Origin: Pseudomonas endophytica
GTDB lineage: Bacteria; Pseudomonadota; Gammaproteobacteria; Pseudomonadales; Pseudomonadaceae
DNA: 64,000 nt
Assembly: GCF_001411475.1 (NCBI RefSeq)
Contig: NZ_LLWH01000002.1
Coordinates: 1 to 64,000 of the forward strand
Direction: 5' to 3'
Part shown: one piece after another, positions 1-64,000 of the stretch
Layout: the number at the start of each line of letters is the position of its first letter
Position numbering within the stretch: position 1 is the first letter of the stretch
The notes under the pieces: model-generated
What the model was told of the DNA's origin: nothing
Databases searched by the model: none
The model's input: the letters and a program-made list of their open reading frames with translations, nothing else
Made by a program: the position numbers and the translations under genes

Positions 1-8
1 TTAAAAAC

Positions 9-43
9 AAAAGATCGCAGCCTGCGGCAGCTCCTACAGCTAC
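9..43. repeat. REP-like element, single arm
   Basis: One arm of the REP family that recurs through the window (GATCGCAGCCTGCGGCAGCTCCTAC). It lies just past the stop of the first minus-strand gene. The partner arm, if any, is outside the window. Confidence 0.7.
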
Positions 44-46
44 AGA

Positions 47-469
47 TTATTTCCCCCGCGAATCGGCAGTAGGCGCCAACGGCAAGCGCTCAGGCCGTGA
101 CCAGATCCACAGGTTGCCCAAGGTCATACCCGCAATAGCCAAGAACACCGGCCAGTCGTGGTCAAGTACGTACAGCATTAAGCCAGCACACAACACCATG
201 CTGATGGTGGCGCTGACTTTGGCTTTGCGCTGGATGATTTTGCCGTTGCGCCAGTTAAACAAAATGGGGCCGAATAAACGGTGGTTTTCGAGCCAAGCAC
301 TCAGACGAGGGGAGCTTTTGGTCGCCGCCCACGCCGCGAGCAAAATGAATTCGGTGGTGGGCAAGCCAGGAATCACAATGGCGATCAAGCCAATGCCCAA
401 GCTTACATACGCCAGCACTCCAAACAGGAAGCGAGCGATTTTGGATGAGGATTGCGTTGGGGGTGTCAT
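47..469 (-). CDS. YbaN family (DUF454) inner membrane protein
   Basis: Small membrane protein of 140 residues resembling the YbaN/DUF454 family, whose function is not established. Two hydrophobic stretches are visible: residues about 11-50, containing the family-typical IPGLPTTEF segment, and residues about 90-125. I chose the ATG at 469 because the longer frame to 601 would overlap the end of the heme oxygenase gene and adds an unrelated N-terminus. It lies about 60 bp downstream of the heme oxygenase gene on the same strand, so it may be cotranscribed. That proximity does not prove a role in heme use. Confidence 0.85.
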   Translation of the reverse strand: MTPPTQSSSKIARFLFGVLAYVSLGIGLIAIVIPGLPTTEFILLAAWAATKSSPRLSAWLENHRLFGPILFNWRNGKIIQRKAKVSATISMVLCAGLMLYVLDHDWPVFLAIAGMTLGNLWIWSRPERLPLAPTADSRGK

Positions 470-527
470 AGGCTCAAGGCGCAGAAAAAGTTGCTCGGTC
501 AGCGCTCGCTGACCGAGCAGATCCTGC

Positions 528-1136
528 TTAGGCCAGTTCAGGCTCAGCAGAGTAAGCGTGTTCGAGTAATACGGTAAAACGTTCAAAGGCTGCAACGGCA
601 CCTTTGTCTAAATCGGCTTCTTCTTCAGCGCTCAGTTCCAGGCCGTCGAGGGTTTTAACGAAGCGCTTCCAGCCTTCAGCACGGCCACCGGCCGGTTCGC
701 CGAGGTGGCGAGCGCCGAAGGTTTCGCTCAGTTCCAGCGCTACTGCACGCTTGATCAAGAACGCGGCACCAAGCTTGGAGCCTTCTGAAACAAATATCCA
801 GCCCAGCGCTTCAGCTTTGCTCGGCGCATTGACCGCGCCTGCTACTGGAGCAGGGACTTCAGTGTTCAGGTCAGCGAGGTCTGCTTTGGCTTGTTCTGCA
901 CGGCAGCGCTCAGGCAGGTCAGGCACGATTTGTTTCAAGTCAGCGTCGGTGTACAGCGCTTGAAGCTCCGACTGAAACAGGTATTGAGCGACCACAAAAC
1001 GGGCAAAGTTTTCGCGGGTATCGAAAGGCTTGTGCGCTTTCACCAGCGCGTCGAGCTTTTGATGCGGCTCGTTGGTGATCTGGTTCAGGCGTTGTGAACG
1101 CAAGGCGGGACGCTGTGTGGAATCAGGGGTGGTCAT
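528..1136 (-). CDS. hemO: Biliverdin-producing heme oxygenase (HemO/PigA-like)
   Basis: Cytosolic enzyme that opens heme to biliverdin, CO and iron, letting the cell use imported heme as an iron source. The 202 residues match the length of Pseudomonas HemO/PigA. The proximal heme ligand is visible as His25 in NEPHQKLD, and the distal-helix glycine signature GSKLGA lies at 119-124. The start is supported by an AAGGA about 8 nt before the ATG. The gene follows the TonB-dependent receptor gene on the same strand but is separated from it by a strong hairpin terminator, so it probably has its own promoter. A degenerate Fur-like stretch (GAGAATGAGA, near 1149) lies just upstream and would fit iron control, but it is weak. 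Confidence 0.93.
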   Translation of the reverse strand: MTTPDSTQRPALRSQRLNQITNEPHQKLDALVKAHKPFDTRENFARFVVAQYLFQSELQALYTDADLKQIVPDLPERCRAEQAKADLADLNTEVPAPVAGAVNAPSKAEALGWIFVSEGSKLGAAFLIKRAVALELSETFGARHLGEPAGGRAEGWKRFVKTLDGLELSAEEEADLDKGAVAAFERFTVLLEHAYSAEPELA

Positions 1137-1198
1137 GCCAATATCCTTGAGAATGAGATGCGCTTTGTAACTAGACGATCAAGAAGACGCATCACAGT

Positions 1199-1240
1199 AA
1201 AAATTCCTCACTGCGCAGATTAAAAGACTGCGCAGCGAGG
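1199..1240 (-). terminator. Rho-independent terminator after the heme receptor gene
   Basis: A 13-bp stem with one mismatch (1206-1218 pairing with 1228-1240, core CTGCGCAG), followed on the minus strand by a U-rich run (1199-1205). It ends the receptor transcript before the heme oxygenase gene. Confidence 0.8.
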
Positions 1241-1248
1241 TTTGAGGA

Positions 1249-3846
1249 TCAGATGTCCCAGACCAGATTGACCGCAAAGTTGCGACCCGGAGCGGTCAGA
1301 CGATCCATGTTGGCGGGGTTGAGCACACCGGCTTCACCGACGCTGTCGTAACCGCGAACGTCATCCCAGATCCAGTATTTCTTGTCGGTCAGGTTGTACA
1401 GGCCAGCGTTGACGGTGACGTCGTTGGTGACTTTATAGAACCCTGTAAGGTCGATGACGCCGTAGCCTGGCGACTTGAATTGTTTACTGGTGCCATCGGG
1501 TGCGAAGAAGCTGGTGTCATCCACTTGGTCTTTACGCTTGACCAGCGTCCAACTGACCAAGGCACCGTAGTTTTGCTGCTGATAACCCAGGCCCATGACG
1601 GCGGTCAGCGGGTTTACGCTGTTGATCGGCTCGCCATTGTCTTCGTTTTTGCCGTGGGCATAGGCGATCGAACCACGCGTGTACAGACCTTCTGGTGCGC
1701 CGAAGGCTCCCAGATCCAACTGCCCCTTAACTTCGGCACCTTTGATGGTGGCGCGCTTGATGTTGTTAGCTTGGAAGGTCGTTTCGCTGTAGCCGGGGGT
1801 GATGGCATCTTCGTTGATGAAGTCGCGGTACTTGTTATAGAACACCGCCAAATCGAAGGAGCCTGCCTCAAAATTGCCGCGCAGACCGGTTTCGAAACTT
1901 TTGCTTTTTTCTGGATCTAGATTCGGGTTGGCCGCGACTTTGTAACCGGCTGCCAGGTTTTCAAAAGTGCCATACAACGCTTTGGCAGTCGGTGTACGGA
2001 AGCCCTCGGCGTATTGGCCGTACCAGGTGTATTGCTCGGTCAGCGCGTAAGTCAGACCAAATTTAGGCGACACCCGGTGCCAGGTTTTTTTCTCGTCAGA
2101 GACGTTGGCTCGCTCACCCACTGGAATCGTGTTGAGGAACTCCTGAGTAATGTGCGGCGACAAGCGTGTGTGGTCGTAACGCAGGCTCGGGGTGAAAGTC
2201 CAGTCGTTCCAGCTGATCTGGTCTTGGGCGAACAGGCTGTAGGTGTTGATGGTCGGGTTCGGGAAGTCGCTGGATTTAACCAAGTAGTCTGACGGGCTGT
2301 CAGCGCCGATGGCTGTACAGCCTCTGCCGACTGCCAAACAGGTGCCCGAGCCGCTGCGCGAGCCGGTGACTTTTTGGTTTTTGTAGGTGGCGCCGTAGGT
2401 CAGCAAATGATCGGTTTCACCGATGCTGAACGCCTTGTCCGCTTGGGCGTCGAGTATCCATTGTTTTTCTTGATAGGTGGTGTCACGCGAGCGCATGACA
2501 TTGCGGGTAAACGGGAAATAGTCTTCCAGCGTGGTCTCATCTGTTTTGGCAACTTGATAGTTCAGGCTGGTCTTGATGTGGTCAGCGAAAAGGCTGTTGA
2601 CCGCCATGCTGTTGACCAGGCCGAAGCGTTCACGGCTTACGGTTTCGGTGCCGGTACGCGAGCGGTACATGTTTTGCCCTACACCATTGCCGACGGGGCC
2701 GCCGACGGCGCTCTTCACGTTCACGTCGAGGTGGCCTTTGTACTTCTCGTAAGTGAAGGCCAAGCGGTCATCATCGTTGTAGTTCCAGCCCGCCTTAGCC
2801 AGCACACTGGTGGTTCTCGCGTCTTCCGGGTTGGCGGCGGTGCGTGACAAGCCATTGCCGCCGCGGTTGCCGTAAGACTCGGTGTCGTGACCGTCACGCT
2901 GGCTAAAATGTAGCAAACCGTCGAACTCCCCCGAGCGACCGGCCAAGGTGCCGGACTTCAGCCAGCTGCGATCAGCAGAGCTGTAGCCGGTTTTGAAACG
3001 GGCGCCGACATCTTCGCCCGGCTTGATGATGTCATCCGGGTCAAGGGTGAAGTAGCTGACCGCGCCGCCAATCGCGTTGCTGCCGTACAGCACAGACGCC
3101 GGGCCGCGGAGGATTTCAACGCTCCTGACGATTTCTGGGTCAACGTAGTTACGTTGGGTTTGGGCATAAGGGCCGTTGAAGAAAGAATCCGGGATCTCAA
3201 CGCCATCAATTTGGGTCAGGATCCGGTCGCCGTCGATCCCGCGAATGTTGTAGCCGGAGATGCCGCCGCGCTGGCCCGCGCCGCCGACCGAAACACCGGG
3301 CTCATAACGAACCAGATCTTTAATGGTGTTAACGTTTTCGCGGTCTAGGTCTTGACGGTCATGCACGGTGACAGTGCTGGGTACGGCACTGACATTTTGC
3401 TCGTTACGTGTTGCACTGATGGTCACTTGCTGCAAGGCCAAGGTGCCAGAAGCCGCGCTGCGCCTCTCGAGCACAATGTTGTTGTTGCTGAGTTTGCGGT
3501 AACTCAGGTTGGTCCCCAGGAGCAAGCGATCGAGAGCCTTTTCTGGGGTTAAAGAGCCACGAACGCCTGGCGAGGAAATGTCCTGCGCCAGCTCTGCCGG
3601 CAAGCCGACCTGCCAACCGGTCACGTCGCTAAAGTCATTCAATGCAGCCGCAAGAGGCTGTTGAGCGATCGCAAACTTGTAATTGCCCACGGTGCGATTG
3701 GTTGGCGGCGTATCGGTCGCGGCCATGACGGGGGCCGCTTGAACGCCAGCCAAAAGCATGGCAACGGTCAACAACGACAATGTGCACTGGTGCAAGCCGC
3801 CAGTGCGAGCGTTGGAAGTGGACCGACTGTTGAAACGTGTGGGCAT
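1249..3846 (-). CDS. TonB-dependent heme/hemoglobin-type receptor with STN signalling domain
   Basis: Outer-membrane receptor of 865 residues, probably for heme or a heme protein. In order: a signal peptide ending near VMA, a secretin/TonB short N-terminal (STN) domain at about 45-125 used for signalling to a FecR-type sensor, a plug domain, and a 22-strand-type barrel ending in aromatic LVWDI. The heme-receptor signatures FRTP and NPNL are present, but the stretch between them has no histidine, unlike HasR-type receptors; tyrosines are present. The ATG at 3846 is chosen over an upstream start at 3912 because CGGAG lies 8 nt before it and a normal signal peptide follows. It sits directly behind a sigma factor and anti-sigma pair, as in Has/Hxu systems. 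No hasA hemophore gene is adjacent. Ligand identity is inferred. Confidence 0.9.
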   Translation of the reverse strand: MPTRFNSRSTSNARTGGLHQCTLSLLTVAMLLAGVQAAPVMAATDTPPTNRTVGNYKFAIAQQPLAAALNDFSDVTGWQVGLPAELAQDISSPGVRGSLTPEKALDRLLLGTNLSYRKLSNNNIVLERRSAASGTLALQQVTISATRNEQNVSAVPSTVTVHDRQDLDRENVNTIKDLVRYEPGVSVGGAGQRGGISGYNIRGIDGDRILTQIDGVEIPDSFFNGPYAQTQRNYVDPEIVRSVEILRGPASVLYGSNAIGGAVSYFTLDPDDIIKPGEDVGARFKTGYSSADRSWLKSGTLAGRSGEFDGLLHFSQRDGHDTESYGNRGGNGLSRTAANPEDARTTSVLAKAGWNYNDDDRLAFTYEKYKGHLDVNVKSAVGGPVGNGVGQNMYRSRTGTETVSRERFGLVNSMAVNSLFADHIKTSLNYQVAKTDETTLEDYFPFTRNVMRSRDTTYQEKQWILDAQADKAFSIGETDHLLTYGATYKNQKVTGSRSGSGTCLAVGRGCTAIGADSPSDYLVKSSDFPNPTINTYSLFAQDQISWNDWTFTPSLRYDHTRLSPHITQEFLNTIPVGERANVSDEKKTWHRVSPKFGLTYALTEQYTWYGQYAEGFRTPTAKALYGTFENLAAGYKVAANPNLDPEKSKSFETGLRGNFEAGSFDLAVFYNKYRDFINEDAITPGYSETTFQANNIKRATIKGAEVKGQLDLGAFGAPEGLYTRGSIAYAHGKNEDNGEPINSVNPLTAVMGLGYQQQNYGALVSWTLVKRKDQVDDTSFFAPDGTSKQFKSPGYGVIDLTGFYKVTNDVTVNAGLYNLTDKKYWIWDDVRGYDSVGEAGVLNPANMDRLTAPGRNFAVNLVWDI

Positions 3847-3977
3847 TGATAGCGCTCCGAGGTAACAAGTCTTGTAGTTGCGAAGCTGACTCAAAATGCG
3901 AATCAGTTGCATTGATAAGTACGAGACGAATGACCTTAGGCTATCGAGTAAAAAAAGATTTAATTAATTGAGATTTG

Positions 3978-4946
3978 TTAATTGAGGATGACCAGCGACG
4001 GGTATTCCGAGATCCGGCTTGAGGTGATGTGGGCCAAAGAGCGCACGATGTCCAGTGGTTGATCGAGCCGGTAATTGCCCGTTACGGCCACGTTGGCCAG
4101 TTGTTCGTTCGTGTTGACGATCCAGCCGGGGTAGTAGCGGCGGACTTCATCCAGCACTTTGCTCATCGGACAATTTTCAAACACCAGCCGACCTTGGACC
4201 CAGGCCAGATCAGTCTGTGGGTTGAGCTTAGTAGGGCGGCTAAAGCCGTTAGGACCAATGCTGACGCTGTTGCCCGCCGATAAACGCATTTGCGTACCGG
4301 CACTGGCAACGCGTAAATCAACATCGCCGCGTTGCACCCGTACTTGCGCTTCGCCGTTCAGGTAACTCACGGCGAACGCGGTGTCGCGCACGCTGACGCG
4401 CACCGGGCCCGCTTCTACAATCAGTGGTAACTCAAGGTTGGCCGGGATTTCAAAAAACGCTTCGCCCTGTAACAGTCGGGCGCTGGGTTGGGCATTCACG
4501 ACTTTGCTGGAAAATGCCGAGTTGGTATTGAGCAGCACCTTGGAGCCGTCTTCGAGTTGCAGACGTTGGCGTTCGCCCACCACGGTCAGGTGATCAGCTT
4601 GCAGGCGTAACGGCACGTTACTGTAACTGCCGACCGTCAACACCAACACCGCCGCAGTGGCAAGGTGCTTCCAATGTCGGCTGATGCGCCGCCATGCACT
4701 GGGTTTGCGCCGTGTTTGCAAGGTTTGGGCGGCTTCCAGCACCGGTTGCCCGTTCCAAATAGCGCTGGCCTTGGCAAATGCTTGGGCATGCGCAGGGTCG
4801 GCATTGAGCCAGTCGTTAAAAGCGCTTTGCTGTTCGTTGCTCGCACACTCAAGGGTGATCAGCCAGTCCAGTGCCTGATCCATGATGCTGTTTTGCAGCA
4901 CCTCATGCGCCGGGTCAGGGGCAGCAGGTGTGTGAGTGTCCGTCAC
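3978..4946 (-). CDS. FecR-family transmembrane sensor / anti-sigma factor
   Basis: Inner-membrane regulator of 322 residues that senses the occupied TonB receptor and controls the partner ECF sigma factor. It has an N-terminal DUF4880 segment (about 20-70, DWLITLE...FNDWL), a single membrane segment near residues 90-110 (ATAAVLVLTVGS), a periplasmic FecR domain at about 120-215, and a C-terminal STN-like part. I prefer the GTG at 4946 because AAGGA lies 5-6 nt before it; a TTG 24 bases further upstream has no such site. It lies between the sigma factor gene and the receptor gene, the standard order for this signalling type. Confidence 0.92.
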   Translation of the reverse strand: MTDTHTPAAPDPAHEVLQNSIMDQALDWLITLECASNEQQSAFNDWLNADPAHAQAFAKASAIWNGQPVLEAAQTLQTRRKPSAWRRISRHWKHLATAAVLVLTVGSYSNVPLRLQADHLTVVGERQRLQLEDGSKVLLNTNSAFSSKVVNAQPSARLLQGEAFFEIPANLELPLIVEAGPVRVSVRDTAFAVSYLNGEAQVRVQRGDVDLRVASAGTQMRLSAGNSVSIGPNGFSRPTKLNPQTDLAWVQGRLVFENCPMSKVLDEVRRYYPGWIVNTNEQLANVAVTGNYRLDQPLDIVRSLAHITSSRISEYPSLVILN

Positions 4947-4998
4947 AGATGTTCCTTGGCAGTTTCGCAAGCGTTCGAGTGGGCGTTCAAAGGCAAGG

Positions 4999-5517
4999 TT
5001 AAGGCCGATTCACCCTGTCGGCTACCCCGATACAGATTGCCATGATCAATTTGAGTTCCTTTTGGACGGTACTCAATGAGACATCAAGCTCTTCGGCGAT
5101 TTCTTGATAACTGCAACCATGCAACCGGCTGAGGATGAAAATCCGTTGCTGGCGTGCGCTTAGCTGGCTCAGGCTCACACTCAAACGCTCCAGTAATTGC
5201 GCAGCTTGATGGGCTTCTTCCGGCGTGCTGTGAGTAGAGGCAACCCCCTCAATGACTTCCACCGGCACATCTTCAACCACCGTTCGCGCTTGAATACGTC
5301 GCGCGCGCAGATGATCAAGCGCCAGATTGCGCGCGGTCTGATAGACAAAGGGTTCCAGATGCTCGACTGAGCGCTCGCTCAAGGCGCGGGTTACCCGCAA
5401 GTAAGTCTCTTGCAGCAAGTCTTCGGCGGTGCTGTGGTTATTCACCATCCGCTGTAACGTGCGCAGCAAGGTCACCCGCTGAGTAAGGAAGACTTGATTG
5501 AACTGGGACTGACTCAC
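4999..5517 (-). CDS. FecI-type ECF RNA polymerase sigma factor
   Basis: Extracytoplasmic-function sigma factor of 172 residues expected to drive the downstream TonB receptor gene when the FecR-like protein signals. Region 2 is visible at about 10-75 (AEDLLQETYLRVTRAL) and region 4 at about 110-160 (LSARQQRIFILSRLHGCSYQEIAEELDVS). The start is a GTG at 5517; an in-frame stop lies just upstream, so no longer form is possible. A Fur box sits 26 bases upstream, so expression should rise in iron limitation. Together with the next two genes it forms a HxuI/HasI-like cell-surface signalling unit. Confidence 0.92.
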   Translation of the reverse strand: MSQSQFNQVFLTQRVTLLRTLQRMVNNHSTAEDLLQETYLRVTRALSERSVEHLEPFVYQTARNLALDHLRARRIQARTVVEDVPVEVIEGVASTHSTPEEAHQAAQLLERLSVSLSQLSARQQRIFILSRLHGCSYQEIAEELDVSLSTVQKELKLIMAICIGVADRVNRP

Positions 5518-5542
5518 AGCGCTATCCGACCAATTTTGAGCG

Positions 5543-5561
5543 AATGATAATGCTTATCATC
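5543..5561. promoter_or_regulatory. Fur box upstream of the ECF sigma gene
   Basis: AATGATAATGCTTATCATC contains the perfect inverted repeat TGATAA-TGC-TTATCA (5545-5559) and closely resembles the Fur consensus. Its position directly before the sigma factor start implies Fe-Fur repression of the heme signalling genes. Confidence 0.8.
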
Positions 5562-5628
5562 TGTGCGATTGGTCAAGTGATGTTTTGGATTTGTTTGGGG
5601 GCGCCTAAGATCAAGCGCTAAACAACCC

Positions 5629-5706
5629 TGTAGGAGCTGTCGAGGCACGAAGGCTGCGATCTTTTGTTTTTAAGATCAAAAGATCGCAGCCTTAGACAAC
5701 GCCTAC
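5629..5706. repeat. REP element, paired arms
   Basis: Inverted pair of the local REP family: a left arm starting TGTAGGAGCTG and a right arm AAGATCGCAGCC, with a central perfect GATCTTTTG/CAAAAGATC stem. It lies between mgsA and the ECF sigma promoter. Confidence 0.8.
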
Positions 5707-5756
5707 CTTTTATTTGTGTGCATGTTCATTGCTGCGGTGCACGCCGCGATAGGTCG

Positions 5757-6236
5757 TTAGACACGCCCTTTTAAATACGCGTTGTAATCCGGAATGCGGT
5801 GTTGGTGTGGCTGGTTCATGAGTGGGCTGCTAAGCAGGTAGTCCGCCGTACACTCATTGCTCGCGACGGGAATGTTCCAGACCGCTGCCACGCGCAATAG
5901 CGCTTTAATGTCTGGGTCGTGGGGCTGCGGCTCGAACGGGTCCCAAAAAAACACCAGCATGTCGATTTTCTGTTCAGCAATGTGTGCTCCCACCTGCTGG
6001 TCACCGCCCAGTGGACCACTGATCATGCTTTCAATCGGTAACTCTAGGCGTTTGCTTAATAGCTGGCCGGTAGTGCCGGTTGCGCAAAGATTATGCTGGC
6101 TGAGCGCGGCTTTGTGGCGTTCGGCCCAGTCGAGCAAAAAACCTTTGCAGTGATCATGGGCGACCAAGGCGATGCGCTTGCGCGCCGCCAAGGTCGACGT
6201 GGTGCAGCTTGCCGCTGACCTTGGTGTGATTAGCAT
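5757..6236 (-). CDS. mgsA: Methylglyoxal synthase, 5'-truncated and joined to gap
   Basis: From [16 protein letters not shown] onward this is a methylglyoxal synthase, which turns dihydroxyacetone phosphate into methylglyoxal and phosphate. The catalytic-site motifs [15 protein letters not shown] and [13 protein letters not shown] are all intact, and the C-terminus is normal. The N-terminal start is missing: homologues begin about 8-15 residues before ALVAHDH with their own ATG, but here the upstream DNA is the inside of gap in another frame. The only nearby in-frame starts are an ATG at 6236, inside gap and without a visible ribosome binding site, giving 159 residues with about 14 foreign residues, and a TTG at 6191. 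Expression is therefore doubtful although the catalytic core is preserved. Confidence 0.75.
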
Positions 6237-7119
6237 CGAAGATCGACGACAACGGGTTGTGATTAAAGTCACTGGAAACCAGCGGCAGGCTGTTGTAGCC
6301 CAACACTTTGGAGTGCTGGCTGGCTTCTTTGAAAGCGGCGTTGACCTCGGCGGCAGTGACTTCACGGGTCAGTTCAACGGTCAGATCGACCAGCGATACG
6401 TTGATCACCGGAACGCGTACCGACATACCGGTCAACTTGCCAGCCAACTCGGGCAACACCAGACCCACGGCTTCGGCGGCACCGGTTTTGCTTGGGATCA
6501 TGTTGTGCGTGGCCGAACGCGCACGGTAAGGGTCGGAGTGATAAACGTCGGTTAGATTCTGGTCGTTGGTGTAAGCGTGAATGGTGGTCATCAGGCCGTT
6601 GGCAATGCCGAACTCACGGTTAAGAATTTGCGCGACAGGTGCCAAGCAGTTGGTGGTGCACGACGCGTTGGAAATAATTTGATGCGATTGACGCAGAATG
6701 TCGTGGTTAACGCCATAGACCACAGTCGCATCGGCATTTTTACCTGGCGCCGAGATAATCACCTTGCGTGCGCCAGCGGTGATGTGAGCCTCGGCTTTGC
6801 TGCGCTCGGTGAAAAAACCGGTGCACTCAAATACCACGTCAATGTTGAGCGCGGCCCAAGGGAGTTCAGCTGGGTTGCGGATGGCCGTGACTGAAATGTG
6901 GTCACCATTGACGGTCAAACTTTCTGCATCATGCTCAACGGTCGCATCGAATGTGCCGTGCACGGTGTCGTATTTGAGCAAGTGCGCATTGATGGCACTG
7001 TCACCCAGGTCGTTAATAGCGACGATCTGTAAGTCCTGCCGGTAGCCTTGGGTATACAGTGCTCGCAGGACGTTACGGCCGATACGGCCAAAACCATTGA
7101 TTGCGATTCGTAGTGTCAT
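6154..7119 (-). CDS. gap: Type I glyceraldehyde-3-phosphate dehydrogenase, 3'-truncated
   Basis: Glycolytic/Entner-Doudoroff GAPDH (gap-1 position beside edd), oxidising glyceraldehyde-3-P with NAD. The N-terminal NAD motif NGFGRIGR (residues 8-15) and the active-site ASCTTNC around Cys154 are intact. The protein follows the family up to KVSGKL at about residue 305, then switches to 16 unrelated residues (ending AHRLGRP) and stops. The family normally continues for about 30 residues including the W-Y-DNEWG segment that contacts the cofactor. The foreign tail is mgsA sequence read in another frame, so this is a deletion chimera and the enzyme is probably inactive. The ATG at 7119 is preferred, with AGGTG upstream. 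HexR sites lie in the divergent region toward edd. Confidence 0.85.
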
Positions 7120-7142
7120 TGAAAGCACCTGTCATCAATTTG

Positions 7143-7157
7143 TTGTTGGAATTACAA
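7143..7157. promoter_or_regulatory. HexR operator, gap-proximal
   Basis: TTGT-N7-ACAA, the palindrome known to be bound by HexR in Pseudomonas. It lies 24 bp upstream of the gap start, in the gap/edd divergent region. Confidence 0.75.
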
Positions 7158-7204
7158 GATTATTCTCATAAAAATAGAAAACAAGCCATTTAAGTGGCAA
7201 TATT

Positions 7205-7219
7205 TTGTTTTATCTACAA
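7205..7219. promoter_or_regulatory. HexR operator, edd-proximal
   Basis: A second exact TTGT-N7-ACAA site, about 62 bp from the first and about 107 bp before edd. Two sites suggest separate control of the gap and edd promoters. Confidence 0.75.
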
Positions 7220-7325
7220 CGAGTGACCTGAATCAACGGGTCCGAAGGGCTGGGGCGCACGTGCGAACCCTAGTCAGCATAGGACACACACAGGTCGCCA
7301 CATCCGTTAGCCTGGAGTTCAACAC

Positions 7326-9152
7326 ATGCATCCCCGCGTTCTTGAAGTCACCGAGCGTCTTATTGCCCGTAGTCGAGCTACCCGCGAGGCGTATCTGACG
7401 CTTATTCGTGACGCTGCCAGTGACGGGCCGCAACGCGGCAAGCTGCAATGTGCGAACTTTGCCCATGGCGTGGCCGGGTGTGGGACGGAAGATAAAAACA
7501 CCCTCAAGCTGATGAACGCCGCCAACGTGGCAATTGTTTCGTCATATAACGACATGCTGTCCGCGCACCAGCCTTACGAGCATTTCCCTGAGCAAATCAA
7601 GCAAGCACTGCGCGAAATGGGCTCAGTAGGGCAGTTCGCTGGCGGCACACCGGCCATGTGCGACGGCGTGACTCAAGGCGAGGCGGGCATGGAATTGAGC
7701 CTGTTAAGCCGCGAAGTGATCGCGCTGTCGACCGCGGTTGCGCTCTCGCACAACATGTTCGATGCCGCGCTGATGCTGGGCATTTGCGACAAAATCGTTC
7801 CGGGTCTGCTGATGGGTGCTCTGCGCTTCGGTCATCTGCCAACCATCTTTGTGCCGGGCGGGCCTATGCCATCCGGCATTTCCAACAAGGAAAAGGCCGA
7901 TGTACGTCAGCGCTACGCTGAAGGCAAGGCCAGCCGTGAAGAGCTGTTGGAATCTGAGATGAAGTCTTACCACAGTCCAGGCACCTGCACCTTTTACGGC
8001 ACTGCCAATACCAACCAGTTACTGATGGAGGTGATGGGGCTGCACTTGCCTGGCGCATCTTTCGTTAATCCTTACACGCCACTGCGCGATGCGCTGACTC
8101 GCGAAGCAGCGCATCAAGTGACTCGTCTGACCCAGCAAAGTGGCGACTTCACACCGCTCGGTGAGATTGTTGATGAGCGCTCGCTGGTTAACTCCATCGT
8201 CGCCTTGCACGCGACTGGCGGCTCCACCAACCACACCTTGCACATGCCAGCCATTGCCATGGCCGCGGGTATTCAGCTGACCTGGCAAGACATGGCCGAC
8301 CTGTCTGAGGTGGTGCCAACCCTGTCCCATGTGTATCCAAACGGTAAAGCTGACATCAACCACTTCCAAGCTGCGGGCGGCATGGCGTTCCTGATTCGTG
8401 AGCTGCTAGAAGCTGGTTTGCTGCATGAAAACGTCAATACGGTAGCGGGTTATGGGCTGAGCCGTTACACCCGCGAGCCTTTCTTAGTGGACGGCCAGTT
8501 GGTATGGCGTGATGGCCCGATTGAAAGTCTCGACGAGTCGATCTTGCGCCCAGTGGCCCGCGCGTTCTCTTCTGAGGGCGGCTTGCGGGTGATGGAGGGC
8601 AACTTGGGGCGCGGGGTTATGAAAGTCTCGGCGGTTGCGCCCGAGCACCAGATTGTTGAAGCCCCGGCGCGGGTTTTCCAAGATCAGCAGCAGTTGGCCG
8701 ATGCGTTCAAGGCAGGTGAATTGGAGCATGACTTTGTGGCGGTGATGCGTTTTCAAGGCCCGCGCTCCAATGGCATGCCTGAACTGCACAAAATGACCCC
8801 GTTCCTTGGCGTGCTCCAAGATCGTGGCTTTAAAGTGGCGCTGATTACCGATGGCCGAATGTCCGGCGCGTCGGGAAAAATACCCGCAGCGATTCATGTC
8901 AGCCCCGAAGCGGCGATTGGCGGTGCGCTAGCGCGGGTTCAAGATGGCGATCTGATTCGGGTCGATGGCGTCAAAGGCACGTTGCAACTGCTGGTAGATG
9001 AGGCAGAATTCGCCGCGCGCACTCCGGCTGTTGGCACGCTGAGCAATGCCGTCGGTACTGGGCGCGAGTTGTTTGCGTTTATGCGTCAGGCCTTTAGTTC
9101 GGCCGAGCAGGGCGCGAGTACCTTTACCTCGTCTCTGGAATCCCTGAAATGA
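7326..9152 (+). CDS. edd: Phosphogluconate dehydratase (Entner-Doudoroff)
   Basis: Converts 6-phosphogluconate to 2-keto-3-deoxy-6-phosphogluconate in the cytosol; an iron-sulfur enzyme of the IlvD/Edd family. The 608 residues are full length. Cluster cysteines are visible in [10 protein letters not shown] and in GTPAMCDG, with a third in [18 protein letters not shown] lies before the ATG. It overlaps glk by 4 bp (ATGA), so edd-glk and probably gltR-gtrS form one operon. HexR sites upstream indicate induction when 2-keto-3-deoxy-6-phosphogluconate accumulates, as known for this family. Confidence 0.97.
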
Positions 9153-10105
9153 AACTCGCCCTTGTCGGTGATATTGGTGGCACTAACGCCCGTTTTGCCC
9201 TCTGGGAAAACGAGCAATTGCGTTCGGTCAGCGTGCTAGCCACTGCCGACTACGCCTGCCCGCAAGACGCCATCAGCGTTTACCTTAAAGCGTTAAACCT
9301 TGAGCTTGGGGCGGTGGGGTCGGTATGCCTGTCAGTTGCGGGGCCAGTGAGCGGCGATGAGTTTCGCTTCACCAATAACCATTGGCGTTTGAGTCGATCA
9401 GCGTTTTGCAACGACTTGCAGATTGATCATTTACTGTTGATCAACGACTTCAGCGCCATGGCGCTGGGCATGACGCGTCTGCAACCTGAGGATGTACGCC
9501 AAGTGTGCCCCGGTATTGCTGACCCAACGCGTCCGGCGGTGGTCATTGGGCCAGGCACCGGCCTTGGGGTTGGCACCTTGCTCAACCTTAACGGCGAACA
9601 GTGGATGGCGTTGCCGGGTGAAGGCGGCCATGTCGATCTGCCCATGAGTAACCCGCGTGAAGTGCAGCTGTGGCAGCACATCTATGACGAAATAGGGCAC
9701 GTCAGTGCCGAAAGTATCTTGAGTGGCAGCGGATTGCCGCGCGTCTATCGGGCAATTTGTGCGCTAGATGGGCATGAACCGGTGCTCGACAGCGATCGGG
9801 CGATTACCGCGGCAGCATTGGCGGGCGATCCTGTGGCACTGCAAGTGCTCGAGCATTTCAGTTGCTGGCTGGGCCGGGTCGCAGGCAACAATGTGCTGAC
9901 GCTCGGCGGCCGGGGCGGGGTGTATATCGTCGGCGGTGTGATCCCACGCTTTGCCGATATTTTCGTCAACAGCGGCTTTGCCAGCAGCTTTGCCGATAAA
10001 GGCTGCATGAGCGACTACCTCAAAGGCATTCCGGTGTGGCTGGTAACAGCGCCTTACCCTGGCTTGATTGGCGCAGGTGTCGCATTGCAGCAAGCATTTG
10101 GTTGA
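9149..10105 (+). CDS. glk: Glucokinase
   Basis: ATP-dependent phosphorylation of intracellular glucose to glucose-6-phosphate, feeding Zwf. The 318 residues match bacterial ROK-unrelated Glk. The ATP-binding motif [12 protein letters not shown] is at residues 7-18, the sugar-binding [10 protein letters not shown] segment is at about 98-107, and PGTGLGVG follows. The start overlaps the edd stop by 4 bp, so the two are translationally coupled. Confidence 0.96.
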
Positions 10106-10118
10106 GGCGAGGTTTAAC

Positions 10119-10148
10119 TGTAGGAGCAGCCGATCGACGCTCCTACAG
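10119..10148. repeat. Short inverted repeat between glk and gltR
   Basis: Perfect 10-bp arms CTGTAGGAGC / GCTCCTACAG around a 10-base loop. It looks like a minimal REP-type hairpin. There is no T-run, so termination is not implied. Confidence 0.65.
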
Positions 10149-10164
10149 GCAGTCTTTCGTCCAT

Positions 10165-10172
10165 AACAACAA
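10165..10172 (+). promoter_or_regulatory. Crc/Hfq-type CA motif before gltR
   Basis: AACAACAA fits the AAnAAnAA catabolite motif and lies immediately before the AAGGA ribosome binding site of gltR. Confidence 0.55.
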
Positions 10173-10187
10173 TAAGGATCAGCACCT

Positions 10188-10919
10188 GTGAGCCCATCCG
10201 GCAAGTCCATTTTGCTGGTCGATGATGACCAAGAAATTCGAGAGCTTCTCGATATCTACCTCAGCCGTGCCGGTTTTCAGGTGCGCACCGTCGCTGACGG
10301 GGCTGGCTTTAGACGGGCGCTGAATGAGCAAGCCAGCGATTTATTGATCTTGGACGTGATGCTGCCCGATGAAGACGGTTTTAGCTTGTGTCGGTGGGTG
10401 CGGGAACATCCGCGTTTTGCGCACACGCCAATTATCATGCTCACCGCCAGTTCTGATGAAGCAGACCGGGTCATCGGCCTGGAATTGGGCGCTGATGATT
10501 ATTTGGGCAAGCCTTTCAGCCCGCGCGAACTCCAAGCACGGATCAAAGCCCTGTTGCGCCGCACTCACTTTTCCAGCGCGAGCACCGGCAATGAAATCAT
10601 GGCGTTCGAGGAGTGGCGGCTCAATACCGTGACTCACCGGCTGTTTCATACCGATGGAGAAGAGGTGATTTTATCGGGCGCCGACTTCGCCTTGCTCAAA
10701 CTGTTTTTGGATAACCCACAGCAGATTCTTGATCGCGACATGATTGGCAACGCGACTCGAGGGCGAGATCTCATGCCGCTTGATCGCATTGTGGACATGG
10801 CGGTCAGCCGTTTGCGCCAACGCCTGCGCGATACCGATAAACCGCCGCGGTTAATAAGAACCATCCGTGGCAGCGGTTATCAGTTGGCGGCTGAGGTCAG
10901 CATCGGTAATGGACTTTAA
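10188..10919 (+). CDS. gltR: Glucose-responsive response regulator GltR
   Basis: OmpR-type response regulator of 243 residues. The receiver domain (about 6-120) has the acidic pair DDD near residue 12, the phosphorylation Asp in LLILDVMLPDEDG and the Lys in LGKPFSPRE. A winged-helix DNA-binding domain follows (about 140-235). The start is GTG with AAGGA 9 nt upstream. Its position behind edd-glk and before the GtrS kinase matches the Pseudomonas GltR/GtrS pair that controls glucose uptake genes (gts, oprB). The stop overlaps the kinase start by 11 bp. Confidence 0.93.
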   Translation: MSPSGKSILLVDDDQEIRELLDIYLSRAGFQVRTVADGAGFRRALNEQASDLLILDVMLPDEDGFSLCRWVREHPRFAHTPIIMLTASSDEADRVIGLELGADDYLGKPFSPRELQARIKALLRRTHFSSASTGNEIMAFEEWRLNTVTHRLFHTDGEEVILSGADFALLKLFLDNPQQILDRDMIGNATRGRDLMPLDRIVDMAVSRLRQRLRDTDKPPRLIRTIRGSGYQLAAEVSIGNGL

Positions 10920-12369
10920 ATTTTTATCCAAACTGCCCGTTCCCCGATCTCTGTTGGGGCGCATGTTATTGCTGACCCTGCTCGCGATTTTACTGGCGCA
11001 GACCTTGTCGAGTGCCATTTGGCTTTCACAATTGCGCACCACCCAATTGGTGGGCTTGGTCAACAGTGCGCGGAGCATGGCGCATTCGATGAACGCCACG
11101 GTGACGTACTTACGCTCTTTGCCGCTGGCCTATCGTCCTCTGGTACTTGACCAAATGCGCAGTATGGGCGGCACGCGATTTGTCGTGAGCCTCAATGACA
11201 AGCCGCTGGTCATGGATGTACTGCCTACCACCCAGCGCAAACAGGCGGTACTTGAGGCGGTAGACCAAGTGCTGCGCCAGTCGTTAGGGGCTGATGTTGA
11301 CCTGTCGGTGAAGTTTGTCAGCCCCCAAGACTTACGCATCTTCAACGCAGGTCTAAAGCTCGACGAACTGCCGCGTTCGTGGGCGCATTTTGCGTTGACT
11401 CTGGAGCCCGTCGACCCCCCGGTACTGGTCACGCAGATCCAGATGGCGCCGGGTGAGTGGCTGTATATAGCGTCCTTACTGCCCCAGCCTTACACCAGCC
11501 TTGAAGAAGAAGGGCTGCCTGCATTGCAGCTGTGGTTTATCGTCCTCAGCAGCCTCTTTTTATTAATGTTTATCGGTCTACTGGTGCACTGGCAGAGCCG
11601 CCCGCTTAAGCGCTTGGCCAGAGTCGCTCGCGACATGTCATTGGGCGAGGACGAGGTCCAGCCGGTCGAAGTGGGAGGGGGTAGCGAAGTGGTTGAGGTG
11701 GGGCGCGCCTTTAACACCATGCGCGCACGTATCAGCCGTTACCTGACCGAACGAGGCCAATTGTTTAGCGCTATCTCCCACGACCTGCGCACGCCCATTA
11801 CTCGGCTTCGTCTGCGGGTGGAATTACTGGACGACGAGCAACTGCAATATAAGTTTGGCCGTGACTTGGATGAGTTAGAAATGCTGGTCAAAGGCGCGCT
11901 GCAATGCGTGAAAGACACAGATATCCACGAAAATATTGAGCCGGTGGATGTCAACGGCTTGTTGGATTGTTTAATCGAACCCTACGTGCTGCCGCACGGT
12001 AATGGCCGGGTCACCTTGCACGGGCGAGCCGCCAGTGCTTACCCCGGCAAGCCCTTGGCGCTGCGGCGCTGCATGGGTAACTTGATTGATAACGCGCTTA
12101 AGTACGGGACCAACGCGCATTTACGTATAGACGACAACAAGCAGGCGTTTGTACTGACCGTCGACGATGAGGGGCCGGGTGTGCCTCAACAGCGTCTTGA
12201 ACAAGTGTTTGAGCCGCACTTTCGTTTAGCTGGGCAGCAACAAGGCTACGGCCTTGGGCTGGGTATTGCGCGCAGCATCGCTCACAGCCATGGTGGTGAA
12301 GTGAGTTTGCAAAATCTTCGTGCTGGCGGCCTGCGCGTCACTTTGTATTTGCCTCGAAATGTCGATTGA
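10909..12369 (+). CDS. gtrS: Sensor histidine kinase GtrS (partner of GltR)
   Basis: Membrane-bound histidine kinase of 486 residues. A first membrane helix (about 15-37, MLLLTLLAILLAQTLSSAIW) is followed by a periplasmic sensing region, a second helix near 200-222, a HAMP linker, the H-box SHDLRTP with the phosphorylated His291, the N-box NLIDNALKYG and G-boxes DDEGPG and GYGLGLGIA. In P. aeruginosa the homologue senses 2-ketogluconate/6-phosphogluconate, which is assumed but not shown here. The start at 10909 overlaps gltR. The 3' end overlaps the oppositely oriented next gene by 32 bp. Confidence 0.93.
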   Translation: MDFKFLSKLPVPRSLLGRMLLLTLLAILLAQTLSSAIWLSQLRTTQLVGLVNSARSMAHSMNATVTYLRSLPLAYRPLVLDQMRSMGGTRFVVSLNDKPLVMDVLPTTQRKQAVLEAVDQVLRQSLGADVDLSVKFVSPQDLRIFNAGLKLDELPRSWAHFALTLEPVDPPVLVTQIQMAPGEWLYIASLLPQPYTSLEEEGLPALQLWFIVLSSLFLLMFIGLLVHWQSRPLKRLARVARDMSLGEDEVQPVEVGGGSEVVEVGRAFNTMRARISRYLTERGQLFSAISHDLRTPITRLRLRVELLDDEQLQYKFGRDLDELEMLVKGALQCVKDTDIHENIEPVDVNGLLDCLIEPYVLPHGNGRVTLHGRAASAYPGKPLALRRCMGNLIDNALKYGTNAHLRIDDNKQAFVLTVDDEGPGVPQQRLEQVFEPHFRLAGQQQGYGLGLGIARSIAHSHGGEVSLQNLRAGGLRVTLYLPRNVD

Positions 12370-12985
12370 TAGACAAATTCGCCTGTTGGGCGCTAATGGG
12401 CAGTATGCGTTCTGCTTGAGGGGTTGAGGCTTTTTCGGCCGAAAGCTTTGAGTCTCGAGCATTATGCATCGCCGCCATAATTCGATTTTCGCGCACACGC
12501 CGGCTGGTTTGGCTGAAGTGATGCTGGAGCTTTTCCATGGCGACATCATAGGGGTCGTTGCACAGAATTAACTGCCGCTCACGTTCCTCAAGTGCCATCT
12601 GTTTGGCCTGCTCGTCACCATAGCGATCAATACGAAAGCTTTTACTCAGGTTGTATCCATGAATGCGAGTTGTGGCGCGCCAATAATCAATTTGGTTGGA
12701 CTGAACGCGATACACGCCCGGATGGCCGCTGGTGTTATGAGGCATTAAGCGTTGACGGTCTTCATAGCTGAACAACGGCGGCATTTTCAGCACCAACTGA
12801 TTGCGTAACGCTTCGGCCGCTTCGAGGGCGGCAGTCTCGCCTCCATGTTCGGCGAAACTGAACTGGTGAACATGCACTTTGCCCGAGCGTTGAATATCAA
12901 TTTTCCAAGCGTAAGGTCGGCCCTCCTTGTCTTTTAAAGGGTAAATGAAGCAATGGTTACGGGACGTTAGGTTACGTTCTGACAT
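12338..12985 (-). CDS. AP2/ERF-like domain protein of unknown function
   Basis: A 215-residue soluble protein. The central part (about 85-145, SGHPGVYRVQ...YWRATTRIHG...KSFRI...GDEQAKQMALEER) has the layout of the AP2/ERF DNA-binding fold: G-V-x-R, W-R-A, K-x-F, and a helix rich in A/E. Homologues next to Pseudomonas glucose genes are often named as AP2 or ERF-type proteins, but no function is established. The C-terminal 60 residues look unstructured. AGGAG precedes the ATG. Its location between gtrS and gtsA suggests, without proving, a role linked to sugar uptake. Its tail overlaps the end of gtrS on the other strand. Confidence 0.75.
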   Translation of the reverse strand: MSERNLTSRNHCFIYPLKDKEGRPYAWKIDIQRSGKVHVHQFSFAEHGGETAALEAAEALRNQLVLKMPPLFSYEDRQRLMPHNTSGHPGVYRVQSNQIDYWRATTRIHGYNLSKSFRIDRYGDEQAKQMALEERERQLILCNDPYDVAMEKLQHHFSQTSRRVRENRIMAAMHNARDSKLSAEKASTPQAERILPISAQQANLSINRHFEANTK

Positions 12986-13217
12986 GGCTTAAATCTCCTG
13001 AATGGGTCGGCTTTCATTCTTTTGCTGCGACGATGATTAGGAGACTCGCTGATGTTATTTGCTGGTACAACGTGGGAAAACGACTTCGGGATGCGTCCTA
13101 CAGGCAATGCGGAAAAAACCTTATTTTCTGAATCCTTAGGCAATCTCGGCGCATAGGAAGGCTCACGTTGTTCGTACTGAAATATCGCTAATTGGCTTCC
13201 ACCCCCCCTGCATTCCA

Positions 13218-13239
13218 ATTGTCACCATGTGGTGACAAT
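13218..13239. promoter_or_regulatory. Perfect 22-bp palindrome, candidate operator of the gts operon
   Basis: Arms ATTGTCACC and GGTGACAAT pair exactly around a 4-base ATGT spacer. It is about 100 bp before the gtsA start. There is no T-run, so it is more likely a protein binding site than a terminator. GltR is the obvious candidate ligand by location, but this is inference. Confidence 0.6.
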
Positions 13240-13319
13240 CAAGCGTCTGTTCGTTACTTGAAGCGCAGGGGGCGTGGATACACTCAACCACAGCGCAAGC
13301 AAAAGACTTGCACAGCTAT

Positions 13320-13327
13320 AACAACAA
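13320..13327 (+). promoter_or_regulatory. Crc/Hfq-type CA motif before gtsA
   Basis: AACAACAA directly before the GAAAGGG ribosome binding site of gtsA, matching AAnAAnAA. Confidence 0.6.
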
Positions 13328-13340
13328 GAAAGGGCCTCTC

Positions 13341-14627
13341 ATGAATTCATTCAATCGCCTCGCCGTCGTCATCTCACTCGCCACTCTTTTCCCTCTAAGC
13401 AGCTATGCCGCCGACTCAAAAGGTACGGTTGAGGTCGTGCATTGGTGGACCTCAGGCGGGGAAAAAGCGGCCGTCGATGTACTGAAGGCTCAAATTGAAA
13501 AAGACGGTTTCACTTGGAAAGACGGCGCTGTTGCCGGTGGCGGCGGTGCCACTGCGATGACGGTACTTAAAAGTCGTGCCGTGGCAGGCAACCCGCCCGG
13601 TATGGCGCAGATCAAAGGGCCGGACATTCAAGAGTGGGCCTCAACTGGGTTACTCGACACTGAGGTGTTGCAGGATGTCGCCAAACAAGAGCAATGGGAC
13701 AACCTGCTCGACAAGAAAATCTCCGATACCGTTAAGTACGAAGGCGACTATGTGGCTGTACCGGTCAATATCCATCGCGTGAACTGGTTATGGATAAACC
13801 CGCAAGTCTTCAAGAAAGCGGGCATCGAAAAACCGCCTACCACCCTTGAAGAGTTCTACGCAGCGGGTGACAAACTCAAGGCCGCGGGCTTTATTGCGCT
13901 CGCCCATGGTGGTCAGCCTTGGCAGGACAGCACAGTTTTTGAAGCCGTTGTCCTGTCAGTGATGGGCGCAGATGGCTACAAAAAGGCCATGGTCGACCTT
14001 GATAACGATGCCCTCACGGGGCCTGAGATGGTCAAGGCGCTGACTGAGCTGAAGAAAGTGGCGACCTACATGGACGTCGATGGCAAGGGCCAAGACTGGA
14101 ACCTAGAAGCGGCCAAAGTTATTAATGGCAAAGCCGGCATGCAGATCATGGGGGATTGGGCCAAGAGTGAATGGACCGCCGCTAAGAAAATAGCGGGCAA
14201 AGACTACGAGTGCGTTGCCTTCCCGGGCACCGACAAGGCTTTCACCTACAACATCGACTCACTCGCGGTGTTCAAGGTTAAGGATCAAGGCACGCAGGCC
14301 GGTCAACAGGACATTGCCAAAGTAGCCTTGGGTGAAAACTTCCAAAAAGTGTTCAGCATGAACAAGGGCTCGATTCCGGTTCGCAACGACATGTTGAACA
14401 ACATGGAAAAACTCGGTTTTGACGCGTGCGCCCAGACCTCGGCTAAAGATTTCTTGACTGACGCCAAAACGGGCGGCCTGCAACCAAGCATGGCGCACAA
14501 CATGGCGACCACGCTGGCGGTGCAGGGTGCGTTTTTTGATGTCATCACCAATTACATCAACGACCCGAAAGCCGACCCCGCGGATACCGCCAAAAAGCTT
14601 GGCGCTGCGATCAAGTCCGCCAAGTAA
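13341..14627 (+). CDS. gtsA: Glucose/mannose ABC transporter substrate-binding protein
   Basis: Periplasmic family-1 sugar-binding protein of 428 residues that delivers glucose to GtsBC. The signal peptide [20 protein letters not shown] ends near SYAAD. The body shows family features such as VHWWTSGGE at the mature start and [13 protein letters not shown]. The ATG at 13341 is chosen over an upstream start at 13308 because a clean signal peptide begins there and GAAAGGG precedes it. It is the first gene of gtsABCD-oprB. Confidence 0.95.
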
Positions 14628-14633
14628 CCGCCC

Positions 14634-14697
14634 TGTAGGCGCACGTCTCGCGATCTGTTGATTTTCTAACAGATCGCGACGCGAGCTCGCGCCTACA
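14634..14697. repeat. Large inverted repeat between gtsA and gtsB
   Basis: Arms TGTAGGCGC and GCGCCTACA enclose a second perfect stem TCGCGATCTGTT/AACAGATCGCGA. This is a REP-like hairpin of a different subfamily. Its place between binding protein and permease genes could stabilise the gtsA 3' end and raise its abundance relative to gtsBCD. Confidence 0.75.
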
Positions 14698-14723
14698 ACT
14701 TTTCCTTTGCTCGGATTCCCTCC

Positions 14724-15632
14724 ATGAACTCTACTGCTGCGTTCAGGAAAGTCTCACCCTTCGATGCACTGCAACGCTGGCTACCCAAACTGGTATTGGC
14801 GCCCAGCATGTTCATTGTCTTGGTGGGCTTTTATGGCTACATCCTGTGGACGTTCGTTCTGTCGTTCACTCGCTCAACATTCCTACCGAATTACACATGG
14901 GCTGGGCTGGCGCAGTACCAGCGCTTGTTCGAGAACGACCGCTGGTGGGTCGCGAGCAAAAATCTGCTGGTGTTCGGTGGCCTGTTTATCGGTATCACGC
15001 TGGTGATTGGCGTCACGCTGGCGGTATTGCTCGACCAACGCATCAGACGCGAAGGCTTTATCCGTACGATTTACCTGTACCCGATGGCGCTATCAATGAT
15101 CGTCACCGGTACTGCCTGGAAGTGGCTACTTAACCCCGGCATGGGCTTGGACAAGCTACTGCGTGACTGGGGGTGGGAGGGGTTTCGTCTGGATTGGTTG
15201 ATCGACCCTGACCGCGTGGTGTATTGCCTGGTTATCGCGGCCGTTTGGCAAGCCTCAGGTTTCATCATGGCGATGTTCCTCGCGGGGCTGCGCGGGGTTG
15301 ACCAGTCGATCATCCGTGCTGCGCAGATTGATGGTGCCAGCTTGCCGCGTATTTACTGGAAAGTCGTGCTGCCAAGCCTTCGTCCGGTGTTCTTCAGTGC
15401 GGTAATGATTCTGGCGCACATCGCCATCAAGAGCTTTGACTTGGTGGCGGCGATGACGGCCGGTGGGCCGGGGTATTCGTCTGACTTGCCCGCCATGTTC
15501 ATGTACTCCTTCACCTTTAGCCGTGGACAGATGGGCATGGGCTCGGCCAGTGCGATTCTGATGCTGGGTGCCATTTTGGCGATCATCGTGCCCTACCTTT
15601 ACTCCGAGCTGAGGGCTAAGCGAAATGACTAG
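14724..15632 (+). CDS. gtsB: Glucose ABC transporter permease
   Basis: Inner-membrane permease of 302 residues of the MalF/UgpA class with about six membrane helices. The EAA loop is visible as QIDGASLPRIYWKVVLPSLRP (near residues 197-217). It forms the channel with GtsC, energised by GtsD. The last 8 bases overlap gtsC, indicating translational coupling. Confidence 0.94.
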   Translation: MNSTAAFRKVSPFDALQRWLPKLVLAPSMFIVLVGFYGYILWTFVLSFTRSTFLPNYTWAGLAQYQRLFENDRWWVASKNLLVFGGLFIGITLVIGVTLAVLLDQRIRREGFIRTIYLYPMALSMIVTGTAWKWLLNPGMGLDKLLRDWGWEGFRLDWLIDPDRVVYCLVIAAVWQASGFIMAMFLAGLRGVDQSIIRAAQIDGASLPRIYWKVVLPSLRPVFFSAVMILAHIAIKSFDLVAAMTAGGPGYSSDLPAMFMYSFTFSRGQMGMGSASAILMLGAILAIIVPYLYSELRAKRND

Positions 15633-16470
15633 TCTTGTTGGCAAGCGCTCTTTAAGTCTGAGCCGCATCGCGATCTATGCGTTGTTGATGTTCGCAGTAC
15701 TGCTTTATCTGGTGCCGCTGGTGGTCATGCTGCTAACCAGCTTTAAAACCCCAGAAGACATCAGCACCGGTAACTTGCTGAGTTGGCCAAGCGTGATTAC
15801 CGGCATTGGCTGGGTCAAGGCGTGGGCCACCGTTGATGGTTACTTCTGGAACTCGATCAAAATCACCGTGCCAGCGGTATTGGCCTCGACTGCCATCGGT
15901 GCCTTGAACGGCTATGTGTTGTCGATGTGGCGCTTTAGAGGCTCGCAATTGTTTTTTGGTCTGCTGCTGTTCGGTTGTTTCTTACCGTTTCAGACCGTAC
16001 TGCTGCCCGCTTCATTCACCCTCGGCAAGATGGGCTTGGCCAGCACCACCACCGGTCTGGTGATTGTGCATATCGTTTACGGCTTGGCCTTCACAACGCT
16101 GTTTTTCCGTAACTACTACGTGAGCATTCCCGATGCGCTGGTAAAGGCCGCACGTCTGGATGGTGCGGGGTTCTTTACGATTTTCAGGCGGATCATTCTG
16201 CCGATGTCGACGCCTATCATCATGGTCTGCCTGATTTGGCAGTTCACTCAGATCTGGAACGACTTCCTGTTCGGCGTGGTGTTCTCCAGCGGTGATTCTC
16301 AGCCCATTACCGTGGCGTTGAACAACCTGGTCAACACCAGTACCGGGGTCAAGGAATACAACGTTGATATGGCGGCGGCGATGATCGCCGGGCTGCCGAC
16401 TCTGCTGGTCTATGTGGTCGCAGGCAAGTATTTCGTGCGCGGGCTAACTGCCGGCGCGGTGAAGGGGTAA
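15625..16470 (+). CDS. gtsC: Glucose ABC transporter permease
   Basis: The second permease, 281 residues, of the MalG/UgpE class with six predicted membrane helices. The EAA motif region is AARLDGAGFFTIFRRIILPM. It overlaps the end of gtsB by 8 bp and lies 2 bp before gtsD, so the operon is tightly packed. Confidence 0.94.
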   Translation: MTSLVGKRSLSLSRIAIYALLMFAVLLYLVPLVVMLLTSFKTPEDISTGNLLSWPSVITGIGWVKAWATVDGYFWNSIKITVPAVLASTAIGALNGYVLSMWRFRGSQLFFGLLLFGCFLPFQTVLLPASFTLGKMGLASTTTGLVIVHIVYGLAFTTLFFRNYYVSIPDALVKAARLDGAGFFTIFRRIILPMSTPIIMVCLIWQFTQIWNDFLFGVVFSSGDSQPITVALNNLVNTSTGVKEYNVDMAAAMIAGLPTLLVYVVAGKYFVRGLTAGAVKG

Positions 16471-16472
16471 TC

Positions 16473-17630
16473 ATGGCAACGCTCGAGCTTCGTAACGTAA
16501 ACAAGACCTATGGTGCTGGTTTGCCAGACACCCTTAAAAACATCGAGCTGTCGATCAAAGACGGCGAGTTTTTGATTCTGGTAGGGCCTTCGGGCTGTGG
16601 TAAGTCGACCTTAATGAACTGCATCGCGGGTCTGGAGAACATCACGGGTGGCGCGATCATGATTGATGATCAAGACGTCAGTGGCATGAGCCCCAAAGAC
16701 CGCGACATTGCCATGGTGTTTCAGTCCTACGCGTTGTACCCGACCATGAGCGTGCGCGAGAACATCGAGTTCGGTCTTAAGATCCGCAAGATGCCGCAGT
16801 CGGCTATTGATGAGGAAGTCGCGCGGGTTGCCAAGTTATTGCAGATCGAGCACTTGCTCAATCGTAAGCCGGGCCAGTTGTCCGGCGGGCAACAGCAGCG
16901 GGTTGCGATGGGCCGTGCATTGGCGCGTCGGCCCAAGATCTATTTGTTCGATGAACCGCTCTCCAACCTCGACGCTAAATTACGGGTTGAGATGCGCACC
17001 GAAATGAAACTGATGCATCAGCGTCTGAAGACCACCACCGTTTATGTGACCCATGACCAGATTGAGGCCATGACCCTTGGTGACAAAGTCGCGGTGATGA
17101 AGGATGGGATCATCCAGCAATTCGGTACGCCCAAACAGATTTACAACGATCCGGCCAATCTGTTCGTCGCCAGCTTCATCGGTTCCCCCCCAATGAATTT
17201 CATTGGTCTACGCTTGAAGCGTCAAGACGGCCGGCTAATGGCCGTTCTAGACAGCGGGCAGGCACGTTGTGAGTTGCCGCTGGCGATGCAGGATGCAGGG
17301 CTTGAGGGCCGGGATGTCATCGTGGGGATTCGTCCCGAGCAGATCATAGTGGCTGGGCAAGAGGCCAATGGCCTGCCAACACTTCGCGCTGAAGTCACAG
17401 TGACCGAGCCCACGGGGCCGGATACGTTGGTCTTCGTACAGCTCAATGAGGTCAAGGTCTGTTGCCGACTGGCGCCAGATACCGCGCCGCAAGTGGGCGA
17501 AAGCCTGAACCTGCAGTTCGACCCAGCCAAAGTCCTGCTGTTTGATGCTCAGACAGGTGAGCGCTTGGGCGTTTCATTGCCTGCTCTGAATACCTTGGGC
17601 GATAACGTCGCCCAATTAAAGGGGCGCTAA
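16473..17630 (+). CDS. gtsD: Glucose ABC transporter ATP-binding protein
   Basis: Cytoplasmic ATPase of 385 residues of the MalK/UgpC class. Walker A GPSGCGKST (near 38-46), signature LSGGQQQR, Walker B YLFDEPLSNLDA and the switch His in VTHDQ are present. A C-terminal TOBE/regulatory domain (about 240-370) follows. It powers GtsBC. Confidence 0.95.
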   Translation: MATLELRNVNKTYGAGLPDTLKNIELSIKDGEFLILVGPSGCGKSTLMNCIAGLENITGGAIMIDDQDVSGMSPKDRDIAMVFQSYALYPTMSVRENIEFGLKIRKMPQSAIDEEVARVAKLLQIEHLLNRKPGQLSGGQQQRVAMGRALARRPKIYLFDEPLSNLDAKLRVEMRTEMKLMHQRLKTTTVYVTHDQIEAMTLGDKVAVMKDGIIQQFGTPKQIYNDPANLFVASFIGSPPMNFIGLRLKRQDGRLMAVLDSGQARCELPLAMQDAGLEGRDVIVGIRPEQIIVAGQEANGLPTLRAEVTVTEPTGPDTLVFVQLNEVKVCCRLAPDTAPQVGESLNLQFDPAKVLLFDAQTGERLGVSLPALNTLGDNVAQLKGR

Positions 17631-17698
17631 AGCTGCACTCAAGGACGCGTGTTGTTTCGAGCTAAAGAAGTTGTAAACCGCGTTAGATAAGAACAGTT

Positions 17699-17706
17699 AA
17701 TAACAA
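17699..17706 (+). promoter_or_regulatory. Crc/Hfq-type CA motif before oprB
   Basis: AATAACAA lies just upstream of the GACGAGG ribosome binding site of oprB, matching AAnAAnAA. Confidence 0.55.
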
Positions 17707-17723
17707 AAGACGAGGATTTAGGG

Positions 17724-19073
17724 ATGACAACGCGACACGGCAATACCCGATTAATCTGCCAACTGTCAGCGGCGGCCGTGCTGGTCATGTCTGCGAATGC
17801 GATGGCAGACGATGCTTTCAGTGCCGACTCAAAATGGATGACCGGAGACTGGGGAGGGGAGCGGACCAAGCTCATTGATCAGGGGATCGACATCAAGGCC
17901 GACTATGTGGGTGAAGTAGGCGCGAACCTGCATGGCGGCTACAACCACAACAAGACGGCGCGCTACAGCGACCAGTTTGGCTTGGGCGTGGCCTTAGACC
18001 TTCAAAAGCTGTGGGGCTGGGATAACACCCAAGCCAAGATCCAGCTCACAAACCGAAATGGTGAGAACATTTCCAATGACCGTGTAGGCGATCCGCGTGC
18101 CGGTACGTTGAGTTCGTCTCAAGAAGTCTACGGCCGTGGGCACATGGTGCGACTGACCCAGTTGTACATTCAGCATCAGTTCCTCGACGGCAAGCTGGAT
18201 GTCAAAGCGGGTTACTTTGGTGAAGGCGAAGACTTCAACACCTTCCCGTGTGACTTCCAAAACCTGGCGTTCTGCGGTTCTCAGGTGGGTAACTGGGCGA
18301 CCAATATTTGGTACAACTGGCCGGTTAGCCAAGCGGCTCTACGGGTGAAATACAACATCACGCCGGAGTTCTATGCGCAGATCGGTGCGTACAACCAAAA
18401 CCCTTCCCAGTTAGAACATGGTAACGGCTTCAAACTCAGCGGCAGTGGCACCAAAGGTACGGTTTTGCCCGTCGAACTGGTCTGGTCGCCTCAGGTTAAC
18501 AACCTACCAGGCGCATACCGCGTCGGTTACTCCCAGCGCCCGGCACCTGCGGCTGACCTGCGCGAAGACATCAATGGCCAAGACGCTGCCAGCACGGGGC
18601 AGAGTTACCGCGTGCACGACAGCAAGCACGGTTACTGGTTGGTTGTGCAACAGCAACTCACCAGCCACAACGGTGATGCGTCGCGCGGTCTGAACGTAGC
18701 AGCTAATGCGACGTTCCATGACAAAGCCACCAACATCGTCGACAACTATCAATCGCTGATGTTTGTGTACAAAGGCCCGTTCGATGCGCGTCCCAAAGAT
18801 GACATCGGCATTGGCTTTGCGCGCATTCATGTCAACGATCAAGTGAAGAAAAACGCTGAACTGGCCAACGCTGCCAATAATGTCTCTAACTTCGACAACA
18901 CGTTATACGCGCCACTGCGCAATACCGAGTACAACTACGAACTTAACTACGGCATCCACGTGACCAATTGGCTGACCGTGCGTCCCAACTTGCAGTACAT
19001 CACTCACCCAGGTGGCGTGGACAAAGTCGACAACGCGCTGGTAGCTGGCTTAAAAATTCAGTCGGTGTTCTAA
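17724..19073 (+). CDS. oprB: Carbohydrate-selective outer-membrane porin OprB
   Basis: Outer-membrane glucose porin of 449 residues. It has a signal peptide (SAAAVLVMSANAMA, cleaved near residue 29), the family start WMTGDWGGERTKL, alternating beta strands and a C-terminal phenylalanine (KIQSVF). It lies about 90 bp after gtsD, as the last gene of the glucose uptake operon, and is followed by a strong terminator. It admits glucose to the periplasm for GtsA. Confidence 0.95.
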   Translation: MTTRHGNTRLICQLSAAAVLVMSANAMADDAFSADSKWMTGDWGGERTKLIDQGIDIKADYVGEVGANLHGGYNHNKTARYSDQFGLGVALDLQKLWGWDNTQAKIQLTNRNGENISNDRVGDPRAGTLSSSQEVYGRGHMVRLTQLYIQHQFLDGKLDVKAGYFGEGEDFNTFPCDFQNLAFCGSQVGNWATNIWYNWPVSQAALRVKYNITPEFYAQIGAYNQNPSQLEHGNGFKLSGSGTKGTVLPVELVWSPQVNNLPGAYRVGYSQRPAPAADLREDINGQDAASTGQSYRVHDSKHGYWLVVQQQLTSHNGDASRGLNVAANATFHDKATNIVDNYQSLMFVYKGPFDARPKDDIGIGFARIHVNDQVKKNAELANAANNVSNFDNTLYAPLRNTEYNYELNYGIHVTNWLTVRPNLQYITHPGGVDKVDNALVAGLKIQSVF

Positions 19074-19110
19074 GGTTGTTGCGATAAGCTCATCGGGTTG
19101 TGCGTAATAT

Positions 19111-19140
19111 CCGGATAGCCTGTGCTATCCGGTTTTTTTT
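19111..19140 (+). terminator. Terminator of the gts-oprB operon
   Basis: Perfect 9-bp stem CCGGATAGC/GCTATCCGG with a CTGT loop, followed by eight T residues. Confidence 0.92.
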
Positions 19141-19214
19141 GGGGTGTGGCGTCTTTGTTGCAACTGAGCCAGCTCCCAAAGGGTTGGGCGACATGATTTT
19201 CAGGACTGTGGGAC

Positions 19215-20078
19215 ATGCATGAGCATCCGCTTCACCGTTTTTTCAAATCAAAGCGTGAGCAGCCGATTTTCCAGTGGGAGCGTTTTCAGCAGCGCGACGT
19301 ACTGGTGATCGACCATCCGCACTGTCAGGCTGTGTTCAGTCGTCAGGGTGCGCAATTGCTGCACTTCAAACCGACCGGGCAGAAGCCTTGGTTGTGGTGT
19401 GCGGCTAAATGGCCGCAGGTCGGTGCAATCCGTGGTGGGGTGCCGATTTTTTGGCCGTGGTATGGGCGTCATCCGAGCGAGAACGCTTGGCCGTCCCATG
19501 GTTGGGCGCGACTTATCGACTGGAAGCTACTGGACAGTAGCTCCGACGATGAGGGTGTGTCCCTGCACTGGCGTTTGCAGTTGTGTGATTGGCAGGTCGA
19601 CCTGCATGCGCGGCTTGGTGAAAGCTTGGACCTGCGTTTGAGCACCGAGCATCAAGACGATGAACCTTGCCAAGTGAGCCAGGCGTTGCGTGCGTATTGG
19701 CGTATTGGTGATGTCGGTGAGGTAGCGCTGTCTGGGCTAGATGGCGTGCAGGGTTACGATGAGTTAAACCGCGAAGCGTGCCAGCAACAAGGCGAACTCC
19801 GGGTCGCCGGTGGATGCCAGCGAGTGTTCAAGCATGAAGGCGAAATGCAACTTAACGATCACGCTTGGCGGCGGGCGTTGAGCATTGATACGGGCGAGCA
19901 TGCCAACACCGTGATCTGGCACCCCGGCAAGCGCCCCTTGCTGGGGGTGAGCTGGAGTGAGGTGATGGGCTTTGTGTGCGTTGAGTCTGCCAGCGCTGGC
20001 GCCCAGACCCAAAGCCTTGCCCCGGGCGAGCAAGCACACCTGAGCCTGCAAGCGCGGGCGGGGTTGTGTAACGCGTAA
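19215..20078 (+). CDS. D-hexose-6-phosphate mutarotase (YeaD-like)
   Basis: A 287-residue cytosolic aldose-1-epimerase-fold enzyme that interconverts anomers of glucose-6-phosphate, easing flow into Zwf. Family motifs include GGVPIFWPWYGRH with the substrate-binding arginine region, the active-site His in SHGWAR, and the C-terminal FVCVESA segment with the catalytic glutamate. It lies between oprB and hexR, as in P. putida. It sits downstream of the oprB terminator and is probably transcribed on its own or by read-through. Confidence 0.9.
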   Translation: MHEHPLHRFFKSKREQPIFQWERFQQRDVLVIDHPHCQAVFSRQGAQLLHFKPTGQKPWLWCAAKWPQVGAIRGGVPIFWPWYGRHPSENAWPSHGWARLIDWKLLDSSSDDEGVSLHWRLQLCDWQVDLHARLGESLDLRLSTEHQDDEPCQVSQALRAYWRIGDVGEVALSGLDGVQGYDELNREACQQQGELRVAGGCQRVFKHEGEMQLNDHAWRRALSIDTGEHANTVIWHPGKRPLLGVSWSEVMGFVCVESASAGAQTQSLAPGEQAHLSLQARAGLCNA

Positions 20079-20095
20079 TCAACAACCCCTCAATT

Positions 20096-20151
20096 GCTCG
20101 CGATCTTTTGATCTTTAACATCAAAAGATCGCAGCCTTCGTGCCTCGGCAG
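20096..20151. repeat. REP element downstream of the mutarotase gene
   Basis: Perfect stem CGATCTTTTGAT/ATCAAAAGATCG followed by the GCAGCCTTCG arm of the local REP family. Confidence 0.75.
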
Positions 20152-20201
20152 TCCACATTGCATGGGTAGTGGGGATGCAGGCAAGAATTTAGGCTGACCC
20201 C

Positions 20202-20261
20202 CGTAGGAGCTGCCGCAGGCTGCGTTCTTTTGATCTTTTAAAAGATCGCTCGCTCTTACAG
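20202..20261. repeat. REP element near the hexR 3' end
   Basis: GTAGGAGCTGCCGCAGGCTGCG arm, an inner GATCTTTT/AAAAGATC stem and an imperfect second arm ending TCTTACAG. It lies between the convergent mutarotase and hexR genes. Confidence 0.75.
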
Positions 20262-20277
20262 GTTTTATGCGAGCCGT

Positions 20278-21147
20278 TTAGTTGAATTCATCTCCCACCG
20301 GATAACGGCTGGCATTCAGGCTCTCTTTGATTTTGCGCAGGTGCGGCTGGAAATCCACGCCTCGACGCAAGGTCATGCCGGTGGCCAGCACATCGAGCAC
20401 CGTGAGCTGGATGATGCGCGAGGTCATCGGCATGTAGATGTCGGTGTCTTCGGGCAGCGGGATGTTCAAGCTCAGAGTACTGGCTTTGGCTAGCGGCGAA
20501 TCTTCAGCGGTCAGACCCAGCACGGACGCACCGTTGGCGCGGGCGATACGCGCCACTTCGACCAGCTCGCGGGTGCGTCCGGTGTACGAAATAATCACGA
20601 ATAACTCGCCGGTGTGCGCCACCGACGCAATCATGCGTTGCATCAGCACGTCGGCGTGGGCCGTGACCGCGAGGTTAAAGCGGAAAAACTTATGCTGAGC
20701 ATCCAGCGCTACCGGGGCTGAAGCGCCCAGGCCAAAAAAATGAATCTGACGCGCCTGGATCAATAAATCCACAGCGCGACTGATGAGGTTCGGGTCCAAG
20801 GCTTGGCAGGCGCTGTCCAGCGATGCAATGGCGCTGCCGAAAATCTTTTGTGTGTAGGCTGCCGGATTATCATCCGCCTCAACGGCTCGGCTTACGTAAG
20901 CAGCACCGCTGGCTAAACTCTGCGCCAGTTGCAGTTTTAACTCTGGGTAACCACTGACCCCAAACGAGCGGCAGAAGCGGTTGACGGTCGGCTCGCTGAC
21001 TGAAGCCGCCTGAGCCAGCGCAGCAATGCTGAACCGGGTCGCTTGCTGCGGGTTTTGAAGGATTATTTCAGCGACTTTGCGCTCGGCCTTATTCAGGTCT
21101 TCGAGGCGGCCCTTGATTTGTTCGAGTAAATTTCGCACGCGGTCCAT
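20278..21147 (-). CDS. hexR: HexR transcriptional repressor of central sugar metabolism
   Basis: RpiR-family repressor of 289 residues. The N-terminal helix-turn-helix (about 1-80, [22 protein letters not shown]) binds TTGT-N7/8-ACAA sites. The C-terminal SIS sugar-phosphate domain (about 125-260, [12 protein letters not shown] and SYTGRTRE) binds 2-keto-3-deoxy-6-phosphogluconate in known homologues, releasing DNA. It is divergent from zwf, and operators are visible at gap/edd and, less exactly, before zwf. AAGGA precedes the ATG. Confidence 0.95.
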
Positions 21148-21260
21148 TTATGTTCCTTGGTTCGGCGATGCATTAACCGTGCTAAAGCGATTCGTGAGGT
21201 GGCCTATCCTACTGATGGGCTGAGATGACCACTAGCGGGAATCTGTATTTAGAGAAAATG

Positions 21261-21275
21261 TTGTGTTTATTACTA
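21261..21275. promoter_or_regulatory. Probable HexR site before zwf
   Basis: TTGT-N7-ACTA, one base from the TTGT-N7-ACAA pattern, in the hexR/zwf divergent region about 70 bp before zwf. HexR control of zwf is established in Pseudomonas; the exact site is inferred. Confidence 0.5.
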
Positions 21276-21329
21276 CATTTTTCCTTGAGTGATGCCTTGA
21301 AAAAAGGTATTTGTAGCTTAACTTGATAA

Positions 21330-21337
21330 AAGAACAA
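21330..21337 (+). promoter_or_regulatory. Crc/Hfq-type CA motif at the zwf start
   Basis: AAGAACAA, 5 bases before the zwf ATG, in the place where a Shine-Dalgarno sequence would normally sit; no GGAG is visible. Confidence 0.5.
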
Positions 21338-21342
21338 ACATC

Positions 21343-22812
21343 ATGTCTTTGATTACGGTTGAACCGTGCACCTTTGCCTTGTTCGGCGCCTTGGGCGATC
21401 TGGCCTTGCGCAAACTGTTCCCTGCCTTATACCAACTGGACCGCGCGGGTTTGCTACATGCCGACACGCGCATTCTGGCGCTGGCGCGTGAGCCCGGTGA
21501 TGCCCCGGCACACTTGGCGAACATTCAAAGCCACTTGCGCCGGTATGTCAGTGCCAAGGAGATCGAAGATCAAGCGCTAACACGTTTTCTAGCGCGCTTG
21601 AGTTATCTGCATGTGGATTTTCTCAAGGCCGATGATTATCTGCCGCTGGCTGAAATTGCCGGGACGCAACAGCGCCTTATCGCCTACTTCGCCACTCCGG
21701 CAGCGGTCTACGGTGCTATTTGCGAGAACTTGTCCAAGGTCGGCTTGGCTGACAACACCCGCGTGGTGCTTGAAAAACCGATCGGTTCGGACCTCGAGTC
21801 CTCACGCAAGGTTAACGACGCGGTGGCGCAGTTCTTCCCCGAGAACCGCACCTATCGCATCGACCACTACTTGGGCAAAGAAACCGTACAAAACCTGATT
21901 GCTCTGCGCTTTGCCAACAGCCTGTTTGAAACCCAGTGGAACCAACGTTACATCTCCCACGTTGAAATCACCGTGGCCGAGAAAGTCGGTATTGAAGGGC
22001 GCTGGGGGTACTTCGACAAGGCAGGGCAACTGCGCGACATGATTCAAAACCACTTGTTGCAGTTGCTGTGCTTGATCGCCATGGACCCGCCTGCGGACTT
22101 GTCGGCAGACAGCATTCGTGACGAGAAAGTTAAAGTGCTCAAAGCCTTGGCGCCGATCAGTGCTGAAGGTTTGACCACCCAAGTGGTTCGTGGCCAATAC
22201 ATTGCAGGCTACAGTGAGGGCCAGTCGGTGCCGGGTTACTTGGAAGAAGACAACTCCAATACCCAAAGCGACACTGAAACCTTCGTCGCGCTGCGCGCAG
22301 ATATCCGCAACTGGCGTTGGGCGGGTGTGCCTTTTTACCTGCGTACCGGCAAGCGCATGCCGCAGAAGCTATCGCAGATCGTGATCCACTTTAAAGAACC
22401 GTCGCATTACATTTTCGCCCCTGAACAGCGTTTGCAAATCGGCAACAAACTGATCATCCGTTTGCAGCCTGACGAAGGTATTTCCTTGCGTGTAATGACC
22501 AAGGATCAGGGGTTGGATAAAGGCATGCACCTGCGCAGCGGCCCGCTGCAATTGAACTTCTCCGACACCTATCACAGTGAACGCATCCCTGATGCTTATG
22601 AGCGTCTGCTGCTCGAAGTGATGCGCGGCAACCAGAACCTGTTTGTACGTAAAGATGAAATTGAAGCGGCATGGACATGGTGCGACCAATTGATCGCGGG
22701 CTGGAAAAAGTCCGGTGATATGCCTAAGCCTTACGCGGCGGGTTCTTGGGGGCCAATGAGCTCCATTGCACTGATTACACGAGACGGGAGGTCTTGGTAT
22801 GGCGATATCTGA
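21343..22812 (+). CDS. zwf: Glucose-6-phosphate 1-dehydrogenase
   Basis: Oxidises glucose-6-phosphate to 6-phosphogluconolactone with NAD(P). The 489 residues are full length. The nucleotide-binding start reads [19 protein letters not shown] (GxxGDLA type), and the active-site RIDHYLGKE with its catalytic histidine is present. The usual Shine-Dalgarno is replaced by an A-rich stretch, suggesting translational control. The end overlaps pgl by 14 bp. This is the head of the zwf-pgl-eda operon opposite hexR. Confidence 0.97.
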
Positions 22813-23512
22813 TTTGAAACTGCCTGAGGGCGTTACTGCGCACACCTTTAAGAGCCCGGTAATACTGGCCGAGGGTTTGGCGCTCAGAGTGGCCGAGCAA
22901 TTGAACGACGCCATTACCCAGCAAGGCTCTGCGACGTTAGTGGTGTCTGGTGGTCGCAGCCCGGTGGCGTTTTTTCAGAGCCTGATTAAACACCCTGTGG
23001 ACTGGTTGAAAGTAACGATCAGCCTTGCTGATGAGCGTTGGGTGCCGGTGGAACATGCCGACAGCAATGCCGGTTTGCTGAAAAAACATCTGCTCCAAGG
23101 CCCGGCCGCCAAAGCGCGCTTCATCGGTTTGTACAACGTTGCTGCCAGCCTCGAGGCGGCCGCCGAGCAAGCGGATCACACCTTGGCTGAGTTACCGCCC
23201 ATCGACGTTTTGATTTTAGGCATGGGCGATGACGGGCACACCGCTTCGTTGTTTCCAAACAGCCCACATCTACTCGAAGCGTTGAACCCGGACGATGCCC
23301 GTCGTTGCTGGCCGATGCTGGCCCCGACCGTGCCGCACCAACGTTTGAGCATGAGCCGCAGTCTGTTGGCGAGCGCCAAGCATACGGTGCTGTCGATACA
23401 AGGTCAGGCCAAATTAAACACCCTTAGCGATGCGCTGGGAGGCACCGACATTGCCGCCTTGCCGATTCGTGCCTTTTTGCAACCTACGTTAGAGATTTAC
23501 TGGTGCCCATGA
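22799..23512 (+). CDS. pgl: 6-phosphogluconolactonase
   Basis: Hydrolyses 6-phosphogluconolactone to 6-phosphogluconate. It has 237 residues of the NagB/DevB fold, with [12 protein letters not shown] near residues 43-54, the DERWVP motif, and [12 protein letters not shown]. The start overlaps the end of zwf by 14 bp with GGGAGG upstream, so translation is coupled. Confidence 0.95.
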
Positions 23513-23529
23513 GCCAAGGATCAGCTGCC

Positions 23530-24195
23530 ATGACAACACGCATTGCCAACGTCTCAATGGCGGAAAAAGTCGCCCTGATCGACGAGTTGTGCGCTAAAGC
23601 GCGCATTCTGCCGGTGATTACCATTGCGCGTAAGCAGGACATTTTGCCGTTGGCCGATGCGCTGGCGGCCGGTGGCCTGACCGCTCTGGAAGTCACCTTA
23701 CGTTCGGAGTTTGGCCTAGATGCTATCCGTGTATTGCGTGATCAACGTCCTGAGCTGGTCACTGGCGCAGGCACTATTTTGGATCGCTCTATGTTGGCGG
23801 CTGCCGAAGCTGCCGGCTCGCAATTTATCGTCACGCCGGGCATTACCCGCGACCTGCTTGAAGCCAGTGTCGGCAGCGACATCCCACTGTTGCCGGGCAT
23901 CAGCAACGCTTCCGGGATCATGGAAGGCTATGGTCTGGGCTATCGACGTTTCAAACTGTTCCCGGCTGAAGTCAGTGGTGGCGTTGCAGCGATCAAAGCG
24001 CTGGGCGGACCCTTTGGCGAAGTGAAGTTCTGCCCAACGGGTGGCGTGGGGCCAGCCAATATCCGCAACTATATGGCGCTGAAAAACGTGATGTGCGTAG
24101 GCGGTAGCTGGATGCTCGACAGTGAGTGGATCAAAAACGGTGATTGGTCGCGTATCCAAGAGTGCACAGCTGAGGCGCTGGCATTGCTGGGTTGA
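23530..24195 (+). CDS. eda: 2-keto-3-deoxy-6-phosphogluconate (KDPG) aldolase
   Basis: Class I aldolase of 221 residues that splits KDPG into pyruvate and glyceraldehyde-3-phosphate, the last Entner-Doudoroff step. The catalytic Glu region LEVTLRS and the Schiff-base Lys in RRFKLFPAE are present, with the phosphate site KFCPTGG. Upstream in-frame ATGs exist at 23503 and 23512, overlapping pgl. I chose 23530 because CCAAGGA lies 9 nt before it and homologues start there. Confidence 0.94.
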   Translation: MTTRIANVSMAEKVALIDELCAKARILPVITIARKQDILPLADALAAGGLTALEVTLRSEFGLDAIRVLRDQRPELVTGAGTILDRSMLAAAEAAGSQFIVTPGITRDLLEASVGSDIPLLPGISNASGIMEGYGLGYRRFKLFPAEVSGGVAAIKALGGPFGEVKFCPTGGVGPANIRNYMALKNVMCVGGSWMLDSEWIKNGDWSRIQECTAEALALLG

Positions 24196-24234
24196 TCAGC
24201 GAGTAACAAATTTGTTGTGTGTTCTACGGTTTTT

Positions 24235-24263
24235 GGTGCGCTTGGTCGGCGCACCTTTTTTTT
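24235..24263 (+). terminator. Terminator of the zwf-pgl-eda operon
   Basis: 7-bp stem GGTGCGC/GCGCACC with a 7-base loop, then eight T residues. Confidence 0.9.
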
Positions 24264-24310
24264 GCCTGGCCTTTGATAGCGCGTATGTCAAAAACAAGCT
24301 GGATCGATAT

Positions 24311-24341
24311 CAAAAGATCGCAGCCTGCGGCAGCTCCTACG
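24311..24341. repeat. REP element, single arm
   Basis: AAAAGATCGCAGCCTGCGGC continuing into AGCTCCTACG; lies between the convergent eda and DUF3820 genes. Confidence 0.7.
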
Positions 24342-24388
24342 GGGTATTCCGAGGTTGGCTTTTAGAGCTGGAATATAAATAAGTCACC

Positions 24389-24461
24389 TGTAGGAGCTGC
24401 CGAGGTACGAAGGCTGCGATCTTTTAAGATCAAAAGATCGCAGCCTTCGGCAGCTCCTACA
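24389..24461. repeat. REP element, nearly perfect paired arms
   Basis: TGTAGGAGCTGCCGA arm and the matching TCGGCAGCTCCTACA arm enclose AAGGCTGCGATCTTTT/AAAAGATCGCAGCCTT. This is the most symmetrical copy in the window. Confidence 0.85.
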
Positions 24462-24477
24462 CGGTCATTTTGTGGTG

Positions 24478-24714
24478 TTAATGGCGAGGTTTGGGTTTCC
24501 CATGTTTAGCCCGCAATGGGTCGAGCAGATCTGAGAGTCCGTTATGGTCAATCTCTTGCATCAGCGCCAACAAACCCCCGAGTTCGCCGTTTGGGAAGCC
24601 TTCACGTGCAAACCAGTTCAGGTATTGGCCGGGCAGGTCGGCAATGATTCGGCCTTTGTATTTGCCGAATGGCATTTCTCGGGTGACCAGCAGTTCGAGT
24701 TTCTCGGGGTTCAT
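24478..24714 (-). CDS. DUF3820 family protein
   Basis: A 78-residue soluble protein with the DUF3820 pattern MPFGKYKGRIIADLPGQYLNWF (residues 14-35) and a basic C-terminus (HGKPKPRH). Homologues in Pseudomonas are sometimes called putative quorum-sensing-regulated virulence factors, but the molecular role is unknown. Convergent with eda, with two REP elements between. Confidence 0.88.
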   Translation of the reverse strand: MNPEKLELLVTREMPFGKYKGRIIADLPGQYLNWFAREGFPNGELGGLLALMQEIDHNGLSDLLDPLRAKHGKPKPRH

Positions 24715-24864
24715 TCAGTGGCCTTGGGTGTCTACGGCAGTAATATGAAAAATACAGGCATTTTGCATGCAGGCCAAATGACAGTTCATGCAAAAAAACC
24801 GGATGCGGATTTTTGTGTATTTGTTAACTAATTGTTTTTAAAGGATTTATTTATTATTAAAAGC

Positions 24865-24880
24865 TGGCACGAGGACTGCA
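24865..24880 (+). promoter_or_regulatory. Candidate sigma-54 (-24/-12) promoter
   Basis: TGGCACGAGGACTGCA fits the RpoN consensus TGGCAC-N5-TTGCA with one mismatch. The invariant GG (24866-24867) and GC (24878-24879) are exactly 10 bases apart. The start codon of the next gene is 41 bases downstream. Confidence 0.6.
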
Positions 24881-24921
24881 ATCATTAATGCACGATCCTC
24901 AACTCAGCAAGGAATTGAAAA

Positions 24922-25389
24922 ATGACTGACCTCAACAAAGAAGCCATCTCTGTTCTGAACGATCTGATCGAAACCAGCAAAGATGGTCAGGAAGGCTTCA
25001 AGACTTGCGCCGAAGATATCAAGAACCCAGAGCTTAAAGCGCTATTTGTAAAGCGCTCCGCTGACTGCGGCACCGCTGCCACAGAACTGCAGGCCGAAGT
25101 GCGTAAGTTGGGTGGCGATCCAGAGACCAGCACCAGCGTCTCGGGCGATCTGCACCGCCGCTGGGTCGACGTGAAGTCGATCTTTACCGGTAAAGATGAA
25201 GAGGCGGTGCTCAACGAAGCTGAGCGCGGTGAAGATCATGCGCTGAAGGCATACAAAGAGGCGCTGGAAAAAATCTCCAAGCACAACTTGGTAGGCATTC
25301 GCGACGTGGTTGAACGTCAGTACCTGAACGTGCAGCGTAACCACGACCAAGTTAAGGCTCTGCGTAATCAAGCTCGTGACCGTGCTTAA
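24922..25389 (+). CDS. PA2169-family four-helix-bundle protein (DUF2383)
   Basis: A 155-residue ferritin-like helical bundle, predicted soluble, with heptad-like acidic/basic helices throughout and family features such as LNDLIETSKDGQEGF near residues 10-24. Members are stress or stationary-phase proteins of unknown biochemical function. AAGGAATTGAAAA precedes the ATG. A probable sigma-54 promoter lies upstream and a bidirectional terminator downstream, so it is a single-gene unit. Confidence 0.88.
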   Translation: MTDLNKEAISVLNDLIETSKDGQEGFKTCAEDIKNPELKALFVKRSADCGTAATELQAEVRKLGGDPETSTSVSGDLHRRWVDVKSIFTGKDEEAVLNEAERGEDHALKAYKEALEKISKHNLVGIRDVVERQYLNVQRNHDQVKALRNQARDRA

Positions 25390-25402
25390 ACGCTCTAGAG
25401 TT

Positions 25403-25432
25403 AAAAAAACGCCGGCTAGCCGGCGTTTTTTT
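25403..25432. terminator. Bidirectional terminator
   Basis: A perfect 30-bp palindrome: seven A, stem ACGCCGGCT/AGCCGGCGT, seven T. It serves both convergent neighbours (the four-helix gene and phaJ). Confidence 0.93.
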
Positions 25433-25437
25433 ATGGG

Positions 25438-25908
25438 TTAGCCAATGCTAATCGCAGGTAACGCTGTGAGGGTCACGGTTTGCTGCTTACGCGGCGCAAT
25501 GATCTCGGCTTCGCCATCAACCACGATTTCTTCGCGTTGGTTGAACACGCGGGTTGCAATACGCACGCGAAACTTAGGCAGCTTTTCCAGAATTTCAAGA
25601 CGCACGGTGAGGGTGTCACCTATTTTTACCGGCTTCTGAAAGCTCATTTGTTGACCGACATAAATAGTGCCCGGCCCAGGCAGTTCGCAGGCCACGGCCG
25701 CGCTGATCAGTGCACCGCTGAACATGCCGTGGGCAATACGCTCTTTGAACATAGTGGCGGCTGCAAACTCAGGATCAAGATGCACCGGGTTATGGTCGCC
25801 AGACATGGCCGCAAAAAGCTGAATATCACGCTCTTCGACGTTTTTACTGTAGCTGGCAGTCTGGCCGACTTCGAGATCTTCGTACGGGGTGTTGGTAACC
25901 TGGGTCAT
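25438..25908 (-). CDS. phaJ: (R)-specific enoyl-CoA hydratase, MaoC family (PhaJ1-like)
   Basis: Hot-dog-fold hydratase of 156 residues that makes (R)-3-hydroxyacyl-CoA from trans-2-enoyl-CoA, linking fatty-acid oxidation to polyhydroxyalkanoate synthesis. The catalytic Asp-His motif is visible in MSGDHNPVHLD (about 35-45), followed by RIAHGMFSGALIS. The sequence and neighbourhood (lipase, fadD pair) match P. aeruginosa PhaJ1. It is downstream of the lipase gene by 74 bp on the same strand. Confidence 0.9.
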   Translation of the reverse strand: MTQVTNTPYEDLEVGQTASYSKNVEERDIQLFAAMSGDHNPVHLDPEFAAATMFKERIAHGMFSGALISAAVACELPGPGTIYVGQQMSFQKPVKIGDTLTVRLEILEKLPKFRVRIATRVFNQREEIVVDGEAEIIAPRKQQTVTLTALPAISIG

Positions 25909-25982
25909 CTAGCACGTGTCCTGTGACGGGTGATTGGTTTAAGGTTTTGATTTTAAAGTCTTTTCTAAAGTCTGTGGCGCGC

Positions 25983-26927
25983 TTATTCACTCCGCGGCGG
26001 GCGTGAGTAGCCTAGTGCCAGATTCAGCCATGCGATCACATCAGAGGTCACATCGTCACGGTTGGTTTCATTAAAGAGCTCATGTCGGGCGTTTGGGTAA
26101 AGGTTGAGTTGCAACTGTTCAAGCCCTGCCTTGCGTAACGCAGCGCTCAGATCGACCAAACGCTTGCCTTCACTGACCGGGTCACGGGCGCCGCCAATGA
26201 TCAGTACGGGCAGGGAAGCGTCAATTTGCACGAGATTGGACGCTTTGCTGATTTGCTGCAAGCCACCCAGCAAATCGACCCATAACTGGTTGGTGCAACG
26301 AAAACCACACAAAGGATCGTTGGCGTAGGCATCGACCTCGATGGGATCGCGACTCAGCCAGTCAAAGTGCGTGCGACTGGGTTTGAACGCTTTATTAAAT
26401 GAACCGAAAGACAGCCATTCAATCAGCGCACTGCGACCTTTAGGCCCCTGACGCCAACGCTCGAGGCAGGCGATCAGGCTCGCGCTGCGGTACAACGCAA
26501 CCGCCTGAAAATTCGATCCGCTGAGAATGGCACCCTTAACGCTGGCGCTGTGATCCAGTAAATACGCTTGGGCGATGTAACTGCCCATGCTGTGACCTAA
26601 TACAAAAATGGGCGTGTCAGGATGCGTCTGGTTGATGTGCCGATGAAGGCACGCCACATCGCTGACCACGGCACTCCACCCTTGGGCGTCGGCGTAATGC
26701 CCCAACGTTCCCTGTTGTGCGCTCTGGCCATGGCCGCGCTGGTCGTGGGCGTACAACCCACAGCCGGCTTCGCTCAAGGCGTGGCCTAAACGTGCGTATC
26801 GACCGCTATGCTCCGCCATGCCATGCACCAACAAGATGATGGCCTTAGGTTTAACCTCGGGTAGCCACTGATTAGCGAAAAGACGCGTGCGGTCATTCGT
26901 CTCCAGCCAAAAGGTTTCATGGAGCAT
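25983..26927 (-). CDS. Alpha/beta hydrolase, lysophospholipase/monoacylglycerol lipase type
   Basis: A 314-residue serine hydrolase without a signal peptide. The nucleophile elbow GHSMGS (near residues 108-113), the oxyanion-type LLVHGMAEHSGRY, an Asp in GGARDPVS and the His in NARHELFNE make a full catalytic triad. The ATG at 26927 is preferred to 26957 because AAAGGA lies just before it. Divergent from fadD2 and cotranscribed with phaJ, it probably frees fatty acids for activation by the neighbouring FadD proteins. Confidence 0.88.
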   Translation of the reverse strand: MLHETFWLETNDRTRLFANQWLPEVKPKAIILLVHGMAEHSGRYARLGHALSEAGCGLYAHDQRGHGQSAQQGTLGHYADAQGWSAVVSDVACLHRHINQTHPDTPIFVLGHSMGSYIAQAYLLDHSASVKGAILSGSNFQAVALYRSASLIACLERWRQGPKGRSALIEWLSFGSFNKAFKPSRTHFDWLSRDPIEVDAYANDPLCGFRCTNQLWVDLLGGLQQISKASNLVQIDASLPVLIIGGARDPVSEGKRLVDLSAALRKAGLEQLQLNLYPNARHELFNETNRDDVTSDVIAWLNLALGYSRPPRSE

Positions 26928-27128
26928 GGCAGTTCCTTTGCATAAGGGCGTAGCCATGTATAGCGCATAAGCCGCATCAAAGGCGAAAACACGGTAATAA
27001 GATTCAAGATGTAAATGGCGGAGATCGACTTATTTGCCTACTACTTGATTACTGTTAACGTCCAGCACGCTGTGCTTTTACTGCATCACGGGTGCAGACA
27101 GACATGCTCAGGTAAGAGGATAAAAATA

Positions 27129-28817
27129 ATGCAACCAGACTTCTGGAATGACAAACGTCCCGCAGGCGTTCCGCTGGACATTGATATGACGGCTTTTACG
27201 TCGGTAGTGGATGTCTTTGAGCGCTCCTGCAAAAAATTTGCAGACCGGCCTGCCTTCAGTAACTTGGGCATCACCCTTACCTATGCGCAGCTTGATCGCT
27301 ACAGCGCAGCGTTTGCCGGCTACCTGCAACAGCACACCACGCTGGTGCCCGGTGATCGTGTCGCTGTTCAAATGCCCAACGTCCTGCAATACCCCATTGC
27401 GGTATTCGGCGCGTTACGTGCCGGGTTAGTAGTGGTCAACACCAACCCGTTATATACCTCCCGTGAAATGCGCCATCAGTTCAAGAGTGCGGGCATACGC
27501 GCGCTGGTGTTCCTCAACATGTTTGGTCAGCGTGTGCAGGAGGTGGTCGCAGACACCGAAATCGACTATTTGATTGAAGCCAAAATGGGCGACCTGATGC
27601 CCACGCTCAAAGGTTGGGTGACCAATCTTGTGGTCGACAAGGTTAAAAAGCTCGTACCGTCTTACCACCTGCCGCAGGCCATCCCCTTCAAAACGGTCCT
27701 TGAGCAGGGTGCGGGGCATACCCTTCAACCGCAGCAAGTTCGGCTGGATGACATCGCTGTACTGCAATACACCGGCGGCACTACAGGCTTGCCGAAAGGC
27801 GCGATGCTTACTCACGGCAATTTGGTCGCTAACATGCAGCAGATTCGTGGCTGTTTGTCCCAGCATGCCGAAGACGGTTTGCCGTTGCTTAAGGAAGGTC
27901 AGGAGATCATGGTGGCGCCGTTGCCGCTCTACCATATCTATGCTTTTACCGCGAACTGCATGTGCATGATGGTGACCGGTAATCACAACATCTTGATCAC
28001 CAATCCGCGAGACATTAAAGGCTTCATCAAAGAGCTGAAAAATTGGCGTTTCAGCGCTTTCTTAGGGCTGAACACTTTGTTTGTGGCGCTGATGGATCAC
28101 CCAGACTTCAAGACCTTGGATTTTTCCTCCCTCAAGCTCACTAATTCGGGCGGCACGGCGCTGGTCAAGGCCACAGCTGAGCGTTGGGAAAAACTCACTG
28201 GTTGCCGCATCGTCGAAGGCTACGGCTTAACCGAAACCTCACCGGTGGCCAGTGCCAACCCTTACGGCGGTCATGCAAGGCTGGGTACGGTGGGCATGCC
28301 GGTGCCGGGGACCCTCATGAAAGTCATCAACGATGACGGGGCTGAGTTAGGGCTTGGGGAACGCGGCGAGCTGTGCGTCAAAGGCCCGCAAGTGATGAAG
28401 GGCTACTGGAAAAACCCCGAGGCCACCGCCGAAGTACTGGATGCCGAGGGCTGGTTCAAAACCGGTGATATTGCGGTCATTGACCCTGATGGCTTTGTGC
28501 GCATCGTTGACCGTAAAAAAGACCTGATTATCGTCTCTGGCTTTAATGTGTACCCCAATGAAATCGAAGACATTGTGATGGCACATCCCAAAGTTGCTAA
28601 CTGTGCGGTGATTGGTGTACCCGACGAGCGGACAGGTGAAGCCGTCAAATTGTTCGTCGTGCCACGCGCAGGCGGTGTGAGTGTTGAAGAGCTCAAGGCG
28701 TACTGCAAAGACAACTTCACCGGCTACAAAGTGCCCAAGCAGATTGTGGTGCGCGACTCATTGCCCATGACGCCGGTTGGCAAGATCCTGCGCCGAGAAT
28801 TACGAGATACCGCCTGA
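27129..28817 (+). CDS. fadD2: Long-chain fatty acid-CoA ligase (FadD2-like)
   Basis: Membrane-associated acyl-CoA synthetase of 562 residues that activates fatty acids with ATP and CoA. AMP-binding motifs YTGGTTGLPKGA, EGYGLTETSP and the C-terminal catalytic Lys in PVGKILRREL are present. The start at 27129 has AAGAGGA upstream; the longer frame from 27015 is not needed. It is the first of two tandem fadD paralogues, matching the fadD2-fadD1 order in P. aeruginosa, and each has its own promoter region. Confidence 0.94.
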   Translation: MQPDFWNDKRPAGVPLDIDMTAFTSVVDVFERSCKKFADRPAFSNLGITLTYAQLDRYSAAFAGYLQQHTTLVPGDRVAVQMPNVLQYPIAVFGALRAGLVVVNTNPLYTSREMRHQFKSAGIRALVFLNMFGQRVQEVVADTEIDYLIEAKMGDLMPTLKGWVTNLVVDKVKKLVPSYHLPQAIPFKTVLEQGAGHTLQPQQVRLDDIAVLQYTGGTTGLPKGAMLTHGNLVANMQQIRGCLSQHAEDGLPLLKEGQEIMVAPLPLYHIYAFTANCMCMMVTGNHNILITNPRDIKGFIKELKNWRFSAFLGLNTLFVALMDHPDFKTLDFSSLKLTNSGGTALVKATAERWEKLTGCRIVEGYGLTETSPVASANPYGGHARLGTVGMPVPGTLMKVINDDGAELGLGERGELCVKGPQVMKGYWKNPEATAEVLDAEGWFKTGDIAVIDPDGFVRIVDRKKDLIIVSGFNVYPNEIEDIVMAHPKVANCAVIGVPDERTGEAVKLFVVPRAGGVSVEELKAYCKDNFTGYKVPKQIVVRDSLPMTPVGKILRRELRDTA

Positions 28818-29175
28818 TTTGTTCAGGTAGGCGACAAACGCCCGTTTGCTTTCGGCTGACGGGCTTTTTTATTGCGTCCTGAAATAACAGGGTAGAGCGC
28901 TCTAATCGTCGGCAACGGCCCTGTAACCCCTTGTTTAAAGGGCTCGTGACTGGAATAGTGCTTGAGCTCTAATGGTGACTTAGGATTGTAGGACAGTCAG
29001 AAATGTGACGCTAGCACCCTTTTTTGGCTCTAGGCGACCTTTGGCAAAGCTGCTACTCTCGGCGCGCTTTGTGACTTCTCGGTAAGTAAAAAGCCAGAAT
29101 TTCCAGTACAAAATCAAACAAATAATAACCGCACAAATGCGGTGAAGAATTCGCGACGCTGAGGAGTGGGCTTCC
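28818..29175. other. Region between fadD2 and fadD1
   Basis: A 358-bp non-coding gap. It holds the fadD2 terminator (28840-28870), a short hairpin CCGCAC/ATGCGG-like near 29130 and presumably the fadD1 promoter. No convincing open frame or operator was recognised. Confidence 0.6.
28840..28870 (+). terminator. Terminator after fadD2
   Basis: GCCCGT/ACGGGC stem with a 13-base loop followed by six T residues. Confidence 0.8.
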
Positions 29176-30867
29176 ATGATTGAAGACTTTTGGAAGGATA
29201 AGTACCCAGCTGGGATTGCTGCAGAAATCAATCCTGACGAATACCCAAATATTCAGGCGGTATTGCGCCAATCTTGCCAACGTTTCGCCGATAAGCCAGC
29301 CTTCACCAACCTCGGCAAAACCATCACTTACGGTGAGCTTTACGAGCTGTCGGGTGCCTTTGCCGCCTGGCTGCAACAGCACACCGACCTGCAACCCGGC
29401 GATCGCATCGCTGTGCAACTGCCCAACGTGTTGCAATACCCGGTCGCTGTGTTCGGAGCCATCCGCGCCGGCTTGATCGTGGTTAACACCAACCCGCTGT
29501 ACACCGCGCGGGAAATGGAACACCAGTTCAACGACTCAGGCGCCAAGGCACTGGTCTGCCTCGCTAACATGGCGCACCTAGCCGAAAAGGTCTTACCTAA
29601 AACCTCAATCAAGCACGTGATCGTCACTGAAGTGGCCGACATGCTGCCGCCCTTCAAACGGGTATTGATCAACAGCGTTATTAAGTACGTTAAAAAAATG
29701 GTCCCGGCGTATCACTTGCCTAAAGCCGTTAAGTTCAACGATGTACTGAGCAAAGGCCAAGGCCTGTCAGTCAACGAAGCCAACCCGCTCAGCACTGATG
29801 TTGCGGTTCTTCAGTACACCGGCGGTACCACCGGGGTGGCCAAAGGGGCGATGCTGACTCATCGCAACTTGATCGCTAACATGTTGCAGTGCAAGGCGCT
29901 GATGGCCTCCAACCTCAATGAAGGTTGTGAAATTCTGATTACGCCATTGCCGCTGTATCACATCTACGCATTTACCTTTCATTGCATGGCCATGATGTTG
30001 TTGGGCAACCACAACGTATTGATCAGTAACCCTCGTGATCTGCCTGCAATGGTCAAGGAACTGTCGAAGTGGAAGTTCACCGGTTTTGTTGGGCTCAATA
30101 CCTTATTTATCGCGCTGTGCAACAGTGAGACATTCCGCAAACTGGACTTCTCGTCACTTAAAGTCACCTTGTCAGGTGGCATGGCGTTGCAGTTGTCAGT
30201 GGCCGAGCGCTGGAAGACCGTCACCGGTTGCCCGATTTGCGAAGGTTACGGCATGACTGAAACCAGCCCTGTCGCGTCGGTAAACCCGATCCAGAGTATT
30301 CAGATTGGCACCATCGGGATTCCGATGCCTTCGACCCTGTGCAAAGTGATCAACGACGCGGGCGAAGAGTTACCGCTGGGTGAAATTGGCGAGCTGTGTA
30401 TCAAAGGCCCGCAGGTCATGAAGGGCTACTGGGAACGCACTGACGCGACGGCTGAAATCCTTGATGGCGATGGTTGGTTGAAATCTGGCGATATTGCGTT
30501 GATCCAGCCTGACGGCTATATGCGCATTGTGGATCGCAAAAAAGACATGATTCTGGTGTCTGGTTTCAATGTGTATCCAAACGAGCTAGAAGACGTCATG
30601 GCTTCGCTGCCAGGTGTCTTACAGTCAGCTGCTATTGGTGTGCCAGATGATAAAACCGGTGAGCTGATCAAAGTTTTTATTGTGGTCAAGCCGGGCATGA
30701 CTCTCACTAAAGAGCAGGTAATGGCACACATGCGGGCTAACCTTACGGCTTACAAAGCGCCAAAAGCTATCGAGTTCCGTGAGAGCTTGCCGACGACCAA
30801 CGTAGGCAAAATTTTGCGCCGCGAATTACGTGACGAAGAACTGAGAAAGATGGGCCTTAAAAAGTAA
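29176..30867 (+). CDS. fadD1: Long-chain fatty acid-CoA ligase (FadD1-like)
   Basis: The second acyl-CoA synthetase, 563 residues, closely related to its neighbour. It has YTGGTTGVAKGA, EGYGMTETSP and the Lys in NVGKILRREL, and starts MIEDFWKDKYPAGI like other FadD1 proteins. GAGGAGTGGGCTTCC lies before the ATG. In P. aeruginosa FadD1 favours long-chain and FadD2 shorter-chain fatty acids; that division is assumed here. Confidence 0.95.
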   Translation: MIEDFWKDKYPAGIAAEINPDEYPNIQAVLRQSCQRFADKPAFTNLGKTITYGELYELSGAFAAWLQQHTDLQPGDRIAVQLPNVLQYPVAVFGAIRAGLIVVNTNPLYTAREMEHQFNDSGAKALVCLANMAHLAEKVLPKTSIKHVIVTEVADMLPPFKRVLINSVIKYVKKMVPAYHLPKAVKFNDVLSKGQGLSVNEANPLSTDVAVLQYTGGTTGVAKGAMLTHRNLIANMLQCKALMASNLNEGCEILITPLPLYHIYAFTFHCMAMMLLGNHNVLISNPRDLPAMVKELSKWKFTGFVGLNTLFIALCNSETFRKLDFSSLKVTLSGGMALQLSVAERWKTVTGCPICEGYGMTETSPVASVNPIQSIQIGTIGIPMPSTLCKVINDAGEELPLGEIGELCIKGPQVMKGYWERTDATAEILDGDGWLKSGDIALIQPDGYMRIVDRKKDMILVSGFNVYPNELEDVMASLPGVLQSAAIGVPDDKTGELIKVFIVVKPGMTLTKEQVMAHMRANLTAYKAPKAIEFRESLPTTNVGKILRRELRDEELRKMGLKK

Positions 30868-30880
30868 GGTCGCTCTGATA

Positions 30881-30914
30881 CGACAAAGCCCCGCATTGCG
30901 GGGCTTTGTCGTTT
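30881..30914 (+). terminator. Terminator after fadD1
   Basis: Perfect 14-bp stem CGACAAAGCCCCGC/GCGGGGCTTTGTCG with an ATT loop. The T-run inside the arm is short, so termination strength is uncertain. Confidence 0.75.
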
Positions 30915-30930
30915 GCATAGCGTGCTAAGC

Positions 30931-31008
30931 GTAGGAGCTGCCAAAGGCTGCGATCTTTAAAGGATCAAAAGAACGCGAGCAATCGGGAGTCGACCGGCAG
31001 CTCCTCCA
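30931..31008. repeat. REP element
   Basis: GTAGGAGCTGCCAAAGGCTG arm paired imperfectly with CCGGCAGCTCCT, lying between convergent fadD1 and the next gene. Confidence 0.7.
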
Positions 31009-31016
31009 ACGCGTAT

Positions 31017-31397
31017 TTATTTCTGCAAGAACTGCGCAAAATTCACTCCGGTGCCAGCGGGGCGTACGTCTTGCAAGTAAGAGTCTTTGTCTGCGCTCAG
31101 CTCAAGGCTCATGGTGGGCGTACGCTTGTGCGTCGCGCGGACCACCATCCCTTCACGCTTTTCGCGTAAAAATGCGGTAGTGACCTTCAGGTGCAGCAAC
31201 TCGTCGGTGCTTGGCGTATGCAGAAGCAAGTGCACCCATTCGTATTGGCCAATTGCCAGACGAACCAGAGGAATATCGAACCACCAAATATTTTTATTGG
31301 TGTTCAATGTGGCGAGATGGCAGTTGTTGACGCCCAACACCGCGCCGCCAAGTTCTTGGTTTCTGCGGGCGATAGCCTGCTTTTTATCGAGTTTCAT
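31017..31397 (-). CDS. Conserved hypothetical protein
   Basis: A 126-residue soluble protein that I do not assign to a family. There is no signal peptide or membrane helix. The middle is rich in Trp/His (NIWWFDIPL, YEWVHLLLH). The ATG at 31397 is chosen because GGAAGG lies 3-8 bases before it; a longer frame to 31430 is less likely. It is a stand-alone gene, convergent with fadD1 across a REP element and divergent from the CsbD gene. Confidence 0.75.
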   Translation of the reverse strand: MKLDKKQAIARRNQELGGAVLGVNNCHLATLNTNKNIWWFDIPLVRLAIGQYEWVHLLLHTPSTDELLHLKVTTAFLREKREGMVVRATHKRTPTMSLELSADKDSYLQDVRPAGTGVNFAQFLQK

Positions 31398-31593
31398 AAC
31401 CTTCCTACAATTGCGGATCTTCAGCGCCATGGCCTGAATACGTTGCGCATTCTCAGGGGTTAGCGGGTAAACATAAAGCTCAACCTTTGCCTAGCGACGA
31501 AATGAACCAAGAAAATAAATGAAACTCTGCGCGAGGTCCTCAGGTCAATGTTATGTCGAGAATGACATCCGAACTTTCATCAGGAGAAATCCC

Positions 31594-31785
31594 ATGAGCA
31601 GCACTGGCGATAAGATCAAAGGCATGGCGAACGAAGCAGTAGGTAATGTCAAGCAAGCGGTGGGTAAAGCGACCGACAATGACAAGCTGGAAGCAGAAGG
31701 CAAAGCCCAAGAGCTGAAGGGCGAAGGGCAGCAGACTGTCGGAAAGGCTAAAGATGCAGTGAAGAAAACCGTCGATAAAGCGTGA
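31594..31785 (+). CDS. CsbD family stress protein
   Basis: A 63-residue hydrophilic CsbD-like protein (SSTGDKIKGMANEAVGNVKQ start) with repeated K-x-x-A/G helices, of the kind induced by general stress in many bacteria. Biochemical function is unknown. CAGGAG precedes the ATG at 31594; a longer frame from 31519 is not supported. A terminator hairpin follows. Confidence 0.9.
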   Translation: MSSTGDKIKGMANEAVGNVKQAVGKATDNDKLEAEGKAQELKGEGQQTVGKAKDAVKKTVDKA

Positions 31786-31810
31786 TTGGGTTCTTCGTCA
31801 TCTCTTAAAG

Positions 31811-31837
31811 CGGCCATCCTAAAGGTGGCCGTTTTTT
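31811..31837 (+). terminator. Terminator after the CsbD gene
   Basis: CGGCCA/TGGCCG stem with a short loop, then six T residues. Confidence 0.82.
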
Positions 31838-31960
31838 ATAGGTTTGGCGGTTAAGTGTTTCCGAAGTCGCCAATTGAACTATTTTTGAGGTAAAACCCTG
31901 TGCTTGGATCCTCGCAGAGGATGGGTTGGGCTCAATTTTTAAACGGCGAAAGGAGACGCT

Positions 31961-32905
31961 ATGTTTTTTCCGGTCTTGAACGGCCTGCCGTTAGGCAAAG
32001 TATTGGTGCGTACGGTCAAAGAATTCGTCGACGATGAAATGTCGACGTATGCCTCAGCATTGGCCTACCAAATGCTCTTCTCGTTATTTCCGTTCATCCT
32101 GTTTTTGATCGCCCTCATCGGCTTTTTACATTTGCCCGACTTTTTCAGCTGGTTGCGTTTGCAGACCGAACTGGTGCTGCCGCCGCAAGCGTTGGAGCAA
32201 GTCAACCCGGTGATTGATCAGTTGCAGCAATCTAAAGGCGGATTGGTATCTTTTGGTATTGTCGTCGCGCTATGGACAGCTTCCGCTGGTGTGCGTTTGA
32301 TGATGAGTGCCATGAATGCGGCGTATGACGTGGTTGAAGCTCGACCGATTTGGAAGCGTTTTCCGTTATCAATTTTTTACACCATTGGCATCGCCGGAAT
32401 GCTTCTAGCTGCCGCTGCGCTGATGGTGCTTGGGCCGCAAGTGATGGGTTGGCTCGCCGGGCAGGTGGGGCTTGAGACGTTTGTAGTGACCCTATGGACC
32501 ATTTTGCGCTGGCCGGTGATTATCTTGCTGATGATGGTGGCCGTGGCGGTTATTTACTACGTGATGCCAGACGTTGAGCAGAAGTTTCGTTTTATTACCC
32601 CAGGCTCGGTATTGGCTGTGGTGGTCTGGATTGCGGCCTCGTTGGGTTTTGCTTTTTATGTCAAAACGTTTGCTGATTACAACGCCATGTATGGCAGCAT
32701 CGGCGCAATTATTGTGCTCTTGTTGTACTTCTATATTTCGTCAGCCGTACTGCTGTTGGGCGCTGAAATGAACGCTGTGATCGAGCACATGTCAGCTGAA
32801 GGCAAGGACCCAGGCGATAAAACATTTGATGAAAACGACGACCAGCCGAATGTGTCTGGTCTGGGGCGCGACCATTCCCTTAAATCCACTTCAGATGAAG
32901 CCTGA
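31961..32905 (+). CDS. YihY/virulence factor BrkB family membrane protein
   Basis: A 314-residue inner-membrane protein with about six hydrophobic helices between residues 28 and 265 and a hydrophilic acidic tail of about 45 residues. The family signature [19 protein letters not shown] starts near residue 27. It is often misnamed ribonuclease BN; its real role is unsettled. It lies 2 bp before the deformylase gene, so the two are probably one transcript. Confidence 0.9.
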
Positions 32906-32907
32906 CT

Positions 32908-33447
32908 ATGATTCGTGAAATTTTGAAAATGGGTGATGAGCGTCTGCTGCGGGTGGCTCAGCCAGTGCCTCCCGAAATGTTTGACACGCCAGAACTCTGG
33001 CAACTAATCGACGATATGTTACAGACCATGGAACACGCCGGTGGAGTAGGGCTGGCGGCCCCGCAAATTGGCGTTGATTTGCAACTGGTGATCTTTGGCT
33101 TCGAGCACAGTGAGCGTTACCCGGATGCTGAGCCGGTGCCGCAGACCATTCTGATTAATCCGCTGATCACGCCGTTGACTCCCGCGGTTGAAGAAGATTG
33201 GGAAGGGTGCTTGTCAGTACCAGGCTTGCGCGGTGTTGTAGAGCGTTTTGAGAAGATCCGCTACGAAGGTTTTGACCCCAAAGGTGAGCCGATCGTACGC
33301 ATCGCAGACAGTTTTCATGCGCGAGTCGTGCAGCACGAATGTGATCACCTGATCGGTCGGCTGTATCCATCGCGTATCAAGGACTTCAACAAGTTCGGTT
33401 TTATCGAGGTTTTATTCCCGGAGCTGGCGCCTAGCATTCAAGAGTAG
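32908..33447 (+). CDS. def: Peptide deformylase
   Basis: A metal enzyme of 179 residues that removes the N-formyl group from new proteins. All three motifs are present: [10 protein letters not shown] (about 47-56), EGCLSVPG with the metal-binding Cys, and HECDH with the two metal-binding His. It is probably an accessory copy, since it is not next to fmt as the housekeeping def usually is. The 3' end overlaps the opposing acetyltransferase gene by 17 bp. Confidence 0.94.
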
Positions 33448-33853
33448 GGTTAAGGCCCATCGCTATCATCGCTTTATTGCGTTGATAGCGAGCCAGACGC
33501 TCCTGCAATGCGTAGGGCAAGTCGGTGTCCGCGCTGAAGCCTAAACGTTGATAAAACCCTTGCAGTTCAGGGGCACAAAACAACCACACCGGCCCCGCGC
33601 AAGGTGATAACGCAGCCTCCAGCAGTGCCCCCGCAACACCTTGTCCGCGCAACTGCGGTGCGACAAATAATCCAGTCAGCCAATAGCCGCCAGCCATTGG
33701 TCGCAAGCACAACCCTGCGATGATTTCCTCTTGACGTGCGACCCACAGTTGCGCGTCTTTGCTCGCCTTCATCGACGAATGGTGGGTGCGATAAAACTTG
33801 TTCATGAGTGGCCACAATGGCGCTTCGAGTGGGGCGTAAGCAATATCAGTCAT
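33431..33853 (-). CDS. GNAT family N-acetyltransferase
   Basis: A 140-residue acetyltransferase. The acetyl-CoA binding motif A is visible as [21 protein letters not shown], and motif B as FYQRLGFS. The substrate is unknown. An alternative GTG start at 33910 would add 19 residues; I prefer the ATG at 33853 because the extra part is not GNAT-like, but ribosome binding sites are weak in both cases. Its tail overlaps def. Confidence 0.82.
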
Positions 33854-34142
33854 GAAGTCCACAGGCTCTGAAAACAAGCGCGCAGTATAGACAGGGTTGG
33901 CGTTGTTCACTTGCGCTGTACTTTCTGATTTCTCGCCCTACGTGCGTTTCGTCGCTCCTTGATAGCAAATGGCTTGCACCCTTCTGTTGCTCGCCTATGC
34001 TTAAAAAGTTAAGGGGCTAAACGTCCAGCCATTTGCCCCCTGAATATGCGTAATTGAAATAACCAGCGCTAACCGCGCAGACGTTTTGTTGTGCCTCTAA
34101 AACCAAAAATCATTACAAGACAGCACCGTCAGGGGGTGGGTC

Positions 34143-35462
34143 ATGTTTAATTCGCACCGCAAAGCCGATCTGCTGGAAAATAAGCGCTTAAGTTGTTCTT
34201 TAGATGAGATGAAAGCCAAATTAATCGCCATCAATCGCACGATGGCAATTATCGAGTTCACGCCTGATGGGATCATTGTTGAAGCCAACGACAACTTTTG
34301 CCGCACGATGGGTTATGCCATTGAGGAGATTCGCGGCAAGCATCACCGCATTTTTTGCGAACAGACTTATCAGCGTAGCCCTGAGTACGCTCAATTCTGG
34401 AAAAGCTTGGCCGAGGGTGTGCCTCTGAGTGGAACATTTGCCCGCCTCGATAAAGCGGGACGCGAGAGCTGGCTGGAAGCCAGCTACATGCCGATTGTAG
34501 ATGCCAGCCATCACGTGACCAGCGTGATAAAAGTGGCTGCCGACATCACCGATAGGGTGAATAAAGAGCACGAGAATCAAAGCATCGTGAATGCCTTGAG
34601 TCGCTCTATGGCGATGATCGAGTTTTCCCCTGATGGCCGAGTTCTCAATGCCAACCAGAACTTTCTCAACACGTTGCATTATTCGTTGCCTGAAATTGTA
34701 GGCCAGCATCACAGCATGTTTTGTCGCCGCAGTGAGGCTGAGTCGGCCGGCTACAAAAATTTTTGGGCCTCGCTCAATCGCGGCGAATACCAGTCTAGGC
34801 GTTTTGAACGGGTCGACAAGCATGGGCATGCTGTGTTTTTAGAGGCTTCGTACAACCCCATTTTCGATGCCAAAGGACGACTGTATAAAGTGGTGAAGTT
34901 CGCCAGTGACATCACCGCTCAAATTAATAACCTACAAATAGCTGCTGAATCGGCCCACGCAACGTCAGTCCAAAACGATGCCTGCGCGCAAAAAGGCTCG
35001 CACGTTGTTCAGCAGACGGTGCAGACCATTGAAGCCATTTCCAAAGACCTCAACGAGGCCGCTGGCAGTATTGATGCAGTTAGCCAGCAATCTGACATCA
35101 TCGGAAAAATCGTGCTGACGATTCGCGGTATCGCGGATCAAACTAACCTGCTGGCGTTGAATGCTGCGATTGAGGCCGCTAGGGCGGGCGAGCATGGCCG
35201 TGGTTTTGCGGTGGTGGCAGACGAGGTTAGGAGTCTGGCGGCGCGCACCAGTGCGGCGACGGTAGAAATCGTCGAAGTGGTACGCAAAAATCATGACTTA
35301 TCGCGCAGCGCAGTCACTAGCATGCAGTCGAGTTTGAGCCGAACCGAGTTGGGTGTTTCGCTGGCCAGCAAGGCAGGACAGGCGATTGTAGAAATCCAAC
35401 AAGGCTCAAGGCATGTGGTCGACGCCATCAGCCAGTTCAATTCGACGTTGCAAATCAGTTAG
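34143..35462 (+). CDS. Soluble PAS-PAS methyl-accepting chemotaxis protein (BdlA-like)
   Basis: A 439-residue chemoreceptor without membrane helices. Two PAS domains (about 30-140 and 150-262, each with EFxPDGxxxxAN and a W/FWxSL segment) precede a short signalling domain containing the conserved hairpin tip [21 protein letters not shown]. The architecture and length fit P. aeruginosa BdlA, which links c-di-GMP and energy cues to biofilm dispersal. The assignment to BdlA rather than another soluble Aer-like receptor is inference. It is a single-gene unit, convergent with gntR. Confidence 0.85.
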
Positions 35463-35495
35463 TTGTTTAGCAACGACCTGTGGCTTGTAGGGCAA

Positions 35496-36527
35496 TCAGG
35501 TGCTTTCGCGCAGCATTAATTCAAAGCCCATGTCTTGCACTGGCTGTTGAACCTTATTCCCCGCCATTAAGGTGAGCATCTGTTCGGCGGCGCGACGGCC
35601 AATACTTTCTCGCGGCGTACGAATGCTGCTCAGGCGCGGCACCATAAATTCGGACGAGGGCAGGTCGTTGAAGCCCAAGATTGAGATCTGTTGCGGAATC
35701 TTGATCCCGATGCGGGCGGCCTCCAGTAAAGCGCCATGGGCGAGGTCGTCATTCCCAAAAAAGATCGCATCCACGTGGGGATGACTGGTGAGTAATTGTA
35801 AAAACAGCTCTGCGCCCAAGCCAACCGAAGAGGGGCGTGGGGTCAGGACTTCAAGGTCGGGGTTGTAGAGCCCCGCGTCCAGCAAGGTGCGACGGAAACC
35901 TTCGCCTCGCAATAGGGTGCGCTGATCCAGCTGTGCCCCGATGTAAGCAAGGTGTCGACGCCCGCGGGAGATTAAATGCTGGGCCGCTGTTTCGCCGGCT
36001 TTTAATTGCGAAAATCCGACGCAGTTCAGGCCAGCACCCGCATCCAACTCCATCATGTACACACAGGGCGTTTTACTCGCTTCGATCATGCGCCGCGAAC
36101 TTTCAGTACGATCAAAGCCGGTCAATAACAGGCCGCGAGGTTGATACGCCATGTAGTTGCGCAACAGGTTTTCTTCTTCATCGCGGCAGTAATGATAGTT
36201 GCCGATCAATACCTCAAAGCCTTTGGGGCGCAACACGCTGTGAATGGCCTCCAGGGTGTCAATAAACAGCAGGTTGGACAGCGATGGCACCAACACAACC
36301 ACCGAGTGACTTTGCGCCGACGCTAATGCGCGAGCAGCGGGGTTGACCACGTAGTTCAGTTCGTCGGCTGCCAAGCGTACTTTTTCGACCAGTTCGGTGG
36401 CCACGCTGCTGATACCACGTAAGGCGCGGGAGGCGGTAATCGGGCTGACGCCAGCCAGCCGAGCCACTTCATTAAGGGTCGGGCGTCCCGTGGTGCGGGG
36501 GTTTTTATCGTTTTTAGAGGAGGTCAT
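35496..36527 (-). CDS. gntR: Gluconate repressor, LacI family
   Basis: A LacI/GalR repressor of 343 residues, equal in length to Pseudomonas GntR. The N-terminal helix-turn-helix PTLNEVARLAGVSPITASRAL (about 16-36) is followed by a sugar-binding domain (about 70-335). The ATG at 36527 is chosen over a TTG at 36554. It is divergent from gntK, with its own operator 31 bp upstream, so it should regulate itself; gluconate releases the repressor in known homologues. Confidence 0.93.
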   Translation of the reverse strand: MTSSKNDKNPRTTGRPTLNEVARLAGVSPITASRALRGISSVATELVEKVRLAADELNYVVNPAARALASAQSHSVVVLVPSLSNLLFIDTLEAIHSVLRPKGFEVLIGNYHYCRDEEENLLRNYMAYQPRGLLLTGFDRTESSRRMIEASKTPCVYMMELDAGAGLNCVGFSQLKAGETAAQHLISRGRRHLAYIGAQLDQRTLLRGEGFRRTLLDAGLYNPDLEVLTPRPSSVGLGAELFLQLLTSHPHVDAIFFGNDDLAHGALLEAARIGIKIPQQISILGFNDLPSSEFMVPRLSSIRTPRESIGRRAAEQMLTLMAGNKVQQPVQDMGFELMLREST

Positions 36528-36557
36528 CAGGGCGGCTTGCCAAACAAAAAACAAGTC

Positions 36558-36571
36558 ACTAAGGTAGCGCT
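36558..36571. promoter_or_regulatory. GntR operator at gntR
   Basis: ACTAAGGTAGCGCT exactly fits AC-N-AAG-N-TAGCGCT, the site I recall for Pseudomonas GntR; the core AGCGCT is shared with the other two sites in this locus. Confidence 0.7.
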
Positions 36572-36724
36572 GTCCTTGTCTGTCGGCAATTGCCTAATTG
36601 CCTGTAGGATTATTCAATATCTTTGTATGTCGAGAGCGTCACGGCGTCTCCCCATAAAAATGAGAAATAGACGTCGGTAGCCTGGTTTAAGCACTTTGCT
36701 TTCAGCTTATGAAAGTTTTGGCTA

Positions 36725-36738
36725 AGACAGCGCTGTCT
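36725..36738. promoter_or_regulatory. GntR operator before gntK
   Basis: Perfect 14-bp palindrome AGACAGCGCTGTCT, 17 bp before the gntK start. Confidence 0.75.
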
Positions 36739-36755
36739 ACGGACTGAGGTGTTAC

Positions 36756-37289
36756 ATGAACCAACCTATCACTGCCCTGGTGATCATGGGCGTTGCCGGC
36801 TGCGGCAAGTCCAGTGTGAGCCAAGCGTTGTGCCAGCTTAATGGTGCAATTGCGATTGAAGGCGATACGTTTCATCCTGCGGCCAACATTGCAAAAATGA
36901 GCGCGGGTATACCACTGACCGATGACGACCGCTCAGGCTGGCTCGACAGTTTGTGCGATGAGCTGCGCGCCGCTATTGCACGTGGCCAGCGTCCGGTTCT
37001 GACGTGTTCAGCGCTCAAACTGCGTTATCGCGAGCGTTTACGTGCAGCCGTTGATGGCTTGGGTTTCGTGTATCTAGAGCTGACCCCACGCGTCGCGGCT
37101 GACCGAGTTGCCCATCGTCCGGGGCACTTTATGCCTAAGACGCTCATCGACAGCCAATTCGATGCGCTTGAATCCCCAAGCTCCGAGCCTTTAGTGCTGA
37201 CCTTGAATGCGGCAACCCAAAACATCAAGGAATTGGCGAGTGAGGCCAATCGTTGGTGGGATGAACGCAAAGAGGGGGCGGCCTCATGA
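36756..37289 (+). CDS. gntK: Gluconokinase
   Basis: Phosphorylates gluconate to 6-phosphogluconate for Edd. The 177 residues have the P-loop GVAGCGKSS at 12-20, GDTFHP at about 36-41 and the gluconate-binding SALKLRYRE. It is the first gene after the divergent gntR, with a perfect GntR operator upstream and gntP downstream. Confidence 0.95.
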   Translation: MNQPITALVIMGVAGCGKSSVSQALCQLNGAIAIEGDTFHPAANIAKMSAGIPLTDDDRSGWLDSLCDELRAAIARGQRPVLTCSALKLRYRERLRAAVDGLGFVYLELTPRVAADRVAHRPGHFMPKTLIDSQFDALESPSSEPLVLTLNAATQNIKELASEANRWWDERKEGAAS

Positions 37290-37302
37290 CTTGGTTGCAC
37301 AA

Positions 37303-37316
37303 AGACAGCGCTGTCT
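37303..37316. promoter_or_regulatory. GntR operator before gntP
   Basis: A second copy of AGACAGCGCTGTCT, 58 bp before gntP, suggesting that gntP has its own regulated promoter. Confidence 0.75.
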
Positions 37317-37348
37317 GTTACGGCTCAGGCTGTTCATTTGTAGTTGAT

Positions 37349-37359
37349 AATAAAAACAA
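37349..37359 (+). promoter_or_regulatory. Crc/Hfq-type CA motif before gntP
   Basis: AATAAAAACAA (three AAn steps plus AA) lies just before the GGCAGGAG ribosome binding site of gntP. Confidence 0.55.
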
Positions 37360-37374
37360 GGCAGGAGACGCTCC

Positions 37375-38727
37375 ATGCTAGGCATGTCCCAACATACCTT
37401 TCTGCTGGTTGATGCAGTGGTGACGATCATCGGGCTGATCGTGCTGATCACCCGGTTTAAGCTCCATCCTTTTATTGCCTTGATCATCGCTTCTATTTTT
37501 CTGGGGCTGACCTCCGGCATGCCCGCTAATCAGATCCTCAAGTCGTTCCAAGACGGTTTTGGTGGCGTATTGGGCTTTGTCGGGATCATTTTGGCGTTGG
37601 GCACCATGCTCGGCAAAATGATGGCTGACTCGGGGGGCGCCGATCAGATTGCGCGTACGTTGATCCGCGCCTTTGGCAAGGAGCGGGTGCAGTGGGCGAT
37701 GATGTTTGCCGCATTCTTGGTCGGCATTCCGCTGTTTTTCGAAATCGGTTTTGTTTTGCTGATTCCACTGGTGTTTATTGTTGCTCGTCGTACCGGTGTG
37801 TCGCTGATCAAAATCGGCATTCCGTTGCTCGCCGGTTTGTCTGCGGTCCACGGTCTGGTTCCGCCGCACCCTGGCCCGTTGTTGGCAATCGGTGTGTTTG
37901 GGGCTGACATCGGTAAAACCATTTTGTACGGCCTGATTGTGGCGTTACCCACCGCGATTATTGCCGGTCCGATTTTCGGGACGTTCATCTCCAAGTACAT
38001 TCCGGGCAATCCGTCACAGGAACTCGTCGATCAACTGGCCAGCGAGCCTGAGTCCAGCACCTTGCCGAGCTTTGGCATTACCTTGGTCACTGTGTTGTTG
38101 CCGGTGTTCTTGATGTTGCTCAAGACCTTCGCTGACGTAGTATTGCCGGATGGCAACTTCTTCCGCGGCTGGATGGACATGATTGGCCATCCGATCAGCG
38201 CGCTGTTGTTGGCGTTGCTGCTGTCGCTTTACACGTTTGGGGCGCGGCAGGGGATCGACTCCAAGCGCATCCTGAAATTGCTCGATGCAAGCTTGGCACC
38301 CACCGCCGCGATCATCCTAATCATTGGTGCGGGCGGCGGCTTCAAGCAAATGCTGGTGGCTAGTGGTGTGGGTGACGTGATCGGTCACATGGCGGTGCAG
38401 GCACAGATTTCGCCGATTTTGCTGGCATGGCTGGTGGCGGCGGTAATCCGTATCGCAACCGGTTCTGCAACCGTGGCGACTATTACCGGGGCGGGGATTG
38501 TGTTGCCGGTGGTAGACATGATTCCGGGCGTAAACCGTGAGTTACTGGTGTTGGCGACGGGCGCGGGCTCGTTGATTTTGTCTCACGTAAACGATGCGGG
38601 TTTCTGGTTGGTTAAGCAGTACTTCAACATGACCGTGGCCGAAACCTTCAAAACCTGGACCGCGATGGAAACCATTCTGTCGATCGTTGCGTTGATCTTC
38701 ATCATGCTGCTGTCGTTGGTGGTTTAA
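37375..38727 (+). CDS. gntP: Gluconate permease, GntP family
   Basis: Inner-membrane gluconate:H+ symporter of 450 residues with about 12 hydrophobic helices. Family segments include PLFFEIGFVLLIPLVF (near 123-138) and HGLVPPHPGPLLAI. AGGAG stands 7 nt before the ATG. The gene belongs to the gntR/gntK/gntP regulon. Some authors call the Pseudomonas copy gntT or gntU. Confidence 0.94.
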   Translation: MLGMSQHTFLLVDAVVTIIGLIVLITRFKLHPFIALIIASIFLGLTSGMPANQILKSFQDGFGGVLGFVGIILALGTMLGKMMADSGGADQIARTLIRAFGKERVQWAMMFAAFLVGIPLFFEIGFVLLIPLVFIVARRTGVSLIKIGIPLLAGLSAVHGLVPPHPGPLLAIGVFGADIGKTILYGLIVALPTAIIAGPIFGTFISKYIPGNPSQELVDQLASEPESSTLPSFGITLVTVLLPVFLMLLKTFADVVLPDGNFFRGWMDMIGHPISALLLALLLSLYTFGARQGIDSKRILKLLDASLAPTAAIILIIGAGGGFKQMLVASGVGDVIGHMAVQAQISPILLAWLVAAVIRIATGSATVATITGAGIVLPVVDMIPGVNRELLVLATGAGSLILSHVNDAGFWLVKQYFNMTVAETFKTWTAMETILSIVALIFIMLLSLVV

Positions 38728-38733
38728 GACCGC

Positions 38734-38828
38734 CTGTAGTCACTGCCGTAGGCTGCGATGGGTTGCTTAGCAACCCTCAAAAGCACAAGGTTCTTCGGCC
38801 CTTATCGCAGCCTGCGGCAGTACTACAG
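38734..38828. repeat. Long REP-type inverted repeat between gntP and alaC
   Basis: Outer arms CTGTAGTCACTGCCGTAGGC and GCCTGCGGCAGTACTACAG flank an inner GGTTGCT/AGCAACC hairpin. It lies between convergent genes. Confidence 0.78.
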
Positions 38829-38836
38829 ATTTTGGA

Positions 38837-40045
38837 TTAACTAGCGCTCAAACCATCCGCCCGAAACATCGCGCGGATACCGCGCACGGCCTGACGGATA
38901 CGATCCTGGTTTTCAATCAAGGCAAAGCGCACATGGTCGTCACCGTACTCGCCAAAACCTACACCCGGTGAGACACACACCTTGGCATCGGCCAGTAGTT
39001 TTTTAGCAAACTCCAGCGAGCCCATGTGGGCATAAGCCTGGGGGATTTTGGCCCAAACGTACATCGACGCTTTCGGGTTTTCGACCATCCAGCCCAGTTC
39101 GTGCAGACCTTTAACCAATATATTGCGGCGTTGACGGTACTGTTCGGCAATGTCTTTGACACACTGCTGATCGCCTTCAAGTGCAGCAATGGCGGCCACT
39201 TGCAGCGGGGTGAAAGTGCCGTAATCGTGGTAGCTCTTGATCCGCGCCAGTGCGCTGACCAACTCTGGGTTGCCGACCATAAAGCCGATTCGCCAACCCG
39301 CCATGTTGTAGCTTTTTGACAGGGTGAAAAACTCGACGGCGACATCTTTGGCGCCAGGAACCTGCATGATTGAAGGTGCTTTCCAGCCGTCATAGACGAT
39401 GTCGGCATAGGCCAGATCGTGCACTACAAGCACGTCATATTGCTTGGCCAATGCGATCACACGCTCAAAGAAATCCAGCTCGACACATTGTGCTGTTGGG
39501 TTAGATGGAAAGCCCAAAATCATCATCTTGGGCTTGGGGATCGAGCCGCGAATGGCCTTTTCTAATTCGGCAAAAAAATCGACGCCTGGAATCAGCGGCA
39601 CCGAGCGCACTTGAGCGCCGGCAATAACGGCGCCGTAGATATGAATAGGGTAACTAGGGTTGGGCACCAGAACGGTGTCGCCCTGATCAAGGGTGGCGAG
39701 CATCAAATGCGCCAAGCCCTCTTTGGAGCCAATGGTCACGATGGCTTCATGCTCTGGGTCGATCTCAACGTTGTAGCGATCGGCGTACCAACGAGAAATT
39801 GCTCTGCGCAGACGTGGGATTCCACGCGAAGTCGAGTAGCCGTGAGTGTCTTCACGTTGTGCGACGGTACAAAGCTTTTCAACGATATGCGGGGGTGTCG
39901 GGCCGTCAGGGTTGCCCATGCTGAAGTCGATAATGTCTTCGCCACGACGTCGGGCGGCCATCTTCAGTTCAGCTGTGATGTTGAACACATAAGGGGGGAG
40001 TCGATCTATGCGCGCAAAGCGGCGCGGCGAACCTTGGTCTGCCAT
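38837..40045 (-). CDS. alaC: Alanine transaminase AlaC
   Basis: A PLP enzyme of 402 residues of aminotransferase class I that makes alanine from pyruvate with glutamate as donor. The PLP lysine lies in [11 protein letters not shown], and the family motif [12 protein letters not shown] is near residues 40-51. The ATG at 40045 (AGAGGT upstream) is chosen over 40114. It is convergent with gntP. Confidence 0.92.
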
Positions 40046-40247
40046 GGTTACCTCTGGAACGTGAGCGCCCGGAACCGTCCGAGCGACGTCGACCACTGCG
40101 GTGGTCTGCGGCAAGACAATAAGGGCGATAATGGCCTTTTGTCTAGATGCCTCACCTAGGATTTTTTGCGAAGCAAGTTCGGTTAGCCTTTATTCTTCTA
40201 CTTACCCATGAAATCGCCTCACGCTACTTGCAATGACTGACTACCCA

Positions 40248-40748
40248 TCAAGCCGCGGGCTTAGCCTGCCAAGACGTCAGACGGAACGCTAGGCGCAATT
40301 CGCCACGGTAGGCCTCGCCACTCTTGTACCAACCTTGGCTTAAATAAAAAGCTAGCGCTGATCTGTTGTTAGGGCTGACAGACAGCATGACTGTGCGAAT
40401 CTCGGGCCAATCTTGGTTAAGGGTGTGTACTAGCAGGCGCAGACAGATTTTACCCAGCCCTTGCCCTTGAACCCGTTTGTCGACCTGCAAGGCGTGCAGG
40501 GTTGCGCAGTCCGTGTCAGCCCAATGGCTCAAAAGTGGATAACGTTTGATGAGCATGAAAGCCACAGGCTGTTCGTTTTTCAACAACACCAAGCCTTTGA
40601 TCCCCGGGTGGGGCTTGGCAGGCAGTGAGTACAAAGCACAGGCTATGTCGCCACTAAACGGTATTTGTTCTGGCAACACTTCAAGGTTGCGCAGTTGCAC
40701 GCACTGTTCATCCTTCAGGTCTTCGTAAGTGCAAAGGCGGACGTGCAT
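40248..40748 (-). CDS. GNAT family N-acetyltransferase
   Basis: A 166-residue acetyltransferase with the acetyl-CoA motif LQVDKRVQGQGLGKICLRLL (about 87-106) and the C-terminal ALAFYLSQGW motif. The substrate is unknown. It starts 5 bp after the end of the histidine kinase gene, so the two are almost certainly cotranscribed. Confidence 0.87.
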   Translation of the reverse strand: MHVRLCTYEDLKDEQCVQLRNLEVLPEQIPFSGDIACALYSLPAKPHPGIKGLVLLKNEQPVAFMLIKRYPLLSHWADTDCATLHALQVDKRVQGQGLGKICLRLLVHTLNQDWPEIRTVMLSVSPNNRSALAFYLSQGWYKSGEAYRGELRLAFRLTSWQAKPAA

Positions 40749-40753
40749 GCAAG

Positions 40754-41950
40754 CTAAGCCTCGATGGGGCTCAGAGAAAGCGGCATGGTAAAGGTGAAGG
40801 TTGTGCCCTGTTGCTCATCAGACAGTACGCTCAGGCTTCCATTGTGAGACAGGGCGATCTGGCTTGCGATGTACAAGCCTAGGCCAAGCCCTGCTTGCGG
40901 GGTTTCACTGGGGGGACGAGAGTAGGGTTGAAACAAGTTTTGCAGGGCTTCGGTTGCAATAGGCTTGCCCTGATTGGTCACGCTGAGCGAAAAAATCTTA
41001 CCTTTTGTCAGGGCCACAACATGCACCGGCCCCGTCGCAGAACCGTGGGCAATCGCATTGGCGAGCAGGTTAGATAGCAGTTGAGCCAAGCGGCTGCTGT
41101 CGCAGAAAACAGCCCCCAATGGCCCGGTGACCGACTCGATTTGACGCTTGGGATGGATGTGCCGAACTTCTGAGATCACATGTTCGAGTACCTGTTCGAG
41201 ATCTGCACATGCCCGCATCATGACCGGAATACCGTTGCCCAATCTTCCACGGGCGAAATCCAGCACGTCTTCGACCAGTTGCGAGGCACGCACGCCGCAG
41301 GTCTTGATGTGCATCACCAAATCATGAGTTTGCGGGTTTGGGTACTTGCTCAGCAAACGCTCGGCAGCCGTCGTCATGGCGAATAGTGGGTTGCGCAGGT
41401 CATGGCCCAACACCGCAATGAACTGTTCGCGCAGCTCAGCATTTTGGCGTTCTTGAGCCAGCTCTACTTCGGCCTTTTGCAAGTTTTCTTCAGATTCAAT
41501 CTGCAGCGATAGCAAGCGCGAAAAGGATTCCATCGTGGCCTGTATAGCGCTGCTTTTGAGGTTGGCAGGCTCTGGATCAAGGGCACATAGCGTCCCGAAA
41601 AAGCCGCCGTCGGTGCGGTAAACCGGGATCGTAATGTAACTCTCGAACCGATACATCTTCGGTGTGCGGTGATGTTTGTACTGGGGGTCTTCGCTGGCTT
41701 TGTCGATGATAATAGGCAGGTTTGAATTCATGCTTTCAAAGCAAAAGGTCGTGACCAAGTCCAGTTCTTCACCGGGCTTCAAGCCAAAGCCCAGGTTGTC
41801 GAGCACGGCGCAGGCCGTCCAGCTTTGTTGGGACACACGAGCAACTGCAGCAAAGCGCATGCCGGTCATTTCTACAATGACCTGAAGGATTGCCGGGACT
41901 GAGCTGATCCGATTGATCGTAGCGACATCCGCAGCGGCGCTTGGCCTCAT
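40754..41950 (-). CDS. GAF-domain sensor histidine kinase
   Basis: A cytoplasmic histidine kinase of 398 residues without membrane helices. A GAF sensor domain (about 15-150) is followed by a short coiled coil, HisKA with the H-box AVLGHDLRNPLFA (phospho-His near 182) and an ATPase domain with NLLANAIAHG and GLGLGLYIA. The G1 box is atypical (NQGKPI in place of D-x-G-x-G). Such GAF kinases resemble bacteriophytochrome-like kinases but lack a chromophore domain. No response regulator is adjacent. The following GNAT gene is 5 bp away. Confidence 0.88.
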   Translation of the reverse strand: MRPSAAADVATINRISSVPAILQVIVEMTGMRFAAVARVSQQSWTACAVLDNLGFGLKPGEELDLVTTFCFESMNSNLPIIIDKASEDPQYKHHRTPKMYRFESYITIPVYRTDGGFFGTLCALDPEPANLKSSAIQATMESFSRLLSLQIESEENLQKAEVELAQERQNAELREQFIAVLGHDLRNPLFAMTTAAERLLSKYPNPQTHDLVMHIKTCGVRASQLVEDVLDFARGRLGNGIPVMMRACADLEQVLEHVISEVRHIHPKRQIESVTGPLGAVFCDSSRLAQLLSNLLANAIAHGSATGPVHVVALTKGKIFSLSVTNQGKPIATEALQNLFQPYSRPPSETPQAGLGLGLYIASQIALSHNGSLSVLSDEQQGTTFTFTMPLSLSPIEA

Positions 41951-42095
41951 AGAAGGTTATCTCGGCATAAAGTATTAAAGGGTGATTCTAGCGAGTCGGC
42001 GTAGTTTGATACAAATTTCTCAGATAATTATATGCATTAGTTTTTGACCCGATGAAATGCATGATCATCGGCATGGACTGCTTCCATCAGACATT

Positions 42096-42136
42096 AAAAA
42101 GCCCCAGTCGTCAGACAAGTGTCCAACTTCTGGGGC
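42096..42136 (-). terminator. Terminator after the PepSY gene
   Basis: GCCCCAG/CTGGGGC stem with a run of five U residues on the minus strand. Confidence 0.82.
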
Positions 42137-42176
42137 GTGCTTTAGAAAGCGGGCTTTAAGTTCCGCTTAAGCGGTA

Positions 42177-42482
42177 TTAAGTGTCTTGTTTATCTTGCAG
42201 AACTTCAGTAGTTTTTGCGTCCAGGTCTACATCCCACTTAACGCCTTGGGCATCGCGCAGTTCAACTTCATACACCAGCTTGCCGTAGGAGTGATCCAGC
42301 TCGGTGTCGTGGATGGTTGCGCCTGGGTGTTTAGCCAGAGCGGCTTGATTGAGTTTTTCAAAAGAAGCGATTTCGCCAGATTTCAGCAAACCAGGAATGT
42401 GGTCCGGGCGTACATCAGCTTGAGCCAAGCCAGCAGTCAGAGTCAGGGCGGTAGCGGCGAAGATTACGTTGAGTGCTTTCAT
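42177..42482 (-). CDS. Periplasmic PepSY-domain protein
   Basis: A 101-residue exported protein: signal peptide 1-22 (ending GLAQA), then a single PepSY domain with the typical end YEVELRDAQGVKWDVDLDAKTTEVL. PepSY proteins often inhibit peptidases or bind ligands at the envelope; the role here is unknown. A terminator follows, so it is a single-gene unit. Confidence 0.88.
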   Translation of the reverse strand: MKALNVIFAATALTLTAGLAQADVRPDHIPGLLKSGEIASFEKLNQAALAKHPGATIHDTELDHSYGKLVYEVELRDAQGVKWDVDLDAKTTEVLQDKQDT

Positions 42483-42615
42483 GGTTAATCCCTCTTGGGT
42501 GAACTGTTTAAGTGGGATCAGATTAACCGCGGCAACTTAATTCACCCTTAATTTTCCCTTTTGTCTAAATTCAGGCGGGTGGAGTGGTATTTGCGCTATG
42601 AATGCACTGTGTGAA

Positions 42616-43695
42616 CTAAGGTTTGATCAAGACCGCATCCGGGAGCATATCCGCAGCGCCAGTACTGATTTTATTACGCCCAGTGTTTTTAGCGATGTAC
42701 AACGCCTTATCCGTTTCGTTGAGCCACATTGAGGCGTCCTCAAACGCCGGGTGGCATGAGGCCAAACCGATGCTCAGGCTTAAGCGCAGCTCAGGCTCGT
42801 CCGCGTATCTAAAGTCGCAGCACCTGCGGCGCAGACGCTCCATTATTTCCTGCGTTTGTGCCAGAGAGCGGTTGGGTAAAATGACGCAAAATTCATCGCC
42901 GCCATAGCGTCCAGCTAGGTCTTCTGCCCGTAGGTTTTCCTTAAGCTCATTGCTGAACTGGCGTAGCACGCTGTCACCCACAATGTGCCCATAGGTGTCA
43001 TTGATGCGTTTGAAGTGGTCGATATCAATCAGCGCAAGCGTGGCGTCTGAGTGTGTTCGTCTGCAGGTTTGGAAGCTTAGTTGCAGTAGATCCTTCCACG
43101 AGCCGTGGTTGAGAAGGCCGGTCAGACTGTCAGTACGGCTGAGTGCACTTAAGGTTCGCTTGTGCGCTGCCAGCGCGCTCGTCATACGATAACTGATCAT
43201 GCCCACGGCAAACGGGTAAAGAACCAGGATGGGCAGGCACGCATAGATTTGCAGTGTCGTGGTGTAAGGGTTGAAGGTGAACCCGAAAACCAGCAATGAA
43301 AGGGCTATCCCTGTGCATTGTGCCAAGGTCCCGCGCACTAGCATTTTGACGCCGCCAATCGCCACGTTGTTCATGGTCATCATCGACACAATAATGATGG
43401 CCGGAAGCGGGTTGAACTGGAGGGTAGCTGCCCAGAAACCTCCCAGCACAGAGTCGATAAGCACATTGCGCTGTTCGGTCCGATAGGGGTAATGCGCGCG
43501 CGAGGAGCGTTGGTAAGCCAAGTGCGGCCATACAAAACCCGAAGCCAAGTAGAACATCCACACCCAGGTAGGCATATCCAAAGGATAGAGAGCGGGCATC
43601 ATGCAGATGCAGCCTATTCCTAAGCCAAAGGTTCGCGGCACATAAATGCGCCGGGAGAACGACAAGCCTCTGCCTCTTTGATTATCCATAGTCAT
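42616..43695 (-). CDS. MASE2-GGDEF diguanylate cyclase
   Basis: A membrane-bound cyclase of 359 residues that makes c-di-GMP. The N-terminal MASE2-type membrane domain has about five helices up to residue 175. The GGDEF domain (about 190-345) has an intact catalytic RYGGDEF and, five residues before it, the inhibitory I-site R-A-E-D, so product inhibition is expected. It resembles AdrA/DgcC. It starts at ATG 43695 with a second ATG two codons later. No EAL domain is present. Confidence 0.92.
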   Translation of the reverse strand: MTMDNQRGRGLSFSRRIYVPRTFGLGIGCICMMPALYPLDMPTWVWMFYLASGFVWPHLAYQRSSRAHYPYRTEQRNVLIDSVLGGFWAATLQFNPLPAIIIVSMMTMNNVAIGGVKMLVRGTLAQCTGIALSLLVFGFTFNPYTTTLQIYACLPILVLYPFAVGMISYRMTSALAAHKRTLSALSRTDSLTGLLNHGSWKDLLQLSFQTCRRTHSDATLALIDIDHFKRINDTYGHIVGDSVLRQFSNELKENLRAEDLAGRYGGDEFCVILPNRSLAQTQEIMERLRRRCCDFRYADEPELRLSLSIGLASCHPAFEDASMWLNETDKALYIAKNTGRNKISTGAADMLPDAVLIKP

Positions 43696-43920
43696 CTACG
43701 CAAGGTGTTAAGACACGGAATGTCGGCACTGCTCGTAAAACAGAAAAATTATCGTTTTAAAGTGTAGGTAATGTCGATCATCAATGGTGGCATTCTGCCT
43801 GAGGTTTGCTGTCAATTACCTCAAGACTAACGCTTTCGACGTTAGAACATGACGATTGACCTTCTGTCATCCAAAAAACCAGCGTAATAATTGCACTTTG
43901 TGTGCTGGAGTCTATGAAGT

Positions 43921-44958
43921 ATGCCAAGCGAGTCTTCTAAAGCTGATGGGCTAAAGCCTGCCGAACTGCATGAAGGAAGGTTTCAAAATGAGGGCGCCAG
44001 ACCGGCCGCCAGCTTGGGTAAAACCTTAGGCATTTTTTGGAAAATGCTGTTTCAAAAGCCTTCATACACCCGACCTCATGCGCCGATTCCGGTGAACCTG
44101 CTGACCCGCGAAGCCTTAGAGAAAGCACCAGATTTCAGCGTGTTTCGACTCGGGCACTCAACAGTGTTGCTTAAACTCAAGGGCAAGTTTTGGCTGACCG
44201 ACCCGGTGTATGCCGAGCGAGCTTCGCCTTTGCAGTGGGCTGGCCCCAAACGCTTTCATGCGCCGCCAATCACACTCGATGAGCTTCCACCCTTAGAAGG
44301 CGTGATCCTTTCGCATAACCATTACGATCATCTTGATCAAAAAACCGTACTGCTACTGGCGGCCAAGACGCGGTACTTTTTGGCTCCGCTAGGGGTGGGT
44401 GATCTATTAATCAAATGGGGCGTACCCGCACAGAAAGTACAACAGCTGGATTGGTGGCAAGAAACCGAGCGTGACGGTATTCGATTTATTGCCACGCCGT
44501 GCCAGCATTTTTCCGGTAGAGGCTTGTTTGATCATAACCAGACGCTGTGGGTGTCATGGGTGATGATCATTGATGATGTACGGATTTTCTTCAGCGGTGA
44601 CACTGGCTATTTCGACGGTTTCAAATTGATCGGCGAGCAGTTTGGCCCCTTTGACCTGACCCTTATGGAGACGGGGGCTTACAACGTTGATTGGCCCGAT
44701 GTGCACATGCAGCCTGAGCATAGTTTGCAAGCCCATATCGACCTGAAAGGCCGTTGGTTGCTGCCGATTCACAACGGTACTTTCGATTTGGCTTTTCATG
44801 CCTGGTATGAGCCGTTTGAACGTATTGTGGCATTGGCTGCGCAACGCAATGTCCTTATCACAACGCCTGCCATGGGCGAGGCGTTCAATTTGTTGCAACC
44901 TCATGAAGGCCAAACTTGGTGGCTAGACGTGCAAGCCCGCAGCAACGAATCTACCTAG
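43921..44958 (+). CDS. MBL-fold metallo-hydrolase (UlaG/NAPE-PLD-like)
   Basis: A 345-residue cytosolic hydrolase of the metallo-beta-lactamase superfamily. Metal-binding residues are visible in SHNHYDHLD (about 137-145), a further His in TPCQHFSGRG, Asp in FFSGDTGY and His in LPIHNGTFD. Close relatives are called RomA or N-acylphosphatidylethanolamine-phospholipase-like; the substrate is unknown. GGAG lies 10 nt before the ATG. It is a single-gene unit divergent from the diguanylate cyclase. Confidence 0.88.
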   Translation: MPSESSKADGLKPAELHEGRFQNEGARPAASLGKTLGIFWKMLFQKPSYTRPHAPIPVNLLTREALEKAPDFSVFRLGHSTVLLKLKGKFWLTDPVYAERASPLQWAGPKRFHAPPITLDELPPLEGVILSHNHYDHLDQKTVLLLAAKTRYFLAPLGVGDLLIKWGVPAQKVQQLDWWQETERDGIRFIATPCQHFSGRGLFDHNQTLWVSWVMIIDDVRIFFSGDTGYFDGFKLIGEQFGPFDLTLMETGAYNVDWPDVHMQPEHSLQAHIDLKGRWLLPIHNGTFDLAFHAWYEPFERIVALAAQRNVLITTPAMGEAFNLLQPHEGQTWWLDVQARSNEST

Positions 44959-44985
44959 CAGGCTGGCCTGTGAGGAGCGAGTTAT

Positions 44986-45303
44986 TTACTCGATAAGGGC
45001 AACATCTTTGCGGTCAAAAGGGGCGGGAGTGGAACCACGAATATTGCTGCCCCGGCTAGGTGCAAAGCCGGGGAAAAACACCAAGCCTTCGGCTTCGAGG
45101 GCGTAGGCGATGGCCAGACGAGTCACATCGCGCATCTGCTCCCCTGCTTCAAATCGTTGGATGGCCGACGCCGAAGCCCTTGAGTGCAGGCTCAGGTCTT
45201 GAAGGCTCCAGCCGAGCATTTCTCGCGCTTGAGCACAGTGCAGCGGGGTGAATTGATTAATAACAATGCGTTCAAACGTGCTGCGCATGGCTGAGGTGTG
45301 CAT
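44986..45303 (-). CDS. XRE-family helix-turn-helix regulator
   Basis: A 105-residue DNA-binding protein. The HTH is AREMLGWSLQDLSLHSRASASAIQRFE (about 26-52), followed by a short tail. The ATG at 45303 is supported by GGAG 7 nt upstream; the longer frame from 45327 is not. No toxin partner is adjacent. The target is unknown. Confidence 0.82.
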   Translation of the reverse strand: MHTSAMRSTFERIVINQFTPLHCAQAREMLGWSLQDLSLHSRASASAIQRFEAGEQMRDVTRLAIAYALEAEGLVFFPGFAPSRGSNIRGSTPAPFDRKDVALIE

Positions 45304-45603
45304 GAGGGATCTCCGAGGCTGAGTCAATGCTTGAAATACACTGTGTTTTTATACAGTTGTTTTCGGCGCTGTTCAAACTCATTTTTTGAATCAGTTCGGA
45401 TAAGCAGGCGCTACTATTTAGGCCCATTGTTGCGCCAAGCAAGGGTCGAAAACTTCGATATAAAAATCGTGTAAGAATCTCTCGGGCAGCAGAACTGCAG
45501 GCTGCCGCCAGATAAACCCCTAGGGCTTTAAGCCAAGCGCTAGGTCAAAAAAAGGGCCACCTTGCGGCAGCCCTTTTCATCAGCAGTCAGATCAAGCCCG
45601 GAA
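45304..45603. other. Region between the XRE gene and nrdB
   Basis: A 300-bp non-coding gap. It contains the XRE promoter side, a small hairpin GGCAGC/GCTGCC near 45484-45506, and the nrdB terminator. No gene was recognised. Confidence 0.6.
45547..45577 (-). terminator. Terminator after nrdB
   Basis: AAAGGGC/GCCCTTT stem with a run of U on the minus strand; lies 27 bp past the nrdB stop. Confidence 0.85.
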
Positions 45604-46854
45604 TCAATCCCAGCTCAGTGCGCCACCAGTTTGATACTCAATAACCCGTGTTTCGAAGAAGTTTTTCTCTTTCTTCAAGTCCATGATTTCGCTCATCCAT
45701 GGGAAAGGGTTAGTAGTGCCTGGGTATTCTTCTTTGAGGCCGATTTGCGACAGGCGGCGGTTAGCGATGAACTTGAGGTAGTCCTCCATCATGGCCGCGT
45801 TCATGCCCAATACGCCGCGTGGCATGGTGTCACGTGCGTATTCGATCTCGAGCTGAGTGCCCTGCAGGATCATTTGCGTCGCTTCTTCCTTCATCTCGGC
45901 GTCCCACAGATGCGGGTTTTCGATTTTGATCTGGTTGATCACATCGATACCGAAGTTCAGATGCATGGATTCGTCGCGCAGAATGTACTGGAACTGCTCG
46001 GCAACCCCGGTCATTTTGTTGCGTCGGCCCATCGACAGGATCTGAGTAAAGCCGCAGTAGAAGAAGATGCCTTCCAAGACGCAGTAGTAGGCGATCAGGT
46101 TGCGCAGCAGTTCTTTGTCGGTTTCTACGGTGCCGGTTTCGAATTTCGGGTCGGAGATCGAACGGGTGTACTTCAGGCCCCAAGTGGCTTTTTTAGCGAC
46201 TGACGGGATCTCGTGGTACATGTTGAAGATCTCGCCTTCATCCATGGCCAACGATTCGATGCAGTACTGGTAGGCGTGGGTGTGGATCGCCTCTTCAAAC
46301 GCTTGGCGCAGGATGTACTGGCGGCACTCAGGGTTGGTGATCAGGCGGTATACGGCCAGAACCAGATTGTTGGCAACCAGGGAGTCAGCAGTAGAGAAGA
46401 AGCCCAGGTTGCGCATCACGATGCGGCGCTCGTCGTCGGTCAAACCCTCTGGGTTTTTCCAGAGGGCGATGTCGGCGGTCATGTTGACTTCTTGCGGCAT
46501 CCAGTGGTTTGCGCAACCGTCCAGATACTTCTGCCAAGCCCAGTCGTACTTGAACGGTACGAGTTGGTTGAGGTCGGCACGGCAGTTGATCATCCGTTTT
46601 TCGTCAACGGCAACGCGAGCACTGGCGCCTTCGAGTTCTGCCAGACCTTCAGCGATGTCGAGCTTGTCCAATTCAGCCTTGGCGCGCTTGATGGCAGCCG
46701 AATCGGTAGCCGTGACTGCGCGGGCCTCTTGAGCAGCAACGCCGCCAGCGGCGTCAAGGCGGTCCATATTGGCTTCGGTTGCGTGGCCAGCGTTGGCGCC
46801 TTTAACGGCGGTTTCGGCTTCGTCTTCTTTGTCGAACTCGTCCCAGCTCAGCAT
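45604..46854 (-). CDS. nrdB: Class Ia ribonucleotide reductase, small (beta) subunit
   Basis: The di-iron, tyrosyl-radical subunit that supports NrdA in making deoxyribonucleotides. Iron ligands are visible in [12 protein letters not shown] (Glu, His, with a nearby radical Tyr candidate) and [10 protein letters not shown] (Glu, His). At 416 residues it carries an N-terminal extension of about 90 residues (acidic/alanine-rich helix) that E. coli NrdB lacks but Pseudomonas homologues share. The ATG at 46854 with AGGAG upstream is the correct start. nrdA is not in the window; a long non-coding leader precedes the gene. Confidence 0.94.
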
Positions 46855-47291
46855 GACGTGTCGTCTCCTGCGTGAGGGCCTTGTGCCCGTGTGGTAACAC
46901 TGATGATAGGTTGTGCACACGGCCCAGAGGCCACTTGGATCTATGAAATGTTGCTGCAGTCGCGATATACGCACGCACAAACATGAATATGTTCGGGGCT
47001 AACTCGCCGTTACTCGAGGGATGCACGTGTTTCTGCATCTCGCCCTGGCCTTTGAAGCCGGAGTAGCTTGGTCGGCAGCCCGCTCAAAGGGTTTTTGCAC
47101 CCGTTGGGGGGCGCAAGTATACGGCTTTTGTACAACCTATTTCAGCCAGTTTTTTTCTGAGAAGAAGCGACGAAGTGACTAAATTTTCTCAAGGCTAAGC
47201 ATAGCGGGCGTTGGCGGGCAAGGAGGGTGCTACGGGGATTTTTTCGGGGCAGACTAAGCCCGGTCGAAACCGGGCGTTAAGTCGAGGCGGG
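46855..47291. other. Long nrdB upstream region, possible leader RNA
   Basis: A 437-bp region without a convincing gene. On the minus strand a TATACT -10-like box lies near 47115-47120, leaving a leader of roughly 260 nt. The leader holds a hairpin GATGCA/TGCATC (47020-47039). No NrdR box was identified with confidence. Confidence 0.45.
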
Positions 47292-47510
47292 CTAGCTGAA
47301 GCGATGGCCGCGGGTGCGATCGTAACCGTCTTCGGCGAAAGCAGCTGAACGAGTGTTGTCGTAACCGTCCTCAGCCAAAGAGGCCGAGTGAGTCGTGCGA
47401 GAGCCACCCTCAACAAAGTGGGCTGAGTGAGTACGGTCATAACCGTCGCCAGCCATGGCAGTACCGGCAATAACTGAAAGACTTAATGCCATAATTACAG
47501 CGAGTTTCAT
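47292..47510 (-). CDS. Small exported protein made of four 13-residue repeats
   Basis: A 72-residue protein: a signal peptide 1-20 (ending GTAMA) followed by exactly four tandem 13-residue units (21-33, 34-46, 47-59, 60-72). The unit consensus is E-D-G-Y-D-R-T-R-S-A-x-F-A; the second unit is the most divergent (EGGSRTTHSASLA). The protein ends exactly at the end of the fourth unit. It has no cysteines and is rich in Asp, Arg, Thr and Ser. Function is unknown; I do not know the family. It lies upstream of nrdB on the same strand. Confidence 0.8.
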   Translation of the reverse strand: MKLAVIMALSLSVIAGTAMAGDGYDRTHSAHFVEGGSRTTHSASLAEDGYDNTRSAAFAEDGYDRTRGHRFS

Positions 47511-47652
47511 TTAATGACTCCTGAGTGATTAAGGTGCAGGCAGCGCGTGCTGCAATCAATACGATGACGCATTGGAAGTTGCAGTTAAGTGGGGGGGTTA
47601 ATCATTTAAATAGTTAAGTTAATTGCGTGATTAACAGTGTGTTCGCCGTCCA

Positions 47653-47913
47653 TCAACCGTTGGAGCAACCGTTACCCATGACGCGGTACTCGAGGGTGTG
47701 CTTGATGCCTTGCGAGTCCTCGTAAACCATGCGGGCCGGCACCACTTCGCAAACGCTAGGCACTTCGCTCATGGAAATGACTTTGGCAATATCAAGTTCC
47801 GAAGCGTAGGAGTAGTGCTCGACAACCGGTTGTTGCGCTGCTTGAGTGTTGGCTTCATCTGCAAAAGCACTGAGGCATACACTGCTAAGTGCCAGAACTA
47901 ATAACGCTTTCAT
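47653..47913 (-). CDS. DUF2790 family exported protein
   Basis: An 86-residue periplasmic protein. A signal peptide (residues 1-18, ending SAFA) precedes a DUF2790 body with YASELDIAKVISMSEVP and the end LEYRVMGNGCSNG. Two cysteines could form a disulfide. The family is common in Pseudomonas and has no settled function, though some members respond to copper. Confidence 0.9.
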   Translation of the reverse strand: MKALLVLALSSVCLSAFADEANTQAAQQPVVEHYSYASELDIAKVISMSEVPSVCEVVPARMVYEDSQGIKHTLEYRVMGNGCSNG

Positions 47914-48328
47914 TTCTTCTATACCTGTTTAAAGGGCGAGTTGGGTCGCGCGGACATTGAGCGACTGCCTGTGAAACTTGATAAGTTGGAGCGATTAACA
48001 TGCCGTCGTGGGGGAGGTTACTTAGTTAATCGCAGTGCCTTGGTTGGCGAGGTGAATTTTAGGGCGCTGCCTTATGGGCATATAGAGGGGCTTTTGATAA
48101 AGACTGTTGACAAATTCTGCAACAATCGTCGAAAACAGGTTGTGCTTTCAGGTGTTTCAAATCTGGCAGCGATGGCTTACGCGCTGTAAACACCGGTCTT
48201 GAGCCTCGCATAGTAAAAGCCATGAATTTTTTAGGTGTTTCTTACTACCAACGTCGAATGGATCTCACGCCAAGGCCCAGATACAACTGGGTCATAAAAC
48301 AACAACTACAAATATAGAGGTATGAAAC
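47914..48328. other. DUF2790/acsA divergent region
   Basis: A 415-bp gap without a convincing gene, presumably carrying promoters for both neighbours. The only element recognised is the A-rich motif before acsA. Confidence 0.55.
48298..48305 (+). promoter_or_regulatory. Crc/Hfq-type CA motif before acsA
   Basis: AACAACAA, about 10 bases before the GAGG ribosome binding site of acsA. Confidence 0.5.
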
Positions 48329-50284
48329 ATGAGTGCCGCTTCCCTGTATCCCGTACGCCCTGAGGTTGCAGCTAATACGCTGACTGACGAGGCGACCTAC
48401 AAGGCGATGTATCAGCAATCCGTGGTCAATCCGGATGGCTTCTGGCGCGAGCAAGCCCAGCGTCTCGATTGGATCAAGCCGTTTACGACTGTTAAACAGA
48501 CCTCTTTCGACGATCACCATGTCGACATCAAGTGGTTTGCCGACGGCACTCTCAACGTTTCCTACAATTGTCTGGACCGCCACCTGGCTGAGCGCGGGGA
48601 TCAGATCGCGATTATTTGGGAGGGCGACGACCCTTCCGAGCAGCGCAACATTACCTACCGCGAGTTGCACGAAGAAGTCTGCAAGCTGGCTAACGCATTG
48701 CGCGGCCAAGACGTTCATCGTGGCGACGTCGTGACTATCTATATGCCAATGGTTCCAGAGGCGGTTGTCGCCATGCTGGCCTGTACCCGTATTGGCGCTA
48801 TTCACTCGGTCGTTTTCGGCGGCTTCTCGCCCGAAGCACTGGCGGGGCGAATCATCGACTGCAAATCCAAAGTCGTGATCACTGCCGACGAAGGCATACG
48901 TGGCGGCAAGCGCACTGCATTGAAAGCCAACGTTGATGTGGCGCTGACTAACCCTGACACCTCCAGCGTGCAGAAAATTATCGTGTTCAAGCGTACGGGT
49001 GGCGACATTGCCTGGTACAAGCACCGCGATATTTGGTATCACGACTTGATGGCGGTGGCCTCGACCCACTGTGCGCCAAAAGAAATGGGCGCCGAAGAAG
49101 CCCTGTTCATCCTTTATACCTCCGGCTCCACAGGTAAGCCGAAAGGGGTGCAACACACCACGGGCGGTTATCTGTTGTATGCCGCGTTAACCCATGAGCG
49201 CGTATTCGATTACCGTCCGGGTGAAGTCTATTGGTGTACCGCGGACGTCGGCTGGGTGACTGGGCACACCTATATTGTCTATGGCCCGCTGGCCAATGGC
49301 GCGACCACGGTGTTGTTTGAGGGTGTGCCGAACTACCCGGATATCACCCGTGTGTCGAAAATCATCGATAAGCACAAGGTCAATATCCTCTACACCGCGC
49401 CAACAGCGATTCGCGCCATGATGGCTGAAGGCCAAGCAGCGGTAAAAGATGCCGACGGCTCAAGCCTGCGTTTGCTGGGTTCGGTGGGTGAACCCATCAA
49501 TCCTGAGGCTTGGAACTGGTACTACACCACTGTTGGCAAAGAGCGCTGCCCCATTGTGGATACTTGGTGGCAGACCGAAACCGGTGCTTGCCTAATGACC
49601 CCGCTGCCGGGTGCGCATGCGCTCAAGCCGGGTTCTGCGGCGCGTCCGTTCTTTGGTGTGGTGCCAGCGTTGGTAGACAACCTCGGCAACCTGATCGAAG
49701 GGCCAGCCGAAGGTAACTTGGTGATACTGGATTCGTGGCCGGGTCAGGCGCGTACGCTGTACGGCGATCATGATCGTTTTGTTGATACTTATTTCAAAAC
49801 CTTCCGTGGCATGTACTTTACGGGCGACGGCGCGCGTCGCGATGAAGACGGTTACTACTGGATCACCGGTCGTGTGGATGACGTGCTTAACGTTTCCGGC
49901 CACCGCATGGGGACGGCCGAGATCGAAAGCGCGATGGTTGCGCACGCCAAAGTCGCTGAGGCGGCGGTTGTCGGTGTGCCGCATGACCTCAAAGGGCAGG
50001 GCATCTATGTCTACGTCACGCTCAATGGCGGTGAAGAGCCGTCCGAGGAGCTGCGTCAGGAGTTGAAAAACTGGGTGCGTAAGGAAATCGGTCCAATTGC
50101 CTCGCCGGATGTTATCCAGTGGGCTCCGGGCTTGCCTAAAACCCGTTCGGGCAAAATCATGCGTCGCATTCTGCGCAAAATTGCCACAGGCGAGTATGAC
50201 GGTTTGGGAGATATTTCGACCTTGGCGGATCCGGGCGTGGTTCAGCAACTGATCGACACTCACAAGGGCATGAAGGCCGCGTAA
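48329..50284 (+). CDS. acsA: Acetyl-CoA synthetase
   Basis: Makes acetyl-CoA from acetate, ATP and CoA in the cytosol. The 651 residues are full length. AMP-binding motif [12 protein letters not shown] (near 266-277), WWQTETG, and the C-terminal [11 protein letters not shown] with the Lys that is acetylated by Pat-type enzymes in related proteins are all present. GAGG lies 8 nt before the ATG. The neighbour order acsA-aotJ matches P. aeruginosa. Confidence 0.97.
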
Positions 50285-50332
50285 CGGCCCTTCTTATTTC
50301 GCTCGTTGAGCGATCACATTCCCTCCCCTTAA

Positions 50333-50389
50333 AGCTGCCGCAGGCTACGATCTTTTAAAGATCAAAAATCGCAGCCTGCGGCAGCTCCT
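50333..50389. repeat. REP element
   Basis: AGCTGCCGCAGGCTACGATC arm and its partner GCAGCCTGCGGCAGCTCCT around a GATCTTTTAAAGATC stem; lies just after acsA. Confidence 0.8.
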
Positions 50390-50634
50390 TGGCTCGGTGT
50401 TGCCCATACAGGTGTTACCTCGTGTGTAACCGTGTGCCCAAAAAAACGTCCATATGCTACTAAAGGCACTGTTTTAGAGCTCTTGGGCAGCCCTCATTAA
50501 ATAAGATGAAACGCTACACTTGCCGGAATAGAAGGGTTTGCGAATAATAGGCCCGCTATTTGCAACTCATATAGGTTCTATATCTTTTGCTCTTGCACTA
50601 ATTTGAAGAGCTGTCAATGCTTTGGGTCGTCTTT

Positions 50635-50676
50635 CTCGGTGCATTTGTAATATGTTGTCGCATTGAGGAAATAACG
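50635..50676. promoter_or_regulatory. Candidate ArgR operator before aotJ
   Basis: TGTCGC-N8-AA-N5 at 50656-50676 exactly fits the half-site described for Pseudomonas ArgR; a weaker half GGTCGT lies 21 bp upstream, giving the expected direct-repeat layout. Confidence 0.6.
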
Positions 50677-50840
50677 GCTTGAAGCCTGTCGTTAGAATGC
50701 CGATCACTCGCTCGTCGTCGTTGGTGTGCTGAATGTTGTTCAACACCTGAAGGACGTGGCGCCGCATTCCCGGTTTAACCTCCGCATATTGGGCTCAGGC
50801 TCACTCTGCATTTTTTGCCCTTTACCGATGGAGTCCTAAG

Positions 50841-51626
50841 ATGAAGAAACTCGTGCTTCTTGGCGCCTTGGCACTGTCCGTGCTGTCCATGCAGGCTTTT
50901 GCTGACACAAAGCCACTGAAAATTGGCATTGAAGCCGCTTACCCTCCGTTCGCCTCTAAAGCACCAGACGGCAGCATTGTTGGCTTTGACTATGACATCG
51001 GTAACGCTCTGTGTGAGCAGATGCAAGTCAAATGCGTTTGGGTTGAGCAAGAGTTCGACGGCCTGATCCCGGCGCTTAAAGTGCGCAAGATCGACGCTAT
51101 TTTGTCTTCGATGTCGATTACCGACGATCGCAAGAAATCGGTCGATTTCACCAACCGTTACTACCTGACCCCAGCCCGCCTGGTGCTGAAGGAAGGTACA
51201 ACTGTTTCCGATTCTCTTGATGAGCTCAAAGGCAAGAAAATCGGCGTACAGCGCGGTTCGATCCACGATCGTTTCGCCAAGGAAGTATTGGCTCCTAAAG
51301 GCGCCACCGTTGTGCCTTACAGCTCGCAGAACGAAATCTATCTGGACATCGAAGCGGGCCGTCTAGACGGCACTGTTGCAGACGCCACCCTGTTGCAGGA
51401 AGGCTTTCTGGATGCTCCGGCTGGTAAAGGCTACGCGTTTGTCGGCCCAGCGTTTACTGACGCCAAATACTTTGGTGATGGCATCGGCATCGCCGTGCGT
51501 AAAGGTGATACAGAGCTGAAAGACAAAATCGACGGTGCAATCGTAGCTATCCGTGCAAACGGCAAGTACGACGAGATCCAGAAAAAATACTTCAACTTCG
51601 ATATTTACGGCCCTGAAGCCAAGTAA
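50841..51626 (+). CDS. aotJ: Arginine/ornithine-binding periplasmic protein
   Basis: Periplasmic binding protein of 261 residues for basic amino acids, family 3. The signal peptide (ending MQAFA near residue 22) is followed by [16 protein letters not shown] and the ligand-site [11 protein letters not shown] and [18 protein letters not shown]. It is the first gene of the aot operon under ArgR. A terminator-like hairpin after it may give it more transcript than the permease genes. Confidence 0.95.
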
Positions 51627-51650
51627 ATCATCGCGGCTGTAAGTCTGAAA

Positions 51651-51691
51651 TGGCGCAAGCGACAGGATGTCTGAAGTTTGCGCCATTTTTT
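51651..51691 (+). terminator. Terminator-like hairpin between aotJ and aotQ
   Basis: TGGCGCAA/TTGCGCCA perfect 8-bp stem with a 19-base loop, then six T residues. It is probably a partial terminator, because the operon continues. Confidence 0.7.
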
Positions 51692-51729
51692 ATTCAAATT
51701 TTCGAGCTAATTTTTCGAGGGCCGGAATC

Positions 51730-52419
51730 ATGTTGAAAGGCTACGGGGCTGTCATCCTCGATGGCGCTTGGCTGACGCTTCAACTCGCCTTGTCGTCCAT
51801 GGCCTTGGCCATTGTTCTAGGTCTGATTGGTGTTTCAATGCGGCTGTCGCCAGTGCGCTGGTTGGCCTGGTTGGGTGATCTGTATTCAACAGTCATTCGC
51901 GGGATTCCCGATCTGGTGCTGATCCTGCTGATTTTCTACGGCGGCCAGAATTTACTGAACAACGTCGCGCCGATGCTCGGTTATGACGACTACATCGACC
52001 TGAATCCGTTTTCAGCCGGTGTTTTCACCTTGGGCTTTATCTTTGGTGCGTACTTGTCCGAAACCTTTCGCGGCGCTTTTATGGCGATCCCTAAAGGTCA
52101 GGCCGAAGCCGGTATGGCGTATGGCATGAGTCGTTCCCAAGTATTTTTTCGGGTGCTGGTGCCGCAGATGATTCGCTTGGCGATTCCCGGTTTCACCAAC
52201 AATTGGTTGGTGCTGACCAAAGCCACAGCCTTGATTTCGGTAGTCGGTTTGCAAGACATGATGTTCAAGGCCAAGCAGGCAGCGGATGCTACCCGCGAAC
52301 CCTTTACCTTCTTTTTGGCCGTGGCAGCGTTGTACCTGGTGATGACCAGTGTTTCGTTGCTGGCGTTGCGACAACTTGAAAAGCGCTACTCGGTAGGCGT
52401 AAAGGTGGCTGAACTATGA
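51730..52419 (+). CDS. aotQ: Arginine/ornithine ABC transporter permease
   Basis: Inner-membrane permease of 229 residues of the HisQ type with about five helices. The EAA loop is GQAEAGMAYGMSRSQVFFRVLVPQ. The ATG at 51730 (GAGG upstream) is chosen because homologues start MLKGYG; the frame from 51667 is too long. It overlaps aotM by 4 bp. Confidence 0.93.
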   Translation: MLKGYGAVILDGAWLTLQLALSSMALAIVLGLIGVSMRLSPVRWLAWLGDLYSTVIRGIPDLVLILLIFYGGQNLLNNVAPMLGYDDYIDLNPFSAGVFTLGFIFGAYLSETFRGAFMAIPKGQAEAGMAYGMSRSQVFFRVLVPQMIRLAIPGFTNNWLVLTKATALISVVGLQDMMFKAKQAADATREPFTFFLAVAALYLVMTSVSLLALRQLEKRYSVGVKVAEL

Positions 52420-53114
52420 TCTTCGACTACAACGTCATTTGGGAGAGCATGCCGCTGTACCTGAGCGGGATGGTTGAAACACTTAAGCTGCTGGGCATTT
52501 CGCTGTTCTTTGGCTTGCTGGTGGCACTGCCGCTGGGCTTGATGCGTGTGTCGAGGCGTCCGTGGGTCAATTTTCCGGCGTGGCTCTACACCTATGTGAT
52601 TCGCGGCACGCCGATGCTGGTGCAGCTGTTTTTGATCTATTACGGCCTGGCTCAGTTTGACGCGGTACGTGAAAGCTTTGTCTGGCCCTTACTGTCCAGC
52701 GCCACCTTTTGCGCCTGTTTGGCTTTTGCGATCAACACCAGTGCTTACACCGCCGAAATCATCGCCGGTAGCCTCAAGGCTACGCCTCATGGCGAGATTG
52801 AAGCCGCTAAGGCGATGGGGATGTCGCCGGGCAAAATGTATCGCCGTATTTTGTTGCCATCGGCCATGCGCCGCGCGCTGCCGCAATACAGCAACGAAGT
52901 GATCATGATGCTCCAGACCACCAGTCTTGCGTCCATCGTGACCCTAATCGACATCACCGGGGCTGCGCGCACCGTCAATGCGCAGTACTACTTGCCGTTT
53001 GAAGCCTATATCACCGCAGGTGCGTTCTACCTGTGCCTGACCTTCATTCTGGTGCGCCTGTTCAAATTGGCAGAACGCCGCTGGCTGGGCTACATGGCCC
53101 CACGCAAGGCTTGA
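52416..53114 (+). CDS. aotM: Arginine/ornithine ABC transporter permease
   Basis: HisM-type permease of 232 residues with the EAA region GEIEAAKAMGMSPGKMYRRILLPSA. It is coupled to aotQ by an ATGA overlap. aotP follows after about 50 bp; P. aeruginosa has one extra gene (aotO) at this point, and it is absent here. Confidence 0.93.
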   Translation: MIFDYNVIWESMPLYLSGMVETLKLLGISLFFGLLVALPLGLMRVSRRPWVNFPAWLYTYVIRGTPMLVQLFLIYYGLAQFDAVRESFVWPLLSSATFCACLAFAINTSAYTAEIIAGSLKATPHGEIEAAKAMGMSPGKMYRRILLPSAMRRALPQYSNEVIMMLQTTSLASIVTLIDITGAARTVNAQYYLPFEAYITAGAFYLCLTFILVRLFKLAERRWLGYMAPRKA

Positions 53115-53166
53115 GAGTTGAGCGGCGCTCAACGTCTGACCCACTGTATTTGTGAGAACCGACAGC

Positions 53167-53931
53167 ATGTACAAACTTGAAGTCCAAGACCTGCATAAGC
53201 GCTACGGCAGTCATGAGGTGCTCAAAGGTGTGTCTCTGGCAGCCAAAGCAGGTGATGTGATCAGCATCATCGGTTCTAGCGGGTCAGGCAAAAGTACCTT
53301 TTTGCGCTGTATCAACCTGCTGGAGCAACCGCACGCGGGCAAGATCCTGCTCAATAACGAAGAGCTGAAGCTGATCGCGAAGAAAGACGGCGCACTGGTC
53401 GCGGCTGATCCAAAGCAGTTGCAGCGCATGCGTTCGCGTTTGTCGATGGTGTTTCAGCATTTCAACCTGTGGTCGCACATGACTGCGTTGGAAAACATCA
53501 TGGAAGCGCCCGTGCATGTGCTGGGCATGTCTAAGACCGAGGCGCGGGAAAAAGCCGAGCATTACCTGAATAAGGTCGGTGTGGCCCACCGTAAAGATGC
53601 CTATCCTGGGCATATGTCCGGGGGTGAGCAGCAACGTGTGGCCATTGCCCGTGCGTTGGCGATGGAGCCGGAAGTGATGCTGTTTGACGAGCCGACCTCG
53701 GCACTTGACCCGGAGCTGGTGGGGGACGTGTTGAAAGTCATGCAGGACCTCGCTCTCGAAGGTCGGACCATGGTGGTGGTAACGCACGAAATGGGCTTTG
53801 CGCGCGAAGTCTCAAACCAGTTGGTGTTCTTACACAAAGGGGTCGTAGAAGAGAGTGGCAACCCGCGTGAAGTACTGGTTAACCCGCAGTGCGAGCGTTT
53901 GAAGCAGTTTTTGTCGGGCAGTCTTAAGTAA
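53167..53931 (+). CDS. aotP: Arginine/ornithine ABC transporter ATP-binding protein
   Basis: ATPase of 254 residues of the HisP type. Walker [10 protein letters not shown] (about 38-46), the signature [15 protein letters not shown], Walker [14 protein letters not shown] and the His switch VTHEMG are present. The ATG at 53167 is preferred over the GTG-type start 15 bases earlier. It completes the AotJQMP importer. Confidence 0.94.
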
Positions 53932-54058
53932 TTAACCGCGTCGCGAGACTGCTTTTTTGCACCAACTTAGTGCATGCTTCCCCGATTAGCGGTGGCGGAT
54001 CTAGCTTGGTGGTTGCCACCTTCGGCATTAACACTGTTTACGTTTCGGATTGCATGCC

Positions 54059-55048
54059 ATGACTGCCCATCGAATAGGTTTTCTGATTTGGCCCAGCACC
54101 AAAGCACTGACGCTGGCGCTGGCTGAGGAGGCCTTGCGTGTTGCTCAGCGGGTGCACCCTGAAGTGGCTTACGAGCTGGTGTTTCTAAGTGCCGAAGCAC
54201 CGGCTGAAGCCATCGCGGGTGGTTGGCAATTGCCGGGTGAACCGTGGGCCGGAAAGCTTGAGGGGTGTCAGAAACTATTTCTGGTGGCTGATGAGCCGCC
54301 AGTCGCGATTGCGCCCGCGCTCAGCAGTGCGCTCAAGCAACTGGTGCGTGCAGGCTGCGTGATTGGCGGGTTGTCGGCGGGTGTCTATCCTTTGGCGCAA
54401 CTAGGCTTGCTTGATGGCTACCGAGCGGCCGTGCACTGGCGCTGGCAGGATGACTTTGCTGAACGCTTCCCTAAAGTGATTGCCACCAGTCATTTGTTTG
54501 ATTGGGATCGTGATCGTTTAAGTGCCTGCGGTGGCATGTCAGTACTTGATCTGTTGCTCGCTTTGCTGGCTCGAGATCACGGTGCGGAATTGGCGGGAGC
54601 AGTGTCTGAAGAGTTAGTGGTCGAACGGATTCGAGAGGGTGGCGAGCGCCAGCGTATTCCGTTGCAAAACCGCTTAGGTTCCAGCCACCCGAAGCTGACT
54701 CAGGCCGTGCTGTTGATGGAAGCCAATATTGAAGAGCCGCTCACAACTGACGAGATTGCGCAGCATGTGTGCGTGTCGCGTCGTCAGTTGGAGCGTATTT
54801 TTAAACAGTACCTCAACCGTGTGCCGAGTCAGTACTACCTTGAGCTGCGCTTGAACAAGGCGCGTCAAATGTTGATGCAAACGAGCAAGTCGATTATCCA
54901 GATCGGTTTGTCATGCGGGTTCTCCTCGGGGCCGCACTTCTCCAGCGCTTATCGAAACTTCTTTGGTGCAACGCCGCGCGAAGATCGTAATCAGCGTCGC
55001 AGCAGCAGCCCGTTCGAATTGTCATCAGTGCCTTCCGAGCGCGGCTAA
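54059..55048 (+). CDS. argR: Arginine-responsive regulator ArgR (AraC family)
   Basis: A 329-residue regulator, the length of P. aeruginosa ArgR. An N-terminal class I glutamine-amidotransferase-like domain (about 5-185) is followed by an AraC-type double helix-turn-helix (about 215-310, TTDEIAQHVCVSRRQLERIFK and IIQIGLSCGFSSGPHFSSAYR). It activates aot and aru genes with arginine. The ATG at 54059 is chosen by homologue starts (MTAHRIGFL), though an ATG lies 9 bases earlier. It is the last gene of the aot operon. Confidence 0.95.
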   Translation: MTAHRIGFLIWPSTKALTLALAEEALRVAQRVHPEVAYELVFLSAEAPAEAIAGGWQLPGEPWAGKLEGCQKLFLVADEPPVAIAPALSSALKQLVRAGCVIGGLSAGVYPLAQLGLLDGYRAAVHWRWQDDFAERFPKVIATSHLFDWDRDRLSACGGMSVLDLLLALLARDHGAELAGAVSEELVVERIREGGERQRIPLQNRLGSSHPKLTQAVLLMEANIEEPLTTDEIAQHVCVSRRQLERIFKQYLNRVPSQYYLELRLNKARQMLMQTSKSIIQIGLSCGFSSGPHFSSAYRNFFGATPREDRNQRRSSSPFELSSVPSERG

Positions 55049-55095
55049 CTCGCTCTCTTTTTTGTGTCGCTTGCGTTGCTGCGGCCTTTGTTTGC

Positions 55096-55174
55096 GTAGG
55101 AGCTGCCGCAGGCTGCGATCTTTTGATCTTAAAAAGATCGCGAGCAATCGAGCGTCGACCGGCTGCTCCTACAG
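55096..55174. repeat. REP element
   Basis: GTAGGAGCTGCCGCAGGCTG arm with a GATCTTTT inner stem and the variant right arm CCGGCTGCTCCTACAG. Confidence 0.8.
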
Positions 55175-55341
55175 TCCATATTTGTGATCTTTTTTGTGTC
55201 GTCATATGGATGCACGCAGGCTGGCGCTCATTTGGCTTGAGAACATAGTTGCTATCGTTCGTGCGTAACCGAGTTTTTTCTCGTTACAAAAGGCTTTTCT
55301 GGGTGCGCGTAGCGTTTAAACTGCGTCTTTGCGATGCAATA

Positions 55342-55362
55342 TGTCGCATTGCTATAAACCCT
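55342..55362 (+). promoter_or_regulatory. ArgR half-site 1 before aruC
   Basis: TGTCGC-N8-AA-N5 exact match, 144 bp before aruC. Confidence 0.65.
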
Positions 55363-55392
55363 GTAAAACCGCGGTTTAGCGCTATAAGAAGT

Positions 55393-55413
55393 TGTCGCTT
55401 GGCGGCAAGGCCG
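55393..55413 (+). promoter_or_regulatory. ArgR half-site 2 before aruC
   Basis: A second exact TGTCGC-N8-AA-N5 match 51 bp after the first. The two sites lie in the same direct orientation. Confidence 0.6.
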
Positions 55414-55458
55414 CGTCATCATCTGTCCTTACAATCCCCCTACCGCTCGCCATTTTAG

Positions 55459-56703
<1,245 letters not shown>

Positions 56704-56720
56704 TCTACGCCTCCCTCTGA

Positions 56721-56771
56721 AGGAGCGAGCTTGCTGGCGATTTTTAAATAACTCGCAGCAAGCTCGATCCT
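56721..56771. repeat. REP-like inverted repeat between aruC and aruF
   Basis: GAGCGAGCTTGCTGGCGA pairs with TCGCAGCAAGCTCG plus GATCCT; a different REP subfamily (GGAGCGAGCTTGCT type). Confidence 0.75.
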
Positions 56772-56813
56772 ACAAAGGCCCTATTTTTATTTTCTGGATT
56801 AAGGAGTGACACC

Positions 56814-57833
56814 ATGCTGGTGATGCGCCCCGCGCAAATGGCTGACCTGAGCGAGGTACAGCGTCTGGCTGCGGACAGCCCGATTGGTGTCACTTCATTG
56901 CCGGACGATCTCGACCGTTTGCGCGATAAGATCGCCGCGTCCGAAGCCTCGTTTGCTGCCGAAGTCAGTTTCAATGGCGAAGAGAGTTACTTCTTCGTTC
57001 TAGAAGACACGACCACTGGCAAGCTGGTGGGTTGTTCGGCCATCGTGGCGTCGGCCGGGTACTCTGAGCCTTTTTATAGTTTTCGTAACGAGACGTTCGT
57101 TCACGCCTCGCGTGAATTAAAAATCCATAACAAAATTCACGTGCTTTCGCAGTGTCACGACTTGACCGGCAACAGCCTGTTAACCAGCTTTTACGTGGTC
57201 CCGGATTTAGTGGGTACAGCCTGGTCCGAGCTTAACTCCCGAGGTCGTTTGTTGTTTGTGGCCAACCACCCGGAACGCTTTGCTGATTCGGTAGTGACCG
57301 AAATCGTCGGCTACAGCGATGAACAGGGCGACTCGCCGTTTTGGGATGCCATTGGTCGCAACTTTTTCGATCTGAACTATGCCGCCGCTGAGCGTCTGTG
57401 CGGGTTGAAAAGCCGCACCTTCCTCGCCGAACTGATGCCGCATTACCCGATTTATGTGCCGTTGCTGCCAGACAGCGCTCAAGAAGCGATGGGGCAAGTA
57501 CACCCGCGGGCGCAAATCACTTTCGATATTTTGATGCGCGAAGGTTTCGAGACGGATCATTACATCGACATTTTCGACGGAGGCCCGACTCTGCATGCGC
57601 GGATTTCGGGTATCCGTTCAATCGCTCAAAGCCGCGTGGTTCCAGTCAAGCTCGGTGAGCCGGTGAAAGGTGGCGGTCGCCAGTACTTAGTGGCAAATGC
57701 CCAGTTGCAGGATTACCGCGCCGTACTACTGGAGCTCGACTGGGCGCCGGGCAAGCCGATCACCCTGGATCTGGAAGCGGCCGAAGCACTTGGCGTTGGC
57801 GAAGGTGTCAGCGTGCGAGTGGTGGCGGTTTAA
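56814..57833 (+). CDS. aruF: Arginine N-succinyltransferase, alpha subunit
   Basis: Part of the two-subunit enzyme that transfers succinyl from succinyl-CoA to arginine. It has 339 residues of the AstA family (MLVMRPAQMADLSEVQRLA start, LTGNSLLTSFYVVPD). Pseudomonas uses an alpha-beta pair; aruG follows 55 bp downstream and is homologous to it. AAGGAGTGACACC precedes the ATG. Confidence 0.94.
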   Translation: MLVMRPAQMADLSEVQRLAADSPIGVTSLPDDLDRLRDKIAASEASFAAEVSFNGEESYFFVLEDTTTGKLVGCSAIVASAGYSEPFYSFRNETFVHASRELKIHNKIHVLSQCHDLTGNSLLTSFYVVPDLVGTAWSELNSRGRLLFVANHPERFADSVVTEIVGYSDEQGDSPFWDAIGRNFFDLNYAAAERLCGLKSRTFLAELMPHYPIYVPLLPDSAQEAMGQVHPRAQITFDILMREGFETDHYIDIFDGGPTLHARISGIRSIAQSRVVPVKLGEPVKGGGRQYLVANAQLQDYRAVLLELDWAPGKPITLDLEAAEALGVGEGVSVRVVAV

Positions 57834-57888
57834 CGCGTTTGAGCGAGTGTCACGGGGGTCGCCAGCGAGCCCTGTTTAAGGAGATAGC

Positions 57889-60392
<2,504 letters not shown>

Positions 60393-60403
60393 CTGCTGTC
60401 CTT

Positions 60404-60468
60404 CGTAGGAGCTGCCGCAGGCTGCGATTTTTAAAGTCATAAGATCGCAGCCTGCGGCAGCCCCTACG
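60404..60468. repeat. REP element between aruD and aruB
   Basis: CGTAGGAGCTGCCGCAGGCT arm and its near-perfect partner AGCCTGCGGCAGCCCCTACG with one mismatch. It is inside an operon, where it may stabilise the upstream message. Confidence 0.82.
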
Positions 60469-60514
60469 GGGTGTTGCAACTTGTGTATTACCACCGTTTG
60501 CCGGAGCCTCACCG

Positions 60515-61861
60515 ATGAAATCCTTTGAAGTCAACTTTGACGGTCTCGTGGGGCCGACCCATAACTATGGCGGCTTGTCGTTTGGCAATGTTGCCTCCCA
60601 GAGCAACAGTCAGCAGGCTTCCAACCCCAAGGAAGCGGCCCTGCAAGGTCTGGACAAAATGAAAGCGCTGATGGACATGGGTTTTGTCCAAGGCGTGCTG
60701 GCCCCGCAAGAGCGCCCAGACGTCGGTGCCTTGCGCAGCTTAGGCTTTAGCGGTACTGACGCCGAAGTGATCAAGCGTGCCGCGAAAGAGGCGATGCCAC
60801 TGCTGGCGGCCAGCTGTTCGGCCTCAAGTATGTGGGTGGCCAATGCGGCCACTGTCAGCCCAAGTGCCGACACGGCGGACGGGCGTGTACATTTCACCGC
60901 CGCCAACCTTAACTGCAAATTCCACCGCAGCATTGAGCACCCAACCACCAGCCGAGTACTGAGCGCGATGTTTGCTGATCAACAGCACTTTGCGCATCAC
61001 GCGGCCCTGCCTGCGGTGGCGCAGTTTGGTGATGAAGGCGCGGCGAACCACACCCGTTTTTGCCGTGAGTACGGCGAGGCGGGGGTTGAGTTTTTTGTCT
61101 ACGGACGCAGTGCCTTCGACAGCCGCTACCCTGCACCACAAAAGTACCCGGCCCGTCAGACCCTTGAAGCGTCACAGGCCGTAGCTCGGCTGCACGGTCT
61201 GAGTGAGGAGGGCGTGGTGTTTGCCCAGCAAAACCCGTCGGTGATTGATCAAGGCGTGTTCCATAACGACGTGATCGCGGTGGGCAATGGCGAACTGTTG
61301 TTTCATCACCAAGATGCGTTTCTGAATACCGAACACATGCTCGACGAGTTGCGTCGCAAGCTGGCCGCGCGCGGCGCACAGTTTCAGTCCATCAGCGTGC
61401 CGCGTGATCAAGTGGCGGTCGATGATGCGGTGCGTTCTTACCTGTTTAATAGCCAGTTGTTGAGCCGTGCTGATGGCTCGATGTTGCTGATCGTGCCCGA
61501 GGAATGCCGTACCAATCCACGTGTTTGGCACTACCTGCAAAGCCTGACTAGCGCAGGTGGCCCGATCCGCGAAGTGAAAGTCTTTGATCTCAAGCAGAGT
61601 ATGCAGAACGGCGGTGGTCCGGCGTGCTTGCGGTTGCGTGTGGCGCTGAAAGAAACGGAACTGGCGGCGGTCAATCCAGGGGTTATTATGACGGCCCCGT
61701 TGTACGACACGCTGACCGGCTGGGTGAACAAGCACTATCGCGATGCCCTGCGTGAAAGCGACTTGGCAGACCCGCAATTGTTGCTTGAATGCCGGACGGC
61801 ACTGGATGAACTGACGCAAATCCTTAAACTGGGCTCGGTTTACCCGTTTCAGATCAATTGA
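60515..61861 (+). CDS. aruB: N-succinylarginine dihydrolase
   Basis: Releases two ammonia and CO2 from succinylarginine to give succinylornithine; second step. It has 448 residues of the amidinotransferase-like fold. [18 protein letters not shown] starts near residue 8, and the catalytic Cys lies in [16 protein letters not shown] near residue 370. It lies after aruD across a REP hairpin. Confidence 0.95.
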
Positions 61862-61921
61862 CCCCCGTGCGCGTTTGCCCATTGCAGACGCGCCACCTGA
61901 TTTATTTATGAGAGCGAAATT

Positions 61922-62215
61922 ATGAGCGATTCCCTGCAGCTAATCCTTGAAGACACTGATGGCACGCAACTGCAAACCTCCTGCACCCGCGTTGCGGTCA
62001 TGTGGCAGGGTAAAGAGCTGTGGATCCAGCAAGACGGCCGCGGCCAGTTGCTGATTGGCGTGGACGTAGAAGAAAACGATGCTGAATACGCCAACCTGTT
62101 GCTGCGCCCATTGGCGACTAACCTTGTTAGTCTGCAACTGGAAATGGAACCGGCTGACATGAGTGACGAAGATGGCGAAGACGGTCACGTGCATGGCCCG
62201 GACTGCAATCACTGA
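61922..62215 (+). CDS. Conserved hypothetical protein of the aru operon
   Basis: A 97-residue acidic protein that I cannot assign to a known function. It occupies the position of the P. aeruginosa gene between aruB and aruE. Residues 1-75 look like small beta strands (VAVMWQGKELWIQQDG); the tail is very acidic and ends GHVHGPDCNH, with three His and one Cys that could bind a metal. GAGCG precedes the ATG. It lies 60 bp after aruB and 13 bp before aruE, so it is cotranscribed with the arginine genes. Confidence 0.85.
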   Translation: MSDSLQLILEDTDGTQLQTSCTRVAVMWQGKELWIQQDGRGQLLIGVDVEENDAEYANLLLRPLATNLVSLQLEMEPADMSDEDGEDGHVHGPDCNH

Positions 62216-62228
62216 TTAAGGATGCACT

Positions 62229-63239
62229 ATGCTCGCTCTCGGCAAACTGCTTGAACTAACCTTGGCCGGACGTGAACCGACCGAGAAAACTCAACTGACT
62301 GTCGATGGCGTGCGTATGCGCTGGCTGGCCGAGGGTGCGCTTGAGGTGCGCCCTCCTCAAGCGCACGACAACGGCATGGACGTGCTGTTGTCGGCCGGCA
62401 TCCACGGTAATGAAACGGCGCCGATCGAGTTGCTAGATCGCCTGTTGCATGCCATTGCGCGTGGCGAGATTAAGCCGCGAGCCCGAATTCTATTTTTGTT
62501 CGGTAACCCCGGTGCTATGCGCACGGGTGCGCGGTTCATCGAAGAGGACCTCAATCGACTGTTTAACGGCCGCCATGAAAACAGCAGCGGGCCAGAAGCC
62601 TTGCGCGCCTGTGAACTAGAGCATTTGGCCGAAACCTTTTTCAATCAGCCCGATCGCGGGCGTTTGCATTTCGACCTGCACACGGCCATTCGTGGTTCGA
62701 AGATTGAGCAGTTTGCGTTGTATCCCTTTAAAGAAGGGCGCGCCCACTCTCGTGAGCAACTGGCACGCCTGCGTGCGGCCGGAATGGAAGCGGTGCTGTT
62801 GCAGAACAAACCGTCCATTGTGTTCAGCGCTTACACCTACGATCAGCTTGGCGCTGAAGCATTTACCTTGGAGTTGGGCAAAGCCCGGCCTTTTGGGCAA
62901 AACGATGGCGTCAATGTCGAGCGTCTTGAGTTGCGCTTAAGGCAGATCATCGAAGGCACAGAGCCTTCATTGGAAAACGCGTCGCTCGATGGATTGCAGT
63001 TGTTCAGTGTGGCGCGTGAAGTCATCAAGCACAGCGATGCTTTCATCTTGCACTTGGAGCCGAACGTCGAGAATTTTTTTGAATTGCCCAAAGGCTATTT
63101 ATTGGCGCAAGACACGTCCAAAAATAGCTGGGTGATTGAAGAGGAGGGCGCACGGATTATCTTCCCTAACCCTAAGGTCAAGAACGGCTTGCGAGCGGGG
63201 CTAATCATTGAGCCGGTAAAAGCCGAGGCGTTCGCCTAA
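62229..63239 (+). CDS. aruE: Succinylglutamate desuccinylase
   Basis: A zinc hydrolase of 336 residues of the AstE/AspA family that splits succinylglutamate into glutamate and succinate, the final step. Zinc ligands are visible in IHGNETAP (His, Glu) and [10 protein letters not shown] (His). The ATG lies 13 bp after the hypothetical gene. This is the last gene of the operon. Confidence 0.94.
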
Positions 63240-63281
63240 AACGCTAGCAACAAGTGTTACAAAAAAGATCACAGAGATGAA

Positions 63282-63346
63282 CTGTAGGAGCTGCCGCAGG
63301 CTGCGATCTTTTTTTAACAATCAAAAGATCGCAGCCTACGGCAGTG
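63282..63346. repeat. REP element between aruE and ribH
   Basis: CTGTAGGAGCTGCCGCAGGC arm, inner GATCTTTT/AAAAGATC stem and partner GCAGCCTACGGCAG; between convergent genes. Confidence 0.82.
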
Positions 63347-63378
63347 CTGGTTGTGGAGCAGCAAGAAATGAGCTGTTG

Positions 63379-63873
63379 TTAAACCGCGCGTTTCTGCTGG
63401 ATGTCCAGACGCTTGATGGCACGGATTTTCTGCAAGGTGTCGACGCAGGTTTTAGCTGCTTCTTGACCTTTGTGCACGAAGTGCTCGAAGAAGAATTTCT
63501 GATGTTCTTCGCCTGCATGGAAGTGGTGCGGCGTCAGGCTGACCGAGAACACCGGCACTTCAGTTTCCAGTTGCACTTGCATCAAGCCGCTAACCACCGA
63601 CTGGGCCACGAAGTCGTGGCGATAAATACCACCATCTACGACCAAGGCCGCGCCGACGATACCGGCATAACGGCCCGTTTTGGCTAACAGCTTGGCGTGC
63701 AATGGGATTTCAAAGGCACCGCCAACTTCAAAAAAGTCGATATCGCTTTCTTGATAGCCCTGTTCCAGCATCTCGGCCAAGAAGCCTTTACGGCTCTGAT
63801 CGACGATTTCTTTATGCCAGCTAGCTTGTATAAAGGCGACACGTTCGTTGTGGTGAATGGTGGTGGGTTGCAT
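63379..63873 (-). CDS. ribH: 6,7-dimethyl-8-ribityllumazine synthase, RibH2 type
   Basis: Makes the riboflavin precursor lumazine. The 164 residues include FIQASWHKEIVDQS near the start, the substrate loop FEVGGAFEIPLHAK (about 50-63), and a His-rich catalytic region LTPHHFHAGEEHQKFFFEHF. This sequence is of the RibH2 type known from Brucella and some Pseudomonas, different from the RibE-like copy in the rib operon. The ATG at 63873 with CAGGAG upstream is chosen over 63948. No FMN riboswitch is seen in the 125 bp upstream. Confidence 0.9.
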   Translation of the reverse strand: MQPTTIHHNERVAFIQASWHKEIVDQSRKGFLAEMLEQGYQESDIDFFEVGGAFEIPLHAKLLAKTGRYAGIVGAALVVDGGIYRHDFVAQSVVSGLMQVQLETEVPVFSVSLTPHHFHAGEEHQKFFFEHFVHKGQEAAKTCVDTLQKIRAIKRLDIQQKRAV

Positions 63874-63955
63874 GTTCTGACTCCTGTTTGTGTGAAAAAC
63901 AGGGCATATGAATCGAATGGGATTTAAGGGTACGTTTAGGTGCGTCAACAGGCCG

Positions 63956-64000
63956 TTAAGCCGTGTTGCTCGCCACCCAGGTACGGCCCTTAGGCGCCAA
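63956..64000 (-). CDS. Possible 3' end of an upstream minus-strand gene (partial)
   Basis: An open frame from the window edge reads LAPKGRTWVASNTA and then TAA. The codon use is normal, but 14 residues are too few to identify the product or be certain that it is coding. Confidence 0.3.
   Translation of the reverse strand: MAPKGRTWVASNTA

Follow-up and report, generated by a model that had tools for sequence, protein, structure and literature searches.

The window, a 64,000-nucleotide stretch of a Pseudomonas endophytica contig (NZ_LLWH01000002.1), carries on its minus strand a small gene for a protein made of a signal-peptide-like start and four 13-residue units. At this place, hereafter locus A, the repeat gene is preceded by a DUF2790 gene and followed by nrdB, all on the minus strand, and the plus-strand gene acs stands beyond the DUF2790 gene. 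The features are as follows.

45604..46857, minus strand: nrdB, ribonucleotide reductase beta subunit (NF005550, 715 bits), a flank of locus A
47258..47275, minus strand: perfect 7-bp hairpin after the repeat-gene stop and before nrdB, without a proper T-run
47292..47510, minus strand: repeat-protein gene, ATG start, 72 amino acids, signal-peptide-like start and four 13-residue units
47295..47333, minus strand: unit 4, EDGYDRTRGHRFS, terminal (period-13 comparison of units)
47334..47372, minus strand: unit 3, EDGYDNTRSAAFA (period-13 comparison of units)
47373..47411, minus strand: unit 2, EGGSRTTHSASLA, degenerate (period-13 comparison of units)
47412..47450, minus strand: unit 1, GDGYDRTHSAHFV (period-13 comparison of units)
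47451..47510, minus strand: signal peptide MKLAVIMALSLSVIAGTAMA (by eye)
47517..47522 in plus-strand numbering, minus strand: ribosome-binding site AGGAGT, 6 nt before the ATG of the repeat gene
47653..47913, minus strand: DUF2790 small exported-type protein (Pfam PF10976, E 3.1e-27, 94.7 bits), 142 bp upstream of the repeat gene
48329..50284, plus strand: acs, acetate-CoA ligase (NF001208, 1095 bits), a flank of locus A

The complete product reads MKLAVIMALSLSVIAGTAMA + GDGYDRTHSAHFV + EGGSRTTHSASLA + EDGYDNTRSAAFA + EDGYDRTRGHRFS, that is, 20 + 4x13 residues with no remainder, and its predicted signal peptide has Lys2, a hydrophobic core and an AMA|G end (by eye). A first-pass annotation of this DNA had claimed a 20-residue signal-peptide-like start followed by exactly 4x13 residues, which both the translation of the open reading frame and a shuffle test bear out. 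Unit pairs of the window protein share 37 identities at period 13. When the 52 mature residues were shuffled 20,000 times, the count averaged 6.2 and never exceeded 19, below the observed periodicity in every case. Among lags 5 to 26, only 13 (identity 0.49) and 26 (identity 0.42) stand out. The same annotation had described four units of the EDGYDRTRSAxFA type: the frame of four 13-mers stands, but unit 2 keeps only some of the positions and the end of unit 4 differs.

Tandem Repeats Finder (positions 46500-48400, minimum score 30) found no DNA array, so the repeat in the window shows up at the protein level but not in the DNA. That the open reading frame is spurious was ruled out by orthologues at the same locus, selection in frame (see below) and the ribosome-binding site. 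A 91-residue, TTG-start open reading frame (47195-47470, minus strand) that overlaps the repeat gene out of frame is regarded as arising incidentally from the repeat DNA. The terminator scan gave no terminator at the 3' hairpin. Weak matches of the window protein to Pfam PepSY_2 and Porin_7 and to NCBIfam CsgA fell below cut-off and were set aside.

The repeat family and its three loci

Relatives were collected with a regular expression requiring three core matches, with Gly fixed at position 3 and limited choice at positions 1 to 7; removal of identical proteins left 86 distinct proteins, the window protein included, and the true members missed include L004/L006, L091, L117 and L127. Successive cores were spaced by 13 residues in 427/512 cases and by 12 in 51/512, and spacings of 14 and 15 also occurred. 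From 499 clean units, the consensus was [EA]-[DG]-G-[SYFA]-D-R-T-x4-[VFIL]-A, with V, F, I or L at position 12 in 493/499 and A at position 13 in 428/499. Because the regular expression fixes positions 1 to 7, conservation there is partly by construction, while positions 8 to 13 were free. Unit flavours vary by species and locus (DGYDRTGSATFAA, AEDGSDRTPGIRV, AEGGSDRLIENRV, AADGSDRLKGNTV and AADGADRTGGNRV). Some genes of genus g12 (among L110, L114 and L123-L125) alternate AENGSERSQSLRV and AEGGSDRTKAFDV, forming a 26-residue higher-order repeat.

The search for Pseudomonas homologues proposed in the first-pass annotation revealed a variable number of units, 2 to 25 per protein over the 86 proteins. 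This variation among relatives supports its view that repeat expansion is the entire design, and the number changes even among strains under one species name (4 and 5 units in P. lundensis; 4 and 6 in P. fragi). Its further statement that flanking sequence is lacking applies to the window copy but not to several relatives, in which additional sequence separates the signal peptide from unit 1. Taken as a whole, its interpretation is partly supported.

The window protein matched 205/298 genomes of the genus at E 1e-3, leaving 93/298 without a match, and a P. fragi orthologue matched 45/148 genomes of the family, in 8/19 genera; these genome matches were partly inspected, and weak ones may reflect the signal peptide only. 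An order-wide sample searched with the bridging protein L103 (E 1e-4) gave matches in 8/293 genomes, all eight in Pseudomonadaceae, and a search beyond the order that reached close relatives returned nine loci, all Pseudomonas. As far as sampled, the family is confined to Pseudomonadaceae. In genus g12, a family gene was present at 20/20 places fetched, and three genomes carry five or more such genes each. A mobile or phage origin was rejected: L048 matched 1/72,556 plasmid records (33.6% identity) and L109 matched 0/50,697 phage records. In one genome (L073, L074 and L075), four 13-mer genes resemble one another and two of these lie about 5 kb from each other, which suggests recent gene duplication. 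Elsewhere, three consecutive family genes (L100:244-2469) include one of about 25 units with a higher-order pattern of three unit types.

The source genome encodes three copies of the family at three syntenic loci, and all of the loci compared here were located through repeat matches. At locus A, the DUF2790 gene was present at 31/31 loci having both nrdB and acs (24 distinct places, as some were included several times, the window four times), and in 19/19 loci first grouped by flanks the DUF2790 and repeat genes shared a strand. Proteins of locus A (n = 20 of the set) had 4 to 8 units in 19 cases and 2 units in one. Locus B is represented in the source genome by a copy of 85 residues and five units on contig C1, flanked by an MFS symporter gene (571 bits, NF007710) and a flavin-reductase-like gene (by eye; without an NCBIfam match at E 1e-10); 58 loci, duplicates included, have at least one of these two flanks. 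The copy at locus C, on contig C230, has three units and is degenerate; its flanks are an asmA-like gene (by eye) and a FabR-like regulator (144 bits versus a cut-off of 151). The regulator was also found at seven further loci (L076, L079, L099, L103, L117, L119 and L127), and 5/7 of them had the asmA-like gene as well. These seven loci carry four genus labels (g1, g2, g4 and g12). Different unit types occur at this one syntenic place, locus C, and even in one protein, L103.

A DUF2790 match was found at 0/58 locus-B and 0/14 locus-C loci, duplicates included, so DUF2790 is not an obligatory partner of the repeat protein. Its structure was predicted poorly (mean pLDDT 58.5). On contig C112 of the source genome, two more DUF2790-type genes lie in tandem (L162:2338-3048) with no repeat gene seen alongside; a motif match on that contig was discarded as antisense within another reading frame.

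Open-licence PubMed Central held no description that we could find of the motif, the NCBI family name or a 13-residue repeat family, and among the papers listed there for small secreted repeat proteins and multi-copy pheromone precursors none was recognisably on this family. In the excerpts of a report on small secreted proteins of P. syringae, "repeat" refers only to repeated experiments (PMC5014320). The family was matched in about two-thirds of the sampled Pseudomonas species, yet the libraries searched contain no model dedicated to it. Some members would already be labelled by the NCBI PtrA model (see below), so the family is not categorically new.

Selection on the units and a promoter-like element

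Units within a gene differ mainly at silent sites. Their comparison gave pN<pS in 78/79 genes, with a median pS of 0.52 and a median ratio of 0.38; the one gene out of line was L039, with two usable units. For internal units, median pN/pS was 0.29 in frame (67 genes) versus 1.82 and 1.37 in the shifted frames (57 and 62 genes), and 59% of the differences fell at codon position 3. Across orthologues, the mature part of the window gene compared with six four-unit orthologues gave pN/pS of 0.19-0.38. This pattern points to selection on the peptide sequence. Judged from these substitutions, the units are retained as peptides and not merely copied recently; recent slippage as the whole story was rejected, as the units of one gene differ so strongly at silent sites. 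Selection on the amino acids of a repeat whose number varies offers a compact, testable model of the evolution of motif arrays. Sequence comparison thus establishes the export-type start, the unit, its variable number, the three conserved genomic positions and the amino-acid-level selection.

Upstream regions of 36/86 genes, chosen by three seed 10-mers, align around CTTTTTAATC-N11-CGTA, a promoter-like element. The exact element precedes 24/86 genes: 19/31 at locus B, 1/20 at locus A, 0/5 at locus C, 4/16 among the other g12 genes and 0/14 among the remainder. Genus genomes searched with the element pattern (spacers 8-11) gave 40 matches in 36/99 genomes, compared with 2 for the reversed control. 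For the 30/40 matches with a locus, the spacer was 11 in 26/30, and in 26/26 of these a family start codon followed 44-55 nt downstream (22 at locus B, 4 at locus A); 0/4 matches with other spacers were followed by one. The window copy is without the element, and the single match in the source genome precedes the copy on contig C1. This element, the link to PtrA and the DUF2790 neighbour are the handles on function that the family offers.

Relation to PtrA-type proteins and DUF2790

The PtrA N-terminal domain family (PA2808; model NF041599, cut-off 31 bits) comprises small Pseudomonas proteins in which an export-type start is followed by a short A-E-[DG]-G-x-D-R motif, as in the repeat family. 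The window protein scored 13.2 bits (E 0.063), below the cut-off, as did the copy on contig C230 (14.4), the orthologue L048 (18.5), L103 (26.6) and L073 (28.6). Five repeat relatives passed: L104 (32.4), L079 (51.1), L076 (66.7), L109 (74.0) and L077 (76.8). The higher scores come from several units adding up. No match was seen for L005, L036 and L092 (E up to 1) or for L100 and L101 (E up to 0.1). The search of the source genome with this model gave no match over the cut-off; in the wider sample it scored above the cut-off in 37/59 genomes and in 0/14 control genomes. Directly behind its signal peptide the window protein reads A|GDGYDRT, and L103 has both this form of the unit and the A-E-G-G-x-D-R form. 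By profile score and motif, the units show a graded resemblance to the PtrA-type AEGGxDR motif behind the signal peptide. PtrA-type proteins differ in that the motif occurs once and is followed by other sequence or DUF2790, whereas the window protein consists of repeats only; these single-motif proteins may be non-repeat relatives of the family.

DUF2790 (PF10976), the constant neighbour at locus A, is also fused to PtrA-type N-termini: 9/19 PtrA-N proteins, from 15/20 PtrA-N loci, run on into it (Pfam for L053; tblastn for all nine loci). Motif and DUF2790 therefore occur both fused and as neighbours. DUF2790 is a separate domain, and the window repeat protein has no PF10976 match (gathering score 27).

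The excerpts of two reports describe the P. aeruginosa PtrA as copper-inducible with a part in copper tolerance (PMC7763554, PMC8872213); one treats it as a CopRS-controlled auxiliary protein whose role is unclear (PMC7763554), the other as a periplasmic copper storage protein (PMC8872213). As excerpted, a study of P. alloputida KT2440 found 4/7 DUF2790 genes to be lanthanide-responsive (PMC11520305). Only these reports suggest, by analogy with PtrA (copper) and DUF2790 genes (lanthanides), that the repeat protein might act in envelope or metal stress.

Possible functions of the repeat array

We favor, at a probability of about 40%, an unstructured array that would present a short envelope motif multivalently and dock to an envelope partner. 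Each unit would be one copy of the docking motif, and one partner might be bound per unit or per few units. PtrA-type proteins carry the motif once, often in the same chain as DUF2790, and in the window the array and DUF2790 are the products of separate neighbouring genes. The number of units would set avidity or capacity; this would account for a drifting unit number alongside a conserved unit sequence. We infer that the mature protein is largely unstructured, remains at or close to the envelope and serves as a multivalent ligand. AlphaFold2 prediction for a six-unit orthologue gave a mean pLDDT of 47 and a pTM of 0.13, with only the signal peptide helical; as the alignment contained only 10 similar sequences, this low confidence argues only weakly for disorder.

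The alternative taken most seriously, which we nevertheless judge unlikely, is a polyprotein precursor cut at [VFI]-A / [EA]-[DG]-G boundaries into near-identical 13-residue signalling or antimicrobial peptides. It would account for the conservation of the units as peptides, for the constraint on positions 12 and 13, which were not used in finding the units, and for the resemblance between the end of the signal peptide and the end of a unit (NTFA|ADGYDRT and ATFA|ADGYDRT in L027). Signal peptidase I prefers a small residue at -3. The corresponding unit position 11 is not small (R in 228, D in 62 and K in 21 of 499 units), a tenth of the spacings (51/512) are 12 and not 13, and, as loci A, B and C have no gene in common, they revealed no linked protease or receptor. 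The narrower idea that each unit reproduces the signal-peptidase site does not hold as a rule: in some relatives, unit 1 does not directly follow the signal peptide. Multi-copy peptide precursors include yeast alpha-factor and the Gram-positive pheromone precursors. The repeat family shares with them a signal peptide (here by eye) and near-identical short units in varying number; in the repeat family, a processing site, protease and receptor are hypothetical. In its broader form, to which we give a rather low chance, this proposal would make the family a Gram-negative polyprotein system, in which exported precursors of Pseudomonadaceae with up to 25 copies would be cut at [VFI]-A into species- and locus-specific peptides, gene and copy number would set the dose, and PtrA-type proteins would be a single motif copy at the mature N-terminus. 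Tandem 13-residue repeats also occur in the propeptide of prolysostaphin. The arrangement of a signal peptide followed by tandem 13-mers is alike, but the sequence is different, an enzyme domain follows and the host is Gram-positive; a weak match of L104 to lysostaphin (6rk4, E 0.0059) probably reflects composition and period.

Protection of the periplasm in desiccation, cold or osmotic stress by a Gly-rich, hydrophilic and disordered hydrophilin, acting without sequence-specific partners, is an improbable explanation. Hydrophilins are defined by Gly above 6% and hydrophilicity above 1. The mature window protein (GRAVY -1.2, Gly 13.5%), L002 (-1.11) and L048 (-1.22) reach both thresholds among nine proteins computed, but 6/9 miss the hydrophilicity threshold (for instance, L027 at -0.57, L077 at -0.64 and L100 at -0.39), and the strict conservation of the units exceeds what bulk composition needs. 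We regard as more doubtful an ordered scaffold in which units stack as a beta-solenoid or surface fibre of the ice-binding or adhesin kind. The strict period would fit, and some units of the P. fragi clade (GYDSTRSA) are superficially like ice-nucleation repeats; against this, AlphaFold2 gives no strands (from a shallow alignment), the spacing is sometimes 12, 14 or 15 instead of 13, some proteins have only 2 to 4 units, and a search of solved structures with the locus-A profile found no homologue at E up to 1. Ice-nucleation and RTX repeats have periods of 16 and 9, respectively. Both resemble the family as tandem repeats with Gly, Thr and Asp, but the identity of the window protein at lag 16 is 0.14 versus 0.49 at lag 13, and at lag 9 it is 0.0, and the window protein has no Pfam match to ice-nucleation repeats or to the RTX repeat (PF00353); the relative L073 has one match to that model, below threshold (14.8 bits versus 23).

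Binding of calcium, copper or lanthanides by Asp, Glu and Tyr of the units, as a metal sink, seems very improbable. The kinship of the motif with PtrA, described as a copper storage or CopRS-controlled protein in the excerpts cited above (PMC8872213, PMC7763554), and the lanthanide-responsive DUF2790 genes (PMC11520305) speak for it. From position 23 on, the 86 proteins are nearly devoid of Cys (0.0%), Met (0.1%) and His (1.6%), so a copper role such as that of PtrA is not simply transferable to the arrays. The first-pass annotation had proposed that the repeats bind calcium or polyanions: the window protein has no calcium-motif match, and polyanion binding is unlikely at the net charge of -3 of its mature part, leaving both ideas with no support beyond composition. 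A DUF2790 protein also appears in the table of down-regulated genes of a P. fragi biofilm study, the excerpted running text of which says DUF2292 (PMC7921472).
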